Below, piece by piece: positions 1 through 55,699 of a stretch of DNA of 55,699 bases. The notes beneath the pieces were generated by a model. The model saw only the letters and a program-made list of their open reading frames with translations. It had not been told where the DNA came from and did not search any database. Within the stretch, counting starts at the first letter, position 1, and the number at the start of each line of letters is the position of its first letter. The DNA comes from a virus: the IMG/VR virus record IMGVR_UViG_3300037993_000081, positions 1 through 55,699 of that record. One strand, given 5' to 3'. Position numbers and translations under genes: made by a program.

Positions 1-83
1 GCCACAGTTCAGCCCAGACCGCGCTTCGGTACCAACACCCGAGCACTGAGGACTTGGTTTTAAAACTCTCGGAGTTACAGTGA
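1..83 (+). CDS. 3' part of a small zinc-ribbon protein (continues from 55591)
   Basis: An open frame enters from the left edge (codons from base 3) and ends at TGA 81-83, which overlaps the next ATG at 83. Joined to the truncated frame at the right edge, it gives an uninterrupted protein of about 63 residues whose N-terminal half carries two CxxC pairs. The tail encoded here ends in EDLVLKLSELQ. The function is unknown; DNA or RNA binding is plausible for a ribbon this small. The call depends on the window ends being adjacent in the real genome. Confidence 0.5.
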   Translation, partial: HSSAQTALRYQHPSTEDLVLKLSELQ

Positions 84-274
84 TGGCTTATTTCGTAAAA
101 GTTAAAGTGGTAAAGAAAATCAAGTGCGCTGAGTGTAAAAAGAAATTTGAACCGAATACCGCCCACCCCCGAAAATTCTGCTCTCTGTTGTGTGCGACGC
201 GACAAACATCTAGGTTGTGGGAGAGAAAAAAACGGAAGAAATTGAAGAAATTGAAACAAACTAGGAGGGGATGA
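83..274 (+). CDS. Small zinc-finger protein with a basic tail
   Basis: A 63-residue protein. CAECKKKF near residue 17 and KFCSLLC near residue 34 form a CxxC...CxxxC knuckle, followed by a Lys/Arg-rich C-terminus (residues 45-63) typical of phage early peptides that bind nucleic acid. GGAG lies at 71-74. I prefer ATG 83 over GTG 80 because the preceding frame stops at TGA 81-83, a coupled TGATG junction. Its own TGA overlaps the ATG of the next gene. No specific function is recognised. Confidence 0.65.
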   Translation: MAYFVKVKVVKKIKCAECKKKFEPNTAHPRKFCSLLCATRQTSRLWERKKRKKLKKLKQTRRG

Positions 275-489
275 CAATGGAAGGATGTAATATAAACAAT
301 CGACACTGCTATTGCACTGTAACAACAACGTGGCAAACCGTGGAGTATTACCAAGTGCTGAACCATAGTCGCCAAATTGTAGTTTGCCAGTTTTGCGGAG
401 AGGTCAAAGACCCTTTTTCACAAATCCAGTCCGTTCAGACGGTTCCTGATGTGAAACCCAGCAGCAATGTCGAAAGGCGCAAGCCGTAG
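271..489 (+). CDS. Small Cys-rich hypothetical protein
   Basis: A 72-residue protein that overlaps the previous stop as ATGA. AGGAGGGG sits directly before ATG 271, so ATG 277 may be the better-spaced start. It has scattered Cys/His (CNINNRHCYC) and a CQFCGE pair near residue 39, which could bind zinc. The last 86 bases overlap, tail to tail, the end of the minus-strand nuclease-like gene. It looks like the last gene of the rightward unit, since a hairpin with a T-run follows at 492. Function unknown. Confidence 0.5.
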   Translation: MTMEGCNINNRHCYCTVTTTWQTVEYYQVLNHSRQIVVCQFCGEVKDPFSQIQSVQTVPDVKPSSNVERRKP

Positions 490-1318
490 GCCACCAGCAT
501 TGCGAAATGTTCATTCCTGGTGCTTTTTTTGTCTCCTGAATCTGCCGCATCCTTGACTCTGCGAGCGCCCGAATTTCAGACGCCAGCTTGATAGGCGGAG
601 GATCGCAGTCCAGTGTGAAAATTGCATCCTGCATCACACCGTCCTCGTTTATCTGGTCGATCCATTTTGCGCGTGAGATCGTGTCCTGCTCCTCGCGCCA
701 TACTCGCGTCCAGTCTTTCGAAAAGCCCTCTCCCGTTCTCTTGCGAATACGCAAGGTCCGCGACCGTGGATGCAGGTAGCCTTGCGAGAATGGCCCGATG
801 TGCTTCCCGTTCCGGCGCTGTCCGATTACAACGACGTGGATGGTCATGGGCAGTTCATAAACCGACTGCTCTCCCAAACTCTTCCACGAATACTGCTCTG
901 CCTTGGAACGCTCATCGCTCCATCGGTCTACGATTAAAACCCTATGCAAACGCACGCCAGAGGGGTCCAGGAAGGCAGACGAGGCCCAACTGACACCTTG
1001 GACCGTCCGATCCTCTGGTCGCGCCCAGGGAGGCTCTAATGCGCGAAGCAGTATGGTCACTAAGTCTGCTAAGGCCGCGTTGTGCAAGGCTATGGGGTAG
1101 ACGCCGGAACCTTCGATGTCCAAGCCGCGCTCTGCTGCCAGCGTCATCACATAATCCCCTGCTGTTTGGCCGGGATCGTCTTCCTCGGACATCAGACCAA
1201 CGTCTACCGCCCGTCTCAGGATTTCGGTTGGATGGATTCTGGAAAACTCCCAGTCTCGGGAATAAAAGCCTGCTCTTGGACACCGATCAGAAGCGGCCAG
1301 AAGATCAGCCGAGAACAC
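404..1318 (-). CDS. Cas4/RecB-like Fe-S PD-(D/E)XK nuclease-like protein
   Basis: A 304-residue protein starting at GTG 1318, which overlaps the upstream TAG. The cysteine layout resembles Fe-S PD-(D/E)XK nucleases (Cas4, AddB, DUF2779-like): one Cys near the N-terminus (SDRCPRAGFYSRDW, residue 13) and a C-terminal group CWWPTACAFRHCC at 274-286. The middle has an SSAFLDPSG...VLIVDRWS stretch that could be the catalytic core, but the usual D-x-K/E-x-K is not clear (VDRW instead), so the nuclease may be degenerate. It is the last gene of the long leftward late operon, a strange place for a nuclease. It could act in DNA processing, or the cluster could be structural. The family call rests on motifs only. 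Confidence 0.5.
   Translation of the reverse strand: MFSADLLAASDRCPRAGFYSRDWEFSRIHPTEILRRAVDVGLMSEEDDPGQTAGDYVMTLAAERGLDIEGSGVYPIALHNAALADLVTILLRALEPPWARPEDRTVQGVSWASSAFLDPSGVRLHRVLIVDRWSDERSKAEQYSWKSLGEQSVYELPMTIHVVVIGQRRNGKHIGPFSQGYLHPRSRTLRIRKRTGEGFSKDWTRVWREEQDTISRAKWIDQINEDGVMQDAIFTLDCDPPPIKLASEIRALAESRMRQIQETKKAPGMNISQCWWPTACAFRHCCWVSHQEPSERTGFVKKGL
492..530 (+). terminator. Possible rightward terminator
   Basis: CACCAG (492-497) pairs with CTGGTG (517-522) and is followed by a seven-T run at 524-530, just after the stop at 489. The stem is short and the loop long (19 nt), so it is weak. It lies inside the coding region of the opposing gene. Confidence 0.35.
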
Positions 1319-3045
1319 TACCGCTCCTCGCCCGTGGGCATGTTCGGGTTGGTGGACCGCATCTCTTGCAACTCGCGCTTTTGAACACCAGTAGGCTTGC
1401 CCTGTAGAGAACGCAGCATGTTTCCAGCGGTAGCACCAGCGGCAAACGTAGTTCCAGACACAAGGCGATTCAACGCAGCCACATTCCCCGCTTTTATTGC
1501 TGCCAAGCCAGCATCAGTTGTCATTACGTGGATCAAGGGCAGAAACGGCAGACCAATCATATTGCGATAGAACGTGCTGTGTAGGCCATATCCGACTTTT
1601 AATTCCTTTCCGACTTTTTCAGAAGCCCGGTCGAGTACGTCGGCTGCTTGGCGGAGATTAGAAATTTCTTTCGGAGTAAAAGCTCTCTGAAGATCGCCGG
1701 ATTTGCTCAGTTCATTTAGGCGATTGACGATACTTGGCCCACGCAGTTGTGTCGGGACTGGGCTTAGATCGGGCGATTGTTCTGCTATTGGAGTGCCCTT
1801 CGTTCGTCTTCGAATTGCATCTGCCACCTTCCGCAGCGCAAAACCTTTTGACCAAAGACGATTTGCTTCTTTCCAGTCATCAAGAAGTGGAGTGTCTTTC
1901 AACGCCGCGTCCATTTTGGCGTTCATCCCAGACACTTCATCGCCAATCTTGTTTTTCAATGCTGCATCCGAAGTCGAGCGCTGCATTTTCAAGAGCTGCG
2001 AACGAATCTTAATGTAGGTCGAAAGCGGCTGGCCCGTCGTACTCGGTACAAGTCCCTGCTCTTTCAGGTTTTGCCATGCAACCGGATCAGTCTCAGGTGT
2101 GAATGTGCGACCGTTGATGACAACCCAATCGCCTGCCCCTTCGGTTACTTCAACGCCGAGTTTCTTCGCTCGCGCAATCGCCTGCTCTGTGATCTTCGAA
2201 ACATTCTCCAACCTGTCCGGCACGGTAATAAGAGATTTGTCCAGCGCGTTATACATCGGTCGCGCTTTGGCAAAGGTCGTTTCTTCTGCGTCGGTCATTG
2301 CTTCGGCAGGTTCATCTTTCATCCGCCCGAACATGCCAGAGGTTTGCTGCGCGACATTCCTAATTACTTGCTTTATGGCTGCCTGTTGTTTCCGCGCAAA
2401 TTCAGTAAATTGAGCTTCTCCAAAACCGGAACGTTTAAATGTCGCCTGTGTTCGTCCCATGAATGTTTCCGGCTTCGCTTCGCCAATGAGCACGGGAACT
2501 TTCTCTCCCCCAATTGGTACGTCGATTGGCTGCATACCCTTTTTGATGGATGGAGGTATCAGTGCCGCTCCGCCCTTCGTAAAAGTGTCAACCGGGTGCC
2601 TGATAGCTTTGGCCGTTGCGCCAATTGGGGATTCCGTGATCCCTCTCCCTTTAACATCCCCCAACATCGGCAAGATATTCGCCGCTGTCGCGCCCCAGTC
2701 CACATCTCCGCCCTCGTACTGACGCATGACCGGATTGAGAGATTTGATGTCTGCCCAGAGTTCTTTGTAGTTGGAAGAATCCACAATCGGCCAGTGTTTC
2801 GCAAGCAAAAGGCTCACCAGAGCTTTGGGCATTTTGGATAGCTGCGTTTCAAACGAAGTCAGGTTGCGAGCAAGCGATCCTTCGCCAGTATCCCCGTCAT
2901 TAGGAAGAGTCCCTTTCGGGGGTGGAGCGCCAACGCCAGAAGCAAGGTTGACATTCGGAGGAAGGGAGGAATCTATGTTACCAGTGGCATATTTCGCCCA
3001 CGGTCCATTTTGTTCTGTTGCGTATTTCTCCCAAGGATCGGGCAT
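1318..3045 (-). CDS. Virion-associated (internal or ejection-type) protein
   Basis: A 575-residue protein starting at ATG 3045, which overlaps the upstream TAA (TAATG). The N-terminus repeats a PWEKYA / PWAKYA motif, a pattern I associate with phage virion internal or ejected proteins. The middle is alpha-helical and charged (SEVSGMNAKMDAALKD and similar); near the C-terminus a hydrophobic stretch (YRNMIGLPFLPLIHVMTT) could touch membrane. It is third in a chain of three coupled genes after the nozzle and fibre genes, the usual place of podovirus ejection proteins. No enzyme motif was seen. The function is inferred from position and composition. Confidence 0.5.
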   Translation of the reverse strand: MPDPWEKYATEQNGPWAKYATGNIDSSLPPNVNLASGVGAPPPKGTLPNDGDTGEGSLARNLTSFETQLSKMPKALVSLLLAKHWPIVDSSNYKELWADIKSLNPVMRQYEGGDVDWGATAANILPMLGDVKGRGITESPIGATAKAIRHPVDTFTKGGAALIPPSIKKGMQPIDVPIGGEKVPVLIGEAKPETFMGRTQATFKRSGFGEAQFTEFARKQQAAIKQVIRNVAQQTSGMFGRMKDEPAEAMTDAEETTFAKARPMYNALDKSLITVPDRLENVSKITEQAIARAKKLGVEVTEGAGDWVVINGRTFTPETDPVAWQNLKEQGLVPSTTGQPLSTYIKIRSQLLKMQRSTSDAALKNKIGDEVSGMNAKMDAALKDTPLLDDWKEANRLWSKGFALRKVADAIRRRTKGTPIAEQSPDLSPVPTQLRGPSIVNRLNELSKSGDLQRAFTPKEISNLRQAADVLDRASEKVGKELKVGYGLHSTFYRNMIGLPFLPLIHVMTTDAGLAAIKAGNVAALNRLVSGTTFAAGATAGNMLRSLQGKPTGVQKRELQEMRSTNPNMPTGEER

Positions 3046-4505
3046 TATTGTGCGACCTTTGTCCAACTACTCTTATCAGCAGGATTGCCGCCAATGAAAC
3101 GGTATCCACCGTCTGTTGTTCCAATCGCCGGGACGTTACTCAGATTGAATGCTCCGTTGTAAGCGGCTTGCTTGGCATTCAACCACTCTCGCGCTCCGTC
3201 TACCATCTGCCGTATTAGGTCAGTAGGAAGCGCACCAGTTGTAGTGTCATTCGCCCATTGCTCGATTGTAGCCCCCCAACCGATCTTTTTAATGTAATCC
3301 AAGGCTTGTGTCGTGAAGCGTCCTGCACTAGCTCTTTCGAGAGCCACGGCAAGACGTTTCTGATTGAAAGCATCGTCTGGTTTACTAGCAACGTCATTCG
3401 CAGTCGTCATCAAACCTTTAGCATCGTCTAGTTCAGTTTGGGCTTTATTTTGAGAAGCCGTATTTTTGTGTCCGACTGGTGCTCCCTCAGATACCACGCC
3501 AGCGCCGTTTTTAGCTAACTTATTTTTCATCGCACCAACTTCTTTCATCTGCTGACCCGCTGGTTTTGTCGGCGTAGTTGGCTTGTTTGAACGTAATCCC
3601 GGAGGGGCTGGCGTGCCGCTCCCATGAATAAATTTCTGAGTTACTCCGCGCATGATTACTGGAACTTGATCCCCGTTAGCCTTGGTTACAATAACCACCC
3701 GATCACCCACCGTGCTTGCTTCCGACTGCATGGCCTTCCATGTCTCGTAAAAAGCCTTTTGCTCCGGCTTCATGTCCTTCCACGCTACAGGTGGATCGAA
3801 GGAATTACCGTAAGATTCAAGGCTTATTTCAGTGCTGGTTTCAGGCTTTGGTGGTTTTAGCGCTGGTTTCCATCCGGCGAGAACGTCTTCTGGAATATTT
3901 TGCCCTGCCGAATTAACGACATTAGAAGGATCAGCCTCTTCTCGGTAAATCGTCATCGGATTCCCGGCAGAATCAGTTCCGTCTTCCCGCTTAAACTTTG
4001 GCTTTGTCGGTTTCTCCTCAATTCCACCCTGTTTCTTTGCCCACGTCTCCGCTTGCTCTGGCGGTAAGTCTTTTCCCGTCGCTTCCTTCCAAATCTTCTG
4101 AAAGTCTTTGAACTTGTCTGGCTGTTGCGGTGCCGCCGCCGTCATCGACGCGACCGATGGCAGATTGTTGATTGGCTGCTTCTGGGTCGGCTCCTGTTGG
4201 CGAAACACATGCCGAAATAGTTTCTTGACTCGCCCAAGAGCGTCGGGATTGTTCGACGGATGCAAGAGTTGAAAGAGTTGGTCGCGCTCGCCACTGAGAG
4301 CCTTTGTCAGTTCGGGATCACCGGGATTCTGCCCGAGCTTTGCTTGAATGCCCTTCATGGTGTCTACGTGCATCTGTACAGCATCTTCCAGAGCTTCATC
4401 GGAGAGATTCTGTCGGCGCTGTTTCTGCGCTTCAATGCGGTTGACAACATCTCCCGCGCCCGCCGCTCCCGCAAAGCCTTCGACCAAACCCTCAAGAAGT
4501 GGCAT
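3045..4505 (-). CDS. Possible internal virion protein
   Basis: A 486-residue protein beginning MPLLEGLVEGFAGAAGAGD, coupled to the upstream gene by TAATG at 4505. It has a Gly/Ala-rich N-terminus, then long charged low-complexity and helical segments rich in K, Q, E and P, without cysteines, signal peptide or catalytic motif. Its size, its composition and its place between a small structural gene and a large PWEKYA protein match the internal core or ejection cassette of T7-like particles. That is inference, as sequence similarity to gp15/gp16 is not visible by eye. Confidence 0.45.
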   Translation of the reverse strand: MPLLEGLVEGFAGAAGAGDVVNRIEAQKQRRQNLSDEALEDAVQMHVDTMKGIQAKLGQNPGDPELTKALSGERDQLFQLLHPSNNPDALGRVKKLFRHVFRQQEPTQKQPINNLPSVASMTAAAPQQPDKFKDFQKIWKEATGKDLPPEQAETWAKKQGGIEEKPTKPKFKREDGTDSAGNPMTIYREEADPSNVVNSAGQNIPEDVLAGWKPALKPPKPETSTEISLESYGNSFDPPVAWKDMKPEQKAFYETWKAMQSEASTVGDRVVIVTKANGDQVPVIMRGVTQKFIHGSGTPAPPGLRSNKPTTPTKPAGQQMKEVGAMKNKLAKNGAGVVSEGAPVGHKNTASQNKAQTELDDAKGLMTTANDVASKPDDAFNQKRLAVALERASAGRFTTQALDYIKKIGWGATIEQWANDTTTGALPTDLIRQMVDGAREWLNAKQAAYNGAFNLSNVPAIGTTDGGYRFIGGNPADKSSWTKVAQ

Positions 4506-5053
4506 TATCCCCCCGTTCCGCCCGCGACTCCAGACACAATTTGGGCAATGCTGTTGAAAATATCTTCCCACTTGGCCTGATTTTGTTTCTGCATAGTAGT
4601 GGCTGCATTGAAGCCTGCCTCGTGCCCGCTCAAGCCAGTGCTCAGAAGGCCGCTTCCCGACGATCCCAAGGCTCCTGCCGCTGTCCCAGTCAGTTTTGAG
4701 ATCATGCTGTCAATCGAAGACCGCGTAGTGTCGTCAGTCGTTTGCATGAAGGCATTCGTGCCGCCGCCGCGGTTGCCAAACTCAGACGCGGTTTTCTTGG
4801 CTTGCTGCCCTTGTTTGTTGACCGCGCTCATCTCCGGCCCGAGCACTTTGGAAATCTGGCCCATGTCGCCAGAGAGAATCGCCTTCCAGAAATTGTCGCT
4901 CGCAAGGATGTCGCCTTCGCCTTGAGACGTAGCAAAGTTGGAAAGCGCGGCAATGTCGCTGTACTGCGTTTTCTCGTTCCCGCTTGGCCCGAAGCCGATG
5001 CCGAAGAAACCGTCTTCGTTTTTCCAGAGGTAGCGCAACCATTGTTTCAGCAT
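4505..5053 (-). CDS. Small virion-internal-like protein
   Basis: A 182-residue protein with GAGGGAAT upstream of ATG 5053. The C-terminal half has an Ala/Gly/Ser-rich region (GTAAGALGSSGSGLLSTGLS) followed by a helix (AATTMQKQNQAKWEDIFNSI) and a Gly-rich tail, a common pattern in the smallest ejection protein (T7 gp14 position). It is first of three translationally coupled genes. Role inferred from order; no motif is diagnostic. Confidence 0.45.
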   Translation of the reverse strand: MLKQWLRYLWKNEDGFFGIGFGPSGNEKTQYSDIAALSNFATSQGEGDILASDNFWKAILSGDMGQISKVLGPEMSAVNKQGQQAKKTASEFGNRGGGTNAFMQTTDDTTRSSIDSMISKLTGTAAGALGSSGSGLLSTGLSGHEAGFNAATTMQKQNQAKWEDIFNSIAQIVSGVAGGTGG

Positions 5054-5083
5054 AATTCCCTCGTTTCTATCCTACCCCACTCG

Positions 5084-5878
5084 TCAATGAGTAACGCAAA
5101 CGTGGTCAGGATCAGAACCATCCCGGTACAAGTTCCCTGCGACAAGTCCTGCTGCCACTGCCGCCCCGTTATTCGCAAAGACTTGCAAATTTTTGATGCT
5201 CATAGTGCTGTATAGCTTCGGGCTGTAAAGTGACGCTCCGCTGTCCAGCACGACTGGCCCGCTCCCAACCGTGCTGTCCATCAGGTCAGAAGCTCCAGGC
5301 CGAGCCGCCGTGAATGCCCCGCTCGCTGCGTTGTAGCTCGTCAGAAAGTAGTGCGGCACGAAGCTGAAAGTCTGTGCAAATGGCGGAATCGTCGTAGCCC
5401 ACCAGTTCGTGCCGTCGAAAAATACCAGCGCAAACTGACCCACCGGGATCAGCCATGAACTGAGATTATTGATCTGCCCGGTCGTAGGCGTGAGAGTTGC
5501 AAGCCCAAGACACTGATTTTCGATTACCACATAGAACGGCGCGGCAATCGTGCTTGTCAGTGATACGGCAAACGTAGCTGCCGATTCCAGAATGAGCAGC
5601 GCACCAAAATCCCCCGCCACCAGACTGTACGCCCCGGTGCTCTGCTGGTTGACAATCCCGATGCTTGAGCCGCTTGGAGCTGATCCGCCAGCCACCTGGC
5701 TCAATGCAGAAGTGGCCATAATCGTTTTGGTATTCGCATTGACTTTCGGGACGAGATTGGCAATCGCCTGATTCAAGTCATCCAAACCGGAAAAGGCGTA
5801 GCGCAAGGCTTGGGCGACCATCGGATGCACGTCATCCGGCAGAACAAACGGCAGACGAAATGAAGTAGGTGCACTCAC
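5084..5878 (-). CDS. Fibre- or appendage-like structural protein
   Basis: A 264-residue protein with a GTGA-coupled GTG start at 5878. It opens with a short helical segment (PMVAQALRYAFSGLDDLNQ, residues 19-37) typical of fibre trimer attachment, then a beta-rich Ser/Thr/Gly/Ala body with repeated hydrophobic-polar strands (FYVVIENQCLGLATLTPTTG) and aromatic FFDGTNWWAT. This looks like a small tail appendage or receptor-binding accessory. It sits between the BACON protein and the ejection-like cassette. Exact role unknown. Confidence 0.45.
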   Translation of the reverse strand: MSAPTSFRLPFVLPDDVHPMVAQALRYAFSGLDDLNQAIANLVPKVNANTKTIMATSALSQVAGGSAPSGSSIGIVNQQSTGAYSLVAGDFGALLILESAATFAVSLTSTIAAPFYVVIENQCLGLATLTPTTGQINNLSSWLIPVGQFALVFFDGTNWWATTIPPFAQTFSFVPHYFLTSYNAASGAFTAARPGASDLMDSTVGSGPVVLDSGASLYSPKLYSTMSIKNLQVFANNGAAVAAGLVAGNLYRDGSDPDHVCVTH

Positions 5879-7509
5879 GAGAATGGCTTCAGAACCTTGT
5901 AGCCCTCAGTTCTGCCCCATGTCCCAACTTTCAGTTCCATGTCATTCTGCCATAGCAAAAATGGGGAAGCCGAGCTTATAAACCCTTCGATCAACTTCCA
6001 CTTATTTGCTGGCAAAGTAACCTTCTGCTTGATCTCGCTTCCACTAGAACTCGGGAGTGTGATGGTGATCGCGGGCCATTGATCGAACGTCAGTAAGAGT
6101 GTAATCGCCGTTGTCGAGCTATAAGCGATGTTCATTTCCCTCGCGTGCTGCCAACCGACTCCGCCCAGACTCTTCATTAAAAAGTGGAAACTTAGCCGTT
6201 GGTAAACATCGTCATCCATTGGAATGATCGAAGGCTGACAAATATCAAGGATCGTCCCTGAGTTGACCGGCCAAGTAAAAACTACGCCGAGATCGCGCGC
6301 GTAGAGACCTTCACTGTCGTTGAAGTCGAGAATGATCGCGTTGCGGCCTTGCACTGTTGATTCATTGATTGCAATGCTCGTAGTCGGAACCGCTGTTTCG
6401 TAAAGCGCCGTGCATGGCTGGACGTAAAGCGAGAGATCGGGAACAAACGCACCCGAGGTATAGCTCGGGATGCAGGATGTTCCGCCACCGCCACCGCCAC
6501 CGCTTGTCAAAACGTTCAAAGTCACCGTGACAGTCTGTGGTGATCCGGTCGCTCCCGTTGCGGTGATTGTGAGATGCCCTATGTAAGTACCGGGAGCAAG
6601 TCCTGTGATGTTCACGCTTGCGACCACGGTCGCAGCGCCAGTACCGCTTGCAGGCGAACCGGAAAGCCAAACGGAATCCGATGCGACTGTCCAGTTCATT
6701 GTTCCGCCATTTCCGTTCGAGATGCCGACGTTTTGAGAGGCTGGATTTGAACCGGATTGTAGCGCTGAAAACGTTAGCGCCGTTGGTGACACGGCGAGAA
6801 TCGGAGTGCTGCCAGAACCATAGAAAGCCGCAGCTACACTCCCCCAAGTGTTCGCGACTCCCAAGGAATTGAAGTAAGCAGGATAGGTTCCTGGCGTAGC
6901 GTTCGCAATGTATTCAGCAACCCCATAATACGGCCAACTCCCGCCCGTCGTGGCTGGAGTTAGGGTAAATCCACTTCCCGCATTGACAGATGCAACTTGA
7001 AAATTGCTAGCCACCGCAAGCACAAGGTCAGTATTAGGAACGGTCAGGTTGCCCGCGCTCGGATTAGCAGTCAAGCCGGTTGCCGATGCAGAAGCGTCAA
7101 CAGCTCCGTATCCATTTGCTTCGATCAAATAGCCCATCACACTAAGACTGGTGGCATTGGTCGGCGTAGTAATTTGCAGCGTGGTGTTGACAGCGCTGCC
7201 CATAGAGGCTGCGGATTGGATGTAATAAAGGGCGGCTCTACTGACGATGTAATGGTTCGCGGAATATAACTGTTGTGGACTAACTCCACTATCGGCAACG
7301 AGCGTCCACACAAAGCCGGGAGTGCTCGGGGGAACGATGGTTGGAGTTGGCACAGGAGACGTGGATTCGTCCACATAGGCAATCAAGAGACAGTAGAGGC
7401 TGTTACCTAAAACAGTTGCATTCGCAAAATTGATCGTAGTGCTGAGCGAAGAGACGCCAGTGTTGTTATTCGCCCACTTTGCCGCCGAATCTTGAATGAT
7501 TGTGCCCAT
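5875..7509 (-). CDS. BACON-domain tail/fibre protein
   Basis: A 544-residue protein with three parts. Residues 1-235 are a beta-sandwich-like domain (VLGNSLYCLLIAYVDES, YLIEANGYG, SVAAAFYG) resembling that of the secreted protein at 20066-20836. Residues about 238-340 match a BACON domain: ILAVSPTALTF, then SQNVGISNGNGGTMNW, VWLSGSPASGTG and GTYIGHLTITATG. A GGGGGGG linker follows. Residues 350-544 form a C-terminal beta domain that could bind a receptor. BACON domains occur in gut and soil phage tail proteins and are thought to bind glycans or mucin. It is downstream of the nozzle gene, so a tail fibre or appendage is likely. Confidence 0.65.
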   Translation of the reverse strand: MGTIIQDSAAKWANNNTGVSSLSTTINFANATVLGNSLYCLLIAYVDESTSPVPTPTIVPPSTPGFVWTLVADSGVSPQQLYSANHYIVSRAALYYIQSAASMGSAVNTTLQITTPTNATSLSVMGYLIEANGYGAVDASASATGLTANPSAGNLTVPNTDLVLAVASNFQVASVNAGSGFTLTPATTGGSWPYYGVAEYIANATPGTYPAYFNSLGVANTWGSVAAAFYGSGSTPILAVSPTALTFSALQSGSNPASQNVGISNGNGGTMNWTVASDSVWLSGSPASGTGAATVVASVNITGLAPGTYIGHLTITATGATGSPQTVTVTLNVLTSGGGGGGGTSCIPSYTSGAFVPDLSLYVQPCTALYETAVPTTSIAINESTVQGRNAIILDFNDSEGLYARDLGVVFTWPVNSGTILDICQPSIIPMDDDVYQRLSFHFLMKSLGGVGWQHAREMNIAYSSTTAITLLLTFDQWPAITITLPSSSGSEIKQKVTLPANKWKLIEGFISSASPFLLWQNDMELKVGTWGRTEGYKVLKPFS

Positions 7510-7515
7510 CAGCTT

Positions 7516-10371
7516 TTACTCTGCTTCAACATACACATCACCGAAATGCTTCAAAGCTCTTACGTCTCCCGCAATCTCGCATCGCGTCAACACAACCGCG
7601 CACGCCGTCTCGACACCAGAATCCACCAGCGGTCGCACCGAACCGTCAGAGCATCCCACCAGCGTTCCGTTCACGTTCCCGCCCTCTTCCAGCCGGTGAA
7701 TCCGCGCCGGGTACTCGTAGGCATCCACAACCCAACCCTTACCCTGAATGTCATAGACCAGCGTGCGGTAGTAGCCGTTCACGTCCAGGTAATCGTAATA
7801 CAGATAGCCGTTCGCGCACTCCATGCTCTGATACGTCGGCTTCGTGTCGTCTGGCGGGTAGACCGTGTAGGCTCCGCGAGTCACCGGCTGCGGAATCACG
7901 CCTTCGTGCGGGAAGAGATTGTAAATGTCTTCGCTGATCGACTTGGACTGTACCCCGCCCGCCGATGCGTGAATCCCGTCTTTCACGCGGAAGAAGATAT
8001 TCCCGCTCGCTTCCATCGCTAGTGCCTTCGGGATATAAAGACCACGATCAATGCTCGATTCCTGAAGCGTCCATGTCGAACCAACTGTGCCCAAAACAGT
8101 AGCGTTCGCGTTGAAGAAGTTTGGCAGAATCAGCCATGCCCGTTCTGTTGAGAACAGCACTCCGCGCCCACCGCTCATGGCTCCGTTGACCAAGGCTTCC
8201 GATGGACTGGTAACATCCATCTGGTTTGTGTCGGGAGCGGAATCGAGATTATTTCCCTTGCACCAATAAAGCGTGCCCGGTCGCAGAGGATCGCCTACAC
8301 CAAAAATAAAGTTGATGTTGTCGGTTGGGCCGAACAGGTAAGGCAACGGCTGTGCTGCCAAATCCGGCTCCGCGATCTCATAAACCAAGCCAGTTCCATC
8401 ACCCGGTACAACTACAACCTCAACTCCGCCCTCGACGGTCACGTTGCTGGCTGTCAATTGCAGCGTAGACGTTGGCCGCTTGTCCAAGGTGTAAGCGACG
8501 GTTCCGATGATGATGACGGTTCCCGGCAACCAGCGCACATTGAATTTGTCGCCAGAAACCCACGTAACCACGCCGCTCGTAACATCTACCGTCCCGGCTC
8601 TCGGCAAGTCGATAGATGGAAATGGCTGATAATTGTCGAATTGCAAAAGCGGGTTTGCCGCCACTTCAGTATCGAGCAGAGTATCGCTAAACGAGACGCT
8701 GGAGTTTGGACCCGTTCCGACGTAAGTGAAATTCAAGAGGCCAGTATCAATCCGATACCAGTCAATTTTGTCCACTTGCGGATCGGTTGAAGGTGTCGCC
8801 GTAAGCGTGTTTGCCAGTACGGAAAGGTTTTGTTCTGGAGATGCAGGAGAAGGATTGGAAGTCGCTCCAGTTTTCGATCCCCGGTAAGTGTAGCGATACT
8901 GCGCGTCGGTGATAACCTGCTGCGAAATTGGGAGGATGTTCGATGTCCCAGCGCTGACCGAGCCAGCACTGCACAAGAGTGTCAGAACAGGATAGTAGTG
9001 ATACCAGAAGTCCCAATCAATTTCAAAAGGATAGTTTCCGGCTGCGGAGAAGTTCAGAACAACCGTCGATCCGCCAAACGTACTTGCTTCGCCGAATCCG
9101 CCACCGCCGTCATGCTGATCCGGGTTGCGCGGCAGCAAGGAATAACCGTTAAGCGCGGTCTCCGTTTGGCCCGCAAATGAATTTTGACCGCCAAAAGAGC
9201 CGCTGCCGTAGCTAACCACGCTGACCTTCCCGATAGCGTTGTTTCCAATTCCCCAGATGATGTCGTCCTTGAAATAGGCGGTAAGCGTGTAGTTTCCTGC
9301 CGCTGGAACGTAGAACGTTCCTGTGATCGCGCAGCGGAAGTTTTGGTATCCACCGCCGCCAGGAGCCGGAGTAAAGAGTGGAACCGTGCCTTGAACCGCG
9401 ACTGCTTGGTACGCCACATTGCTTGCAGGAGCCGGACTGTAGGCTACGGTGATCGAGAATGTAGTGTTTGTCGGCGCTGGCGCGGCAGCGATTGTAAATA
9501 AGCCCGTGCCGATAATGACCGAATTTCCTGCCGCCAAACCGCCAAACTGCGAACCATTCACCCATGCGATATTCAGGCCCGTGGCATCAACGTTCACCGT
9601 GCCGTTGTAGGACTGGTATTCCGTCCATTGAATCGGATTCACGCCAGGGTTTCCGCCAATGTCGAACAGTAGAGAGTTCCCTGTCACCGTACCAATGGGC
9701 GGAATGCTAACCAGCACAGGGCCGCTCGCTCCAGTATCGCCAGCATTTTTCCAGATGAATTCTCCAGGGGCCGATCCGGTGTTCAGGTTGCTCCAATACT
9801 CAACCGTCACCGGCCCAAGCAAGGAAATGGCAGACGCGGACGGCACTGGAATCGACGTGATTGTGGGAGCCGCTTGCGGTTCTGCGATGCCCATTGAAAA
9901 ACAAAGGCCATCGGAGCGCACTTTAAGCATCCCGTTTGGAACTAACGTACTTCCGCTTGAAGAATCAGTGTAGACACCGGTTATCGCGGAATCTCCCACG
10001 TACATCCACGGTTGCACGCTGGCCGCTGGACGAAATGGGATCAGAGACAAAGGATTTCCACTCAATCCACTTGCGACTTGTACAGAATTTGCGTAGAGAA
10101 GACCCGCAGCGCCGCCAATCAAGACGTATCCCGCTACTGGCCCAGCCGGTGTCAGATCGTTCAGTCTGCGAAGCGAGTGGACAGAAGCTCCGAGCGTCAT
10201 GGTTGACGAATCTTCTGCTGCGCGGGCGGAAGTCCGTTCTCCGACGTAGGCGCGAACGTTTTGGGCATAAGCAAACTTACCGGGAGGCAGACCGTCAGCC
10301 GGCAGTACAGTGTTCATGCCGTGCATCCCTAGCCGTTCACCGGGTTTGTTCCGTTCGTAAGGTCTGCCCAT
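7516..10371 (-). CDS. Tail nozzle-like (gp12/tubular B-like) protein with a PA14-like insert
   Basis: A 951-residue protein. The N-terminus (LPADGLPPGKFAYAQNVRAY then GERTSARAAED) has the pattern of large podovirus tail-tube/nozzle proteins, which read roughly pG...l.pG.f..A.NV. Mid-protein segments suggest a beta-propeller (GTLYWCKGNN, GGRGVLFSTERAWLI, GVIPQPVTRGAYTVY, CANGYLYYDY). Residues about 310-365 resemble a PA14 lectin fold (ITGTFYVPAAGNYTLTAYFKDDIIWGIG). Known nozzles are about 600-800 residues, so the PA14-like insert accounts for the extra length. It follows an adaptor-like gene with adjacent TAA/ATG. This is probably the DNA-conduit tail tip. Confidence 0.6.
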   Translation of the reverse strand: MGRPYERNKPGERLGMHGMNTVLPADGLPPGKFAYAQNVRAYVGERTSARAAEDSSTMTLGASVHSLRRLNDLTPAGPVAGYVLIGGAAGLLYANSVQVASGLSGNPLSLIPFRPAASVQPWMYVGDSAITGVYTDSSSGSTLVPNGMLKVRSDGLCFSMGIAEPQAAPTITSIPVPSASAISLLGPVTVEYWSNLNTGSAPGEFIWKNAGDTGASGPVLVSIPPIGTVTGNSLLFDIGGNPGVNPIQWTEYQSYNGTVNVDATGLNIAWVNGSQFGGLAAGNSVIIGTGLFTIAAAPAPTNTTFSITVAYSPAPASNVAYQAVAVQGTVPLFTPAPGGGGYQNFRCAITGTFYVPAAGNYTLTAYFKDDIIWGIGNNAIGKVSVVSYGSGSFGGQNSFAGQTETALNGYSLLPRNPDQHDGGGGFGEASTFGGSTVVLNFSAAGNYPFEIDWDFWYHYYPVLTLLCSAGSVSAGTSNILPISQQVITDAQYRYTYRGSKTGATSNPSPASPEQNLSVLANTLTATPSTDPQVDKIDWYRIDTGLLNFTYVGTGPNSSVSFSDTLLDTEVAANPLLQFDNYQPFPSIDLPRAGTVDVTSGVVTWVSGDKFNVRWLPGTVIIIGTVAYTLDKRPTSTLQLTASNVTVEGGVEVVVVPGDGTGLVYEIAEPDLAAQPLPYLFGPTDNINFIFGVGDPLRPGTLYWCKGNNLDSAPDTNQMDVTSPSEALVNGAMSGGRGVLFSTERAWLILPNFFNANATVLGTVGSTWTLQESSIDRGLYIPKALAMEASGNIFFRVKDGIHASAGGVQSKSISEDIYNLFPHEGVIPQPVTRGAYTVYPPDDTKPTYQSMECANGYLYYDYLDVNGYYRTLVYDIQGKGWVVDAYEYPARIHRLEEGGNVNGTLVGCSDGSVRPLVDSGVETACAVVLTRCEIAGDVRALKHFGDVYVEAE

Positions 10372-11676
10372 TTAGTCTCTCGGTTGCGCGATATTCTGTT
10401 TCTGCCCTACCTGTCCCACTACATCTCGGTATAAACCCATGTTAGCAAGGCGTTTATTCGTACTAATGGCTGCTTGAAAAAAGTTGTTCTCCAAATCTTT
10501 TGTTGATGAGAATACGGCACCCCCGCACTTAAACGTCGCCAGCATTTGAGCGTAGTCCAGAATCACGTCAAACACGTCCCGGCTGACTTGCACGTAGTCT
10601 GCATCCAAGGTCGGTATGGGAGCGTTTTGCACAAGAATTACACCCACTGTGGAAACGACTCCTACCGGGCACGGCGCTACAAAGTCCATTCCGGCCTGAA
10701 TCAGTGTTGACCACGCGGAAGCGTTGACTTCCCATTCCGGCGAAAAGGCGTCGAAATCCTTGAGTGCCGGAGTGTCAACCGGCAATCCGTTCACTGTGGC
10801 GCTTAGGAGCCAATTAGAGCGTGCCATGATTTTCAAGGCGTCTGAGTACCTTTTCAGGCAGTAATCGCCTCTGAAGTGATCTGTGGCCTCGGATTCGCGG
10901 TTTAAGAGGTCGGCCAGAGCGCCCCACTTGGCGACCCAAGCCCAGTCGTCCGGCACCCCCAAAAGCGTGCTTGCCGGTGGCGCAAAAACCAGCCCCGACT
11001 TGAGCGCGATCACATCGTAGTTTCCGGTCACAGGAACAGCCGTATCGACATCCATCGCCAAGGGCGGTTCGGTAATCACACTCCATGACGACGGCAGCGC
11101 ATGACTTTGCAAATACCCCGGCTCAAAGGCGTCAAATTGCAAGGTGTCTTCCCGGCAAAGCGTGATCGGTCCAGCCGTCGAATCAGGGATGAATCTTGCC
11201 CGAATTGGTTCCAGCGTCGAATCAGGGAAATACGTTCTGCGCTGACCGTAGGTAGAAGCCAGCGCGGGTAGCTGTGTCAGGTTGCATCCTGAGATTTGGA
11301 TCACCTCATCTCTGCGTCTCTGCAAGGCATACTGAAGGTCTGAGAGTGAGAACTGCGAGGTTCCTGTCCACGTTCCGGCTCCCGTGGGCGGCTCAAGTAA
11401 GTGAAATTGCAGGAGGGTGTAGAGGTAGGCGTCTGTCAGGGTTCGAAGGCGGAGAGAGCCGGATTGTGTGGACAGGTTGTACCACGTAACTGCGGGGTTG
11501 GTGATAAAAGAAAAGCTCTCATTGAACTGCTCTGTTAGAGCATTCCAAGTGCGGAGTGCTTCCGCAAGATAGATGCCATTCTCAGCATCCGTCCAAAACG
11601 TATTCCCAGTATCGGCAAGCCGAGCGGCAAGTGCTTGCCGAGCTTGTAAATAAGTAAGCCACGTAAACTGGGACAA
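10372..11676 (-). CDS. Head-tail adaptor-like structural protein
   Basis: A 434-residue protein. The only usable start is TTG 11676, because TGA lies just upstream in frame. The N-terminal helices (ARLADTGNTFWTDAENG, IYLAEALRTWNALTEQFN) match adaptor/gatekeeper proteins of podovirus-like contigs. The middle is beta-rich, and the C-terminal 60 residues are helical (DVFDVILDYAQMLATFKCGG). It is paired with the nozzle gene immediately downstream, as tail-tube A and B proteins are in T7-like phages. A second adaptor-like gene exists at 26703, so one may be the portal-side connector and this one the tail-side. Confidence 0.5.
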   Translation of the reverse strand: MSQFTWLTYLQARQALAARLADTGNTFWTDAENGIYLAEALRTWNALTEQFNESFSFITNPAVTWYNLSTQSGSLRLRTLTDAYLYTLLQFHLLEPPTGAGTWTGTSQFSLSDLQYALQRRRDEVIQISGCNLTQLPALASTYGQRRTYFPDSTLEPIRARFIPDSTAGPITLCREDTLQFDAFEPGYLQSHALPSSWSVITEPPLAMDVDTAVPVTGNYDVIALKSGLVFAPPASTLLGVPDDWAWVAKWGALADLLNRESEATDHFRGDYCLKRYSDALKIMARSNWLLSATVNGLPVDTPALKDFDAFSPEWEVNASAWSTLIQAGMDFVAPCPVGVVSTVGVILVQNAPIPTLDADYVQVSRDVFDVILDYAQMLATFKCGGAVFSSTKDLENNFFQAAISTNKRLANMGLYRDVVGQVGQKQNIAQPRD

Positions 11677-11679
11677 TCG

Positions 11680-11925
11680 TCACCGCTTTCGTCTTGCTTT
11701 CTTCGTGCGCCGCTTCTTTGATTGACCACTCTCCGAAAGCCCAATCGCAATCGCTTGCGCTCTCGATTTCACAACACGGCCATGCTTTGATCCGCTGTGC
11801 AAAGTCCCTTTTTTGAACTTGTGCATCTCGGTTTTCATTCTGCTACGCTTGGCCTTTTTTGACGCCTTTCTGCTCAATCTCGGCATACTCGCTAACTCCA
11901 CTTCGTTATAGAGCGGGTCGCTCAT
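11680..11925 (-). CDS. DUF6496-like small basic protein
   Basis: An 81-residue protein, ATGA-coupled to the peptidase gene. RMKTEMHKFKKGTLHSG then VVKSRAQAIAIGLSES is the signature of DUF6496, small proteins found often in phages and in plant-associated bacteria. The tail KKRRTKKARRKR is strongly basic. This suggests DNA binding or a packaged protamine-like role, but the family has no proven function that I know of. Confidence 0.65.
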   Translation of the reverse strand: MSDPLYNEVELASMPRLSRKASKKAKRSRMKTEMHKFKKGTLHSGSKHGRVVKSRAQAIAIGLSESGQSKKRRTKKARRKR

Positions 11926-12668
11926 TGTGCAAGCGCCGCCAGATCAGCTTGCAGTTGTGTAAGATTGAATCCTGAGTAGGTCTTTCCGCTCAGTTGGTTG
12001 ATCCAGTCCTGCGTAATTACGCAAAAGGCTTGGTTGCAAATTTGCTGGAAGCACGGCCATCCCATCTGCTGCAAGGCTCCCCATGTGACGCAGGTGCAAC
12101 CCTCAGAGCCGTAGCCGAAGATCGGAACAGAGTGACCGCCAAGATCGGAGCCGGAAGGATTGTCCCACGCTTCGCTGGCGTTGAACTGATCCATCATGCT
12201 CTGATAGACCTCGATGCCAAGATCGACGCCACCGAACAGCCACAAAGCCTGCTCGACTTCGGTCTGGTTCGTCTGGTCAATCTCGGCCCATGCCACGATC
12301 TTGTGAATGACTCCGCCGACCGTCATTCCGGTCTGCTGCCAGTAGTTCAAAACGTCGGCAATATTGGCCCCGTTGTCGGTCGATGGATCACGGGGAACGT
12401 ACCCAGTGATGGCGGAATAGATGGCTAGGACTTCCGTAGTCGTAGGCACTACCATCGTCCCGGTGTGCGCCGTTGCCAGCATAATCATGTGGGCAATGCA
12501 GGCGCACGTGCAGTCTCCAACCGTATCGTTCCCTTCCATTTCCCAAGGCTCTTGAACTTTGTATTCCCAGTAAACCTTGACTGGAGGCGATGGCACTGCG
12601 CCCAGATAGTCGCTGAGTTGGAGTATCGGGCCACGGAACTTCATTGGCGGTGTTGCTTTAAAGTCCAT
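11922..12668 (-). CDS. Papain-like cysteine peptidase family protein
   Basis: A 248-residue protein. I use ATG 12668, with GGGAAGGGC upstream, rather than TTG 12683. NDTVGDCTCAC gives the nucleophile Cys preceded by the oxyanion-side Asn. GGHSVPIFGYG supplies the general-base His, and CVTWGALQQMGW the third strand with a possible polar partner. The conserved YSAITGYVPRDPSTDNGAN and LNYWQQTGMTV segments recur in phage and bacterial homologues of this group. It probably acts as a virion or lysis-associated peptidase; the substrate is unknown. It lies between a secreted barrel-like protein and tail genes. No signal peptide. Confidence 0.65.
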   Translation of the reverse strand: MDFKATPPMKFRGPILQLSDYLGAVPSPPVKVYWEYKVQEPWEMEGNDTVGDCTCACIAHMIMLATAHTGTMVVPTTTEVLAIYSAITGYVPRDPSTDNGANIADVLNYWQQTGMTVGGVIHKIVAWAEIDQTNQTEVEQALWLFGGVDLGIEVYQSMMDQFNASEAWDNPSGSDLGGHSVPIFGYGSEGCTCVTWGALQQMGWPCFQQICNQAFCVITQDWINQLSGKTYSGFNLTQLQADLAALAQ

Positions 12669-12669
12669 A

Positions 12670-13299
12670 TCAGCCCTTCCCAATCTTAGCCGCTCGCTCT
12701 TGCAGCTTCTTCAGCTTCTTCGCTTCGGCTTTCTTAATGCGGTCGATCTTAGCTGCGGTCGCGGAAACGTTGGTACCGCCACCAAAGCTGATGCCGGAGT
12801 AAAAGAAGAACCCATTGCTGCTCGCTCCCGGCAGGCTAGGCCCGAAATGCCCCCAGCCGCCCTTGAATAGCAGACTGTAGGTACCCTTACCCGTGGGATC
12901 GTAGCCAAGCCCTAAGCCCCCTAGCGCGGCAAAGCCTTGGCTCGACGGGTTGCTCCCATACTGCAACCTTCCCAATCCAGCCTCGCCCGTCAGAAACGGC
13001 ATGAACTTGCCGCAACTGAGCGACGTGTTGGCGAGTATGGGGCAGAGTGGCGAAATGTCCCAACTGTCACCGCCAAAGTAGCCGGTGTAGGAAGCTCCGG
13101 GCATGGTAATGAAATCGGCCTGAATGCGGTTGTTGGTTGTGAACTGGGTTCCAAACGTCACATCCAGCGCAGAGGTTTGGTTGTAAGGACCGCCAGTAAG
13201 GAAGCTGAGATTGACCTGGTACTGCGAAGCGTTGATCGGCGGATTCTGCGCGAAGGCCGCTACACTGAGAAGCAGAACAGCAAGAAACACGTTTTTCAT
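12670..13299 (-). CDS. Secreted outer-membrane-barrel-like protein
   Basis: A 209-residue protein starting at ATG 13299, with an excellent AGGAG at 13303-13308. It has a clear Sec signal peptide MKNVFLAVLLLSVAAFAQ. Alternating strands (YQVNLSFLTGG, NNRIQADFIT, GFAALGGLGLGYD, YSLLFKGGWGHFG, FFFYSGISFGGG) look like an outer-membrane beta-barrel. It then has a Lys-rich tail (KKAEAKKLKKLQ). A phage-coded barrel could alter the host surface, for instance by masking a receptor (inference). It could also be cargo taken from a host. Confidence 0.55.
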   Translation of the reverse strand: MKNVFLAVLLLSVAAFAQNPPINASQYQVNLSFLTGGPYNQTSALDVTFGTQFTTNNRIQADFITMPGASYTGYFGGDSWDISPLCPILANTSLSCGKFMPFLTGEAGLGRLQYGSNPSSQGFAALGGLGLGYDPTGKGTYSLLFKGGWGHFGPSLPGASSNGFFFYSGISFGGGTNVSATAAKIDRIKKAEAKKLKKLQERAAKIGKG

Positions 13300-13312
13300 A
13301 ATTTCTCCTTTT

Positions 13313-13726
13313 TCAATTACCACCACCAGTCCCAGAGGTGTCGCTCGTCGTAGGGTCCAGATACGTTATGGTCTGCGGTCCCTCCGCGAGCGCGTCTTGG
13401 ATTTTCACGAACAGAATATCAAACTCAGCGACCGAGTGCCCGATGAAGTCCTGCCCGATTATACTGCCAACAAGACAGCAATCCTTGGTATCCTTTGGCA
13501 AATTGCCCCAATGAATCTCAATGCCTATGTGACCAGGCACGTCGTTTACGAACGGCATCCAGCGGTCGAAGTGATCTGACCAGTCAATCGTGAGTGGATA
13601 GGTACCAGCCGAGATTGGGTTCTTCGGTTCCAGAGTGTAACATTCGTGCACGCCCCGGAAGAACATTTCCCCGAGCGTGCACTGCGTATCGGGCTGTTGT
13701 CGCTGCACCACAAGCAGGCTGTTCAT
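13313..13726 (-). CDS. DUF5675-like protein, possible lysis function
   Basis: A 137-residue protein. TLGEMFFRGVHECYTLEPKN, then ISAGTYPL and DVPGHIGIEIHWGN, is the DUF5675 pattern: one compact domain seen in phage lysis regions and bacterial secretion loci and suspected to act on peptidoglycan, without proof that I know of. It stands directly after holin-like membrane genes and before a secreted barrel gene, which supports a lysis role. GHIGIEIHWGN may contain the active His. No signal peptide. Confidence 0.6.
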   Translation of the reverse strand: MNSLLVVQRQQPDTQCTLGEMFFRGVHECYTLEPKNPISAGTYPLTIDWSDHFDRWMPFVNDVPGHIGIEIHWGNLPKDTKDCCLVGSIIGQDFIGHSVAEFDILFVKIQDALAEGPQTITYLDPTTSDTSGTGGGN

Positions 13727-13998
13727 CTCGAATCAATGTTCTCCTCTTGTTTCGGAGACGGGGAGATATTGGCGTAGCTCGGCTCGTGAGACAACATAAA
13801 GCGATCCAGCCGTTCCGTTCGGGCGTCGATGGCCTGCACCTTATGCAGCATCTCGTTATGGTCATGCTCGATGAGCGTCAACCGCTTGTCGAATGCAGAC
13901 CAGCCGAGCGACAGGGCGACGATGAGTACGACGATGTTGATGACGGTGCCGATGTTGAACGCACCGTCCCACTTGATTGCCGAGCTTGTCCCGTTCAC
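13723..13998 (-). CDS. Holin-like single-TM protein
   Basis: A 91-residue protein with one transmembrane helix (GTVINIVVLIVALSLGWSAF, about residues 17-36). A charged amphipathic region that could be a coiled coil follows (KRLTLIEHDHNEMLHKVQA). The topology (short N-terminus, single TM, long polar C-terminus) fits class III holins, spanin i-components or membrane anchors. It is ATGA-coupled to the DUF5675 gene downstream and has membrane genes upstream. Confidence 0.5.
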   Translation of the reverse strand: MNGTSSAIKWDGAFNIGTVINIVVLIVALSLGWSAFDKRLTLIEHDHNEMLHKVQAIDARTERLDRFMLSHEPSYANISPSPKQEENIDSR

Positions 13999-14010
13999 GT
14001 TTTGGCTCCC

Positions 14011-14166
14011 TTACTTGAACAATATTGACGCTACCCAAAATGCCAAGCCCGCGCTCACAAAGTTAAACCGCTGCGGCCACGGCGCTCCAACAGCGATCCA
14101 TGGGCCAAAGAACGTGCCGATTACAAACAGCACAAATGCAAAAACAAGCAATACGGTGGTAATCAT
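14011..14166 (-). CDS. Tiny two-TM membrane protein, holin candidate
   Basis: A 51-residue protein that starts MITTVLLVFAFVLFVIG, with AAGGAGAAAAC directly upstream of ATG 14166. There are two hydrophobic helices (residues 3-21 and 36-50) joined by a loop with PWPQR. Class II holins are two-TM but usually longer. It stands among other membrane peptides of the lysis region. Too short to identify by similarity. Confidence 0.55.
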   Translation of the reverse strand: MITTVLLVFAFVLFVIGTFFGPWIAVGAPWPQRFNFVSAGLAFWVASILFK

Positions 14167-14178
14167 AGTGTTTTCTCC

Positions 14179-14322
14179 TTATTGATTCATGTACTTAAAC
14201 GGCCAAATTGAAGTGATTGCCGCCACGGGAGAGACCACGATCTTCTTCCATAGCGGAGCATCTGAGTTCCAAACTTCCGACCACGGCGACTGGTCTTTTT
14301 TAGCGTTCAGATCGTTGGTCAT
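14179..14322 (-). CDS. Small hypothetical protein of the lysis region
   Basis: A 47-residue protein with AAGGAGTAACAG before ATG 14322. It is amphipathic with Trp residues (SPWSEVWNS, TSIWPFKYM). A weak hydrophobic segment (KIVVSPVAAITSIW) may associate with membrane. The strong ribosome site and its place in a chain of small membrane genes support that it is translated. Function unknown. Confidence 0.5.
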   Translation of the reverse strand: MTNDLNAKKDQSPWSEVWNSDAPLWKKIVVSPVAAITSIWPFKYMNQ

Positions 14323-14325
14323 CTG

Positions 14326-14766
14326 TTACTCCTTGTTAGCCGCTTGCTGCGCAGCGACTTGCAGGTTCGTGGGCGACTTGCTCGGCAACGGAGCAGGCAT
14401 CTGTGGCAAGAATCCGTTCAGGAATGGAATCTTGGTCACTGCCAGATCGACAATCGAGTCCACGGTATGCCCGAAGAAGAACGCGCACGGCCCAAACTGG
14501 GTAATTACCGACGCCACCCAGCCAAAGTTGCTCCACCCGAGGTAGTTCAAGGCGGCAGGCAGCAGTTGTGGCGTAAAACACATCCAGAAGATGGCGCTGT
14601 CGATGGCGGCACGTATCAGCAGGGGAACCCAGCACCGCTGCCAGAACTGTTTATAGTTGTTAGCGACAGGGTTCGGACCAGTGACAAGAAAGTACATACG
14701 CTTCAGCATGTATAGTCCCATGCCGACCGAGTACCAGAACCAGAGCCAGATCAGATGCGTGTTCAT
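14326..14766 (-). CDS. Multi-TM membrane protein of the lysis region
   Basis: A 146-residue protein starting at ATG 14766 after AAGGAGAACAG. About three transmembrane segments are visible: HLIWLWFWYSVGMGLYML (3-20), LLIRAAIDSAIFWMCF (48-63) and the VASVITQFGPCAFFFG region (82-97). A Pro/Ser-rich cytoplasmic tail follows. The aromatic, membrane-rich composition is holin-like, but a conserved envelope protein is possible. It overlaps no other gene. Confidence 0.5.
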   Translation of the reverse strand: MNTHLIWLWFWYSVGMGLYMLKRMYFLVTGPNPVANNYKQFWQRCWVPLLIRAAIDSAIFWMCFTPQLLPAALNYLGWSNFGWVASVITQFGPCAFFFGHTVDSIVDLAVTKIPFLNGFLPQMPAPLPSKSPTNLQVAAQQAANKE

Positions 14767-14777
14767 CGCTGTTCTCC

Positions 14778-15173
14778 TTACTTCAAAATACACCCTGTTG
14801 CAACTAGGCCGCCCGTGTTTGAAATTGTGAATGTCGAGCACGTCACCGTAGTTGGAGGGCTAGAAAGCTGTGCGTAGCTGTAATCGTTAGCCGCTGCCGC
14901 AACCGCTCCCGTGCGCCCGAACACGCTCGTCACGCCACCGGCCCCGACCTTGCTCACAAGGAAGTATGCCGCTCCATTTGCCGAGACGTAATCGCCGTCA
15001 GGGTTCGATCCGTCTCCAGCAACGTTGCAGTGAATGAGAGCCTTCGCTGCCGGAGCAGGACAAGCGCTCAAGGTCGAACCGGGCGAAATGGACAGAGACG
15101 ATTGACTGTGGCTGAGCACGAGTCCAAAGGCCACGAGCAAGATCAATACCGCTGATGGGAACACAGTTTTCAT
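14778..15173 (-). CDS. Secreted fibre-like protein with a SVFGRTGAV motif
   Basis: A 131-residue protein with a signal peptide (MKTVFPSAVLILLVAFGLVL). The segment TSVFGRTGAVAAAANDYSYA is the motif seen in many phage tail fibres and bacterial fibre-like adhesins (VFGRTGAV followed by DY). It ends in Cys-containing strands (TVTCSTFTISNTGGLVATGC). It has GGAGAAGACT before ATG 15173. It is the last of the secreted fibre-like set. A Sec signal on a phage fibre is unusual. Confidence 0.55.
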   Translation of the reverse strand: MKTVFPSAVLILLVAFGLVLSHSQSSLSISPGSTLSACPAPAAKALIHCNVAGDGSNPDGDYVSANGAAYFLVSKVGAGGVTSVFGRTGAVAAAANDYSYAQLSSPPTTVTCSTFTISNTGGLVATGCILK

Positions 15174-15183
15174 AGTCTTCTCC

Positions 15184-18100
15184 TTATCTCGTTGTCAATA
15201 ATATTACATCTCCGCGCGGATTTGGATTGCTGCCAACATCCGTCCACGTCACACAATTGTCAGTAACAGTGCCACCTAGAGTAGCACCATTGAACGCATT
15301 CCACAGAGCAGTTGGCATGTCACCAGAACCGTTCAAAGCGCTACTGACCGGGGCAACGTCGCATCCGTATGGCGAATGAGCGCTGCTGATTGCCGTAACT
15401 TGAAATACGTCTATTCCACCTTGTCCGGCCTGCGCTGCATTCGGTGGCAGCGGGTCCATTAGTTCGCCAACCAAATACGGATAGGAAGGCTGCCACGGAG
15501 GTCCGCAGAGGCAGAGCAAAGTTGCAGGCATTCCCAAGTAAGGAACATAGGTTGCTGGAAGGCTAGTAGGGGCACCTATGTTACCACCATTCGAGTACGA
15601 GCCGAACTGGTCGAACCACTCTGTCCCAAAAGCGGTGAACGTGCCATCAATTGCGCTGCTACTGACTTGCACGCTGGTCTCGAATATGTTGCTTGTGGCG
15701 TAGGCAAGGGTGTGGCCGAAACGCTTCTGCGTTCCTACGGTCGTGACCGGAGAACAGGCTGGCTGGCCAGCACCGCCGCATTGAGGCAATTGTTGATAGG
15801 CCGTAACCTCGCTCTGCCAAGCCGAATTTGCGAAAGGAAGGAATTGACTGGCGTTGTTGACCACGCCAATCAGCCATCCGGCATCGTTTTGTCCTGGATC
15901 GTAAGCGGCATCAAAGTGCCAGTCCCAAATCCCAATGATGTTGCATGGCGGAGCACCACTCGTAGTACCGTTCTGAGCATTTGTCGGATTCAGTGCAAAG
16001 ATGCCAAACACGTTCGGTTGCATCCCGTTGCCAGGATAGCCGGAGTTTGAGATTGTAGACGAGGAGCAGTTCGATCCCGTGATCGAGAAAGTGTACGGTT
16101 CCTGAGTGAATGTCGGCGGTGTCCCACAGCTACCGGAGTTTGGAGTGCAAATCAAGCAACTTCCCGAGCCACCTGTTCCGCATCTGACTGGAAGTGCGCC
16201 GTTGTTTCCAGAGACGTTGATGTTAGGGTAAGCAACGGTCATCACGCCGCTGGTTTGACCATATCCGCCCCCGGCTCCGCCATCTGACCAGACGTTTGAC
16301 TTACCAAGTGCGTAGTGTGGTACTCCAGCTTGGAAAGTTTGCAAATTGATGTAGGGATCAAAAGCGCCATTGTCCAGCGGACCGCGAGGCAGCCATTCAA
16401 AATAGTGATAGGTATTGCTGCAACTCGTACTAAGAATATCGGAATACCAAGGGGAGATGTTGATCGTTACCGCAAGTCCTGTGTACCAGACTTTCTCGTT
16501 ATGCACACCACCATAGCATTGCAAACTAGAGCCGTATCCTGTCGGTTGGCCGCTGGTCGAGCCGCCGCTGGGGTTCGTCAGAGCAAAAAATGGACTGCCG
16601 GTCGGGAAAGACGCAGAGGTCGGTGTTGACCAAGTAACGCCAGATGTGTTGCAGGCGGTGCCGCCGAGATAAGCCCCACTAGATAGGGTCGTACCGGAGC
16701 AGGTCTCGTTGGTCTGGATTCCACTTGCGGTGTTGAGCGTATAGAACGTTGGCGATCCGCTCACTGGATCAGAGGTGTCTGCCTCTATCGCCCACTGTGC
16801 CGAACCTTGACCGGCTGTATTATTCGAGGTTGTTGTCGCAGCGGTTATGTAATTTCCAGCCGCATTCGGGCCGTAGGTGTTGGTGGAAATGCTGAGTCCA
16901 AACTTCTTGTTGTCGCCACTAACTCCGGCAGTGACGTTCCAGAGATTTACCCCCGCAGCGTTGATCAAGGCTAATGTTCCCAGATTGGGGCCTGAGTTCT
17001 GCCACACCGCGCCACTATCGGTGATCGAGGTAGCGATGTCAGGGTTCACACAGGCATTTGCGCCCGACGCGCAAGCAACGTGCCCACCATTGGCATAAGG
17101 CGAAAATGTTCCACCCGCCGTCGTCCCGGCCTGTATTGCTTGCAGGACAAATGATGGTCCATTCTGACCGGACGTTCCCGTCCCGGCAACCCAGATTCCA
17201 TACCAGTGCTGATTCACGCAACTGCCGCCGGTACAGCCGCTCTCGACGACTCGGTTCCCTATGCACGGGTTCTCGGTCGGGAAACTGGCAAGGCTCGCTC
17301 CCGTCTCGCCGCCGTCGATTCCTGCCTTGTACACACAGAACCCGGTATTCGTGCTGACGCCGTCGCTGTTCGCTCCCGGCTGGATCAATGCACCCTTCGG
17401 ATAATAGGTATTTATCGCATACTGGTAAATCTCCGGGGTCGCGGTTCCCGGCAAATACATCGTGTGCTTCACGTACTGACCGAAGGTGTAGCCCGTCGAT
17501 ATGGCGTGTTCCGACACCGCGCTGCCCATCGGCAACGCATAGTAGAAATCAACTATCGGAATCGTCGTGTAGGTAAACGATCCATCTGGAACAAAAGTTG
17601 ACAAACCTACATGGGTTCCACCGAACACCACCGGTCCTGTGACGGTCGTGTTCGTTGAGTACTGGAAGTTGCTCGGCCCCCAAGCCCAGAGCCACGACGG
17701 ATTATTAAGGTCAAAGTCCGGCGACCCAAAGTTGAAGGAAGTGGTGTTAGACCCTCCAGCCGGATAGTCCGTCACGTCCATGTTCGGCGTGACTACGATA
17801 CTGGCGGATCGCGTGGCCGTACCAAAAGTGCAAGCCGCGCCGCATGTAATAACGTCTGCCGGACCGCCGAGATAAGTAGGAGCCTTGCAGAAATGGGTAC
17901 CCGTCACCGGATCGGTCCAGATAGTGGTCATCAGGGTACGAGCAACGTTCAAGAGCAGTAGGGTCGAATTGGAATTGACAAGTTGATAGAGGGAATTCCC
18001 GCCGATGCCCTCCGCAGCATTGTGGTTCAGGGCGTCTTGAAAGCTCCGGGCATCCGTGCAGCGCGTGTACGTGCTCTGGTTGTGGATACCAAGCCAGTCG

Positions 18101-18396
18101 AAGTACGACGGGTCGGTAACAACGGCAGGATACCCCCCGGAAAACAGATTACAGGAAGTCGATACGCTGTTCACCGTACAAGCCGTGCTCAGGAGTGGCG
18201 TGCTCGATCCAGTGTAGGTACCAGGAGCAGGAACAATTAAGTTGCTGACAATCGCGCCTCCGTAGTCTGGAGGTCCGAAGGTGATATTGTTGAGTCCCGT
18301 ATTACCCTTAATGGTGACGTTGCCTTTGACAGTTACTTGGCCCAAGCATACGACTGTCGATAAGGCGATAATGACGATGATGGCGAAGGTCTTCAT
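15184..18396 (-). CDS. Large secreted beta-rich protein
   Basis: A 1070-residue protein starting at ATG 18396, ATGA-coupled. Signal peptide MKTFAIIVIIALSTVVCLGQ is followed at once by VTVKGNVTIKGNTG. The upstream gene ends in a near-identical VQGSVTIK, so the two may share a coupling or oligomer motif. The body is rich in Gly, Ser, Thr, Asn and Tyr with many Cys (for example CTDARSFQD, CSNTYHYFEW). It resembles secreted carbohydrate-active or surface proteins, but I do not recognise a catalytic motif. Function unknown; extracellular or periplasmic location is strongly indicated. Confidence 0.5.
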   Translation of the reverse strand: MKTFAIIVIIALSTVVCLGQVTVKGNVTIKGNTGLNNITFGPPDYGGAIVSNLIVPAPGTYTGSSTPLLSTACTVNSVSTSCNLFSGGYPAVVTDPSYFDWLGIHNQSTYTRCTDARSFQDALNHNAAEGIGGNSLYQLVNSNSTLLLLNVARTLMTTIWTDPVTGTHFCKAPTYLGGPADVITCGAACTFGTATRSASIVVTPNMDVTDYPAGGSNTTSFNFGSPDFDLNNPSWLWAWGPSNFQYSTNTTVTGPVVFGGTHVGLSTFVPDGSFTYTTIPIVDFYYALPMGSAVSEHAISTGYTFGQYVKHTMYLPGTATPEIYQYAINTYYPKGALIQPGANSDGVSTNTGFCVYKAGIDGGETGASLASFPTENPCIGNRVVESGCTGGSCVNQHWYGIWVAGTGTSGQNGPSFVLQAIQAGTTAGGTFSPYANGGHVACASGANACVNPDIATSITDSGAVWQNSGPNLGTLALINAAGVNLWNVTAGVSGDNKKFGLSISTNTYGPNAAGNYITAATTTSNNTAGQGSAQWAIEADTSDPVSGSPTFYTLNTASGIQTNETCSGTTLSSGAYLGGTACNTSGVTWSTPTSASFPTGSPFFALTNPSGGSTSGQPTGYGSSLQCYGGVHNEKVWYTGLAVTINISPWYSDILSTSCSNTYHYFEWLPRGPLDNGAFDPYINLQTFQAGVPHYALGKSNVWSDGGAGGGYGQTSGVMTVAYPNINVSGNNGALPVRCGTGGSGSCLICTPNSGSCGTPPTFTQEPYTFSITGSNCSSSTISNSGYPGNGMQPNVFGIFALNPTNAQNGTTSGAPPCNIIGIWDWHFDAAYDPGQNDAGWLIGVVNNASQFLPFANSAWQSEVTAYQQLPQCGGAGQPACSPVTTVGTQKRFGHTLAYATSNIFETSVQVSSSAIDGTFTAFGTEWFDQFGSYSNGGNIGAPTSLPATYVPYLGMPATLLCLCGPPWQPSYPYLVGELMDPLPPNAAQAGQGGIDVFQVTAISSAHSPYGCDVAPVSSALNGSGDMPTALWNAFNGATLGGTVTDNCVTWTDVGSNPNPRGDVILLTTR

Positions 18397-20069
18397 TTGA
18401 TGGTCACGCTGCCTTGAACTTTCATGGTGCCATTCAAAGTTCCCATGTAGATGTACTGGTAAGCTCCTATGTCCCAAGCCCCAGTGGAAGGACGGGCGTT
18501 TCCCGCCTTGTCGTAACAAAGAGCAGGAATGGTCGAGCACAAACTGGTAAGGTTTGTACCAGATTGAATAGCCGGGGAACCCGCTTGCAGGGTATAACTG
18601 CCCGATAGTTTCGGATCGGAGAAAAGTCCGTGACAGTCATAACCTCCACCAGATGGACAAGTCCCGCCATTCAGCACTTGCCACGCTGCAAAAGTAGAAG
18701 CCCGAGTTGGTCCCGTGCCAATATTCCAGCCATTACCTTGTGGATAGCCAGCCGGACCCCAGTAAAGGTTGTAATCGGGAATGATGGTGTTGAATGCTAT
18801 GTTTTGGTTTTGAGCGATGTAATAAGTTAAGTCTCCGGAACCGCCAACGAAGATGTTGTTTTCATAGGTTAGAGGCTGTGCGACATTCATTCCGAAGATA
18901 TAAAAATGATACCCAAAATTTATGAACGTGTTGTTGTAATAGTAATATGGGCCTAGCAGATTAGAGACCGTGGGGTTACCGAACTGTATAGCCGAACCGT
19001 TATCTACAGTACGTCCTTCTCCAACGAATAAATTGTCAAAAACGTAACAGGACGTTGAACTTCCGTCACCGCTCGATCCATAAGTGCAGTACACAAATCC
19101 CGTGGGCGATCCACTCACAGGAGCAACGTAATCGCCATGAATGTAGTTCCGGTAAATGTAGAGCGTCTGTGATAGTCCTAACCCTCCGTCACCATTGGCT
19201 ATAATGCCATCCAAGTGATACGGGTTCCCTCCAGGATAAAACCAATTACTCCATCCCGTCATCGTGTTGTTGTAGATGTTGACGCTTCCGCCGCCGCCCA
19301 TATGCATGTGCCACGCGTGATCCGAGAGACTGTTGTTGTAGATGTTGATTCCCGAAGCTGCTTGTGTGTCAGTACAGGTTGTGGGACCGTTGGCGACTGT
19401 CGAGCCAGTCAATTGACCGTCGATTCCCGCATGAGCACCAATAAACGTGTTGTTGCAAAGCTCGATGTTAGTGACTTCGCTGCCTAGTTGCAGATCAGCA
19501 GTTCCTTGTCCGGGAACAGCAACGGTCTCGTCGGACGAGTTAATGTAGATGTTCTGGATCGTCAGATTCTTTACTAGAATGTGATCGGATACCGTACTGA
19601 CTCCCTTGCCGATAAACATTCCTATGCTGCTTTGCTGGTTAGCTAGCGAACTTCCATTGGCGGTATTCTGAATGATCCCTGTATTCTGTCCATCGACGGT
19701 GATGTAGCTCTGGCCCGCGATGTTGACCCCTCCTCCGCACGACACTCCAGTGCAGCCGTTGTTCACGCTGCCGTAAAAATACGTGGACTGGATGATCGCT
19801 CCGGTGTCGAAGTTGAGCACCAAAGGATTCCCGGAACTTCCACTCCAACTGTACGTCAATCCTTGACCATTCGCGGCGACCGTGATCGTGCCGCAAACCC
19901 AAGTGATGTCTCCGGGCGATTCGGCGGTTGAGTTCCACGTCGAGATGGTTATAGCTGTTTGCCCGTAACAGTTAGAGCCTCCCAAGAACGTTCCCGCGCT
20001 TTGGGCGACGTAGCGCTGTGATGCTGAAACTGACATGCACAACAACAACAATGTGATGATGTATCTCAT
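18393..20069 (-). CDS. Secreted right-handed beta-helix protein
   Basis: A 558-residue protein starting at ATG 20069, ATGA-coupled, with signal peptide MRYIITLLLLCMSVSASQ. Repeated Asn-ladder coils (IELCNNTFIG, INIYNNSLSDH, VNIYNNTMTGW, LYIYRNYIHGDY, YYYYNNTFINF, LTYENNIFVGG) show a parallel beta-helix of the pectate-lyase or PbH1 type. Phage tailspikes use this fold to cleave surface polysaccharide, but this copy has a Sec signal. The C-terminus ends MKVQGSVTIK, echoed at the start of the next mature protein. Likely glycan binding or cleavage; catalytic residues are not assigned. Confidence 0.6.
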   Translation of the reverse strand: MRYIITLLLLCMSVSASQRYVAQSAGTFLGGSNCYGQTAITISTWNSTAESPGDITWVCGTITVAANGQGLTYSWSGSSGNPLVLNFDTGAIIQSTYFYGSVNNGCTGVSCGGGVNIAGQSYITVDGQNTGIIQNTANGSSLANQQSSIGMFIGKGVSTVSDHILVKNLTIQNIYINSSDETVAVPGQGTADLQLGSEVTNIELCNNTFIGAHAGIDGQLTGSTVANGPTTCTDTQAASGINIYNNSLSDHAWHMHMGGGGSVNIYNNTMTGWSNWFYPGGNPYHLDGIIANGDGGLGLSQTLYIYRNYIHGDYVAPVSGSPTGFVYCTYGSSGDGSSTSCYVFDNLFVGEGRTVDNGSAIQFGNPTVSNLLGPYYYYNNTFINFGYHFYIFGMNVAQPLTYENNIFVGGSGDLTYYIAQNQNIAFNTIIPDYNLYWGPAGYPQGNGWNIGTGPTRASTFAAWQVLNGGTCPSGGGYDCHGLFSDPKLSGSYTLQAGSPAIQSGTNLTSLCSTIPALCYDKAGNARPSTGAWDIGAYQYIYMGTLNGTMKVQGSVTIK

Positions 20070-20836
20070 GGTTTGAATGCCGCTACGCCGAGCGCCGAAA
20101 AACCGTATCCGTTTGTCCACGTAATCGACTGCGTACCGGAACTCCCGGCAAGGTTGTAGCCCACCATATCCTTAACTGATCCGACCACTGCTGCGTCGCA
20201 AATGGTGATGCTTCCAGTCACGGCGCAAATGTTGGCATCTCCACGGGAGTAACCTCCGACGATCAACTCTCCAGAGGCAGCGACGGAGCCGGTTGGGCCA
20301 ACGGCATTGCCATATTCCGTAGTCCCAAGTTGAACATCGAGCGTCGGCCAACTTGTGCAAGTACCGCTGCAACTAAATTCCTGAACAAGCAAGCCTGTAT
20401 AAACAGTTCCCCCAACTGCTGTTACCGTGATAGTTTCCGCCTTCGTTGACGATGCCGTCGCATACCAAGCACATTCTCCACTAGGACCATTGCTGTTGTA
20501 TAAGCAACCATCGGAATCGGCTGCGCTGAAAAGTTTTGTAAACGAAAATCCTGCTGTTTCGCTAATGGTCAAATCGGTAGCGACACCACCAATAGAAGCC
20601 CATACAAGAAGAAGGTTGCCGGAAGTAACGTTGCTGCCGTAGGCTTGGCTCAAACTGGATACTGGCCCGTTCTCGTTGTATGCTCCCTGCACGCGGGTGT
20701 GAGTAGGGGCGCCAACCGCAACCGCTCCACCAACGCCAGCCTTCCCGCCAATGCCAGCCTTCCCGCCAATGCCCTGCCCAAAAGCCAACATGAACCCGAG
20801 TAAGCATAGCGTGATGATTGAGAGAATATGTTTCAT
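20066..20836 (-). CDS. Secreted beta-sandwich protein with Gly-rich repeats
   Basis: A 256-residue protein with signal peptide MKHILSIITLCLLGFMLAFGQ. It is followed by short Gly repeats (GIGGKAG, GIGGKAG, GVGGAVAVG). The body (SGNLLLVWASIGG, WYATASSTKAETITVTA, LLVQEFSC, SGELIVGGYSRGD, ITWTNGYGFSALGVAAF) resembles the N-terminal domain of the BACON protein at 5875-7509. Probably it binds carbohydrate or forms an appendage. It is encoded between the giant repeat protein and the beta-helix protein in a coupled unit. Confidence 0.5.
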   Translation of the reverse strand: MKHILSIITLCLLGFMLAFGQGIGGKAGIGGKAGVGGAVAVGAPTHTRVQGAYNENGPVSSLSQAYGSNVTSGNLLLVWASIGGVATDLTISETAGFSFTKLFSAADSDGCLYNSNGPSGECAWYATASSTKAETITVTAVGGTVYTGLLVQEFSCSGTCTSWPTLDVQLGTTEYGNAVGPTGSVAASGELIVGGYSRGDANICAVTGSITICDAAVVGSVKDMVGYNLAGSSGTQSITWTNGYGFSALGVAAFKP

Positions 20837-20845
20837 GTCCGTCCT

Positions 20846-23800
20846 TTAAGGTGTCGTATACTGTGCGCTTACGGTAAAGACATCCGTCGTGCAGGTTGCT
20901 CCTCCGGTCGAGATGTAAATACCGATGTGGTCTCCGCCAGCGAAAGTCTGCGTTTCTGCTTGAGTCGTTCCAGTGCCCTTAGTCTGGGTCGAAGCGCTCC
21001 CCGTTACCGCCGTGCCTGTGTTGGAAGTCCCGTCAAACACGTTGAACTGCGGCTGGGTTGAGCAGGTTCCGCCTAATACTGTAGTCACAGTGATGCTTGT
21101 GAAGTGGCCCGCAATGGGAGCCACGGTCTCAGCGAGGACTGCACTGACGGCGGTCGTTCCGAATAAACCGGTTCCGGCTGAGATCGTTCCGTTCACTGCC
21201 GAGATCGTTTCCGTCATCGTGCCAGTAGAATTTGTGAACAGCGAGAATCCGGTCGCCGGTGTCCCTGCTAAGATACGGAGTTGTGACGTAACCGATGTAG
21301 GGGCTTGTATACAAATCGATGTAGCCGCATTACACGGTGCCACCGCTGCGCTCGTAGTACCCTGTGGCAAATCAACGAATCCAGCCGTGGTTCCCTTGGC
21401 TTGAAATGCACCGGTCGGGAGTACGCTCGCCACGATTGTTTGTCCAGAAAGGACGCCAGCCGTCCATGTTCCGCCCGTGCCCCAGTCGGTCAGGTCGCCG
21501 CTGGTCGAAGCACCATTGACGTTCAGCACCGTCTGTCCAGAAGATGTGCCCGGAGCCGTAATACCCATCGTGATTGAAGTATTACTGTTCGAGGAGTTCG
21601 TGTTCTGGAAAACCCACGGTGCGGTTAAGTTGGCGGTTGCGATCCCCGCCCGCGTTACCGAATAAGTTGCGCCACCTTCGGTGATTGTTCCTGCCGCTGC
21701 CGCGCCGGTTAGGTTGTTTTCTACATAACCAGTGACGGTCGTTAAGGTTCCCGAGGTGGGAGTGCCTAGCGCCGGAGTGACAAGAGTAAGGTTGGTTGCG
21801 CTCAAACCAGTGGGCAACGTCGTCGATGCGCTAAGCGTGCCGCTACTGGATTGGACAACTCCGCTGGACATTCCAGTGATGATGACCGATCCTGCCGTTC
21901 CTGTCCCCCCAGTTCCCGCAGCTCCCGGAGTCAGGGTAACGCTTCCGCCGCTGCCGCCTGCGGTTGCGCCGTTTCCGCCTGCTCCGGCAGTCAGCGTAAG
22001 CGATCCACCCGCTCCGCCCGTTCCAGAAGTGACTTGTGCTCCTCCATAACCAGCAGTGAACCCAATTGCTCCACCTACCCCGCCCGTTCCGGAAGTTCCG
22101 CCACCCGCAGCGCCGTTTCCGCTGCCAAGAGCTATTGCACCGCCAGCTCCGCCTGCTCCGGTAGCACCGCCCGCGCCTCCATTACCTACGGTTAGGCCAA
22201 ATGCCCCACCGATACCACCGGCGTTCGCAGTTCCATTAGCCGCTCCGCCAGCGCCTGTAATCAAAGTGATCGGAGCACCAACGTATCCAGTGTGACTCGA
22301 AGCCGCACCACCAGCGGCTGCCGCTGAGATATTGATAAGAGCGGGCGCGTTCGCTCCTGTCGGACCCGCCGCGCCCTGCGTGATTTGCAAGGGGATGGCC
22401 GATGAGGTCGTAAGCGTGGTGATGTAAGCGATAGCATTACTCGCTCCCGTTGCCGCCGTACTCTCACCGATTGTCGCCCCCGTGCCTGAGCCGGTCAGGG
22501 CCACGTTGTCCGTAAGACCAACGATTGTCGCGGACCCCAGTTGCGTGCTGTTTCCGACTTTATCGAGTTTCCACTGCGATGTACTGCCAAGCTGGAAATC
22601 GGCGAGCAGCGATCCCGTGGCGGAGCCAGTGTTTGTCGGGTTCACCAGCAAAGCGCCGGGGAAAGTAATAGAGCCGTTGTTCCACGTAGGCGTGATCGCG
22701 ACAATCGAATTGCTCCCAGCCGTCGTAGGATTGATGGTCAGCGTAGGGGAACTGTACGAAAGAGTCGATACACCGTTGGGAGTGGCTCCAGCGCCCGCAC
22801 TAACCAGTATATTTCCCGATGTTCCGCAGCAGGACGTGAGCGTGTCAGCTTGAATTTTGCCCGTGCCCATCGACTCCAGTAGTCCGGCTACGGTCATATA
22901 CACGCCGTTAGCCGTGCCTCTGGAGGTTATCTGGATTGGCAACGCGGTCGAGGCCGATAAGGTTTGAACGTTCAGCTCAATGTCGCCGGAACCTGTAGCC
23001 GCTGAAGTTTCACCGAAAGTGAACGCGCTTTGACTTACTGTCGTCTGCGCCCAGTTCCAGACTTGAGGCCAGTTGCCGTTAGCAAGAGTGTTAGCGGCTG
23101 AGGCTGCGGTAATCCCCGATAGCGCACCGCCGCATGATGCCCATGTCATCACCGAGGCTCCGCCACCTTGGGATGTCAAACACTGGTTAGCGCTTCCTGC
23201 CGTGGTTGGCCAGTTCCAGTTGTAGGTTCCTGCCGTGTCTTGAGCGATCAGTGAAATAACGCCACTGGTTTTTCCATTTATCAAAATAGAACCTGTCGTA
23301 CTGGCGTTGCCAAGAGAAAGCGCGGTCGAGAACGACGGATCAGCACCGGTTGCACCAATAAGCACGGTGCCGGTAGGTCCAACGCTGATTGTGCCGAATG
23401 GACTCGATCCCTCACCGACCAATACGGTATGCGCTGTTGGGCTGCTAATTCCACTGCCACCGTTGACGGCTGGAAGGACTCCACTGACATCGCCCGTTGC
23501 CGCCGACAATCCGATGGTCGATTCGTAGTATCCACAAAGATTAGTAGCAGAAGCCGTGCATCCTGTTTGATTTTGCGACGTTCCAAATTTCAGAAAGAAA
23601 TTTCCCGAACTGGCATTCGTTCCTGCCGAAGCCGCGCTCGGCAGAATCGGATTGTATGAGGTCACTGTAGTTGGAGCGCCAAGGCCGATACTGGTCGTGC
23701 CGAGACCCCACGGGGTTGTACCCTGCCCGAGATAGGCAATGCCGGGATTGGCATTCGAGATAGTGACCGATGCAGCGGTAACATTGCCGCTGGAGTCCGA

Positions 23801-26341
23801 TGTAAATCCCGCGTAGCTCGTGATTGACGAACTACTGGCCGCAACAGCCACTTGGGTAGCCACCAGACTTGAGCCGGTCACGCTGCCGGTCGTACACGCA
23901 CCCCAGACACCGTTTGTGCCGTTAGACGTGAGGCACTGGTTATTACTGCCCCCGGTCGAAGGAAGTTGCCATGACGACCATCCAGGATTTGCCGAACCAT
24001 TCGAGATCAGGAATTGGTACTGAGTTCCCGCAGCCGTTGCTTGTATGGCACCCGTTGCTTCGCCAAGCAATACTCCATATTGAGTGAGTGTGGTTGCTCC
24101 AGTGCCGCCTTGGGCGACCGTCACCGTCGTACCCGAAGAAAGCAGGGTGCCGGTCACGTCTGGAATAGTGACCGTTGCCGCTACGGTCCCCGATGCCGGA
24201 GTGAGCGTCATCACACCCGTATTTCCACTGTTAGCAAAAGCCAGGGTGCCTGTAGTCGTGCTGACAACACCCAAGGTTGGAGTGGCAGTAAATCCCGGAG
24301 ACGCTCCAGCTAGCACTTGTCCAGCCGCGCCGGTGATCGAGATCACGCCAGTAGTCGCTGACAGGACAACAGGAGCCGTAGCAGTGGTCGCCACCGTGCC
24401 TGAAGTATTCGGCCAGAGAATAGCAGGGGTTCCCGTAACGGCTTGTGCCTTGACCGTGACCGTACCGCTGGTATGGCCAGTCATAATCAGCGATCCCTCA
24501 GCGGCGGCTGAGTTTGTGAGGGTCAGTGATCCAGCGGTAGTACCCGCAATCCCCAAGGTCGGAGTGGCTGTCCAACTGGAAGCCGAGGATGAAGTAGTGT
24601 TCGGAACTTGTCCGGCAGCGGCAGACGTGGCATTAGTACCCCCGCCAGCTATGGGAATGGTCGGTAGATCGCCTGTGGCGATGGCGGAAGCCGTGTAAAT
24701 GTGTCCGGTCGCTGTCGCGTGCAGAACGTCACTCGTGGTTGTGTCCGAAGAACTATCCAGCGCTACTCCACCTGTAGCGTTTGGAAGCGTAATGGTACGC
24801 GCTGCCGTCGCCGTGCCCGTCAGGTTGATGTTGTTCGTTGCCGCGCCGCCGATGTACACACTCGAAGCAGGGAGTGCCGCTGTACCAAGAGTGCATCCAC
24901 CGACCGTCGCGCAGTGTAGGTCCGTTGTAAACGCCGGACTGGTCGCAAATACGGCCACACCCGTTCCAGTCTCGTCTGACAACACACCCGCAAGCTGTGC
25001 CGAAGTCGTTGCGGCAAAGACCGAGAGGTTGTCTGTAAATACCGCCAGTGTTGTCGCGCCGCCATTGTTGTTGTTCACTTTCAAGCGATGCGCCGTTGAA
25101 TCTCCATAAAGGAAATCATTCGACGCTACGCCAGATGGAGCAACAATTTCTGTCAATTCCAGAGGGCCAGCCGTAAGCTGCAAGCCACCCGTTCCTGTGT
25201 AGGAAAGCAGTGTGCCGGTGTCCGTTAAAAGAGAGTTGTTGATCGTGGATGCTGCGGTGAATTTAGCAATTGCGTTGACTGTGCCGCCGCCCGTACCGAC
25301 CGCCCCGGTAGAACATGATCCCCAAACTGCATCCGTGCCGTTACTTGTTAAACACTGTGCGTTTGTTCCGCCCGTGGCTGGCACTTTCCAAGAAGACCAC
25401 CCAGGATCGGTCGCACCCACCTGAAGAAACTGATACTGAGTACCCGCTGCGGTCGCCGTCACTGCCGATGTTCCTTGACCAAGTAAAACGCCGTGCGCGG
25501 TTAAAGTCGTTGCGCCGGTTCCACCGCCGCCCACTACCGCTGTGCCAAATACGGGATCGGCTCCCGTTTGCCCAATTAGAGGGATGCCTGTTGTTCCTAC
25601 CGCCGTTCCGCTGATCGCACTTCCATTACCTTCGTTTAACGCTACGCCGTGCGCTGTCGCGCCCACGTTGACGTTGCAGGTTGAGCCGAGCGTACATGTC
25701 TGACCGTTCGACGTTACCACACTGTTTGAAAGACCCGCATTTGTCAGAGTACCGCTAATCGCAAACTGGACATTCGACCCAGAAGGATTCGAGGCGTTGA
25801 TCGTAATACCTGTTACCGCAGAGCCGTTCTGGAAGTTGATCGGTGTGGCCAGATTGCTTCCACCGTTAACGGTGATGTTGATCCCGCCGCCGCAATCTGC
25901 CGTAGTTGCCGACAGCAAACCGCTGGTTTCGCGGACACAAAACGGCCCGCCGCTCATGTTGGTGGTTGTGTTTCCCGTGACGGTCAATGTTCCCGGAAGC
26001 GTAACCGCGCTCGGGAAAGAGAGCGTCCACGAACCCGATAAGGTGATCGGCGAAGAACCCGTCACGGTAATCTGATTGGCAGTGCCAGCCAACCCAACGC
26101 TAGTCACAGTACCGGTCGCGCCGCCCGATGCTAACGCCGTCCACGTTCCAGTACCCGCCACAATGCTCTGGCACGCATAGACCGTGCCCGCTCCGTTTAT
26201 CAAAACTTGCAAGCGCACTCCCGCAGCGCATGATCCAGACGGAGCAACGGCAACATAGAGCACGTCATGCGATCCGAACTGAGCAAACGCGCACCCGGCA
26301 AACAAGAAAAGAAACAGCAGAATTAATAGAGTTTTAGCCAT
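20846..26341 (-). CDS. Giant secreted repetitive fibre-like protein (1831 aa)
   Basis: Starts at ATG 26341 with MAKTLLILLFLFLFAGCAFAQ. The cleavage site is signal peptidase I (AFA-Q) or possibly lipobox FAGC. The protein contains two ~75-residue repeats of GGTGATTLT...GVLLG...ATAAGTQYQFL...PGWSSW...CLTSNGT (roughly 25.3-25.6 and 23.9-24.1 kb), related shorter repeats, and a Gly/Ala-rich stretch (about 22.3-21.9 kb) of the GGAGGA type. Such repeats are typical of long fibres and adhesins. It overlaps the upstream stop by 8 bases. The lack of aromatic-rich enzymatic motifs favours a structural adhesin. A Sec signal on a phage fibre is odd. Confidence 0.6.
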   Translation of the reverse strand: MAKTLLILLFLFLFAGCAFAQFGSHDVLYVAVAPSGSCAAGVRLQVLINGAGTVYACQSIVAGTGTWTALASGGATGTVTSVGLAGTANQITVTGSSPITLSGSWTLSFPSAVTLPGTLTVTGNTTTNMSGGPFCVRETSGLLSATTADCGGGINITVNGGSNLATPINFQNGSAVTGITINASNPSGSNVQFAISGTLTNAGLSNSVVTSNGQTCTLGSTCNVNVGATAHGVALNEGNGSAISGTAVGTTGIPLIGQTGADPVFGTAVVGGGGTGATTLTAHGVLLGQGTSAVTATAAGTQYQFLQVGATDPGWSSWKVPATGGTNAQCLTSNGTDAVWGSCSTGAVGTGGGTVNAIAKFTAASTINNSLLTDTGTLLSYTGTGGLQLTAGPLELTEIVAPSGVASNDFLYGDSTAHRLKVNNNNGGATTLAVFTDNLSVFAATTSAQLAGVLSDETGTGVAVFATSPAFTTDLHCATVGGCTLGTAALPASSVYIGGAATNNINLTGTATAARTITLPNATGGVALDSSSDTTTSDVLHATATGHIYTASAIATGDLPTIPIAGGGTNATSAAAGQVPNTTSSSASSWTATPTLGIAGTTAGSLTLTNSAAAEGSLIMTGHTSGTVTVKAQAVTGTPAILWPNTSGTVATTATAPVVLSATTGVISITGAAGQVLAGASPGFTATPTLGVVSTTTGTLAFANSGNTGVMTLTPASGTVAATVTIPDVTGTLLSSGTTVTVAQGGTGATTLTQYGVLLGEATGAIQATAAGTQYQFLISNGSANPGWSSWQLPSTGGSNNQCLTSNGTNGVWGACTTGSVTGSSLVATQVAVAASSSSITSYAGFTSDSSGNVTAASVTISNANPGIAYLGQGTTPWGLGTTSIGLGAPTTVTSYNPILPSAASAGTNASSGNFFLKFGTSQNQTGCTASATNLCGYYESTIGLSAATGDVSGVLPAVNGGSGISSPTAHTVLVGEGSSPFGTISVGPTGTVLIGATGADPSFSTALSLGNASTTGSILINGKTSGVISLIAQDTAGTYNWNWPTTAGSANQCLTSQGGGASVMTWASCGGALSGITAASAANTLANGNWPQVWNWAQTTVSQSAFTFGETSAATGSGDIELNVQTLSASTALPIQITSRGTANGVYMTVAGLLESMGTGKIQADTLTSCCGTSGNILVSAGAGATPNGVSTLSYSSPTLTINPTTAGSNSIVAITPTWNNGSITFPGALLVNPTNTGSATGSLLADFQLGSTSQWKLDKVGNSTQLGSATIVGLTDNVALTGSGTGATIGESTAATGASNAIAYITTLTTSSAIPLQITQGAAGPTGANAPALINISAAAAGGAASSHTGYVGAPITLITGAGGAANGTANAGGIGGAFGLTVGNGGAGGATGAGGAGGAIALGSGNGAAGGGTSGTGGVGGAIGFTAGYGGAQVTSGTGGAGGSLTLTAGAGGNGATAGGSGGSVTLTPGAAGTGGTGTAGSVIITGMSSGVVQSSSGTLSASTTLPTGLSATNLTLVTPALGTPTSGTLTTVTGYVENNLTGAAAAGTITEGGATYSVTRAGIATANLTAPWVFQNTNSSNSNTSITMGITAPGTSSGQTVLNVNGASTSGDLTDWGTGGTWTAGVLSGQTIVASVLPTGAFQAKGTTAGFVDLPQGTTSAAVAPCNAATSICIQAPTSVTSQLRILAGTPATGFSLFTNSTGTMTETISAVNGTISAGTGLFGTTAVSAVLAETVAPIAGHFTSITVTTVLGGTCSTQPQFNVFDGTSNTGTAVTGSASTQTKGTGTTQAETQTFAGGDHIGIYISTGGATCTTDVFTVSAQYTTP

Positions 26342-26699
26342 GATGAACCTCGACATTGACCACCGCCCCGTTCGCGCTGGCCGTGATGTAAATGTCATTG
26401 AGATTCGTGCTGTAGTCAGGCGCTTGCTGCACGTCTGTGTCTCCCGCCGCGAGTTCCTTCGCTTGGCAAGTGCCATCGGTCTTCACTCCCGCATTACCCT
26501 TGTAAACAATCGTCCCGGCATTGGTGTAAGACGCCTGGATTGACAAATAGGTAACAGAAGCAATGAGGATCGGCACGGTGGGAGTGGAAGGAGAAGCCGT
26601 CTTTACTGTGTACCCCGCAACAGTGGCTTGCGTGAACAGGTTATACAAATTCTGCGGCGTTTTCGTTATATCTGTGATCGTAATCGTGCAGACTGCCAT
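26334..26699 (-). CDS. Small structural protein of unknown role
   Basis: A 121-residue protein beginning MAVCTITITDITKTPQNLY, a beta-rich protein with no signal peptide or TM. The C-terminus is acidic and polar (CQAKELAAGDTDVQQAP, NVEVHHG). It sits between an adaptor-like gene and the giant fibre gene and is coupled to both, so it may be a minor tail or head-tail junction protein (inference by position). Confidence 0.4.
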   Translation of the reverse strand: MAVCTITITDITKTPQNLYNLFTQATVAGYTVKTASPSTPTVPILIASVTYLSIQASYTNAGTIVYKGNAGVKTDGTCQAKELAAGDTDVQQAPDYSTNLNDIYITASANGAVVNVEVHHG

Positions 26700-26702
26700 G
26701 AC

Positions 26703-27713
26703 TCACCAACTTCCTACGTTCAGTTGTCCAAGACGATTCGTAGAGAATCCGTCTTGGGTCCAAGATGGCCGACGTTTTGGCCTGGTTAAGAAATCGCGAT
26801 GCAGGTTCGCGTCGATAGCTCGAATTTTCTTGAGGCATTCGACGTATTCTTTGCGTGACATTTCAGCGAGAAAGCGCCAATCTGCTCCCGATCCGCGTTG
26901 CTGGTTTTCGCCCTTTTGCGCTTCCTTGTACTGGTACAGAACTTCTTTCGCTCGCCACGTTACCAACTCTTCCGTGAGTGGGTAGGGAACTGTGTCTGTG
27001 GGATTCGTAAGTAAAGTCCCGCGCCGCTTGAATGTGAAGCTTAGAGGCCAGATTGACAAAATGTGAGGCCAGACCTCGTAACGCAGATAGCCCAAGGTGG
27101 CGCTCCCGGTTCTGCGGTCAACATCAAATGGAACCGCATAGGTTGGTAGCGCCGGTCCAAAAATGACGCGCTCGGGGTCTTCTACCGAAAGATCATCTTG
27201 AGACAGGTCGGTAAAACTTACATAGTCGCCATCGGTCGTGTCCCTGATCTCCACAAACGATCTGAAATCAGACACCGGAACAGGAAAGTACGCTTGATAG
27301 ATGTAGTAGTTATTCCCGGCACCGCTTGCCGGTTCCGCCCAAACTCGATCAAGGGTGAGGGTTGCAAAAGGGGGACTGCCTACCGCGTTGTAGCCGATGA
27401 TGTCATATAGGGCGTAAGAGGGGTTACGGAACTGTAGGTTCGTCAGTGGCGTGCTGGCGTTAGCCAAGGCCCAAACAGTCGTCGCAGTCGCGTCTCCGAT
27501 CACCGTAGCGCTCCCAGGAGTGGTTGTAACCGTCCCTTTGCTCGCCACAAGGCCGGGAATTAGCCAGCCACCAGAATTGCCAAGCTGAAAGCTCCACACT
27601 GTCTCGTCGTAAACCCTTCCAAGGGCGTCGTTGATCTTTGATTTGACGAGTTCCAGAGACACGCCGGGGATTTCGCCCTGTGCCAGAGACTTCGCCATCG
27701 TGATATACGACAT
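26703..27713 (-). CDS. Head-tail adaptor/connector-like protein
   Basis: A 336-residue protein with AGGAGCAGGTT before ATG 27713. N-terminal helices (LELVKSKINDALGRVYDETVW) and a middle part with VWPHILSIWPLSFTFKRRG resemble connector proteins of podovirus-like contigs. The C-terminal third is helical and charged (ELVTWRAKEVLYQYKEAQKG, EYVECLKKIRAID). It lies downstream of the terminator that closes the capsid unit, so it is the first gene of the next unit. It is related in kind to the protein at 10372-11676. Confidence 0.5.
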   Translation of the reverse strand: MSYITMAKSLAQGEIPGVSLELVKSKINDALGRVYDETVWSFQLGNSGGWLIPGLVASKGTVTTTPGSATVIGDATATTVWALANASTPLTNLQFRNPSYALYDIIGYNAVGSPPFATLTLDRVWAEPASGAGNNYYIYQAYFPVPVSDFRSFVEIRDTTDGDYVSFTDLSQDDLSVEDPERVIFGPALPTYAVPFDVDRRTGSATLGYLRYEVWPHILSIWPLSFTFKRRGTLLTNPTDTVPYPLTEELVTWRAKEVLYQYKEAQKGENQQRGSGADWRFLAEMSRKEYVECLKKIRAIDANLHRDFLTRPKRRPSWTQDGFSTNRLGQLNVGSW

Positions 27714-27724
27714 AACCTGCTCCT

Positions 27725-27764
27725 AAGAAAAAAGGGAGCGGCGGTTCCCCACCGCGCGCTCCCT
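27725..27764 (-). terminator. Strong intrinsic terminator after the capsid unit
   Basis: On the minus strand AGGGAGCG (complement of 27757-27764) pairs with CGCTCCCT (27733-27740), extended by GCGGT/ACCGC with one bulge and a 5-nt loop. It is followed by TTTTTTCTTAG. It lies between the stop at 27790 and the start at 27713, so it ends capsid transcription before the adaptor gene. Confidence 0.8.
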
Positions 27765-27789
27765 ACGCCAAACGGACAGCCGGAAACTT

Positions 27790-28122
27790 TTAGAATTCGC
27801 CTCCCCAAGCGCTAAACTGGACAACGATTGCTGCAAGGGCGGTGCTGCTATTCGCTACTTCCGCCATGCTTGCAGCAGTGAACCATCTGAACGCCCACGT
27901 TGCTCGTGTCGATCCCACAACGCTCGGATAAGGAAACGCGATGTAGGTATGGGTCGTGTCCATGCAAGGCTCAACAGAGTCGATGTAGACTCCCACTGGA
28001 AACGAAATCGGATCGAAAGTGGATGTTGAATAGATCGCTGGTCCCGTCCCATAGAACGTCCACTTCTGTCGTTGACCGACCGAGAGACCGCCTTCATAAC
28101 CTTTGACAATTGATGCTTGCAC
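27790..28122 (-). CDS. Small capsid-region structural protein
   Basis: A 110-residue protein. I use GTG 28122, preceded by GGGAGGGACT, since no ATG lies nearby in frame. It starts VQASIVKGYEGGLSVGQ and has beta-type strands (KWTFYGTGPAIYST, YIDSVEPCMDTTHTYIAF). It is third after the MCP and closes a unit ended by a terminator. Position suggests a head decoration or completion protein. No specific family is recognised. Confidence 0.45.
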   Translation of the reverse strand: MQASIVKGYEGGLSVGQRQKWTFYGTGPAIYSTSTFDPISFPVGVYIDSVEPCMDTTHTYIAFPYPSVVGSTRATWAFRWFTAASMAEVANSSTALAAIVVQFSAWGGEF

Positions 28123-28132
28123 AGTCCCTCCC

Positions 28133-28759
28133 TTATCCTTGAACCAGCGGTATATCGAGCAACACGCGGTACGTCCCACCAGCCGCACCGTGATTTGCCG
28201 GACTTAGAGCAAACCCAATCGTTGTCGCGACAATCGACCCAGGCGATGCCAGATCGTCCGTAAAGCCGTTCGCAATCGAGTTGATGACATCCCCAACCAG
28301 TGGACTCGCGTTGGTCACGCCACCCGATTTTCCGATCACCGTTGCATCTCCAGCTTCTTGGACGAAGACATAAGCGCCTGCCGTAACCTGTGCGGCGGTG
28401 ATGGTTGCCAAGAACACAACAGGACGGACGGGGCTGATGCTGCTCTTAATGAAGAAGCTCGCATCGTAGCTCGTGATGACGTTCACGCCTTTTGCGAGAG
28501 AAGCCATCAAGCCGATAGACCCACGAACGATATACGCGGCAGTCGCGCCGGAGTCAATCTGGACGAAGCGGTAACGACCAGAGTGTAATTGCTGCCGACC
28601 GTAGGCTTGCGCTTCCGCTTCTGTCAGATCGAAGTAACCGCCGACGATGAGACCCCCTGCGTAATACGGGTAGCCCGTCCGGGTGTCAAGCAATCCCGAA
28701 GGAGAGTTGTAAACAGCAACCAAGTCCTGCGGTAGAAATTCATTCCATTGCAAAGGCAT
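28133..28759 (-). CDS. Capsid-associated protein, possibly head decoration
   Basis: A 208-residue protein, helical at the N-terminus (DLTEAEAQAYGRQQL) then beta-rich (FFIKSSISPVRPVVFLATIT, GAYVFVQEAGDATVIG). The C-terminus contains AAGGTYRVLLDIPLVQG. It follows the MCP gene directly. A decoration or cement protein is the likely role by position; no motif is diagnostic. Confidence 0.45.
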   Translation of the reverse strand: MPLQWNEFLPQDLVAVYNSPSGLLDTRTGYPYYAGGLIVGGYFDLTEAEAQAYGRQQLHSGRYRFVQIDSGATAAYIVRGSIGLMASLAKGVNVITSYDASFFIKSSISPVRPVVFLATITAAQVTAGAYVFVQEAGDATVIGKSGGVTNASPLVGDVINSIANGFTDDLASPGSIVATTIGFALSPANHGAAGGTYRVLLDIPLVQG

Positions 28760-28769
28760 CTTAGCTCTC

Positions 28770-30035
28770 CTACGCGGTGAAGCCCGACACGATCAATCCG
28801 TGTCTGGGGTTGAAAACGTAAAGGTTCGTCGCAAGCCGCTGGAACATATTCGCAGCGCTAACGTTATCGGGAATTTCCTTGACCTTGGTCGCGAAGAACC
28901 AGCTCTTTTCTGCGGTCGGACGTAACTTGATCGCTTCTGGATCGAACAGAACCAAAATTTCCGATGCCTGAATCGTGGTCGCAGATGGGAAATTCGATCC
29001 AGTCGGAGAAGCCGCAGCAGCCGCAATTGCGACACCGCTCGACAAGTACGTTGGACTGGTATAGGAACTCAATTGGGTTGTACTTCCGCTGCCATCCACG
29101 AAGTTTGTGTTTGGAGACGCCGTGCCATAAGCCGCTGTGTTTCCACCCGGCAAATAATTCCAAGTCTTACCAGAAGGGCAGAGCGGATCGGCGTAAATCT
29201 TGACGCCGAAGAAATCGACCGAAGGCCAGCCGAAGTCTGTTCCTTCCTTGACACTCTGCTGATCGACTCTCGCAATCGCTCGAAGCATATTCACCAGAGC
29301 CGCCCATCCAAAGGGACTTGTGATGCCCACCTTGGCTTTGGCATTGAGCGTGAGCAATTGGGCGATCACGTTGGTCAGCACGGGATAGGTAATCGGCCCC
29401 GGATAGCCATTCGACTGACCGCAGTAGTACGGTGTCGAGTTGTACGCCTGCCCCACTGCTCCGTTGCGCGTCACACCACCAGTCAAAGTAAACACGTTGC
29501 CATCCGGCGAAGGATCAATGCCGTTTGAGAAGCCCTCAAAGAATCCGTTTGAGGACTTCGAGCGATCATCGGAAACAGCAGAGGTTCCACCGTTAGCCGA
29601 AGACGGCTGGCCGTGGCGATACCCGTCCATTTCCAGCATCGTGTTCATCTGCGAGACAAGGTTCGCCTCAAGCAGCGCCCGTTGGTCGATGGCTTGCGTG
29701 TCACCGGCCCGGTTGAGCACATCCAACTCGAAGTCTTCGATCTGCGTATAGACCGCATACGCCTTCTCGTAGAACTTCGCGGCACTCGCAATCTGGTTGC
29801 GAGTCACTGTGATCGTCTGCCCCGGCGTTACCGCTGCGCCTTGCAAGCGAGCATAGTTGAACGCTTCCACCATCCCGGAGCCGCCTAGGAAGTCCTCGAC
29901 AATCCCGTAGCGCCGGAGGATGTCCTGTAAAGGAGTGTCCACAAAAAAGCACTCACTTATGACATTTTTTCTGATGCTTTCGCGGGTGGACACCTCAATC
30001 TCATTATATTGTGGGTCGTATAACGGGGCTCCCAT
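28770..30035 (-). CDS. Major capsid protein (HK97 fold)
   Basis: A 421-residue protein with AAGGTGAG before ATG 30035. The size, the order (portal, scaffold, MCP) and the pattern VSTRESIRKN, FYEKAYAVYTQIEDFELDVLNRA, VSQMNTMLEMDGYRHGQ, SPFGWAALVNMLRAI, DFFGVKIYADP and ILVLFDPEAIKLRP are typical of HK97-fold shells. The C-terminus (ATNLYVFNPRHGLIVSG) matches the closing strand. It is the most abundant virion protein by inference. The gene sits directly downstream of the scaffold gene. Confidence 0.8.
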   Translation of the reverse strand: MGAPLYDPQYNEIEVSTRESIRKNVISECFFVDTPLQDILRRYGIVEDFLGGSGMVEAFNYARLQGAAVTPGQTITVTRNQIASAAKFYEKAYAVYTQIEDFELDVLNRAGDTQAIDQRALLEANLVSQMNTMLEMDGYRHGQPSSANGGTSAVSDDRSKSSNGFFEGFSNGIDPSPDGNVFTLTGGVTRNGAVGQAYNSTPYYCGQSNGYPGPITYPVLTNVIAQLLTLNAKAKVGITSPFGWAALVNMLRAIARVDQQSVKEGTDFGWPSVDFFGVKIYADPLCPSGKTWNYLPGGNTAAYGTASPNTNFVDGSGSTTQLSSYTSPTYLSSGVAIAAAAASPTGSNFPSATTIQASEILVLFDPEAIKLRPTAEKSWFFATKVKEIPDNVSAANMFQRLATNLYVFNPRHGLIVSGFTA

Positions 30036-30074
30036 GTTAGCTCACCTTTCCTTGTGAAATCGGGATCACGACAA

Positions 30075-30902
30075 CTATGCCGCTCCCCTGATCTGTTCAA
30101 CATCCTTGTGGAGATTTTCGAGCAATCTCCGTTGCCGTTCACGGACAGGAACGTTCCCATCCGACTTGTGAAAATCTTCACCCTTGATCTTCGGAACAAA
30201 GCTCGAACGCGAGGACTCGCCCGCACGAAGGTTTGGATTACTGCCACGCTTTTCAGCATCAATGCGGAGCTGTTCATCAACCTTGACCTTCACCGCGTCA
30301 TCGACTTTCTTTTGGAAAACTTCTGCTTCTTTCGCGGTCTGGCGCTCGCGGAACTTGTACTTCTCCGCGATGTACTCTCCAACCGACTTCCGGGCGCGAG
30401 ATGCTTCTTCCGCAATATTGGTCGAAGGATCAGGAATAGGAACGCCGTAGAGCCTGATGTGCTCATTGTTGGCGTCAAGCCACTGGCTCATCACGTTTCC
30501 AACTCTGCCCATAATCTTGTCTGCGTCCACCGCGTTGCCTCCGATTGCCGGACTGCCGGGAACTACCGGCTTTGCGCCTTCTGCCGTTGGCAGATTGACA
30601 TCGAACCCCTGAGTCTTGAGCGACTTCAGATACTCGACTGTCGCGTCGTACTTCGCTTGGAGCGATCCTTGCTCGGTCAAAGTCTTCTGGTACTTATCGA
30701 CGTAGGCGTTGATTTCTTTCCGCTCAAGTTCGGTCTGCCGTCTGGCTTCTTCCGCCTTCGTCGCTTCTTGCGCAGCAGTGGACAGTTTCGTGTCGGCTTC
30801 GGCAACGAATCCGGTGAGCGCGGCAACAACTTCCTTGGGGAGTCCGGCAGCCACTTCATCTGCGATGCCGGATTGTTTCAGAATTTCGGCCACGGTTGGC
30901 AT
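30075..30902 (-). CDS. Scaffold protein
   Basis: A 275-residue, mostly helical, highly charged protein with long coiled-coil-like stretches (QEATKAEEARRQTELERKEI, YVDKYQKTLTEQGSLQAKYD, REQLRID-type heptads). No cysteines are obvious, and there are no catalytic motifs. It is immediately upstream of the MCP with about 40 bases between them, the standard scaffold position. The C-terminal basic region (RERQRRLLENLHKDVEQ) probably contacts the capsid protein, as in other scaffolds. Identification is by composition and context. Confidence 0.65.
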   Translation of the reverse strand: MPTVAEILKQSGIADEVAAGLPKEVVAALTGFVAEADTKLSTAAQEATKAEEARRQTELERKEINAYVDKYQKTLTEQGSLQAKYDATVEYLKSLKTQGFDVNLPTAEGAKPVVPGSPAIGGNAVDADKIMGRVGNVMSQWLDANNEHIRLYGVPIPDPSTNIAEEASRARKSVGEYIAEKYKFRERQTAKEAEVFQKKVDDAVKVKVDEQLRIDAEKRGSNPNLRAGESSRSSFVPKIKGEDFHKSDGNVPVRERQRRLLENLHKDVEQIRGAA

Positions 30903-30905
30903 AAT

Positions 30906-31175
30906 CTATTGTCCTTGTGGGCCAGTTTGCGGCTCTTGCTGTGGCCGCGCTGCCATCATCGTCTTCTGGAGAGCCTTTACAAACGCCGTGCGAGCCTCCA
31001 TGAGTTCCCCCTGCACGATTGGGTTTTGCTGAGAAAGTTGCTCACACGCTTGTGCGAGTTTTGCAAGCGTCTGTTGCAGAGGATTCGCCTGTTGTTGCGC
31101 GGGAGAGACTCCCCCTGGAGAAGGAGTCCCACCCTGCGGCTGCGAATCTGGTTGCGGTGTTGGCTGAGCGGCCAT
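30906..31175 (-). CDS. Small Gln/Pro-rich protein, paralogue of the gene at 38643
   Basis: An 89-residue protein starting at ATG 31175, TAATG-coupled. Pro/Gln-rich ends flank a helical core: QTLAKLAQACEQLSQQNP...ELMEARTAFVKALQKTMM. The core aligns with the protein encoded at 38643-38870 (LVKMAALCEQVGKENP...RRSFVGALQATMG), so the two are paralogues. It is in the capsid operon before the scaffold; an assembly or chaperone role is possible, not shown. Confidence 0.5.
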   Translation of the reverse strand: MAAQPTPQPDSQPQGGTPSPGGVSPAQQQANPLQQTLAKLAQACEQLSQQNPIVQGELMEARTAFVKALQKTMMAARPQQEPQTGPQGQ

Positions 31176-31303
31176 TAGGTTTTCCCTGACTTCCATGACC
31201 CCTTGTTGTGCCGTTTGTTGCTCGTTCGGCCCTTCAAGCGACCCTTCTGCCAGCCAACCGCTCTGGTTTTGATCTTCAGCCTGCTACCTTTGCGCTTGGC
31301 CAT
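31175..31303 (-). CDS. Tiny basic protein, possible DNA-binding virion peptide
   Basis: A 42-residue protein very rich in Lys/Arg (MAKRKGSRLKIKTRAVG, then GRLKGRTSNKRHNKGS), ending at TAA that overlaps the next ATG. GGAGCCGAT lies upstream of ATG 31303. A protamine-like or scaffold-accessory role is conceivable. Similar to the 36-residue basic peptide encoded just upstream. Confidence 0.5.
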   Translation of the reverse strand: MAKRKGSRLKIKTRAVGWQKGRLKGRTSNKRHNKGSWKSGKT

Positions 31304-31312
31304 GATCGGCTC

Positions 31313-31423
31313 CTACCGCTTGCTGCGGCGTTTCTTGCCACCTTTCTTGTGGCCTTTCTTGTGGCCTTTCTTGGCCATGTGTGCGCCGCCCTTGATTACC
31401 AGCCCCTTGTGTCTCTTTGCCAT
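31313..31423 (-). CDS. Tiny Lys/His-rich repeat peptide
   Basis: A 36-residue peptide with a perfect AAAGGAGG site before ATG 31423. It contains KKGHKKGHKKGGKKRRSKR, an Lys-Lys-Gly-His repeat able to bind DNA or metal. It is the first gene of the capsid unit downstream of a terminator. Its translation is well supported by the ribosome site; function unknown. Confidence 0.5.
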   Translation of the reverse strand: MAKRHKGLVIKGGAHMAKKGHKKGHKKGGKKRRSKR

Positions 31424-31449
31424 TTGAAACCTCCTTTGAATTTTGCTCC

Positions 31450-31487
31450 AAAAGAAAACGCCTCGCGACGTTTTCCGTCCGAGGCGT
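31450..31487 (-). terminator. Intrinsic terminator at the end of the portal unit
   Basis: ACGCCTCG (minus strand, complement of 31480-31487) pairs with CGAGGCGT (complement of 31458-31465), with an inner GACG/CGTC stem. It is followed on the minus strand by TTTTCTTTT. It sits between the stop at 31562 and the capsid unit start at 31423. Confidence 0.7.
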
Positions 31488-31537
31488 CATTATTTTCTCA
31501 AAAGAGGATAATGGCGAATCTCTTTACCAATTCGACA

Positions 31538-31565
31538 ATTACTCCAAACTCAATACCCGTGTCAA
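31538..31565 (-). promoter_or_regulatory. Possible leftward promoter for the capsid unit
   Basis: TTGACA (complement of 31560-31565) is a perfect -35. With 16 bases of spacing it faces AGTAAT (complement of 31538-31543; 4 of 6). It overlaps the stop codon of the gene at 31562 and lies upstream of the terminator, so a transcript from it would meet the terminator first. That weakens the call. Confidence 0.3.
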
Positions 31566-31813
31566 GGGGTTTTTTCTGACTCGACACGTTTCTTCAGAAT
31601 TTCGTCCAACTCGCCCATGCTGATCGGGATGTGTTCCTTGGTCTTAATCGTTCGCAAACCACCTTGATTGTAAGCCGCTTCGGAACTGAAATCGGAGATG
31701 CCAGTGAAGCGAATGTTTCGCAGATAGTGCGATAACTCTTGCGAGTTTTGCGGCTCCAACGTTTGTTCGATGACGGCAAAAACTTTTATCTGTTTCACTT
31801 TGGGCGCTTCCAT
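31562..31813 (-). CDS. Small hypothetical protein after the portal
   Basis: An 83-residue protein of mixed character (KVFAVIEQTLEPQNSQELSH, then FTGISDFSSEAAYNQGG, PISMGELDEILKKR). It follows the portal gene with a 6-base gap and precedes a terminator, so it is the last gene of the portal unit. No family recognised. Confidence 0.5.
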   Translation of the reverse strand: MEAPKVKQIKVFAVIEQTLEPQNSQELSHYLRNIRFTGISDFSSEAAYNQGGLRTIKTKEHIPISMGELDEILKKRVESEKTP

Positions 31814-31819
31814 CTTACC

Positions 31820-33874
31820 TCACTGACTCTGACTGACTACTGTCCTTGGGTTCCCCGTACTCTGCCCGCGCTTCTCCAGCTTTGGTGGCTTCTTCCCAGT
31901 CGGCGGTCGGCCTCCGCCCTTACCTTGACCCTTGCCTTTCTCCTCACCACCCAAGCCTTCGACTTGTGCGATCTGCGCGGCCTTCGCCTTCATCTCCAAG
32001 AGTTCAAACTGTTCGTGCTTGTACTTCTCAAACTCGGTCGCTCCAGGCGTGTCGCCCCAATTCTCGACGCCAAGTTTTTTCATCGCCGTCGAAAACGACA
32101 CCGGCATCCCGCGTTGCAGGAAGTTCAGCCACTTCATTTGCTCCTGCATTTGCGTCACGTTCAATAAGAAACTGGGAACAGAGATCACTTCAAGATTCTG
32201 CGCGAACCACTTCGCACGCTCCAGCCGCGATTTCTCGCTCGTCTTCTCTTTATCCTTTTCCCAAGGCAGATGCGACGGCACGATTGAGTTTGGCTCAAAA
32301 TCGAAAACCATCGTAGATATGCCATCGGGACCAATGTAGGACATCAGCTTTCTTGTGCTGAAATACTGCAAGATGTCGAATTTCAACATGTGCGCGATCT
32401 TGGAGTGCGCCACTTCGAGGTTGCCAGCAATGCCCTTGGCAATCGGCCCGATGGTCTCTAGTAACTTGTCCGCTGTCTCACTCGACAAATTAAATTTCAA
32501 CTGCGCGAGGCTCCCAAGATCGTTCAGCCCAAGTGTCTTCTGGCGCAGTTTGTCGAGAAGCTCGTACATACTGAAATCTTCTTTGTTAACATTCACACTG
32601 TCTGGTAGAAGCGATTGCAAGGCTTTTCGTGGATCGCCATCGACGCCAATCGTGTCGCCGTTTTCCCCCAGCCAGTCAAGACGCTTCAGGTCTTCACGCG
32701 GCACGCCAGCGTTGAGGTCGTAGCCTTTCAGCGGATTCATTTTGGCGCGAAGCACGCGATACATCAGATCGAGGAATGCCCTGCTGCCTTTTTCCAGACT
32801 CGCTACATCGTCCAAAAGAGAGAAGCCAATCGCCATCCAAGGCCAGTCATCCACGTCGTACTGCACAGGCGGCATCTGACCATGCAGATCGAATGCTGGC
32901 CCATCGTATAGGGGCCTATCCATGCCAGGATTCGTGATGATCTGGCGGAGATTCGGATAGATGCGGCAATCTTCTACTTTGGCTTGCCGTGAGGCAGGCA
33001 GACCATTCTCAGGGTCAGTCCATGAGATCAATCCGCCAACCGAAGGAACTTCATAAGACCAACTCGTTAACGGAACTTGCACGCCACCGCGCTCCCCCCA
33101 GTCGCCCATTGGCAGCATCTTGCCAGTGCGATTGATGCGAAGATCGCGCACAAAGGTATGCCGGATTTCGCAGTACCGTTGTTCCCAGTTTTGTTTTTCG
33201 TTGCCGTAGCGAAGATCCCAGTATTCGTGCCTGCGAACCTGATTCGGAGATGTGTACTTGAATCTCGAAATTGGGATGAGTTTTTCTTGATCGTTTGGAA
33301 ACCGGGCATGAGCTTCGGCCACACCCATGCACTCAACCACCGTAACCGCGTATGACCCCTGAATGTCGTTTGACCGGGGAACCTGACTAGGCAACACTTC
33401 CCTTGGTCCCAGTGCGTCGAACTGGATGTCGCCAGTACCCCATCCAAACTCGCTCCGAATATATCGCGGCCAGAGATACCCACGCTTGAGAGCAACTGAA
33501 TACTGAAGAGCTTGCCGCGACTGGCGAGGGAAGTGGGACTTCTGGTACACCACCTTCACGACTTTGTTAAACATCTCGACAATGGACTTGAACTGCTCGG
33601 CTCCACTGCCATAGGTGGCAATCTCCCGAATATCGGAGATGGTTTCCACAAATTTGCGAATGTCTGATTTTAGACTGTTGGATTTGAGCTTTTCCGTACC
33701 TCTCGCGCTCAAGAGGCTCAGGTTTGCTTCGCTGGAATTTACATCTTGGCTTTCCAGCCAACTCTCGCCCTCTTGAACTTGCTCAACTACCCAGTCTTGG
33801 CGACGATTAGCATCAGCCTCGAAGGGTGGAACTTGCCAGTCGGTGAGCTTTGATGGATCGTGAAAATCGTCCAT
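31820..33874 (-). CDS. Portal protein
   Basis: A 684-residue protein. The length, the place between the DNA-packaging cluster and the scaffold/MCP, and segments such as KVVKVVYQKSHFPRQSRQAL, YLWPRYIRSEFGWGTGDIQF, DVASLEKGSRAFLDLMYRVL and HSKIAHMLKFDILQYFSTRK fit a dodecameric portal of podovirus type. Residues near the C-terminus are basic and low-complexity (GGEEKGKGQGKGGGRPP). It should form the DNA entry channel and bind terminase. Separated from the glycosyltransferase gene by 30 bases. Confidence 0.75.
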   Translation of the reverse strand: MDDFHDPSKLTDWQVPPFEADANRRQDWVVEQVQEGESWLESQDVNSSEANLSLLSARGTEKLKSNSLKSDIRKFVETISDIREIATYGSGAEQFKSIVEMFNKVVKVVYQKSHFPRQSRQALQYSVALKRGYLWPRYIRSEFGWGTGDIQFDALGPREVLPSQVPRSNDIQGSYAVTVVECMGVAEAHARFPNDQEKLIPISRFKYTSPNQVRRHEYWDLRYGNEKQNWEQRYCEIRHTFVRDLRINRTGKMLPMGDWGERGGVQVPLTSWSYEVPSVGGLISWTDPENGLPASRQAKVEDCRIYPNLRQIITNPGMDRPLYDGPAFDLHGQMPPVQYDVDDWPWMAIGFSLLDDVASLEKGSRAFLDLMYRVLRAKMNPLKGYDLNAGVPREDLKRLDWLGENGDTIGVDGDPRKALQSLLPDSVNVNKEDFSMYELLDKLRQKTLGLNDLGSLAQLKFNLSSETADKLLETIGPIAKGIAGNLEVAHSKIAHMLKFDILQYFSTRKLMSYIGPDGISTMVFDFEPNSIVPSHLPWEKDKEKTSEKSRLERAKWFAQNLEVISVPSFLLNVTQMQEQMKWLNFLQRGMPVSFSTAMKKLGVENWGDTPGATEFEKYKHEQFELLEMKAKAAQIAQVEGLGGEEKGKGQGKGGGRPPTGKKPPKLEKRGQSTGNPRTVVSQSQ

Positions 33875-33904
33875 GTTCTACCGAATCGAATCGTAGCATG
33901 GATT

Positions 33905-34597
33905 TTATTTAAATCCAACAGCTTGATGATGCGCCACCGATCCTACCTTGAATCCCCACTTCGTTTCGAAGAACGCTCGGTCGAGATCAGCTTGATGCTC
34001 AATCTCCGCTCTTTCCTCTACTGGAGCGTTCTTGAGTGTCGAACTGCCAAGGTGAAAGTAGGGTACGTTCGCCTTCATCATGGGGATTCCAAGCTTCGCT
34101 CCGCGAACATGATAGTCCACATCTGAGGCGTAGAATTTCATGCCTTCATCAAATCGTCCGATCTTCTCCCATGCCTCGCGCCGGATTAAGAATGCCGAAA
34201 AGTCTGGACACGGTTGCAGCGGCATTCTCTTCGCTGGTTCCTTGATCGCGTCCATCTTATCCACGGCAACTCCAGTCACAAAGGGAGCTTCGTAAGAAAG
34301 CAGTTCGCGATAAAACCAGTGCGGCAGGATCACGTCGTTACCGATAACAAGACAATGCTCTGCTTCTGCCAAGAGAAGCGTGAGTCCGAGGTTCCATCCT
34401 GTGCTGACTCCATGATTGTCGGTAAACTGACAAATCAACACCTTGCACTTCTCTAACCACTCCACGGTTCCATCGGTTGAGCCGTTGTCGATGACGTGGG
34501 CTTTGGCTTCGACTCCCTGTTGATAGACGGATTCGATGGCAAGCGCTGTCAAGTTGAGGTTGTTGTGCGTAAGCGTTAACACTGGATGCTTTGTCAT
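33905..34597 (-). CDS. Family 2 glycosyltransferase
   Basis: A 230-residue protein of GT-A fold. PVLTLTHNNLNLTALAIES, then VIDNGSTDGTVEWL, is the nucleotide-binding start of GT2 enzymes. CLVIGNDVILPHW provides the DxD-like acidic site, and FLIRREAWEKIGRFDEGMKF plus SDVDYHVRG the acceptor region. It transfers a sugar from a nucleotide sugar to a glycan or protein; donor and acceptor are unknown. It is ATGA-coupled to a second glycosyltransferase and is the last gene of a glycan cassette before the portal. Confidence 0.75.
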   Translation of the reverse strand: MTKHPVLTLTHNNLNLTALAIESVYQQGVEAKAHVIDNGSTDGTVEWLEKCKVLICQFTDNHGVSTGWNLGLTLLLAEAEHCLVIGNDVILPHWFYRELLSYEAPFVTGVAVDKMDAIKEPAKRMPLQPCPDFSAFLIRREAWEKIGRFDEGMKFYASDVDYHVRGAKLGIPMMKANVPYFHLGSSTLKNAPVEERAEIEHQADLDRAFFETKWGFKVGSVAHHQAVGFK

Positions 34598-35268
34598 GGT
34601 GCCTCATAGGGTAGAACGTCTTTGTAGTGGTAATAAAGCCAACGATGCGCGGCTTCGATATCTTCTCGGACAATGGAAGGACTCTTGCCACCAAGATGTT
34701 CGCAATCCACTCCAACGAGACGGTTGCGGAATCCCTGGCGGCGAACTTCCATAGAAATCCAGTAGTCATAGCACCAGTAGTTGATCGGGGTTCCATCCGG
34801 CCAACCCCCAGCCGTTTCTAGAATGTCGCGACGAACGAAGATCGCTAATCCGTCGAACACAGCAACGTCACGCTCCCCCGAGAAACGTGAACCGTGAAGC
34901 TCAGCCGTTCTCATGTTCGACATAAAATTCTGGCGAGCAAATTGTTTCATCTCGTAAGGTTTGTTGTACATTTGGGGATCGCCGTGTCCGGTCGCTCCAG
35001 CAAATCCAACCATACCGATATTTGGATCATTGAACTCTTGGAGCACGCGCTGATCCCAGTTTTTCTCAAAAATCATTACGTCGTCATGCGCGTAGGCGAT
35101 AATTTCCTCACGAGTGTTCTGGAGTACTTGGTTGTAGGCTTCCATCAGGGGCTTCTCAAACACCATGTACGCCGGGTAGGACCGCGAGGCCGTTGCGTAC
35201 CAGCTTCGCACGCACTTGCCCCAGTCTTCCCAATGCCGAGTAGCTAGTGAATGAACCATGCTTTTCAT
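34594..35268 (-). CDS. Family 2-like glycosyltransferase (StrF-like, PF13712 type)
   Basis: A 224-residue protein. AYNQVLQNTREEIIAYAHDDV has the DD metal motif of this group; IGMVGFAGATGHGDP, FDGLAIFVRRDIL and CEHLGGKSP match the streptomycin-biosynthesis StrF-type GT2 domain. It is coupled by ATGA to both neighbours, so it belongs to the glycan cassette. The lack of the usual N-terminal VDNGSxD region sets it apart from the gene downstream. Confidence 0.65.
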   Translation of the reverse strand: MKSMVHSLATRHWEDWGKCVRSWYATASRSYPAYMVFEKPLMEAYNQVLQNTREEIIAYAHDDVMIFEKNWDQRVLQEFNDPNIGMVGFAGATGHGDPQMYNKPYEMKQFARQNFMSNMRTAELHGSRFSGERDVAVFDGLAIFVRRDILETAGGWPDGTPINYWCYDYWISMEVRRQGFRNRLVGVDCEHLGGKSPSIVREDIEAAHRWLYYHYKDVLPYEAP

Positions 35269-35876
35269 GCCCGTCTCCTAAACATAATGTCGTTGTGATC
35301 TTGAATCGGAGTCTCCTGTTGAAATCCTTGTGATGCGAGATAGTCGATGACCTCTTGCGCGGAGAATCCGCCCTCATAGAGAGACACACGAGAACATTCG
35401 ATATTCAAAAAGTCAAATGCTTTCAGTTTGTGTCCAAACCCGCGAATCACCTGCATCTCCATGCCCTGTGTGTCCACAACTAGGGTGTCGTAACCGGATA
35501 GGTCAATACCAAGAGAATCGAAGCGAACAATAGGGCAAGATTGTTTCCCGATGAATGTGTACGGGCCAGAGTATTCCCGTAAGAATGAACTGCCCATTCC
35601 GTCGCCTTGGGTCACGTTCAACCAAGATTCGCTAGGAGTATCGCCCAAGGCGCACTGCATCAACGTCACGCGATCATCCTCGCCATATTTGTGCAGGAGT
35701 TCTCCAAATGCGCTATCGAGCGGTTCAAACGCAAGAACTTTCTCCACTCCCATCGCCAGATAGAACTGGATCTCGTAACCGTCGTTCGCGCCAACGTGAA
35801 CTACGCCGCGAATCTTCAAGCTCTGCTTGGTGAAGTGCTTGATTTCGACTTTCTCTGCCGCCTCTTCCGGCGTCAT
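35265..35876 (-). CDS. FkbM-family methyltransferase
   Basis: A 203-residue protein. GVVHVGANDGYEIQFYLA is the SAM-binding motif I, VLAFEPLDS motif II, and VRFDSLGID, YDTLVVDTQGMEMQVIRGF and DFLNIECS are the FkbM hallmarks (Pfam Methyltransf_21). Such enzymes O-methylate sugars or small molecules. It is coupled by ATGA to neighbours on both sides and probably caps or modifies the glycan built by the cassette. Confidence 0.8.
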   Translation of the reverse strand: MTPEEAAEKVEIKHFTKQSLKIRGVVHVGANDGYEIQFYLAMGVEKVLAFEPLDSAFGELLHKYGEDDRVTLMQCALGDTPSESWLNVTQGDGMGSSFLREYSGPYTFIGKQSCPIVRFDSLGIDLSGYDTLVVDTQGMEMQVIRGFGHKLKAFDFLNIECSRVSLYEGGFSAQEVIDYLASQGFQQETPIQDHNDIMFRRRA

Positions 35877-36448
35877 GCCGCATCCGTTCTGGCCAATATC
35901 CCTAACCCTTCGGAGTCGTAGTAGTTGTAGAATTTCCGTCCGAAGATTTGAGAGAGATCGCCAACTGCCCGTCTCACTTCGGTAAAACTGATCGTGTCAT
36001 GAAAGATCACGCATTCGGCCCGCGTGAGCGCAATCGCTCCGCAAGCAAACGTGTCTTCGTAGGTGTGCAGAATATCAATGTGAATCAGTTCGGGTTGAAA
36101 GTAGTGGTAGGTAAAAAACCTCTGGTAGCTTTCTTTTCGCAATTCGATGTTCGGCCAAGGTTCCAACGTTTTAGCGGTCGTCTCCAACATGGGAGCCGTT
36201 GTACCGGCAAGCAGATCGCCCTCGAAAATATCGACGCCGATTACTCTGCGAAAGTGATTTGCGAGCGCGGCAGTTGAGTACCCGTGCCACACGCCAAACT
36301 CCAAGGCAAGGTAACTCTTGCCTCCGCAGAAACGTCGAATGATGTCGGGGATGATCCTCTCCAGACCATTCCAAGACGTAGGAACGTTTGGCAAGCGATC
36401 ATGTTCCACAACCAACTTTGGAACATAGGGGAAAATTTCTACTGACAT
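35873..36448 (-). CDS. SAM-dependent methyltransferase (Methyltransf_24-like)
   Basis: A 191-residue protein. ALEFGVWHGYSTAALANHF is motif I, VIGVDIFEGD motif II, and ELIHIDILHTYEDTFACG gives the DxxH-type segment of the Methyltransf_24 family. CVIFHDTISFTEVRRAV has the further HD motif. Possibly it methylates a sugar hydroxyl. Coupled to the FkbM gene by ATGA and to the epimerase upstream with a 12-base gap. Confidence 0.65.
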   Translation of the reverse strand: MSVEIFPYVPKLVVEHDRLPNVPTSWNGLERIIPDIIRRFCGGKSYLALEFGVWHGYSTAALANHFRRVIGVDIFEGDLLAGTTAPMLETTAKTLEPWPNIELRKESYQRFFTYHYFQPELIHIDILHTYEDTFACGAIALTRAECVIFHDTISFTEVRRAVGDLSQIFGRKFYNYYDSEGLGILARTDAA

Positions 36449-36460
36449 ACAAGACTCCTT

Positions 36461-37462
36461 TCACGCATGAACCCAACTCGGCGGTAGATTTTTCGTAATT
36501 TCAATGTCCTTAAACTCTTTGCTCTGCCGCGCTCCGTGTTCCTTCACCCACTCAGCCATGCGTAAAAGCGCAGCCATGTGCGAAAGGGATTTTATTTCCC
36601 CGAATACTCTTTCTAGTTTTGAATGATCGCAAAATGCTTTGGCGACTTCTTGACGCACATCGAAACGTGCGACTCGCCACGGGTACTTCATCACGGTCGC
36701 TACGTCTTCGGAGAGTTGGTTGACAGTTATCGGATAATCCGATCCGATATTGAAGGTTCGATTCAGCGCCTTCGGATTATCCACGCACTCCGAAATGATG
36801 GGAGCGACGCCACCAACGTAACTGAAAGCCCTCATTTGATTCCCGTTGCCGAAGATCGTCATCGGCTCGCCCTTGAGACACTGATTCATAAAGATACCCA
36901 CAACGTTGCGGTACTTGTCTCCAATGTTCTGCCGCTCTCCGAATACGTTGTGCGGTCGGAAGATCACGTAGGGTAATCTGAACATCTTGTGACTGATCTC
37001 AAGTTCACGCTCGACCGCGTACTTGGCAATACCGTAAGAGTCTTCTGGCATGGGAATCATTTCTTCTCTGAATGGAACCTGCTGCGATCCGTACACGGCC
37101 ATGCTCGACGTGAACACGAAACACTTAACTTCGTAGTTGACGGCGCAGTTGATGAGGTTCACCGACCCAAGGAGATTATTCCCGTAGTTGAAACGCTTGA
37201 TGAAATGTGAAAGACCCTCGGCTGCATAGCAAGCAAAGTGATACACGTAATCAGGTCTGACCTGCTTGAAAAGTTCCTCGACAAGAACGGGTTCTGTGAT
37301 GTCCCAAGGAAAGAACTCTGCTTCTTTCGGTATGTTCTCTTCAAATCCTCCGCTAAGATCATCGACCACCACAACGCGATGTCCCATTGTCAACAGATGA
37401 TCCGCGACGTGCGATCCGATGAACCCTGCTCCCCCGGTTACGAGTGAGACTGGTTTAAACAT
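36461..37462 (-). CDS. NAD-dependent sugar epimerase/dehydratase (extended SDR)
   Basis: A 333-residue protein starting at ATG 37462 after AAGGAG. SLVTGGAGFIGSHVADHL is the Rossmann GxxGxxG, VVVDDLSGG the second strand, VFTSSMAVYGS the catalytic Ser region, and YGIAKYAVE the YxxxK dyad. VIFRPHNVFGER and FNIGSDYPITVNQL are typical of UDP-glucose 4-epimerase-like enzymes. It would supply a modified nucleotide sugar for the glycosyltransferases. It overlaps the upstream GT gene by 25 bases. Confidence 0.8.
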   Translation of the reverse strand: MFKPVSLVTGGAGFIGSHVADHLLTMGHRVVVVDDLSGGFEENIPKEAEFFPWDITEPVLVEELFKQVRPDYVYHFACYAAEGLSHFIKRFNYGNNLLGSVNLINCAVNYEVKCFVFTSSMAVYGSQQVPFREEMIPMPEDSYGIAKYAVERELEISHKMFRLPYVIFRPHNVFGERQNIGDKYRNVVGIFMNQCLKGEPMTIFGNGNQMRAFSYVGGVAPIISECVDNPKALNRTFNIGSDYPITVNQLSEDVATVMKYPWRVARFDVRQEVAKAFCDHSKLERVFGEIKSLSHMAALLRMAEWVKEHGARQSKEFKDIEITKNLPPSWVHA

Positions 37463-38646
37463 GCGGCTCCTTTCCGAAACCACGCTTCCCAACGCGGCCA
37501 GTTATTTTTCCAATCAAGATGCGGCGGGAGAGTGTACCGTAATCCAGATGGAAGAGAAAGAATAGCGTTCACCCAATCTTGCGGTGAGAAAACAGGCCGC
37601 ACGCAACTGTAGACTCCTTCTGTGCGAAACGTCCCGGTTGTAACCAGTATTTCTTTCGGCATGTGCTCTGGCGCTCCACCATAGTTCCCGTGGATGCACG
37701 GACAGCCGCAAGCAAGGCTCTCGAATATTGGGTATCCAAATCCTTCGCCTAGTCCAATTCCCAGAGTCACGTCACACGCTGAGTACAATTTCGCCATCGT
37801 ATCATCGCTGAGATTGCCAAGTGAAATCAGATTGCCTTGGTTGAGACCAAAATCTGCGAGCAGGTAGGGAATAGACCAATGCCGGTCAAGTACGTCCGTG
37901 TGAATCCAAATGCGAATTTTGCGGGTCTTTGCCAACTCAGCACACGTCGCAATAGCAAGCCCGTAATCTTTCCTCGCCTGATTCGTCGCCACAATCCCAA
38001 TCAACAATTCATCGTCCGGGATGGCAACTTGCTTGCCGACTGCCATTTGACCGAACATTTGCCGCTGCCGTGCACGAGGCCGGGGAAAAAAAACGCTTGT
38101 GTCGATACCGTGAGGGAGTTGGTCAAGATCGCGCTTCGCGGATTCTTTTTCGCCAAGCGTGTTGAAAAGTATTCCTGTGGCCCACTGCGAATAGCAGAGC
38201 ACGCGGTCATAGCCCATTAAGCATTCTTTCAACATCAGAGACAGCCGATCATTCGGCCCAGTCGCATCTATTGGGAAGTATCCCCATCTTTTGAAGGGTG
38301 CTTTTTCAAGGAAACGCTGCACGGGTGGAGCGGAACACGTCTCAGGCCGTGCCAACCACAACATGCGATGAGGATCGTAGATGCTAAAAAATATACCTTT
38401 CTGATCCCCCGCAAAATCCTTCCACACTTCCGGCAGATCGTGAATAATCCATTCATTGTTTTCTTTCCATGAATACTGAGGGAAAAAAAACTTGCTTGAA
38501 CCGCTGCCACCGTATCCGATGGTCGCTACTCGAAATACGTCTGAAAGATTCGCGTAAATACGAGTCGCAAGATCGCGTGTGATCCGTGCTAGGCCGGTAG
38601 GAGCGGAGATCGCATCAGAGAAGATCAAAAGGGGAATGGGTTTCAT
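37438..38646 (-). CDS. Family 4-like glycosyltransferase (GT-B)
   Basis: A 402-residue protein. The N-terminus FSDAISAPTGLARITRDLA is the GT4 donor-acceptor entry; DQLPHGIDTSVFFP and ELLIGIVATNQARKDYG mark the C-terminal Rossmann half. GLGEGFGYPIFESLACGCP has the E-x7-E motif, and YGGAPEHM follows. It would add a sugar from a nucleotide donor. It is the first enzyme of the glycan cassette, directly after a small paralogue gene. Specificity unknown. Confidence 0.75.
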   Translation of the reverse strand: MKPIPLLIFSDAISAPTGLARITRDLATRIYANLSDVFRVATIGYGGSGSSKFFFPQYSWKENNEWIIHDLPEVWKDFAGDQKGIFFSIYDPHRMLWLARPETCSAPPVQRFLEKAPFKRWGYFPIDATGPNDRLSLMLKECLMGYDRVLCYSQWATGILFNTLGEKESAKRDLDQLPHGIDTSVFFPRPRARQRQMFGQMAVGKQVAIPDDELLIGIVATNQARKDYGLAIATCAELAKTRKIRIWIHTDVLDRHWSIPYLLADFGLNQGNLISLGNLSDDTMAKLYSACDVTLGIGLGEGFGYPIFESLACGCPCIHGNYGGAPEHMPKEILVTTGTFRTEGVYSCVRPVFSPQDWVNAILSLPSGLRYTLPPHLDWKNNWPRWEAWFRKGAACLNQSHS

Positions 38647-38870
38647 TGTCTTTTTAGTTTTCTGTCTTGGATGCGAATATTTTTTTTAAGCGTTGATCTC
38701 AACAATGTACCGGATATTCCCATCGTTGCTTGTAACGCCCCTACAAAGCTACGGCGAACTTTTATCATCTCTTTTTTGATTTTTGGGTTTTCTTTGCCGA
38801 CTTGCTCACAAAGAGCAGCCATCTTCACTAAGCACACCTGAAACGGATCAGCAGCATCTATTGGGTTCAT
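38643..38870 (-). CDS. Small protein, paralogue of the capsid-operon protein at 30906
   Basis: A 75-residue protein with an ATGA-coupled start at 38870. The core QVCLVKMAALCEQVGKENP and RRSFVGALQATMG aligns with the core of the 89-residue protein at 30906-31175 (ALCEQ / ACEQL, NP, SFVGALQATM / AFVKALQKTM). A Lys/Arg-rich tail follows. The paralogue is in the capsid unit, so this may also take part in assembly. Function unknown. Confidence 0.5.
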   Translation of the reverse strand: MNPIDAADPFQVCLVKMAALCEQVGKENPKIKKEMIKVRRSFVGALQATMGISGTLLRSTLKKNIRIQDRKLKRQ

Positions 38871-39355
38871 TTTTTTGGCCCCATGATTTCGTTTATCAGG
38901 TCTTCGCCTGCATTCGCAGTCGCTTCGTAGGCTTCCTGTACTTGAAAGCTCTCGGCGCGATAGCGTTTCTTTTTCGCTTCCATGTAGTCAAGGCAATGCA
39001 GCGCCGATTCTGCCGCTTTCTTGTCGGCATTGGATTTGTGAGAGGAAATCAGCACGTCCTGCAATTGCTGCCGAAGACGTTTGCGAACCACATCCTCGCG
39101 CTCAAGGTAAGCGTGATCTTCCGCTTCGTTGTCCCGCGCTACTTGCTGGCGTAGTCTCTTTGCCCACATATCGTACTCTGCCGCATGATGAATCTCATGC
39201 TTCAGGTAGCCGCTGTGCTCAAAGGTTGAAGCAAAGGCATCGTCCATACAAAAGCAGAGAATCCGTCCCGTGTCGATGTGGGTAAGGACGCATACGCGCT
39301 CTTTGTGCGCGATCTGCGCTGGACGGCAAGAGGCGGGCAAAATCAGGTCACTCAT
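38867..39355 (-). CDS. Hypothetical protein of the packaging region
   Basis: A 162-residue protein. The N-terminus has short beta strands (RVCVLTHIDTGRILCFCMDD) and the middle and C-terminus are helical and charged (DMWAKRLRQQVARDNEAEDH, ADKKAAESALHCLDY). Coupled by ATGA to terminase upstream and to the small paralogue downstream. No family is recognised; a packaging accessory role is possible by position. Confidence 0.5.
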   Translation of the reverse strand: MSDLILPASCRPAQIAHKERVCVLTHIDTGRILCFCMDDAFASTFEHSGYLKHEIHHAAEYDMWAKRLRQQVARDNEAEDHAYLEREDVVRKRLRQQLQDVLISSHKSNADKKAAESALHCLDYMEAKKKRYRAESFQVQEAYEATANAGEDLINEIMGPKK

Positions 39356-41499
39356 ACGGTGATGGTGTTCTCCAAATAATCCATGTTGATCGGCGGCATC
39401 TTTTCGTTTGGGTTGCCGTACTTGGCCTGCTGGCGGTTCACAAGAACGTCTTCGCCGTGCGATGTGAAGTACGCCATCGCAATTGCTCGCAGGTTGTCAT
39501 CGTGCTTTCCGCTTTCGTGATCGAGTTTTGTTTTACCAGAAATAGATGTCTTTCGCACCCATGTCTTTAACTGCCGCAAGGTCATGGGATGGCTGATTTT
39601 GAGCCACCCCCCTTGCAGCGCATCAGTGAATCGGTTGAGCAACATCGGAACGCTCCAGGCATTTGAGAACCATCCGATCTTTTTCGCGTGTTCCTTGTTC
39701 ACCACCTTGTCATCGTAGGTGTGAAATCTGTGGTGCCAGAAAAATCCCATGAGCTTGAGCTGGAACTGGCAATCGTCTCCGTATCGAGCGCGTTGTTCGA
39801 TAATGAATTTCACGCCACGAGGGTCTTTCGTGTGCGCTCGCTGATAGTACCATTGGCCATAGTAGGCTGCTAGACACGCTGCAATCGAAACCATCTGCGG
39901 AGGGTTCACGCCATTTGATACAAATGTTGCCGCCTCTTCGTCACGCTCCATGCCCGTGTGATTCTCAAGTACCGTACAGACCGAGCGATCTTCGTCTGGG
40001 TAGCCAAGTCCGTCTGCCGTATCGATCCCGATGGAATAATTGCAGCCCTCTTCTGGATGCTTAAAAATCAGAACCTTATTGAAACAAAGCGTGTCATCCG
40101 TGTCCTTAAACTCTCGTAGCGGCACCATCTCCCAGAAATTCATCTGACCGCTTTTCGACTTCCAAGACACCGGGATGCGCGGCTTTGTGTCGTCAATCTC
40201 TTCCGGCTCCGGTTCGTAGGGTTCAATGTCCTGACCGATCAAAACAGACTTGCCGCAAATCGCATAAGATTCGTATTGCTTTTCGCTGCGGTTCCGCACT
40301 TCGTAGATCACATCTTCCGAGAACACGAGATCGTCTTTTGACTGTAAGGCTTCGTCATCGGTCACGGGGTATTGCGACAGGAAGACTTTGATGGTGTGGC
40401 TTTGAACCGCTTCTCTGTATTTTGTCTCCCAAAACCATGCCTGCTCGGGCGGCATTGCCCAATCTCCACCCATGATTCGCGCCAGGTAGTCAGTCGAGCG
40501 AATGTACAGCTCTGCCTTCCGCTGCATCCTCTTCGTCTCGTCCAGAGGTCTCCAAAGCTCAGGAATGGGGTGTTGGCGCAACCAATCGGGTTGCGGATAA
40601 AGGTCCGTAGCGCACGGCCACGTAATGAACATGCAAAGGAACCGACCACCATTTGCGCGTTCTGCTTTGTAGTAGCGCCATTTCTCGGCCTGCCAACTTG
40701 TCGAGTCTCCGCCAGTTCCTTCGAGCACAAAAAAACATTTACGCGAAGAGTGAACGGCAGGAAACAATCCTTCTTCGAGAACTTTCTTTGGTCGCGGGAT
40801 GTCGGCAATCTCTGAAATATGCACCGCTGTGGGAGTCCAACCTTGCGCGATACCCATTGCCTGCGAGCCACTCTGAATCGAGAGAATCGAACCGTTCGAC
40901 CATGATGGCGTTGATGCTTTTGTGGACACCTTAACCGGACCAAGCCAGAACGGTTGACGCTCCTCGCAGATTTCCAACATCCTGCCAATCAGTTCTGAGT
41001 TGGTCGCTTTCACTGAGGCCATGACCGCCTGCGTGTGTGGAATAAAATTCAGTCGGTGCTTGAACTTCATCGCCACTGCCGTCGTGATTCCGACCTGCCG
41101 ACTCTTAATGCAGAACAGTTCTATCGCCCACTGATTTTCATCAAACGGTTCAAGTATCTTGTGAAAAATCTCTTGCGACTTCCGAGGCTTGTAGCGGAAG
41201 ATTTCGTTCTGCTCATTGCAAATCCACGCGTATCGACTTTCCCAATATGCCGAATCAGCGAAACATAGAAACTGTTCTCCGATGATCCATTTCTGGATTT
41301 CTTTCTTCCGGCGCTCGGTCAGTCGCACGCCGTCTTTTATGTCGATATACTTGTTGGTCTGATTTTTTTCGATCTTGACAAGCGAATCAATGTAGTTTGA
41401 AAACTCTTCGACTTCCCCAATGGAGTGATACTGCGGTCGCCATCCTTCGCGTGCTTCAAAGGCGTCGATAGTCGCTGTGATGACCCGAGGCGAGTACAT
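39352..41499 (-). CDS. Terminase large subunit
   Basis: A 715-residue protein starting at ATG 41499 (TTG 41511 is in frame upstream). FCIKSRQVGITTAVA is a terminase-style Walker A, and TAVHISEIADIPRP serves as the Walker B/coupling region. The nuclease half has SIGIDTADGLGYPDEDRSV, VKFIIEQRARYGDD and GKHDDNLRAIAMA, giving the three acidic residues of the RNase H-like fold. It packages DNA into the prohead through the portal. Preceded by small genes likely including the small subunit. Length is at the upper end for the family. Confidence 0.85.
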   Translation of the reverse strand: MYSPRVITATIDAFEAREGWRPQYHSIGEVEEFSNYIDSLVKIEKNQTNKYIDIKDGVRLTERRKKEIQKWIIGEQFLCFADSAYWESRYAWICNEQNEIFRYKPRKSQEIFHKILEPFDENQWAIELFCIKSRQVGITTAVAMKFKHRLNFIPHTQAVMASVKATNSELIGRMLEICEERQPFWLGPVKVSTKASTPSWSNGSILSIQSGSQAMGIAQGWTPTAVHISEIADIPRPKKVLEEGLFPAVHSSRKCFFVLEGTGGDSTSWQAEKWRYYKAERANGGRFLCMFITWPCATDLYPQPDWLRQHPIPELWRPLDETKRMQRKAELYIRSTDYLARIMGGDWAMPPEQAWFWETKYREAVQSHTIKVFLSQYPVTDDEALQSKDDLVFSEDVIYEVRNRSEKQYESYAICGKSVLIGQDIEPYEPEPEEIDDTKPRIPVSWKSKSGQMNFWEMVPLREFKDTDDTLCFNKVLIFKHPEEGCNYSIGIDTADGLGYPDEDRSVCTVLENHTGMERDEEAATFVSNGVNPPQMVSIAACLAAYYGQWYYQRAHTKDPRGVKFIIEQRARYGDDCQFQLKLMGFFWHHRFHTYDDKVVNKEHAKKIGWFSNAWSVPMLLNRFTDALQGGWLKISHPMTLRQLKTWVRKTSISGKTKLDHESGKHDDNLRAIAMAYFTSHGEDVLVNRQQAKYGNPNEKMPPINMDYLENTITV

Positions 41500-41500
41500 T

Positions 41501-41695
41501 TCAATCTTCAATCTCTAAAAACACCGGGGAGTTGGATTGACCCAAGGGTATGATCCCAATGAAAGCCCCAACTTCCCTACTGATGGCTTGCACTGCGTAA
41601 CGCAAGGTGCGCGTATCCATACACGCTACGCCACTATGACCATCAGATTCCTTCAATTCCCACTCTCCAGCATCTTGCTTCGGTCGTGCTGCCAC
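41501..41695 (-). CDS. Small hypothetical protein before terminase
   Basis: A 64-residue protein from GTG 41695, which has CAGGAAAA before it. It overlaps the upstream gene's last 43 bases and ends just before the terminase start. Sequence MAARPKQDAGEWELKES, then RTLRYAVQAISREVGAFIGI. It could also begin at a later ATG (41620, MDTRTLRYAV). No family recognised; real coding status is moderate. Confidence 0.4.
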   Translation of the reverse strand: MAARPKQDAGEWELKESDGHSGVACMDTRTLRYAVQAISREVGAFIGIIPLGQSNSPVFLEIED

Positions 41696-42378
41696 TTTTC
41701 CTGCCGGTCGGTAATCATCGGGAAAAGCTCGTTCACTTCTGGCGCGGTCGCTTCGCTGGCATCGTTTTGCTTGCCATCTTCCGGTTTCCCAAAATTGAAG
41801 TTGATACTCGGTCCTTTTGGAGTCTGCAAGAAACCAACCGCTTCGTGCATCATTCTTTTGGCTTGCACTGCTCCCGGCACCATCGCGTCTTGAATACTAG
41901 CGCTAACTAAATCTGGATGTGCATCGAGTGCACGCATAGCGCTTTTCTGCACTTGTGTGGCTTTAAATGAGAACATCATTGCACCCAATAGTTCCGCAAA
42001 ATTACAATGCGCTTTGAGTGCAATCGCCTCAAAAGAAATTTGTTTTCGGTCACATGAAGGAATCGCATCGTATACCTTCAAAAAACTGACTACGGAAGGT
42101 TCTTCTGAAAACCTTATTGCGTCAAGAACGGATCGCCGAGTAGGAAAATAGGACGTGATATTCGGCACGGTCTCAACTTGGCTTGGTTTGATTCCCGTCC
42201 CTTTCAGGAAACGGAGGAGCGATGCGTCCCGTCGCGGTAGCCGCCGCAGTGCCACTTTCTTCGAGCCGCTTAGCGAACCTAGAAGGGCCAGCCGCGCTCT
42301 CCGTTTCCGCGATCCATTCGTCAGTCGGTTTGTCGTTGTACTGCTCGCGTCGTTCGTCGGCTCGGATAATTTCTGCAT
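41653..42378 (-). CDS. Possible terminase small subunit
   Basis: A 241-residue frame from ATG 42378 (AAGGTGAAAC upstream), which overlaps the gene at 42173-42508 by 206 bases. A shorter start at GTG 42168 (167 residues), just past that gene's stop, is equally possible. The shared core (FPTRRSVLDAIRFSEEP, FEAIALKAHCNFAELL, SAMRALDAHPDLVSASIQ) is helical and may include a DNA-binding region. Position directly upstream of the large subunit favours a small-subunit role. The low-complexity N-terminal 60 residues argue for the shorter form. Confidence 0.5.
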   Translation of the reverse strand: MQKLSEPTNDASSTTTNRLTNGSRKRRARLALLGSLSGSKKVALRRLPRRDASLLRFLKGTGIKPSQVETVPNITSYFPTRRSVLDAIRFSEEPSVVSFLKVYDAIPSCDRKQISFEAIALKAHCNFAELLGAMMFSFKATQVQKSAMRALDAHPDLVSASIQDAMVPGAVQAKRMMHEAVGFLQTPKGPSINFNFGKPEDGKQNDASEATAPEVNELFPMITDRQEKWQHDRSKMLESGN

Positions 42379-42508
42379 CACGTTTCACCTTCGGAGCGGG
42401 AAATTGTTTGTCGAACTTCTCTCGCTCAAGTTTAAGCCATCCTTCCAAGGCGGAGGCAATACGCTCCATCGCCCGCGTGTCACGTGTGAATTCGTCTTCA
42501 ATGCTCAT
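42173..42508 (-). CDS. Hypothetical helical protein upstream of the packaging genes
   Basis: A 111-residue, highly charged, helical protein (MERIASALEGWLKLEREKFD, VKRDAEIIRADERREQYNDK) ending in a Pro/Gly-rich tail. It is ATGA-coupled to the gene upstream. The N-terminal 75 residues look like genuine coding sequence, so I treat it as real in spite of the overlap. Function unknown; it could be part of the small-terminase module. Confidence 0.5.
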   Translation of the reverse strand: MSIEDEFTRDTRAMERIASALEGWLKLEREKFDKQFPAPKVKRDAEIIRADERREQYNDKPTDEWIAETESAAGPSRFAKRLEESGTAAATATGRIAPPFPERDGNQTKPS

Positions 42509-42897
42509 GACTTGACCTTTCTCGGGGCGTATTTCAGGTGCTTTGTGACCTTCTTGCCGTCGATCACGGTCTGCACAGGAACGGCTTGGTCAGTCTCCTG
42601 GCGTAGTTGGTTAGGAGGCATCGGCTCGACCATCAAAGTCGCCTCCACGGTTTCCGGTTCGCTCTCTGAAGCCAATCCTGAGTCGAGTTCGACCGTAGCA
42701 GCTACGTTGTTGCTAACGTCTGGACGTGCAATGTCGGTTAAGATCATCTTGACGAATACCTCTATCCTTACTTTGGCGTAAGAATTTCCAAGGCTTAAGT
42801 GGCAGTTCTTTTGCATACACTCGCGCAATTTGAACAGCGTTGCTTCTTGAATCTCTTCGCCGTTAAGAGGGAGCGGGATGCTCTTCTCCGATTCCAT
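42505..42897 (-). CDS. Hypothetical early protein
   Basis: A 130-residue protein starting at ATG 42897 (GTG 42900 is in frame), overlapping the upstream stop. LNGEEIQEATLFKLRECMQK, then SLGNSYAKVRIEVFVKMILT, suggests an alpha/beta fold. The C-terminus ends IDGKKVTKHLKYAPRKVKS, a basic segment. No family recognised. Confidence 0.45.
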   Translation of the reverse strand: MESEKSIPLPLNGEEIQEATLFKLRECMQKNCHLSLGNSYAKVRIEVFVKMILTDIARPDVSNNVAATVELDSGLASESEPETVEATLMVEPMPPNQLRQETDQAVPVQTVIDGKKVTKHLKYAPRKVKS

Positions 42898-43292
42898 CAC
42901 TTCTTCTCCGGCTTCTTGGTGGCATCATCAAACTTTTTAGGAACCGGACGCAAGGCAATCCTGCCCACAGCCACATCCTTGCACTCGGGAAGTGTGGGAC
43001 CGTCGCACAAGGAATACTCTTCGCCGGTGATCTTCCGAGAACTGTAAACCTGCGAAGCAAGCTCTTGGAGTTTTTTCTGGGCATCGTTTGCACGCTGATA
43101 TTCGGGCATGCGTTGCAAGAGGGTTTGCAACACCTGAGATGCCGTGAGTTGCTCTTTTTGAGCGGCCAATAAACCAATTTCTTCCTCTGCGGAGATCGCT
43201 GCGACCGGCTTTGTTTCCTGCTTTTTATCCTGTGTGACCGCTTGGACGAGTAAAATACAGAACAACAACACTAACGCGTAAAGCATTTTCAT
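42897..43292 (-). CDS. Small secreted protein with signal peptide
   Basis: A 131-residue protein starting at ATG 43292 after AAGGAGAATTG. Signal peptide MLYALVLLFCILLVQAVTQ is followed by a Lys/Glu-rich helical body (AAQKEQLTASQVLQTLLQRM) and a Cys pair (LCDGPTLPEC). A periplasmic location is likely. It lies between an XRE regulator and packaging genes and has no recognised family. It belongs to a set of phage-coded Sec substrates in this window. Confidence 0.5.
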   Translation of the reverse strand: MKMLYALVLLFCILLVQAVTQDKKQETKPVAAISAEEEIGLLAAQKEQLTASQVLQTLLQRMPEYQRANDAQKKLQELASQVYSSRKITGEEYSLCDGPTLPECKDVAVGRIALRPVPKKFDDATKKPEKK

Positions 43293-43294
43293 TT

Positions 43295-43498
43295 TCAATT
43301 CTCCTTGTGTCGTTCAACAAGAGCTTCAAATTCGTTCAGGTGACGCAGCGTTGGCCGGTAAGTACCCCTCTCGATGTACTGTACTGCTCTCTGGCTGATC
43401 CCGAGACACAAAGCCAACATCCCCTGACTCATTCTCTTCGCTTTCCTGAATCGGCGGAAGCGGACAGCGGCGGAGATCATGCGGATTGATTTCGGCAT
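43295..43498 (-). CDS. XRE-family (HTH_3) regulator
   Basis: A 67-residue protein. RFRRFRKAKRMSQGMLALCL then GISQRAVQYIERGTYRP is a Cro/CI-type helix-turn-helix (about residues 12-50). Starts at ATG 43498 with GGAAATGT upstream. A 16-bp palindrome at 43517-43532, 19 bases upstream of the start codon, matches sites elsewhere in the window (48711-48726, 52734-52749, 33661-33676), so self-regulation is plausible. It may be the phage repressor or an early-late switch. Confidence 0.7.
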   Translation of the reverse strand: MPKSIRMISAAVRFRRFRKAKRMSQGMLALCLGISQRAVQYIERGTYRPTLRHLNEFEALVERHKEN

Positions 43499-43516
43499 AC
43501 ATTTCCAGCCCCAAAA

Positions 43517-43532
43517 AGTCTAATTTCAGACT
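43517..43532. promoter_or_regulatory. 16-bp operator-like palindrome upstream of the XRE gene
   Basis: AGTCTAATTTCAGACT: 5-bp arms AGTCT/AGACT around a 6-bp centre. It lies 19 bases upstream of the XRE start and inside the 89-base gap 43499-43587. It matches the pattern WGTCT-N6-AGACW, seen also at 48711, 52734 and 33661. Confidence 0.5.
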
Positions 43533-43587
43533 GGTAAAAATTGGGAACGGTTCACACAGCCCGCTCCCATCGCTGTCTCTTCCAGTT

Positions 43588-44187
43588 TCAGTTTGCGCTG
43601 AGTGTAAGCGTTGCCGACACCGCAGGCGGTGGAGGCGGAGCCTGAACCGTCAAAATGTCACTGGCGGTAAGATTGTTGACTGGATCAGTTCCGCTAATGT
43701 TCGCCGTGCCCGCCGACACTCCGGTTGCAACTCCGGTCACAGGATCAACGGTTGCTACTGCTGTGTTATCTGACGTGAACGCAGGCGTTCCGGCATCGGG
43801 CACTACCACACCCGTACCGCTTGGCCCCGACCACTCTTGGAACAACGAATTCGCTGTCCCGCCGACAAGGATTGTTGCTGCCATAGCAGGTTTCCTTTCT
43901 ATAAACAATTCGAGTGTAGCCGATTGTGGACGATGCAGAAAGTTCCAAGTCGCATCCACCCGCTCAAGAATCAGGTCCAACTCGGAGATGATGATGTTCT
44001 CTTTGTCGATAATTTCCTGAGTCCTGTCGTGCGGCATTGTCGCTTTGAGTTTGTTGTGCGAGACGATCAAATCGGAGAGTGCGCCTTCGATGAACTTGTT
44101 GTGCGTGTTAGCCTCTTCCTCTAGCCAATGATGGCAGGGACTCTCTCGGAGACCGCAAACGGTACATATAAAACTGAACACCGGCAT
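43588..44187 (-). CDS. Zinc-finger/helical protein fused to a BIG2-type Ig domain
   Basis: A 199-residue protein starting at ATG 44187, coupled to the RHH gene. N-terminus: Cys pair ICTVCGL and CHHWLEEEANTHNK, then a charged helical region (IDKENIIISELDLILERVDA). C-terminal ~97 residues carry a BIG2-like Ig fold: DAGTPAFTSDNTAVATVDPV, then TGVATGVSAGTANISGTD, DILTVQAPPPPPA. An in-frame ATG at 43884 with AAAGGAAACC nine bases before it could make the Ig part alone. Function unknown; Ig domains decorate phage capsids or mediate adhesion. The upstream XRE gap follows its stop. Confidence 0.5.
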   Translation of the reverse strand: MPVFSFICTVCGLRESPCHHWLEEEANTHNKFIEGALSDLIVSHNKLKATMPHDRTQEIIDKENIIISELDLILERVDATWNFLHRPQSATLELFIERKPAMAATILVGGTANSLFQEWSGPSGTGVVVPDAGTPAFTSDNTAVATVDPVTGVATGVSAGTANISGTDPVNNLTASDILTVQAPPPPPAVSATLTLSAN

Positions 44188-44369
44188 CACACATCTCTTT
44201 TCTGTGAGGAGACGACAACTGCATCCCCGCCCCTTTCCTCACTGCAACACCCTAGTGCTTCAGCGAGAAACGATGGAAGCCAATCCTTCTGGGTCATGTT
44301 CTCTTCCGCACATCTGATCCTGATCGCCTTCAAAAGTTCATCGCTGACCTCAACGTTGATGTTCGGCAC
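44187..44369 (-). CDS. Ribbon-helix-helix-like small regulator
   Basis: A 60-residue protein. VPNINVEVSDELLKAIRIRC then ENMTQKDWLPSFLAEAL fits an RHH repressor: a short N-terminal strand followed by two helices. I use GTG 44369, which has AAGG about seven bases upstream; GTG 44375 is an alternative start. It is coupled to the downstream Ig-containing gene by TGATG. The promoter and TTAGTAC direct repeats just upstream (44376-44404) may be its operator. Confidence 0.5.
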   Translation of the reverse strand: MPNINVEVSDELLKAIRIRCAEENMTQKDWLPSFLAEALGCCSEERGGDAVVVSSQKRDV

Positions 44370-44375
44370 ATGCAC

Positions 44376-44404
44376 ACCTTAGTACACTTAGTACGACGTG
44401 TCAA
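44376..44404 (-). promoter_or_regulatory. Promoter with direct-repeat operator for the RHH gene
   Basis: On the minus strand, TTGACA (complement of 44399-44404) is a perfect -35, 17 bases from a weak -10 TAAGGT (complement of 44376-44381; 3 of 6). Two TTAGTAC repeats, 9 bases apart (44379-44385, 44388-44394), lie between and over the -10. Short direct repeats are the usual binding sites of RHH repressors. Confidence 0.45.
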
Positions 44405-44405
44405 G

Positions 44406-44876
44406 CTAGAACTTCGCGCACCAGGCCTGCTTGCCATCCTCGCTGACAAGCCGGACTTGGCTTAAATCGACACACGACCACTCCCTGTTTGGAATGCACC
44501 CATATCCACCGCCGCCGTAAATACCAATCTGAGTATCGGCTGGACAATCCCACCAATCATTCACAAGTATCACCTCGTGGTGGATCGCCGGAACGACCAT
44601 CGGGGCGGGCGGTTCCCAATGTACCACAGTGACCTCCGGTGCGAGCAATGAGCAAGGGGGCAACACAAATACCGGCATCCCAGTTGGAAAAACAGCCGAC
44701 GCCAATAATTCCGGCTCTGGCAGCGGCAGTGTGGGATGGCGGGTCACGGCGGGTAGGCAATATTCGTCCAACATCTGCCTCCATCCATACCCCGTACGCT
44801 GTGTACAAACGAAGTCCCCAGTACCTTGCCCCCACCCGACCGCTGCCAGCAGCAGCACAACGCACAAGAGTCTCAC
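44406..44876 (-). CDS. Small Cys-rich secreted protein
   Basis: A 156-residue protein from GTG 44876, GTGA-coupled. Signal peptide MRLLCVVLLLAAVGWGQ. The mature part has about nine cysteines and Pro-rich stretches (LPLPEPELL, VLPPCSLLAP), ending WCAKF. Probably periplasmic or outer-surface with disulfides. No family recognised; the large number of secreted products in this phage suggests envelope remodelling. Confidence 0.5.
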   Translation of the reverse strand: MRLLCVVLLLAAVGWGQGTGDFVCTQRTGYGWRQMLDEYCLPAVTRHPTLPLPEPELLASAVFPTGMPVFVLPPCSLLAPEVTVVHWEPPAPMVVPAIHHEVILVNDWWDCPADTQIGIYGGGGYGCIPNREWSCVDLSQVRLVSEDGKQAWCAKF

Positions 44877-45001
44877 ATTAGGCCCCCTTTCTTGAGAATC
44901 TCCTCAAGGTGGTCTAGGCGAGCATTCGCCATCCATCCAAGGAGTATTCCTATTAGGGCAAGAAACAACAGCACCCAGTCCGTTTTAACTTGTTCGTTCA
45001 C
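44873..45001 (-). CDS. Tiny single-TM membrane peptide
   Basis: A 42-residue protein starting at GTG 45001 with GGAGCAGAC upstream, GTGA-coupled to the gene upstream. VNEQVKTDWVLLFLALIGIL is followed by MANARLDHLEEILKKGG: one helix and a short helical tail. Similar to small phage inner-membrane peptides. Function unknown. Confidence 0.45.
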   Translation of the reverse strand: MNEQVKTDWVLLFLALIGILLGWMANARLDHLEEILKKGGLM

Positions 45002-45777
45002 GTCTGCTCCTTCCCGGCTACCTGCTCCAGCGCAGCCTCGAATCCGCAATCGCACGGTAAGGGTTTAACTCGTGGCTTTTTCGTTGCACATTGAGCCGTA
45101 TGTGTTCCAAACTCGCAGAGCGCTTCTGTCAGGCTGCGTACCTGCTCCTGGTGCTCCGCGACGGGCATATACTCTATTCCGCCCCACGTAACTCGTTGCA
45201 GTTGCTTCTGGAGGCTACGTACCTGCTCGCGTAGCCTCTCAGCCTCCTGATAGGCATTCGCGACGGGCATATACTCTATTCCGCCCCACGTAACTCGTTG
45301 CAGTTGCTTCTGGAGGCTACGTACCTGCTCGCGTAGCCTCTCAGCCTCCTGATAGGCATTCAAATAGCATGTTTGAAGCGCGGCATATTTGTCGCTCAGT
45401 CCCTCCGCTCCAGCATAACGAATGTCGTGGAGCACGTCTGTGGATGTCCTTGGTGTATCCGGCACAGTATTTCCGATCTGATTCTCTGGTTTCTCTGCTA
45501 CACTCGGCGGAGTGTTGCTCAATCCCTCCGCTGGCGGTGCGGGCGCTTGCTCGACAGCCACGTGACAACCTTCACCAGAACTTAGTGGCAGGTGGCAAAG
45601 CTGGCATACGTCGAGTTTGAAATCGTTCGACGTGGCGCTATTAGTGAGTGCGGGTGCTTGCTCGTTGTGCCAGTGCCAAGGGTCGCCGCACATTTCACGA
45701 GGCATTCCCTCGATCCACTTGTAACCACAGTGGCACGTCGGGCAACTCTCGGGCGCTTGCTTGGATGGATCAGTCAT
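44998..45777 (-). CDS. Coiled-coil protein with a tandem 34-residue repeat and Cys pairs
   Basis: A 259-residue protein starting at ATG 45777 with GAGGTG upstream. The N-terminus has CPTCHCGYKW and CQLCHLPLSSGEGC Cys pairs suggestive of zinc binding. The middle has a 34-residue unit (NAYQEAERLREQVRSLQKQL...) twice, in frame and DNA-identical, forming a coiled coil, then EHQEQVRSLTEALCEFGTH. The C-terminus has further Cys (CDCGFEAALEQV). Function unknown. Confidence 0.5.
   Translation of the reverse strand: MTDPSKQAPESCPTCHCGYKWIEGMPREMCGDPWHWHNEQAPALTNSATSNDFKLDVCQLCHLPLSSGEGCHVAVEQAPAPPAEGLSNTPPSVAEKPENQIGNTVPDTPRTSTDVLHDIRYAGAEGLSDKYAALQTCYLNAYQEAERLREQVRSLQKQLQRVTWGGIEYMPVANAYQEAERLREQVRSLQKQLQRVTWGGIEYMPVAEHQEQVRSLTEALCEFGTHTAQCATKKPRVKPLPCDCGFEAALEQVAGKEQT
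45157..45360. repeat. Perfect 102-bp tandem duplication
   Basis: Two 102-base units (45157-45258 and 45259-45360), identical by eye, in frame inside the coiled-coil gene. 102 bases is 34 codons, so the protein frame is kept. Identity suggests a very recent duplication. Confidence 0.9.
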
Positions 45778-45940
45778 AGCACACCTCAATTTTGATTATG
45801 CGTGGAGTTTTTAGGTATTGCTCGCGTTTCCATCGTACTGCCGCAGGATAGGTGAAAAATGTCGCGGGCACGCCGAGGTTCCTCTCAGTGATAGTGCCGT
45901 CTGGAAAGACAAGCACCCATAAATAACCCTTCCTATTCAC
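45770..45940 (-). CDS. Small hypothetical protein
   Basis: A 56-residue protein starting at GTG 45940 with GAGGAGGAAAC upstream. VNRKGYLWVLVFPDGTITER, then FFTYPAAVRWKREQYL, KTPRIIKIEVCYD: one compact alpha/beta domain of the sort common in phage early regions. It overlaps the downstream gene's start by 8 bases. Confidence 0.5.
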   Translation of the reverse strand: MNRKGYLWVLVFPDGTITERNLGVPATFFTYPAAVRWKREQYLKTPRIIKIEVCYD

Positions 45941-46070
45941 GTTTCCTCCTCTGCTCGCTCGTGCTCTCCGCTGCGCCCGCAAGTCCCGAAGACTCTTATG
46001 CGGCTTTAGAGACCGCTAGCAATCTCGCACCGAAGCGGGCGCACCGCAAAGCACGAACCGCGCTACTCAC

Positions 46071-46268
46071 TTATGGGCTTACAAATTCTCCGTTGGACGG
46101 ATCGAGACCATAGCCATCCGGCATTTTATATTTCCGTCGAAGGAGTTCAACTTCCCATGCGGGATCGCCCATTGGCATCCCGCCAGAAAGAAACATTCCT
46201 GAAACTCTTTGCGCGGTTTTCACACATTCCAATTCTTCCGTCGTCACAAACTTGCCCGTTCTTTGCAT
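46071..46268 (-). CDS. Small hypothetical early protein
   Basis: A 65-residue protein with GGAGGAATT before ATG 46268. MQRTGKFVTTEELECVKTAQ then LRRKYKMPDGYGLDPSNGEF. No domain recognised. Repeat copy A lies 17 bases upstream of its start codon, so its expression may be controlled through that element. The 130 bases beyond its stop (45941-46070) show no gene. Confidence 0.5.
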   Translation of the reverse strand: MQRTGKFVTTEELECVKTAQRVSGMFLSGGMPMGDPAWEVELLRRKYKMPDGYGLDPSNGEFVSP

Positions 46269-46285
46269 AATTCCTCCATGCGCCC

Positions 46286-46328
46286 GCTATCGCCATCTCC
46301 CGCGTTCACGCGCCTGCCCCGGTTTTGC
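46286..46328. repeat. Intergenic repeat, copy A
   Basis: Copy A of GCTATCGC(N)nTCTCCCGCGTTCACGCGCC... with CGCG-TTCA-CGCG inside. Its minus-strand sequence precedes the start at 46268 by 17 bases. It also covers the 3' end of the gene at 46306. Other copies at 46640 and 47493. Confidence 0.6.
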
Positions 46329-46593
46329 GATACAAGTTTTCGCCGATGTCGTCAGTCCCTACTATTTCATACTCGCCTTTTTCTACAAGCGGCATAATCG
46401 CCTGAGTCATTTCTATCGCTAATTTTGCGACTCTAATCTGATCTGCACTTGGTTCTTCTATGTTGAGACGACAGCACGATTCCTCGATAGCTAACCGAAT
46501 GCCGGAACGATACGGTTCAGTAAAACTATCGGCCATTGCTGTAATGTGGGCAAAAAGACGTTGTAACCTTTCAATGCTAATTGGCTCCTTCAT
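46306..46593 (-). CDS. Small hypothetical early protein
   Basis: A 95-residue mainly helical protein with GAGGTGATCT before ATG 46593. MKEPISIERLQRLFAHITA then AIEESCCRLNIEEPSADQ. The last 8 codons lie in repeat copy A, giving YRKTGAGA. Repeat copy B lies 46 bases upstream of the start. No family recognised. Confidence 0.5.
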   Translation of the reverse strand: MKEPISIERLQRLFAHITAMADSFTEPYRSGIRLAIEESCCRLNIEEPSADQIRVAKLAIEMTQAIMPLVEKGEYEIVGTDDIGENLYRKTGAGA

Positions 46594-46639
46594 AGATCAC
46601 CTCACTTTCTATCTGCGGGCGTGCCCCCGCTCTTTGTGC

Positions 46640-46684
46640 GCTATCGCCCTCTCCCGCGTTCACGCGCCCGATTCCGGGATTGCG
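46640..46684. repeat. Intergenic repeat, copy B
   Basis: Shares GCTATCGCC, TCTCCCGCGTTCACGCGCC and a CCGGG segment with copy A and C. It precedes, in minus-strand direction, the start at 46593 by 46 bases. Confidence 0.6.
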
Positions 46685-46722
46685 CCAGATTGCTCCTGTC
46701 CATTGAGCCGACCTCGGCTGCG

Positions 46723-46923
46723 TTAGTCTATGGTGGTCACGATTTGACACGCACAATAAGTTAGTAGCGCGATTCCGGCAGAAAGCATGATGATTGGTGG
46801 AATATATTCCCAAGAATAACCTGAACCACCAATTTCTACGATCTTCCCAACCATCGCCAGACAGGCACTAGCACAGCCGATGATGATAAAGGATAGTATC
46901 AGTCCAATAACTCGCGTTGTCAT
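46723..46923 (-). CDS. Two-TM membrane protein
   Basis: A 66-residue protein starting at ATG 46923; AGGAGAATGAC is upstream. TTRVIGLILSFIIIGCASAC and WEYIPPIIMLSAGIALLTYC are TM helices. A GGGGCACGCCCGCAG-like block lies upstream of the ribosome site and recurs upstream of the gene at 46593. Function unknown. Confidence 0.5.
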   Translation of the reverse strand: MTTRVIGLILSFIIIGCASACLAMVGKIVEIGGSGYSWEYIPPIIMLSAGIALLTYCACQIVTTID

Positions 46924-47094
46924 ATTGTCATTCTCCTTTCCTACGCTGCGGGCGTGCCCCACGAACAGATGCCGCTTAAGGGAGAAGCATCCTCGCCTTG
47001 CACGCCCGCTGGCTCTAACCGTGCCACACTCGGGTAGTTTATATTGCCCGCTTCGCATTCTGCGGGAACCGCTATCACGCACGCACGGTTAAAC

Positions 47095-47355
47095 TCATTT
47101 ACCCTTCTCCCCGACAGGTTCGTAACTTGCTGCGAAAATGTCGGGCTTGCACGGATAAAATTCTCCTCGAATCCCTCTGATTATCCAGTCACCGCTTGAA
47201 GCGAAAATGAATCCCTCCATCGTGGCAATACGTAATATTTTATGATCGCTGCCGTCGTAGTTCGCTGAAGGACAGAACTTGCGAATCGTGCGTAAATTAT
47301 TCCCGGTCCAGCGAACTGCTTCTTTTATCAGTGGCCTCGTGCGAAACTTAGCCAT
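47095..47355 (-). CDS. Conserved small phage protein (GDWIIRGIRGEFYPC type)
   Basis: An 86-residue protein. SSGDWIIRGIRGEFYPCKPD, then IFAASYEP, is a signature I associate with a widely spread small phage protein (PGDWIIKGVKGEFYPC). N-terminus KFRTRPLIKEAVRWTGNNLR. AGGAG stands eight bases upstream of ATG 47355. The function is not known. It overlaps the small gene at 47328 by 28 bases. Confidence 0.6.
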   Translation of the reverse strand: MAKFRTRPLIKEAVRWTGNNLRTIRKFCPSANYDGSDHKILRIATMEGFIFASSGDWIIRGIRGEFYPCKPDIFAASYEPVGEKGK

Positions 47356-47468
47356 TGCCCTACTCCTTCTCTGCGGCTATCGAGGTTCTGTGTGGCTACT
47401 CCTCCAAGATAAATTCCAGTGATCCGAAAAACGTTGTGCCCTGCGAGAACTACGTCACCTACTTGCAT
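47328..47468 (-). CDS. Small hypothetical protein
   Basis: A 46-residue protein starting at ATG 47468 with AAGGAGAAAAC upstream. MQVGDVVLAGHNVFRITGIY then LGGVATQNLDSRREGVGQWL. The GDVV-G-F-I-G pattern recalls small SH3-like or AbrB-like folds, but this is too short to assign. Repeat copy C lies 24 bases upstream of its start. Confidence 0.45.
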   Translation of the reverse strand: MQVGDVVLAGHNVFRITGIYLGGVATQNLDSRREGVGQWLSFARGH

Positions 47469-47492
47469 TATGTTTTCTCCTTTTTCCTGCTC

Positions 47493-47539
47493 GCTATCGC
47501 TCTCCCATCCCGCGTTCACGCGCCGACCCCGGTTACTGC
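47493..47539. repeat. Intergenic repeat, copy C
   Basis: Shares GCTATCGC, TCTCCCATCCCGCGTTCACG and CGCCGACCCCGGTT with copies A and B. It precedes the start at 47468 on the minus strand by 24 bases. Confidence 0.6.
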
Positions 47540-47603
47540 ACTATTGGGTGTGTTGGATCAAAGGTCAGATCTCCCGGCCTTGGCACTGGCATCACCACCT
47601 TTC

Positions 47604-47918
47604 CTACCCTGCCCGGCGTGCCCCACGATGCTCCTGCTTGCGGATCGCCTGCTCGACTTCATTGACGAATTTCCCCGCAACTTCGAGCTGCCGCAAACCT
47701 GCATCAGAAACACATGAGCGGTTTCTTAATTCAAATAGTTCGTCATACTTTGCGGCAGCAATTTTGATGTCAGCTTCCTTCTGCTCTCGCCGCCCAGCCT
47801 CGTAGCCGACCTTGAATAGATCGATTAATAATCCCGCTTGCTCCTGCTCGTCCAGTGGCCCCAACTTCGCCATAATCCTGTCCGACGGCGCTTTTCGCTG
47901 CTCCTTCGTCAGTGACAT
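47604..47918 (-). CDS. Small helical hypothetical protein
   Basis: A 104-residue protein starting at ATG 47918; GGAGGAAGG lies immediately before. MSLTKEQRKAPSDRIMAKLG then EQEQAGLLIDLFKVGYEAGR, helical, with EVAGKFVNEVEQAIRKQEHR at the C-terminus. It overlaps the end of the zinc-ribbon gene at 47770 by 149 bases in another frame. Function unknown. Confidence 0.5.
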   Translation of the reverse strand: MSLTKEQRKAPSDRIMAKLGPLDEQEQAGLLIDLFKVGYEAGRREQKEADIKIAAAKYDELFELRNRSCVSDAGLRQLEVAGKFVNEVEQAIRKQEHRGARRAG

Positions 47919-48015
47919 CCTTCCTCCATTTTCTGCTTTTGCAAGCCGGACACTCCAGCGGCTTCTCCGTCCTTCCCAACCATTCATGCCCGCATTTTTT
48001 ACATGTCTGTTTCAT
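47770..48015 (-). CDS. Zinc-ribbon protein, first gene of the leftward block
   Basis: An 81-residue frame. MKQTCKKCGHEWLGR then PLECPACKSRKWRKD is a CxxC...CxxC zinc ribbon in the first 35 residues. The rest (from residue 40) runs 149 bases inside the next gene and may not be functional. Starts at ATG 48015. It follows directly on the leftward promoter and operator (48020-48058), so it is the first early leftward gene. Possibly a regulator. Confidence 0.6.
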   Translation of the reverse strand: MKQTCKKCGHEWLGRTEKPLECPACKSRKWRKDVTDEGAAKSAVGQDYGEVGATGRAGASGIINRSIQGRLRGWAARAEGS

Positions 48016-48019
48016 GTTT

Positions 48020-48038
48020 GATTATGATTATCATAATC
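48020..48038. promoter_or_regulatory. 19-bp palindromic operator at the leftward promoter
   Basis: GATTATGA-TTA-TCATAATC, a perfect 8-bp inverted repeat with a 3-bp spacer. It covers the -10 element and the 5' leader of the leftward early unit, a classical repressor position. Confidence 0.6.
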
Positions 48039-48058
48039 CTAATCCGATCTCAAGTAAA
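48030..48058 (-). promoter_or_regulatory. Leftward early promoter
   Basis: On the minus strand -35 TTTACT (complement of 48053-48058; 4 of 6), 17-base spacing, -10 TATGAT (complement of 48030-48035; 5 of 6). It lies within a 19-bp palindrome and upstream of the gene at 48015, in an AT-rich stretch. Confidence 0.6.
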
Positions 48059-48239
48059 ATTTTTATTTTCTGCGAACCAAGAGAAAAAACCCGTCCACGC
48101 CATCGCGCCGACGCCGGGGTGCGGACAACCTTTCTAACCCGACAAGGTGCCGGAAACGGGCCGATTACTAACTTAGAGTTATGCGTATCATCCTTCAGTG
48201 ACAAGCACTTAGCGGTGACAAGACACCATAACAGTACCG

Positions 48240-48282
48240 AATGACGGCGAATCGACCGACAATCGACCGCGAATCACCGACA
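48240..48282. repeat. Iteron-like 11-bp tandem repeats
   Basis: AATGACGGCG (48240-48249), AATCGACCGAC (48250-48260), AATCGACCGCG (48261-48271), AATCACCGACA (48272-48282). The 11-bp period places every copy on the same helix face, as in plasmid iterons. Confidence 0.5.
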
Positions 48283-48404
48283 GATCGGAAGCAACATCTA
48301 ACCTCAGCGCTCGGCAAACTTCGCACGATGGGCGAATAGAACGATAGGCAACTATGCAAAGGCCTTTTGACTGGCACGCTGATAAAGGATGTGGTTCAAT
48401 TGAA

Positions 48405-48420
48405 CGTTCCACGTGGAACA
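48405..48420. promoter_or_regulatory. parS-like palindrome
   Basis: GTTCCACGTGGAAC at 48406-48419, a perfect 14-bp palindrome. With flanks it reads cGTTCCACGTGGAACa, differing from the published Pseudomonas-type parS TGTTCCACGTGGAACA in only one base. It is 13 bases before the start at 48433. Host ParB is the obvious candidate ligand, but a phage repressor could also use it. Confidence 0.65.
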
Positions 48421-48432
48421 TAGCGAGGGGAT

Positions 48433-48666
48433 ATGCTGAAAGGACGGACGAAAGGACACCGAACCATTGAATGCTCGCACTGCCATCGGGTTAAAGACAC
48501 GGTAGGAACGTATTGTAAGCACTGCCGGTCGGAGTATTCAAACGAATGGCAAAAGCTTCAAAGGATGGAGTTAAAGCTTGCCAGGGCGCAGCTAAAGGCG
48601 ATTAGGGGGCAATCTGTAGAGGATTCGCAAGAGGATAGGGAGCAAGATAAAACCCCAGAGGGTTAG
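48433..48666 (+). CDS. Small zinc-finger protein, first rightward early gene
   Basis: A 77-residue protein with GAGGGGAT before ATG 48433. ECSHCHRVKDTVGTYCKHCR is a CxxC...CxxC ribbon, then SNEWQKLQRMELKLARAQLK, a helical region. Could bind nucleic acid or act as a regulator. It directly follows the parS-like palindrome. Confidence 0.6.
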   Translation: MLKGRTKGHRTIECSHCHRVKDTVGTYCKHCRSEYSNEWQKLQRMELKLARAQLKAIRGQSVEDSQEDREQDKTPEG

Positions 48667-48710
48667 AGGTCTCTAGAGATACCAAGGAGCAAGACGCGGC
48701 GCTAATCGTC

Positions 48711-48726
48711 TGTCTAAATTCAGACA
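48711..48726. promoter_or_regulatory. 16-bp operator-like palindrome
   Basis: TGTCT-AAATTC-AGACA, matching the site upstream of the XRE gene at 43517 in arm sequence and length. It lies 34 bases upstream of the -35 at 48760. The gap 48667-48826 has no gene. Confidence 0.5.
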
Positions 48727-48759
48727 CGGAGATTTCCACAGGAGTGTAAAACTTACCTA

Positions 48760-48788
48760 TTGACAAGATTCCAGCGTTCGATTACATT
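48760..48788 (+). promoter_or_regulatory. Rightward promoter
   Basis: TTGACA (48760-48765), 17 bases, TACATT (48783-48788; 4 of 6 to TATAAT). It drives the gene at 48827. A hairpin-like palindrome ATCGGA-CATA-TCCGAT lies just downstream at 48795-48810. Confidence 0.6.
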
Positions 48789-48794
48789 CTAACC

Positions 48795-48810
48795 ATCGGA
48801 CATATCCGAT
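48795..48810. promoter_or_regulatory. Palindrome just downstream of the rightward -10
   Basis: ATCGGA (48795-48800), CATA, TCCGAT (48805-48810): 6-bp arms covering the probable transcription start. Could be an operator or a leader hairpin. Confidence 0.45.
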
Positions 48811-48826
48811 AGAGCGAGGATGAGAG

Positions 48827-49030
48827 ATGACAAAGGGTGAATTGAGACGGGCGCGCCGCGCTGCGCGTGCCGAAGGTAAACCGTTGACGGGCGAATTAGC
48901 TCTCCCGCAAGATAATCGACATGACAAGCAAGTATTCTCTGAATCACCGCGAGGGTATCGGGCGCGTGAGCGATGGGCACGTTTCTACGATGAATTGAAT
49001 GGCGCGCCTGAAAGCGATTACGACAGATAG
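48827..49030 (+). CDS. Small basic early protein
   Basis: A 67-residue protein. MTKGELRRARRAARAEGKPL then TGELALPQDN and ERWARFYDELNGAPESD. The start resembles a family of small phage proteins beginning MTKGELRRAR. It has GAGGATGAGAG before ATG 48827 and follows the promoter at 48760. No known function. Confidence 0.6.
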   Translation: MTKGELRRARRAARAEGKPLTGELALPQDNRHDKQVFSESPRGYRARERWARFYDELNGAPESDYDR

Positions 49031-49101
49031 TTACGGCCAGATGCGGCCCATTTGCGGGATGGCTGCATCGGGATACAACTAACATCGGAGGAAACGCTAA
49101 A

Positions 49102-49317
49102 ATGACGATCATCGAAGTTTGCCCCGCTACTAATGGTCCTACCCGCTGCCAATTGCCGATTGGGCATTGTGGCCCACATGAAGGCCCGAAGCACTTGTAC
49201 CTGCCTGAGATGCCAAGGGTGCGTTGGTTTGACTGCATTTGTCATGAGGGCTTCGGGATGAATCTTAGTTGCCGACAACATGGACCGGAGAGCGGGGAAT
49301 GGTACGGCAAGGTATAG
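49102..49317 (+). CDS. Small Cys-rich early protein
   Basis: A 71-residue protein with GGAGGAAACGC before ATG 49102. EVCPATNGPTRCQLPIGHCG then PHEG and CICHEGFGMNLSCRQHG: seven to eight Cys/His suggest zinc binding. A GHCGPHEG motif recurs in small phage proteins. The role is unknown. Confidence 0.55.
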   Translation: MTIIEVCPATNGPTRCQLPIGHCGPHEGPKHLYLPEMPRVRWFDCICHEGFGMNLSCRQHGPESGEWYGKV

Positions 49318-49386
49318 CCTCAACCTCGGCCCTCGGCACAGCGGGGGCCGGTGATGCGGCTACACAATTCAGACGAAGGAGCGACT

Positions 49387-49899
49387 ATGAAAACGAGTGA
49401 CGCGGTAACGCAGTCCGTTGAACGTTGCGACAAGCAAACACCTTACAAACGGCACGATTGGTACGAGGCGCCACAAACCGAAACCACTAACGCATACTAT
49501 GCCTGTCGAACGTGCGGGTACTTGGCACCACGTAAGGAAGAGAAGAGAATTGAAGCGATCTTGCATCTGCGCAAGATACTACCCAAGGGCAGCACGGTGT
49601 ATACAATCCTCAAGCATGTTAGCCGAAGCGGGATGACGCGGGGGATTGATTGCTACGCGCTGTCAGTCGAGGGCGGCCCATGCGTCGCTGGACATAACAA
49701 CGGCACGTATGCGGTGCCGATCTGGATCACATCTTGGGTTGGTCACGCGATTGATTCTCCCCAGCCTATTGACTACTGGCGCAAGTCAATGGGCCTCAAG
49801 GTCGGTGGATGCGGAATGGACATGGGGTTTCACGTTGTCAACTCGCTATCCTATGCGTTGTACGATGACGGATATGCGCTCAAACACGCTTGGCTGTGA
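49387..49899 (+). CDS. Conserved phage protein (HVSRSGMTR / GCGMDMGF type)
   Basis: A 170-residue protein. I start it at ATG 49387, which has GAAGGAGCGAC before it. CRTCGYLAPRKEEKRIEAIL, then LPKGSTVYTILKHVSRSGMT, GLKVGGCGMDMGFHVVNSLS, ALYDDGYALKHAWL: this is a widespread phage hypothetical family whose conserved SRSGM and GGCGMDM motifs I recognise, but not its function. The N-terminal Cys pair is extra. Closely followed by a GAGCTTTCGGCAG repeat. Confidence 0.65.
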   Translation: MKTSDAVTQSVERCDKQTPYKRHDWYEAPQTETTNAYYACRTCGYLAPRKEEKRIEAILHLRKILPKGSTVYTILKHVSRSGMTRGIDCYALSVEGGPCVAGHNNGTYAVPIWITSWVGHAIDSPQPIDYWRKSMGLKVGGCGMDMGFHVVNSLSYALYDDGYALKHAWL

Positions 49900-49950
49900 G
49901 CTTTCGGCAGTGTCTAATTGCCTCGCTCGCGGGAAGAATGGAGGGACAAG

Positions 49951-50343
49951 GTGAGCATTATCAGGATGGGTATTGACGACGACAACACGGTAAAGATTAC
50001 ATTCGCTTGCGGTCATCCTGGTGAAACCGTGAAACGCTGCGCGGAATCGTATCGAGAGCGATGGTGCGATGACTGCGCTAGGGCCAAGATGCCGCAAGCG
50101 GTTGAATGCTTGCGCGAATTGATGCAGAAGAACGGTGACTGGCTAGGCCCGAATCTAGGGCCAATTGGAGCGGTCATCTATGTCCGGCAGTGCCGGGGCT
50201 TTCAGGGCATCGTTGCGTGGTCTGGTTTGGATTGGATGTTTGACGCGCTGGAAGGAGTCGAACCAACACGCAAGATCACGCCGTACATTGAACTGTTTGA
50301 GAAGATCGAGCTTTCGGCAGCTCCTGGCCTCGCTCGCAAATGA
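49951..50343 (+). CDS. Hypothetical protein with CxxC motif
   Basis: A 130-residue protein from GTG 49951, with GGAGGGACAAG upstream. FACGHPGETVKRCAESYRER, then WCDDCARAKMPQAVECLREL, has paired Cys typical of zinc sites. The end ELSAAPGLARK lies in a repeat element. Function unknown. Confidence 0.5.
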   Translation: MSIIRMGIDDDNTVKITFACGHPGETVKRCAESYRERWCDDCARAKMPQAVECLRELMQKNGDWLGPNLGPIGAVIYVRQCRGFQGIVAWSGLDWMFDALEGVEPTRKITPYIELFEKIELSAAPGLARK

Positions 50344-50409
50344 CTGCCGACCATAGCGGGCCTCGCTCGTGAGGCTCGCTTGGTGAGTGGTCCAACGAAA
50401 GGCAAACGA

Positions 50410-50592
50410 ATGACGAACCAAGCAGCACAAGAACTAGGACGACTACGCTGGAAGGGAATCACGAAAGCGGAACGATCCGCACTCGTACCCCACAACGGCG
50501 GACGCCCAAGACTCTATCCGCCTTGCACGAAACACAAAGGACGACACAGCTTCAAGAACGGTGTGTGCGATTGCGGAGTAGTTAGAAAATAA
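50410..50592 (+). CDS. Small Cys-containing protein
   Basis: A 60-residue protein from ATG 50410, after GAAAGGCAAACG. NQAAQELGRLRWKGITKAER then PPCTKHKGRHSFKNGVCDCG: a possible zinc site at the C-terminus. Function unknown. Confidence 0.5.
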   Translation: MTNQAAQELGRLRWKGITKAERSALVPHNGGRPRLYPPCTKHKGRHSFKNGVCDCGVVRK

Positions 50593-50618
50593 CAGTTGAC
50601 GGAAAGGATACTGAATTT

Positions 50619-51413
50619 ATGTGCAAAGCCTTTAGCTGTATCGTTGACCGAAATGCCAAGGTCACTTGGAAACTAGGCGCGGATTCTCACGAATCCCTAC
50701 TCGCCCTAACTTCGTTGAAAGACAACACTGCCGATCCTGCTTTGATGACATTCGCAAGAGTAGAGATCACGCCAAAAAACGGCGATTACCTGTTCCCAGA
50801 CGTTTGGGAATTGAAAGTGGATCAAGCAATTACTCCAACTTGGTTCACCGAAAAGCACAGAACTGCGGCAACTGCTGCTCACGGAAAATGGTTAACAAAG
50901 CTCGACAAGTTTCTTGTGAGAAAGAAGATCGTCCATCCTTTCAATATCGTGCCTCCATCGGTCATCACAAAGCAGCATATCAATATGCTGCGGAAGTGGG
51001 CCAGCGTGCGGGACAGCGTGCGGGCCAGCGTGGGGGACAGCGTGGGGGCCAGCGTGCGGGACAGCGTGTGGGCCAGCGTGTGGGACAGCGTGCGGGCCAG
51101 TGTGTGGGACAGCGTGGGGGACAGCGTGGGGGACAGCGTGGGGGCCAGCGTGCGGGACAGCGTGTGGGCCAGCGTGTGGGACAGCGTGCGGGCCAGTGTG
51201 TGGGACAGCGTGGGGGCTTATATTGGATCATTTTTCATTTTGCCCGTCTGGAAATACGTTAAACATCCTCGCGACAAGTATCCGTTTGCGCCATGCGTTC
51301 AGCTTTGGAACATCGGCCTCGTTGCATCCTTTGACGGAGAGACATGGCGCTTGCATGGGCACAAGAATGCCAGAGTTCTATTTCAGATCACAGCGGAAGA
51401 TTTAAAGAAATGA
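50619..51413 (+). CDS. Protein with an 18-unit SV tetrapeptide repeat
   Basis: A 264-residue protein. N-terminal 125 residues hold a compact domain (MCKAFSCIVDRNAKVTWKLG, LMTFARVEITPKNGDYLFPD, FTEKHRTAATAAHGKWLTKL). Residues about 128-199 are 18 tetrapeptides of [AD]SV[RGW], 12 bp each. The C-terminus returns to globular sequence (HPRDKYPFAPCVQLWNIGLV). Such [A/D]SV[RGW] arrays appear in phage proteins of unknown function and may form a helical or beta rod. The gene is coupled to the next by ATGA. Confidence 0.55.
   Translation: MCKAFSCIVDRNAKVTWKLGADSHESLLALTSLKDNTADPALMTFARVEITPKNGDYLFPDVWELKVDQAITPTWFTEKHRTAATAAHGKWLTKLDKFLVRKKIVHPFNIVPPSVITKQHINMLRKWASVRDSVRASVGDSVGASVRDSVWASVWDSVRASVWDSVGDSVGDSVGASVRDSVWASVWDSVRASVWDSVGAYIGSFFILPVWKYVKHPRDKYPFAPCVQLWNIGLVASFDGETWRLHGHKNARVLFQITAEDLKK
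51000..51215 (+). repeat. 12-bp coding tandem repeat array (18 units)
   Basis: 18 units of 12 bases of the form gCCAGCGTGnGG/gACAGCGTGnGG encode [AD]SV[RGW]. Units 5-10 (51048-51119) and 13-18 (51144-51215) are identical, including a shared AGT variant in units 9 and 17. Unit number is likely to vary by slippage. Confidence 0.9.
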
Positions 51414-51592
51414 GCAAAAACGAGATCGTAAAACTCTTGCTGGCAGGAGTAGAGTCGAAATTGATTGACGCTCGCCCTGGCGCTAGAAGTTTGTGGCTTG
51501 GACCGGCAAGAGCTACGAAAGCGAGACTAAAAAAGCGAAGGGAGAAGAAGTATGTCATTACAATTGAATCACATCAACGTCAAGGTCGTTGA
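51410..51592 (+). CDS. Small hypothetical protein
   Basis: A 60-residue protein with an ATGA-coupled start. MSKNEIVKLLLAGVESKLID then LWLGPARATKARLKKRREKK, a Lys/Arg-rich end. It overlaps the downstream gene by 41 bases. Unknown function. Confidence 0.5.
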   Translation: MSKNEIVKLLLAGVESKLIDARPGARSLWLGPARATKARLKKRREKKYVITIESHQRQGR

Positions 51593-51794
51593 GATGCCGC
51601 GCCAATCATCCATTCTCGACACAGATTACGAAGAGGAGCCGCGCAGAAAACGATTGCGAGAATTGCAGAATGTGGATTGGTTTGTGGCTTGTGCCTGGGG
51701 CTGCACTGGGTTGGTGATGGTAGTTTGGGCGCGAATCATTTACTTGGTTGGCCGCGATCTGCTCTATTGGTTTTCCACTAGGATGATGCGGTAA
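51552..51794 (+). CDS. Small single-TM membrane protein
   Basis: An 80-residue protein with GAAGGGAGAAGAAG before ATG 51552. The N-terminal 45 residues are polar and the C-terminal part has a hydrophobic helix (VDWFVACAWGCTGLVMVVWA, then IIYLVGRDLLYW). It is the last gene before the convergent replication operon. Function unknown. Confidence 0.5.
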   Translation: MSLQLNHINVKVVEMPRQSSILDTDYEEEPRRKRLRELQNVDWFVACAWGCTGLVMVVWARIIYLVGRDLLYWFSTRMMR

Positions 51795-51810
51795 GTCTCA
51801 CAGAACTTCG

Positions 51811-52389
51811 CTAAAACGGTATCTCTGCGTCTTCCAAATATTCTGAAACTGGCAGCGTAGAACCCGGTGGGAGTGGAGGCAATTTGCTCTTACGATCCAA
51901 CAATTTAAGCCGTCTCTCGTCTTCGTAGAATTGCTCCACGGTGTCCGGTAATCCTTGCACGAATTGGTCAATGGAAATCCACTCATCTAGCGCCTGCCAG
52001 CGGTTTTCTTTCTTGCGCCAAGACTGGATCAGGATCAAGCAACCAGAAAGAATGCAGAGCTTTGCTTCGGCGCTGGCGATGATCTTGTTCCGGCGTGTTG
52101 CGTGATTCGCGGACGAGGTGACTTGAACGAAAACGACTCCTGATTCCATGTCAAAATTTCGGCGTTCCATAAATTCAGAAGCGGGGAAAAATCCGTGCAT
52201 TCTTGGTCGAACCGCGATAAGATCGAAAACGTTCCAGAGATCGTGAGCGATGTCAATCATCTGCCGAGAACCGCATGCCTTGCATGGCTGAGACTTTGGT
52301 GCGGGGAATCTTTTCCGGCGCTCGACTGAGCCGGTCAGATAACCACGACTACGCAAGAGTGCTTCGGTCCTACGCTGGAGATCGCTCAT
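51811..52389 (-). CDS. PD-(D/E)XK-like nuclease domain protein
   Basis: A 192-residue protein. Start ATG 52389, ATGA-coupled to the HNH gene. PCKACGSRQMIDIAH is a possible zinc site. LWNVFDLIAVRPRMHGFF followed by GVVFVQVTSSANHATRRNKI fits the D...(Q/E)xT/K core of small PD-(D/E)XK phage nucleases (Holliday-junction or VRR-type relatives). Substrate unknown. It is the last gene of the replication-like operon, adjacent to an HNH gene. Confidence 0.55.
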   Translation of the reverse strand: MSDLQRRTEALLRSRGYLTGSVERRKRFPAPKSQPCKACGSRQMIDIAHDLWNVFDLIAVRPRMHGFFPASEFMERRNFDMESGVVFVQVTSSANHATRRNKIIASAEAKLCILSGCLILIQSWRKKENRWQALDEWISIDQFVQGLPDTVEQFYEDERRLKLLDRKSKLPPLPPGSTLPVSEYLEDAEIPF

Positions 52390-52634
52390 TGTCCATGCTC
52401 CTTTCGATGGCAAAGGCCGCAAAGCCCCTTGCACGATTCAAAACTATCGTCGCGCTTACCACCACCCATTCCACGGCCGTTTTTGTGGTGAACGTGGAAA
52501 GATTCTGGAAAAAATAACTCTACTGTGTAGCTAGTCATTCTCCCACAATCGAAACATCTGTATTTCTGTAAGAACCACAAGGCATTACGAAAACCTGTAA
52601 TCGTCCTACCGTCCTTGGTCACCCGTATCGACAT
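52386..52634 (-). CDS. HNH endonuclease
   Basis: An 82-residue protein. KYRCFDCGRMTSYTVEL gives the first Cys pair, FHVHHKNGRGMGGGKRDDS the HNH catalytic His/Asn region, and LCGLCHRKEHGQ the second Cys pair and closing His. The complete ββα-metal module is present. Phage HNH proteins of this size act in packaging or DNA processing. It lies in the operon between a helical protein and the PD-(D/E)XK-like gene. Confidence 0.8.
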   Translation of the reverse strand: MSIRVTKDGRTITGFRNALWFLQKYRCFDCGRMTSYTVELFFPESFHVHHKNGRGMGGGKRDDSFESCKGLCGLCHRKEHGQ

Positions 52635-53226
52635 TCGCTAGAAGCTCCTCAAATGCCTGCTCGTAGGTGATTTCTTGACCATTCCGAGCGCGGCAGTCAT
52701 CTAAGAACTTACGCCACTTAGAATACAAAGTAAAGTCTAAATTTAGACTCAACCTGAGACGGGTTTCGATGATTGCTAGTGGAAACTCTTTTGCCACCTT
52801 TTCGCGAAAGACTTTCGGCTTGGCCCGAGCTGCTTGCTGCACGTCTGGATCGCGTTGCAAGGCCGCTGGGAGCTGCCGGTAGATTTGTGCGGAGCCGAGC
52901 GACATCTGCAAGATCGACTCACCGGCGTTCGGACTGGTTTCCTTGTACAAAGTCTTGTAAGCGTAGATACTTGATCGGTCATAACCTGAGAGTAGTTCAA
53001 TTTCCAAGATGCAGGCTCCCATAGAGTCGTAGCCCAAGGCTGTGTAATCCCGGTCACATTCCATCTGGACGACCAATCGGCCTATCCTGGCCCATATACG
53101 GCCCGCGTCCACAGCTTGCTTGCCAAGACTCACCAACTCGTCGAACCTAGCACGTGCGCGTCCTGGCACCGCTAATGCGTCGGGCGGGGCATCTGACGAC
53201 GGAATCACAACCGCTGTCGCTATCAC
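52606..53226 (-). CDS. Hypothetical helical protein of the replication operon
   Basis: A 206-residue protein. I use GTG 53226 (GTGA-coupled, GGAGGA upstream) rather than ATG 53238. RIWARIGRLVVQMECDRDYT, then YDSMGACILEIELLSGYDRS, SLGSAQIYRQLPAALQRDPD, KPKVFREKVAKEF: helical, ParB-like in being long and charged, but without ParB box motifs. A 16-bp palindrome (52734-52749) lies in the reading frame. Function unknown. Confidence 0.5.
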   Translation of the reverse strand: MIATAVVIPSSDAPPDALAVPGRARARFDELVSLGKQAVDAGRIWARIGRLVVQMECDRDYTALGYDSMGACILEIELLSGYDRSSIYAYKTLYKETSPNAGESILQMSLGSAQIYRQLPAALQRDPDVQQAARAKPKVFREKVAKEFPLAIIETRLRLSLNLDFTLYSKWRKFLDDCRARNGQEITYEQAFEELLANVDTGDQGR

Positions 53227-53543
53227 ATTTTCCTCCATTGCAACTTTGCCGCAGGAATGATGGTTCCACACTCTGCGCAGCCATATTTACACTCACGCAG
53301 AATCCGATCCATCCTCTGTGGCCACGCTTCGAGAATGAAGTTAGAAATTTCCATCGGCAGAAGTCGCAGATCGGGGTGTTGACAGTTTTGGCACCTGGCT
53401 ACCATGAGATCGAGAGGCTTGCCGTACTCACGCGAGATTGACATTTTATTCCTGTGGTTCTGCGGTCTTTTTCCAAGATTTCGTCTATGACGGTCATCTT
53501 CGTTCTGTAACACTTTCAGCGCTAACTTTGTCGCGTCCATCAT
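53223..53543 (-). CDS. Small zinc-binding protein of the replication operon
   Basis: A 106-residue frame from ATG 53543; ATG 53444 with AGGAATAAA upstream gives a 73-residue form and may be the real start. ARCQNCQHPDLR and CKYGCAECGTIIP are two Cys pairs of a zinc ribbon. Coupled to the gene downstream by GTGA. Function unknown; perhaps a DNA-binding partner. Confidence 0.5.
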   Translation of the reverse strand: MMDATKLALKVLQNEDDRHRRNLGKRPQNHRNKMSISREYGKPLDLMVARCQNCQHPDLRLLPMEISNFILEAWPQRMDRILRECKYGCAECGTIIPAAKLQWRKM

Positions 53544-53589
53544 TTGTCAAGCATTAAGTTCAGTTTGCTAAAATACCAAAGTTTGGCTA

Positions 53590-54093
53590 TCAAAAGGGAC
53601 ACTCCTGTACCATCCAATCCTCCGGCAAACTGCGATAGTGTGCCGGTGTCCCACCTTCCCGAGTAGCGTTCAACTCTTTGTACATCGTTATGTACTCATC
53701 GTTTATCGGCTTACGACCGTGGGTTTTACGAATCGCCGAAATCCGCTTAACCAGCCACATCACATCGTTCGAGTTGTACCCGGTATCGTCCAGCGAGCAG
53801 TCGCGTCCCTCGGGTTCGTTTTCTACAAACCATGTTCGGAGAAGTTGTAACAGGTCAGAAAGGGCGGGAAGTGTCTTGGCGTTGCGGCCCCAACTGTCTA
53901 AAGCCCATTCAATCGCTGCCACTGGGTAAGGCGCGAGATCGTTGAGTAACTGTTCCATTCGCTCGCCGCTCATTGACCTGCCCAAGCGCAGCGCCATTGC
54001 CGTTATTGCGGCTAAGATTTTCGAGGATTCTTCTAGCGGCCTGAGCAGTGTTTGTTGCATCACGTTCGTCGAACGTTTCGCCTGATTTGGCAT
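53590..54093 (-). CDS. Possible helicase-loader-like replication protein
   Basis: A 167-residue protein starting at ATG 54093 after a strong AGGAGAgacccca. Although its first 61 codons overlap the upstream gene, the ribosome site argues that this start is used. LGRSMSGERMEQLLNDLAPY, then AIEWALDSWGRNAKTLPALS, DLLQLLRTW resemble small phage replication loader-type proteins with an AL...W.R...LP.P/LSD pattern. An ATPase motif is absent. The role is inferred from composition and from its place in a two-gene pair. Confidence 0.45.
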   Translation of the reverse strand: MPNQAKRSTNVMQQTLLRPLEESSKILAAITAMALRLGRSMSGERMEQLLNDLAPYPVAAIEWALDSWGRNAKTLPALSDLLQLLRTWFVENEPEGRDCSLDDTGYNSNDVMWLVKRISAIRKTHGRKPINDEYITMYKELNATREGGTPAHYRSLPEDWMVQECPF

Positions 54094-54460
54094 TGGGGTC
54101 TCTCCTGAATCTGTCGTGATTGTGAACTATGTACTCATCCAGTCGGGGAAGCCAGTAACCCGGTCTCTGGCGTGCTGGGATGTCGTCCGACTGCGCTATG
54201 TTTTTCAGCGCTAGCGCAAAATCGCGGTCGGTCATGTTGGGATTTTCTTCGAGAAGGGATTTGAGTTGGCGTGCTTCCATCGGTCCCCATCTAGGGTCAC
54301 AGTCCCAAACCCAGTGGAACATGCGGAAGATGTAGTCCTTGAAAACTATGAAGCGCGTGTCTTTCGGTTCTGGACAAGTGAGAGAAAATTCCATTTTCCG
54401 ATCTTCTAGGTAATCATCAAACTCTATTGCTCTTTTGAGGTCTCTGTCTAGTGGGTGCAT
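53909..54460 (-). CDS. Possible replication initiator-like protein (O-like)
   Basis: A 183-residue protein with AGGAGCAAGATCAA before ATG 54460. RWGPMEARQLKSLLEENPNM, ALALKNIAQSDDIPARQRPG and YWLPRLDEYIVHNHDRFRRD recall the winged-helix-like phage replication initiators (LLxxNP, SDxxxRP, WLxxLxxY). No catalytic residues seen. It is the first gene of the leftward operon after the structured leader; its last 185 bases overlap the next gene. Confidence 0.4.
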   Translation of the reverse strand: MHPLDRDLKRAIEFDDYLEDRKMEFSLTCPEPKDTRFIVFKDYIFRMFHWVWDCDPRWGPMEARQLKSLLEENPNMTDRDFALALKNIAQSDDIPARQRPGYWLPRLDEYIVHNHDRFRRDPNAKSGETFDERDATNTAQAARRILENLSRNNGNGAALGQVNERRANGTVTQRSRALPSGSD

Positions 54461-54500
54461 TTGATCTTGCTCCTAAAAGTCATGCTTGATTCCAGAGCAG

Positions 54501-54528
54501 AGAAAAGGCTGGGTTAGGAGCCTTTTCT
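54501..54528 (-). promoter_or_regulatory. Perfect 10-bp hairpin at the end of the leader
   Basis: AGAAAAGGCT (54501-54510), 8-base loop, AGCCTTTTCT (54519-54528): a perfect hairpin, about 40 bases upstream of the start of the first operon gene. No clear T-run follows, so attenuation or RNA stability is more likely than a simple terminator. Confidence 0.55.
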
Positions 54529-54806
54529 AACCATGCTGTCATCCGTCGCGTGGTCAGAGTACAGTTGCCTTGGCTACCACTGGCCCCCGCAGGGGTCAAT
54601 CCCCCTAACGATGGGCAACGGCGTACACGCCTGCTGGCACCGACCGACACTCCCCGGAACAATCCTGGTTGCCTCGGCAGAATAATATTCTGGCAACTGG
54701 AAACCAAGTCGAATTTTCGAGAGGAGTCATGCGCCAGTGGTTCAGATGATCGGTTGGGCTGGTAGCTGGGAACCACTGGCGGTGAATTAACCAGCACGCC
54801 CAGCCC
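54529..54806 (-). ncRNA. Structured 5' leader with H-type pseudoknot topology
   Basis: Between the promoter at 54829 and the first gene at 54460. Stem b pairs CGCCAGTGGTTC (54732-54743) with GAACCACTGGCG (54770-54781), 12 of 12. Stem a pairs GGGCTGG (54756-54762) with CCAGCCC (54800-54806) and GCTGG (54765-54769) with CCAGC (54791-54795). The order b, a, b', a' is H-type, with a directly abutting b'. Further stems GTTGCC/GGCAAC (54668, 54691) and CAGAATaatATTCTG are visible. It does not resemble a riboswitch class that I know. A cis-acting regulatory RNA is inferred; the strand is inferred from the promoter. Confidence 0.55.
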
Positions 54807-54828
54807 GCCCGAACTCGGAACTGCCAAA

Positions 54829-54857
54829 ATTCTCCCCCAACTCGATTCCGTTGTCAA
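54829..54857 (-). promoter_or_regulatory. Leftward promoter of the replication-like operon
   Basis: TTGACA (complement of 54852-54857), 17 bases, GAGAAT (complement of 54829-54834; 4 of 6). It lies about 370 bases upstream of the first gene start, so the transcript has a long leader. Confidence 0.65.
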
Positions 54858-55054
54858 GAGCAAATTTGCATCTTTGAATTTTTTTGGCGCGGGGTCTGAG
54901 AGTTTTCCACAGCCTAAGTGATTGACGGTTGTTTGTTGGAGCCTACGCCCAAATTTCAGAAACAGGCGAAAGACCCTACGCCAAAATGAGAAATCGCCAG
55001 TGTTTATGCGGTCGAGGGGGCGAAAGCCAAAACTGCGTTTAGTAAAATGATCGT
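54858..55054. other. Gene-free divergent gap
   Basis: No CDS. Contains TTTTCCACA (54903-54911), one mismatch from the DnaA-box type TTATCCACA, and two CCTACGCC-AAA direct repeats in 54938-54985. TTGACG (near 54933) has no convincing -10. The rightward promoter for 55077 is not identified. Confidence 0.4.
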
Positions 55055-55072
55055 GTCAGATGGAGGTCTGAC
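55055..55072 (+). promoter_or_regulatory. Hairpin that holds the ribosome site in its loop
   Basis: GTCAGA (55055-55060), loop TGGAGG, TCTGAC (55067-55072), directly before ATG 55077. The Shine-Dalgarno GGAGG is in the loop, so translation of the next gene could be controlled by a protein or RNA binding this hairpin. Confidence 0.5.
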
Positions 55073-55076
55073 GTGA

Positions 55077-55280
55077 ATGAAAAATCACCCCTCAGATTTT
55101 GAATCGCCATTCGGGGTTGTGATTCTAGCTGGCAATCACCGAGACGTGATCGCAAGTTGCAACTGGTGCAACTGGATCAAGACGACAGAACACACCGAGC
55201 GTAAACACTGGAGCGCAGCGTCTCGGGCACGAATGGGATTACAACTCCATGCGCTCGCAAAGCACAAAACCGAGACCTAG
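55077..55280 (+). CDS. Small protein with a CxxC pair
   Basis: A 67-residue protein from ATG 55077 (GGAGG 10 bases upstream in a hairpin loop). FESPFGVVILAGNHRDVIAS then CNWCNWIKTTEHTER, and SRARMGLQLHALAKHKTE. Small CxxC proteins are common in phage early regions. Function unknown. Confidence 0.5.
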   Translation: MKNHPSDFESPFGVVILAGNHRDVIASCNWCNWIKTTEHTERKHWSAASRARMGLQLHALAKHKTET

Positions 55281-55291
55281 GAGTACACCCG

Positions 55292-55546
55292 ATGACTCGT
55301 CTATCGGAACGGAAAACCAAACTTCGATTCACGACCGATGCGGAGGTGCGCTATCGTGGTCGCCTCCGCTCAGTTGTGGTTGAGGTGGATAACGGATTCA
55401 CGGCTAGTGTGCGACTTGCCGGAACAAGATTGCGATATGAATTTAGCTGGCACGGGCTTCATGATTGGGCAGCGGACTTGTATGCACGCCGCGAGAGGGA
55501 TCGGAAAAAGAAGGAGCGCGAGGAAAGGCGCAAGGCGCGACTGTAA
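55292..55546 (+). CDS. Conserved small basic protein
   Basis: An 84-residue protein. RFTTDAEVRYRGRLRSVVVE, then ASVRLAGTRLRYEFSW, then a Lys/Arg-rich C-terminus (YARRERDRKKKEREERRKAR). The RYRGR.R.V pattern fits a small phage DNA/RNA-binding family. Function unknown. Confidence 0.55.
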   Translation: MTRLSERKTKLRFTTDAEVRYRGRLRSVVVEVDNGFTASVRLAGTRLRYEFSWHGLHDWAADLYARRERDRKKKEREERRKARL

Positions 55547-55590
55547 TTTTTCTCTTGACAGTTTTGTGTGTGTGTGCTACTTGTACGAGC

Positions 55591-55699
55591 GTGGCAAAAC
55601 TAAAACAAGACGGCAAGCCAAAATGCCCGAAATGCACGAGCACAAACAGTTACGCTCGATTGGGTGGTAGCACTCGTGTCTGTCGGGCATGTGGAACCG
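55591..55699 (+). CDS. 5' part of a zinc-ribbon protein, cut by the window edge
   Basis: From GTG 55591. KCPKCTSTNS and CRACGT are two Cys pairs of a zinc ribbon. The frame is open at 55699 and, joined to base 1, continues to TGA 81-83. TTGACA (55555-55560) with a poor -10 lies upstream. Its place directly before the gene at 83, with TGATG coupling after joining, supports the closure of the map. Confidence 0.55.
   Translation, partial: MAKLKQDGKPKCPKCTSTNSYARLGGSTRVCRACGT

Follow-up and report, generated by a model that had tools for sequence, protein, structure and literature searches.

A conserved pseudoknot leader, probably an RNA control element, in the early operon of related soil phages

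Introduction

The leader of the rep gene of IncB/IncI-alpha plasmids contains a pseudoknot, next to the rep start codon, which controls the replication gene together with an antisense RNA. To our knowledge, very few pseudoknots in phage leaders have known regulatory roles. According to a 2010 review, T4 gene 32 was possibly the sole example of a viral pseudoknot in translational autoregulation (PMC3014915). RNA also acts on termination in phages: the put RNA of HK022 suppresses it by binding elongating RNA polymerase, with no need for a dedicated protein (PMC9378689), and satellite P4 represses its replication genes by attenuation through its CI RNA (PMC4825925).

Here we describe a leader found in an IMG/VR virus record (labelled G000; hereafter the window, meaning the whole stretch of 55,699 nt that was analysed). 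It contains an interleaved structure which, rather than arising by chance, is probably a genuine control element made of RNA and not described before.

Genomes compared

The leader is also present in a near-identical contig, 3300037843_000167 (99.97% identical to the window over 10.4 kb, leader included), and in two relatives reached by protein searches, G002 and G001; the contigs G003–G005 end before the region. The comparison is made between three independent genomes: the window, G002 (60,542 bp; locus L022, 16587–17003), whose terminase is 87% identical to that of the window, and G001 (60,888 bp; locus L005, 4087–4699), whose operon proteins are 47–68% identical to those of the window. The G002 locus is syntenic: the homologous early operon flanks it on one side, and a ParB-like gene, an exonuclease and a RecT-like gene flank it on the other. 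Neither the DNA nor the operon proteins matched anything in phage records, and bacterial genome contigs contained no relatives of the two operon proteins.

With the terminase of Tunturi_1 and Tunturi_2, two isolated phages of an Acidobacteriota host, that of the window shares 28% identity, which suggests that the host of the window phage is acidobacterial; through the terminase, this group of dsDNA soil phages is related to Acidobacteriota phages. Acidobacteriota are among the most abundant soil phyla, and we know of almost no study of RNA control in their viruses. The two Tunturi phages were excluded from the count: the pseudoknot of Tunturi_1 is weak, Tunturi_2 has none, and in this region another promoter stands beside the gene.

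Regarding the rest of these genomes, Tunturi_2 has an HNH endonuclease gene in its early intergenic region (L031, 73–501), where Tunturi_1 has none. G002 encodes a tyrosine integrase (L022, 7661–8536; Pfam PF00589), which was not found in the window record, the near-identical contig, G001 or Tunturi_1. A small HTH_3 protein (about 74 aa, window 43337–43456), possibly a repressor, is encoded upstream of the terminase in the window and also in G002. A 264-aa open reading frame of the window (50619–51413) contains a short tandem repeat (SVRDSVWASVWDSVGASV...), and two more frames run open across it, a second one on the plus strand and one on the minus strand.

Promoter, leader and operon

The site is a divergent early intergenic region, in which the leader and its operon lie on the minus strand:

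54829..54857, minus strand: sigma70-type promoter TTGACA-N17-GAGAAT, which drives the leader (TTGACA 54857–54852, GAGAAT 54834–54829)
54461..54822, minus strand: untranslated leader of about 360 nt, without coding signal; the transcription start at about 54822 is an estimate
53909..54460, minus strand: first operon gene, 183 aa, whose C-terminal part is common to G001 and, weakly, G002
53590..54093, minus strand: second operon gene, 167 aa, with homologues in G001 and G002 (PHROG 6028, unknown function)

The promoter expected from a sequence-only reading of this DNA is thus present, directly upstream of the pseudoknot leader. G002 has a promoter TTGACA-N18-AATAAT at the syntenic place, aligned with that of the window, and the two sequences are conserved from the promoter through about +25 (Smith–Waterman score of the leader alignment 213, best of 300 shuffles 96). 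The G001 promoter, with a perfect −35 and a weak −10, was not called by the promoter scan. Beyond the promoter, the intergenic region of the window contains iteron- or operator-like repeats, TTTTGGCGCGGGGTCT (54882–54897) being inverted with respect to AGACCCTACGCCAAAA (54971–54986), with GAGCCTACGCCCAAAT at 54939, and a DnaA-box-like TTTTCCACA at 54903–54911.

The operon had been described as one of replication proteins. This label is plausible, comes mostly from context and is weakly tested. The first two proteins match no Pfam family and, among PHROGs, only families of unknown function; a sequence search of solved structures returned nothing for either, and their AlphaFold models have a confidence too low to be used. 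The first gene of G002 contains a stretch, HYE.NGW.VGK.PMK.WKA...W, which we take to be that found at the C-terminal ends of phage replication-initiation proteins.

The leader itself matches nothing in Rfam 15 at the gathering score (window, L003 and L005), a permissive Rfam search of the window leader gave nothing near that score, and ARAGORN found no tRNA or tmRNA. No coding signal or conserved frame was detected: stops and non-triplet indels separate the window from G002. A protein reading of the leader was rejected for lack of coding signal, as was a short AUG open reading frame directly after b (the 3' strand of S2, below) in the window and G002, whose frame is not conserved. The earlier suggestion of a frameshift-like element is not supported either, for lack of a coding signal or conserved frame.

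Anatomy of the pseudoknot in the window

The 12-bp stem (S2) and the 7+5-bp stem (S1) of the sequence-only reading are both present on the minus strand, where they interleave as a', b', a, b, and b' abuts a:

54809..54812, minus strand: optional basal S1 segment UCGG, pairing with CCGA 54750–54753
54800..54806, minus strand: S1 outer segment (a'), 5' strand GGGCUGG, pairing with 54756–54762; GGGUG/CACCC in G002
54791..54795, minus strand: S1 inner segment (a'), 5' strand GCUGG, pairing with 54765–54769; UUGGCG/CGCCAA in G002
54790–54782, minus strand: loop L1, 9 nt
54770..54781, minus strand: S2 5' strand b', CGCCAGUGGUUC
54756..54769, minus strand: S1 3' strand a, CCAGC (54769–54765), UA and CCAGCCC (54762–54756), abutting b' with no linker
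54755–54744, minus strand: loop L3, 12 nt
54732..54743, minus strand: S2 3' strand b, GAACCACUGGCG, forming 12 perfect pairs with b'
54697–54692 / 54673–54668, minus strand: GUUGCC/GGCAAC pairing
54576..54584, minus strand: second, partial copy of b', GCCAGUGGU, which could pair over 9 nt with b (P = 0.0075)
54501..54528, minus strand: 10-bp hairpin AGAAAAGGCU/AGCCUUUUCU, of weak terminator character, not called as a terminator

With L1 of 9 nt and L3 of 12 nt, the geometry permits the full pseudoknot if the basal S1 segment is open. The downstream 10-bp hairpin and the GTTGCC/GGCAAC stem had also been predicted and do occur on the minus strand; neither is clearly conserved in G002, so that conservation of the downstream hairpins is not supported. 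Within the 10-bp hairpin, the 5' arm together with the loop includes GCUCCUAA (54514–54521), a perfect 8-nt complement of UUAGGAGC (54469–54476), which is the Shine–Dalgarno region of the first gene; this pairing could hide the ribosome-binding site.

Conservation of the architecture

In G002, 29 nt after the promoter, we find in succession GGGUG-CU-UUGGCG, AAACUUC, UUCGCCGAGGUUCA, CGCCAA-CACCC, 18 nt and UGAACCUCGGCGAA. The strands follow the same order as in the window, again with no linker, and the full pseudoknot (L1 of 7 nt, L3 of 18 nt) is possible with the basal S1 segment open; the latter reads GCGG/CCGC, a U-A to G-C change.

The pairs of S2 were counted on a pairwise alignment of the window and G002 that is blind to structure, and not with a covariance model, because MAFFT misaligned the pseudoknot. 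Of the 12 pairs, 10 are unchanged, one is compensatory (U-A to A-U), one, an A-U pair, is deleted on both sides and none is broken (permutation P = 0.00065). The covariation that had been proposed as a check on the structure is seen here on few genomes: with three independent ones compared, one pair gives it formally. The letters of S1 differ between the two (GGGCUGG/CCAGCCC and GCUGG/CCAGC in the window, GGGUG/CACCC and UUGGCG/CGCCAA in G002), and the same alignment places S1 out of register (three broken pairs, two one-sided losses), so the support for S1 consists of the strength of the duplex in each genome and its identical position.

The leader of G001 has no sequence in common with that of the window in alignment. 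It reads UGACUCUCAGGACCGG, A, CUCAGCC, CCGGUCUUGGGAGUCG, GUAA and GGCUGAG, followed by an intrinsic terminator (4259–4290) just after the pseudoknot: the order is the same and the linker is again missing, with a different sequence. Its putative homology to the window element is argued from position, architecture (order and missing linker) and strength. Its L3 of 4 nt is too short for the 16-bp S1, and the full pseudoknot requires that basal S1 pairs open. The leaders of the window and G002 yielded no clear terminator.

Two further observations concern these leaders. The 178 nt from promoter to intrinsic terminator in G001 (L005, 4123–4300) fold with z = −6.05 and might form a small RNA in their own right. 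A second element, AATCCGGGC..CGGGC ... TACGTCCCGGTC, is shared by the leaders of G002 (L022, 16863–16917) and G001 (L005, 4519–4572), with a Smith–Waterman score of 96 (reached in 1 of 300 shuffles) and a hairpin GCUGC/GCAGC in one and GCCAG/CUGGC in the other; it was not recognised in the window.

Strength of the structure against chance

The pseudoknot scores used here are summed stacking energies without loop terms, not full pseudoknot free energies. Among perfect inverted repeats (loop ≤60), the 12-bp stem ranks first in length across the 55.7-kb window; 1 of 1000 leader shuffles attains it, while the S1 duplex is matched in none of 2000, in the window and in G002 alike. Within the first 120 nt of the window leader, the top pseudoknot beats all of 2000 dinucleotide shuffles, the first 120 nt of each of the three leaders giving the same 2000/2000; over the whole window leader it is reached in 1 of 300. 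When the window is scanned in 120-nt stretches, the pseudoknot site alone scores ≤ −40 kcal/mol, and in genome scans of the window, G002 and G001 no other pseudoknot-capable site is as strong as the leader. The fold of the whole window leader is only moderately above shuffles (z = −2.58), which indicates that the pseudoknot contributes most of the signal. Chance inverted repeats, short two-copy repeats being common, are extremely unlikely, since the top-ranked site occupies the same place in three genomes and shows a compensatory change.

In the window and G002 the opposite strand reaches an equal or higher score; G001 alone favours the transcribed strand. The strand assignment is set by the promoter, not by the folding energy.

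Proposed function and alternatives

The element is well supported; its mechanism we infer. In the three genomes the pseudoknot lies within about 15–45 nt after the promoter, with S1 of about 11–16 bp in segments and S2 of 7–14 bp. The suggestion of a cis-acting RNA holds for a conserved RNA located in cis, promoter, pseudoknot and operon recurring together in G002 and a pseudoknot of the same order in G001, and is not supported for frameshifting. The element may be an attenuator, or may bind a ligand or a protein. We consider it likely that the element is a cis-regulatory leader and, granted this, control at the level of elongation has about half of our confidence. The reading that we prefer, at about even confidence, is that of a cis-acting leader RNA in the early operon of soil dsDNA phages working as an attenuator or antiterminator. 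The nascent RNA would fold into the pseudoknot behind RNA polymerase, and the fold would set how much of the operon gets transcribed, whether through folding, alternative pairing of b or a bound protein. Elongation control is suggested by the terminator of G001, which sits between pseudoknot and gene. Direct blocking of ribosomes is disfavoured because the pseudoknot lies at least 270 nt upstream of the start codon (270 nt in the window, about 280 nt in G002 and about 480 nt in G001).

That distance also bears on a protein-binding operator, in which a phage DNA-metabolism protein would bind the pseudoknot and repress translation of its own operon, like T4 gp32. The pseudoknot does lead a probable DNA-metabolism operon, and the T4 gene 32 leader is the known viral precedent (PMC3014915). 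We nevertheless hold this to be unlikely, given that at least 270 nt of structured sequence precede the start codon here, against 67 nt in T4, and that no single-stranded-DNA-binding protein was identified in the operon.

In nested folds of the window and G002, the first nucleotides of the transcript, GUUC, pair with the part of b that is used in S2; in G001 a nearby 5' segment, CAGCC, does so. The full stems and the pseudoknot may therefore be mutually exclusive, and the leader could be a bistable switch that alternates between the pseudoknot and a long hairpin. The same low credence as for the operator goes to a further reading, in which such a switch would need no protein and competition for b would set early termination; if true, this would be an attenuation or immunity system of Acidobacteriota-linked phages, evolved separately from P4 CI and HK022 put.

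Somewhat more doubtful is RNA-based attenuation or immunity as in satellite P4 (CI RNA, seqA–seqC), in which b would take the part of seqB and cause early termination by pairing either with b' upstream or with a second copy downstream. P4 itself is the precedent for such control of replication genes; G002 encodes a tyrosine integrase, and further downstream b has a second perfect complement, of 9 nt in the window (P = 0.0075) and of 8 nt in G002 (P = 0.039). However, this copy is at unequal distances (148 nt in the window, 36 nt in G002) and not significant in G001, and no integrase was found in the window or G001.

Just as doubtful, in our opinion, is a 5'-terminal structure that would shield the mRNA from decay with no regulation. 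In each of the three leaders the structure begins about 10–45 nt after the estimated 5' end, as such a role would have it, yet a simple hairpin would suffice, while the interleaved order and the absent linker are kept in 3/3.

Last, it is very unlikely that the hairpins act in DNA, for example at an origin of replication or at a site of single-strand initiation. The divergent early intergenic region, with iteron-like repeats (54882–54986) and the DnaA-box-like sequence beside the element, the indecisive strand energies and the compensatory changes, which in inverted repeats would fit a DNA element too, speak for it; the structure is nonetheless directly downstream of a conserved promoter and in operon orientation in all cases, and that of G001 holds on the transcribed strand alone.

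As for the cis-acting leader RNA that we prefer, a recurring pseudoknot leader that belongs to no Rfam family would add a new family of regulatory RNAs, and the compact sequence of the element makes it directly testable.

Comparison with known systems

The inner S1 of G002, UUGGCG/CGCCAA, contains what we presume to be the hexamer of the IncB/IncI-alpha plasmid rep pseudoknot. The match is probably a coincidence: the pseudoknot is here far upstream, the hexamer is absent from the window and no antisense promoter was found.

The locus resembles gene 32 of T4, T2 and RB69 in that a phage gene for DNA metabolism (a probable one here) has in its leader an H-type pseudoknot with coaxially stacked stems (PMC3014915). 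In T4, however, the start codon comes 67 nt after the pseudoknot, with an A+U-rich unstructured spacer between, whereas the spacer of the window is structured and 271 nt long, and the stems are longer here.

Like P4, the window has a long untranslated leader, here before what may be replication genes, with a segment that could pair with others both up- and downstream (PMC4825925). P4 differs in its stable, processed CI RNA, the present leader being known from sequence alone, and the downstream copy is here moderately significant and variable in position.

HK022 put is an RNA of two successive stem-loops of about 70 nt, present on both early transcripts, whereas the stems of the window are interleaved and the long leader belongs to one divergent operon only. 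The likeness is that a folded RNA which acts in cis opens an early transcript: putL lies just downstream of PL (PMC9378689), and the three leaders likewise place the structure just downstream of an early promoter, about 10–45 nt from the estimated start.
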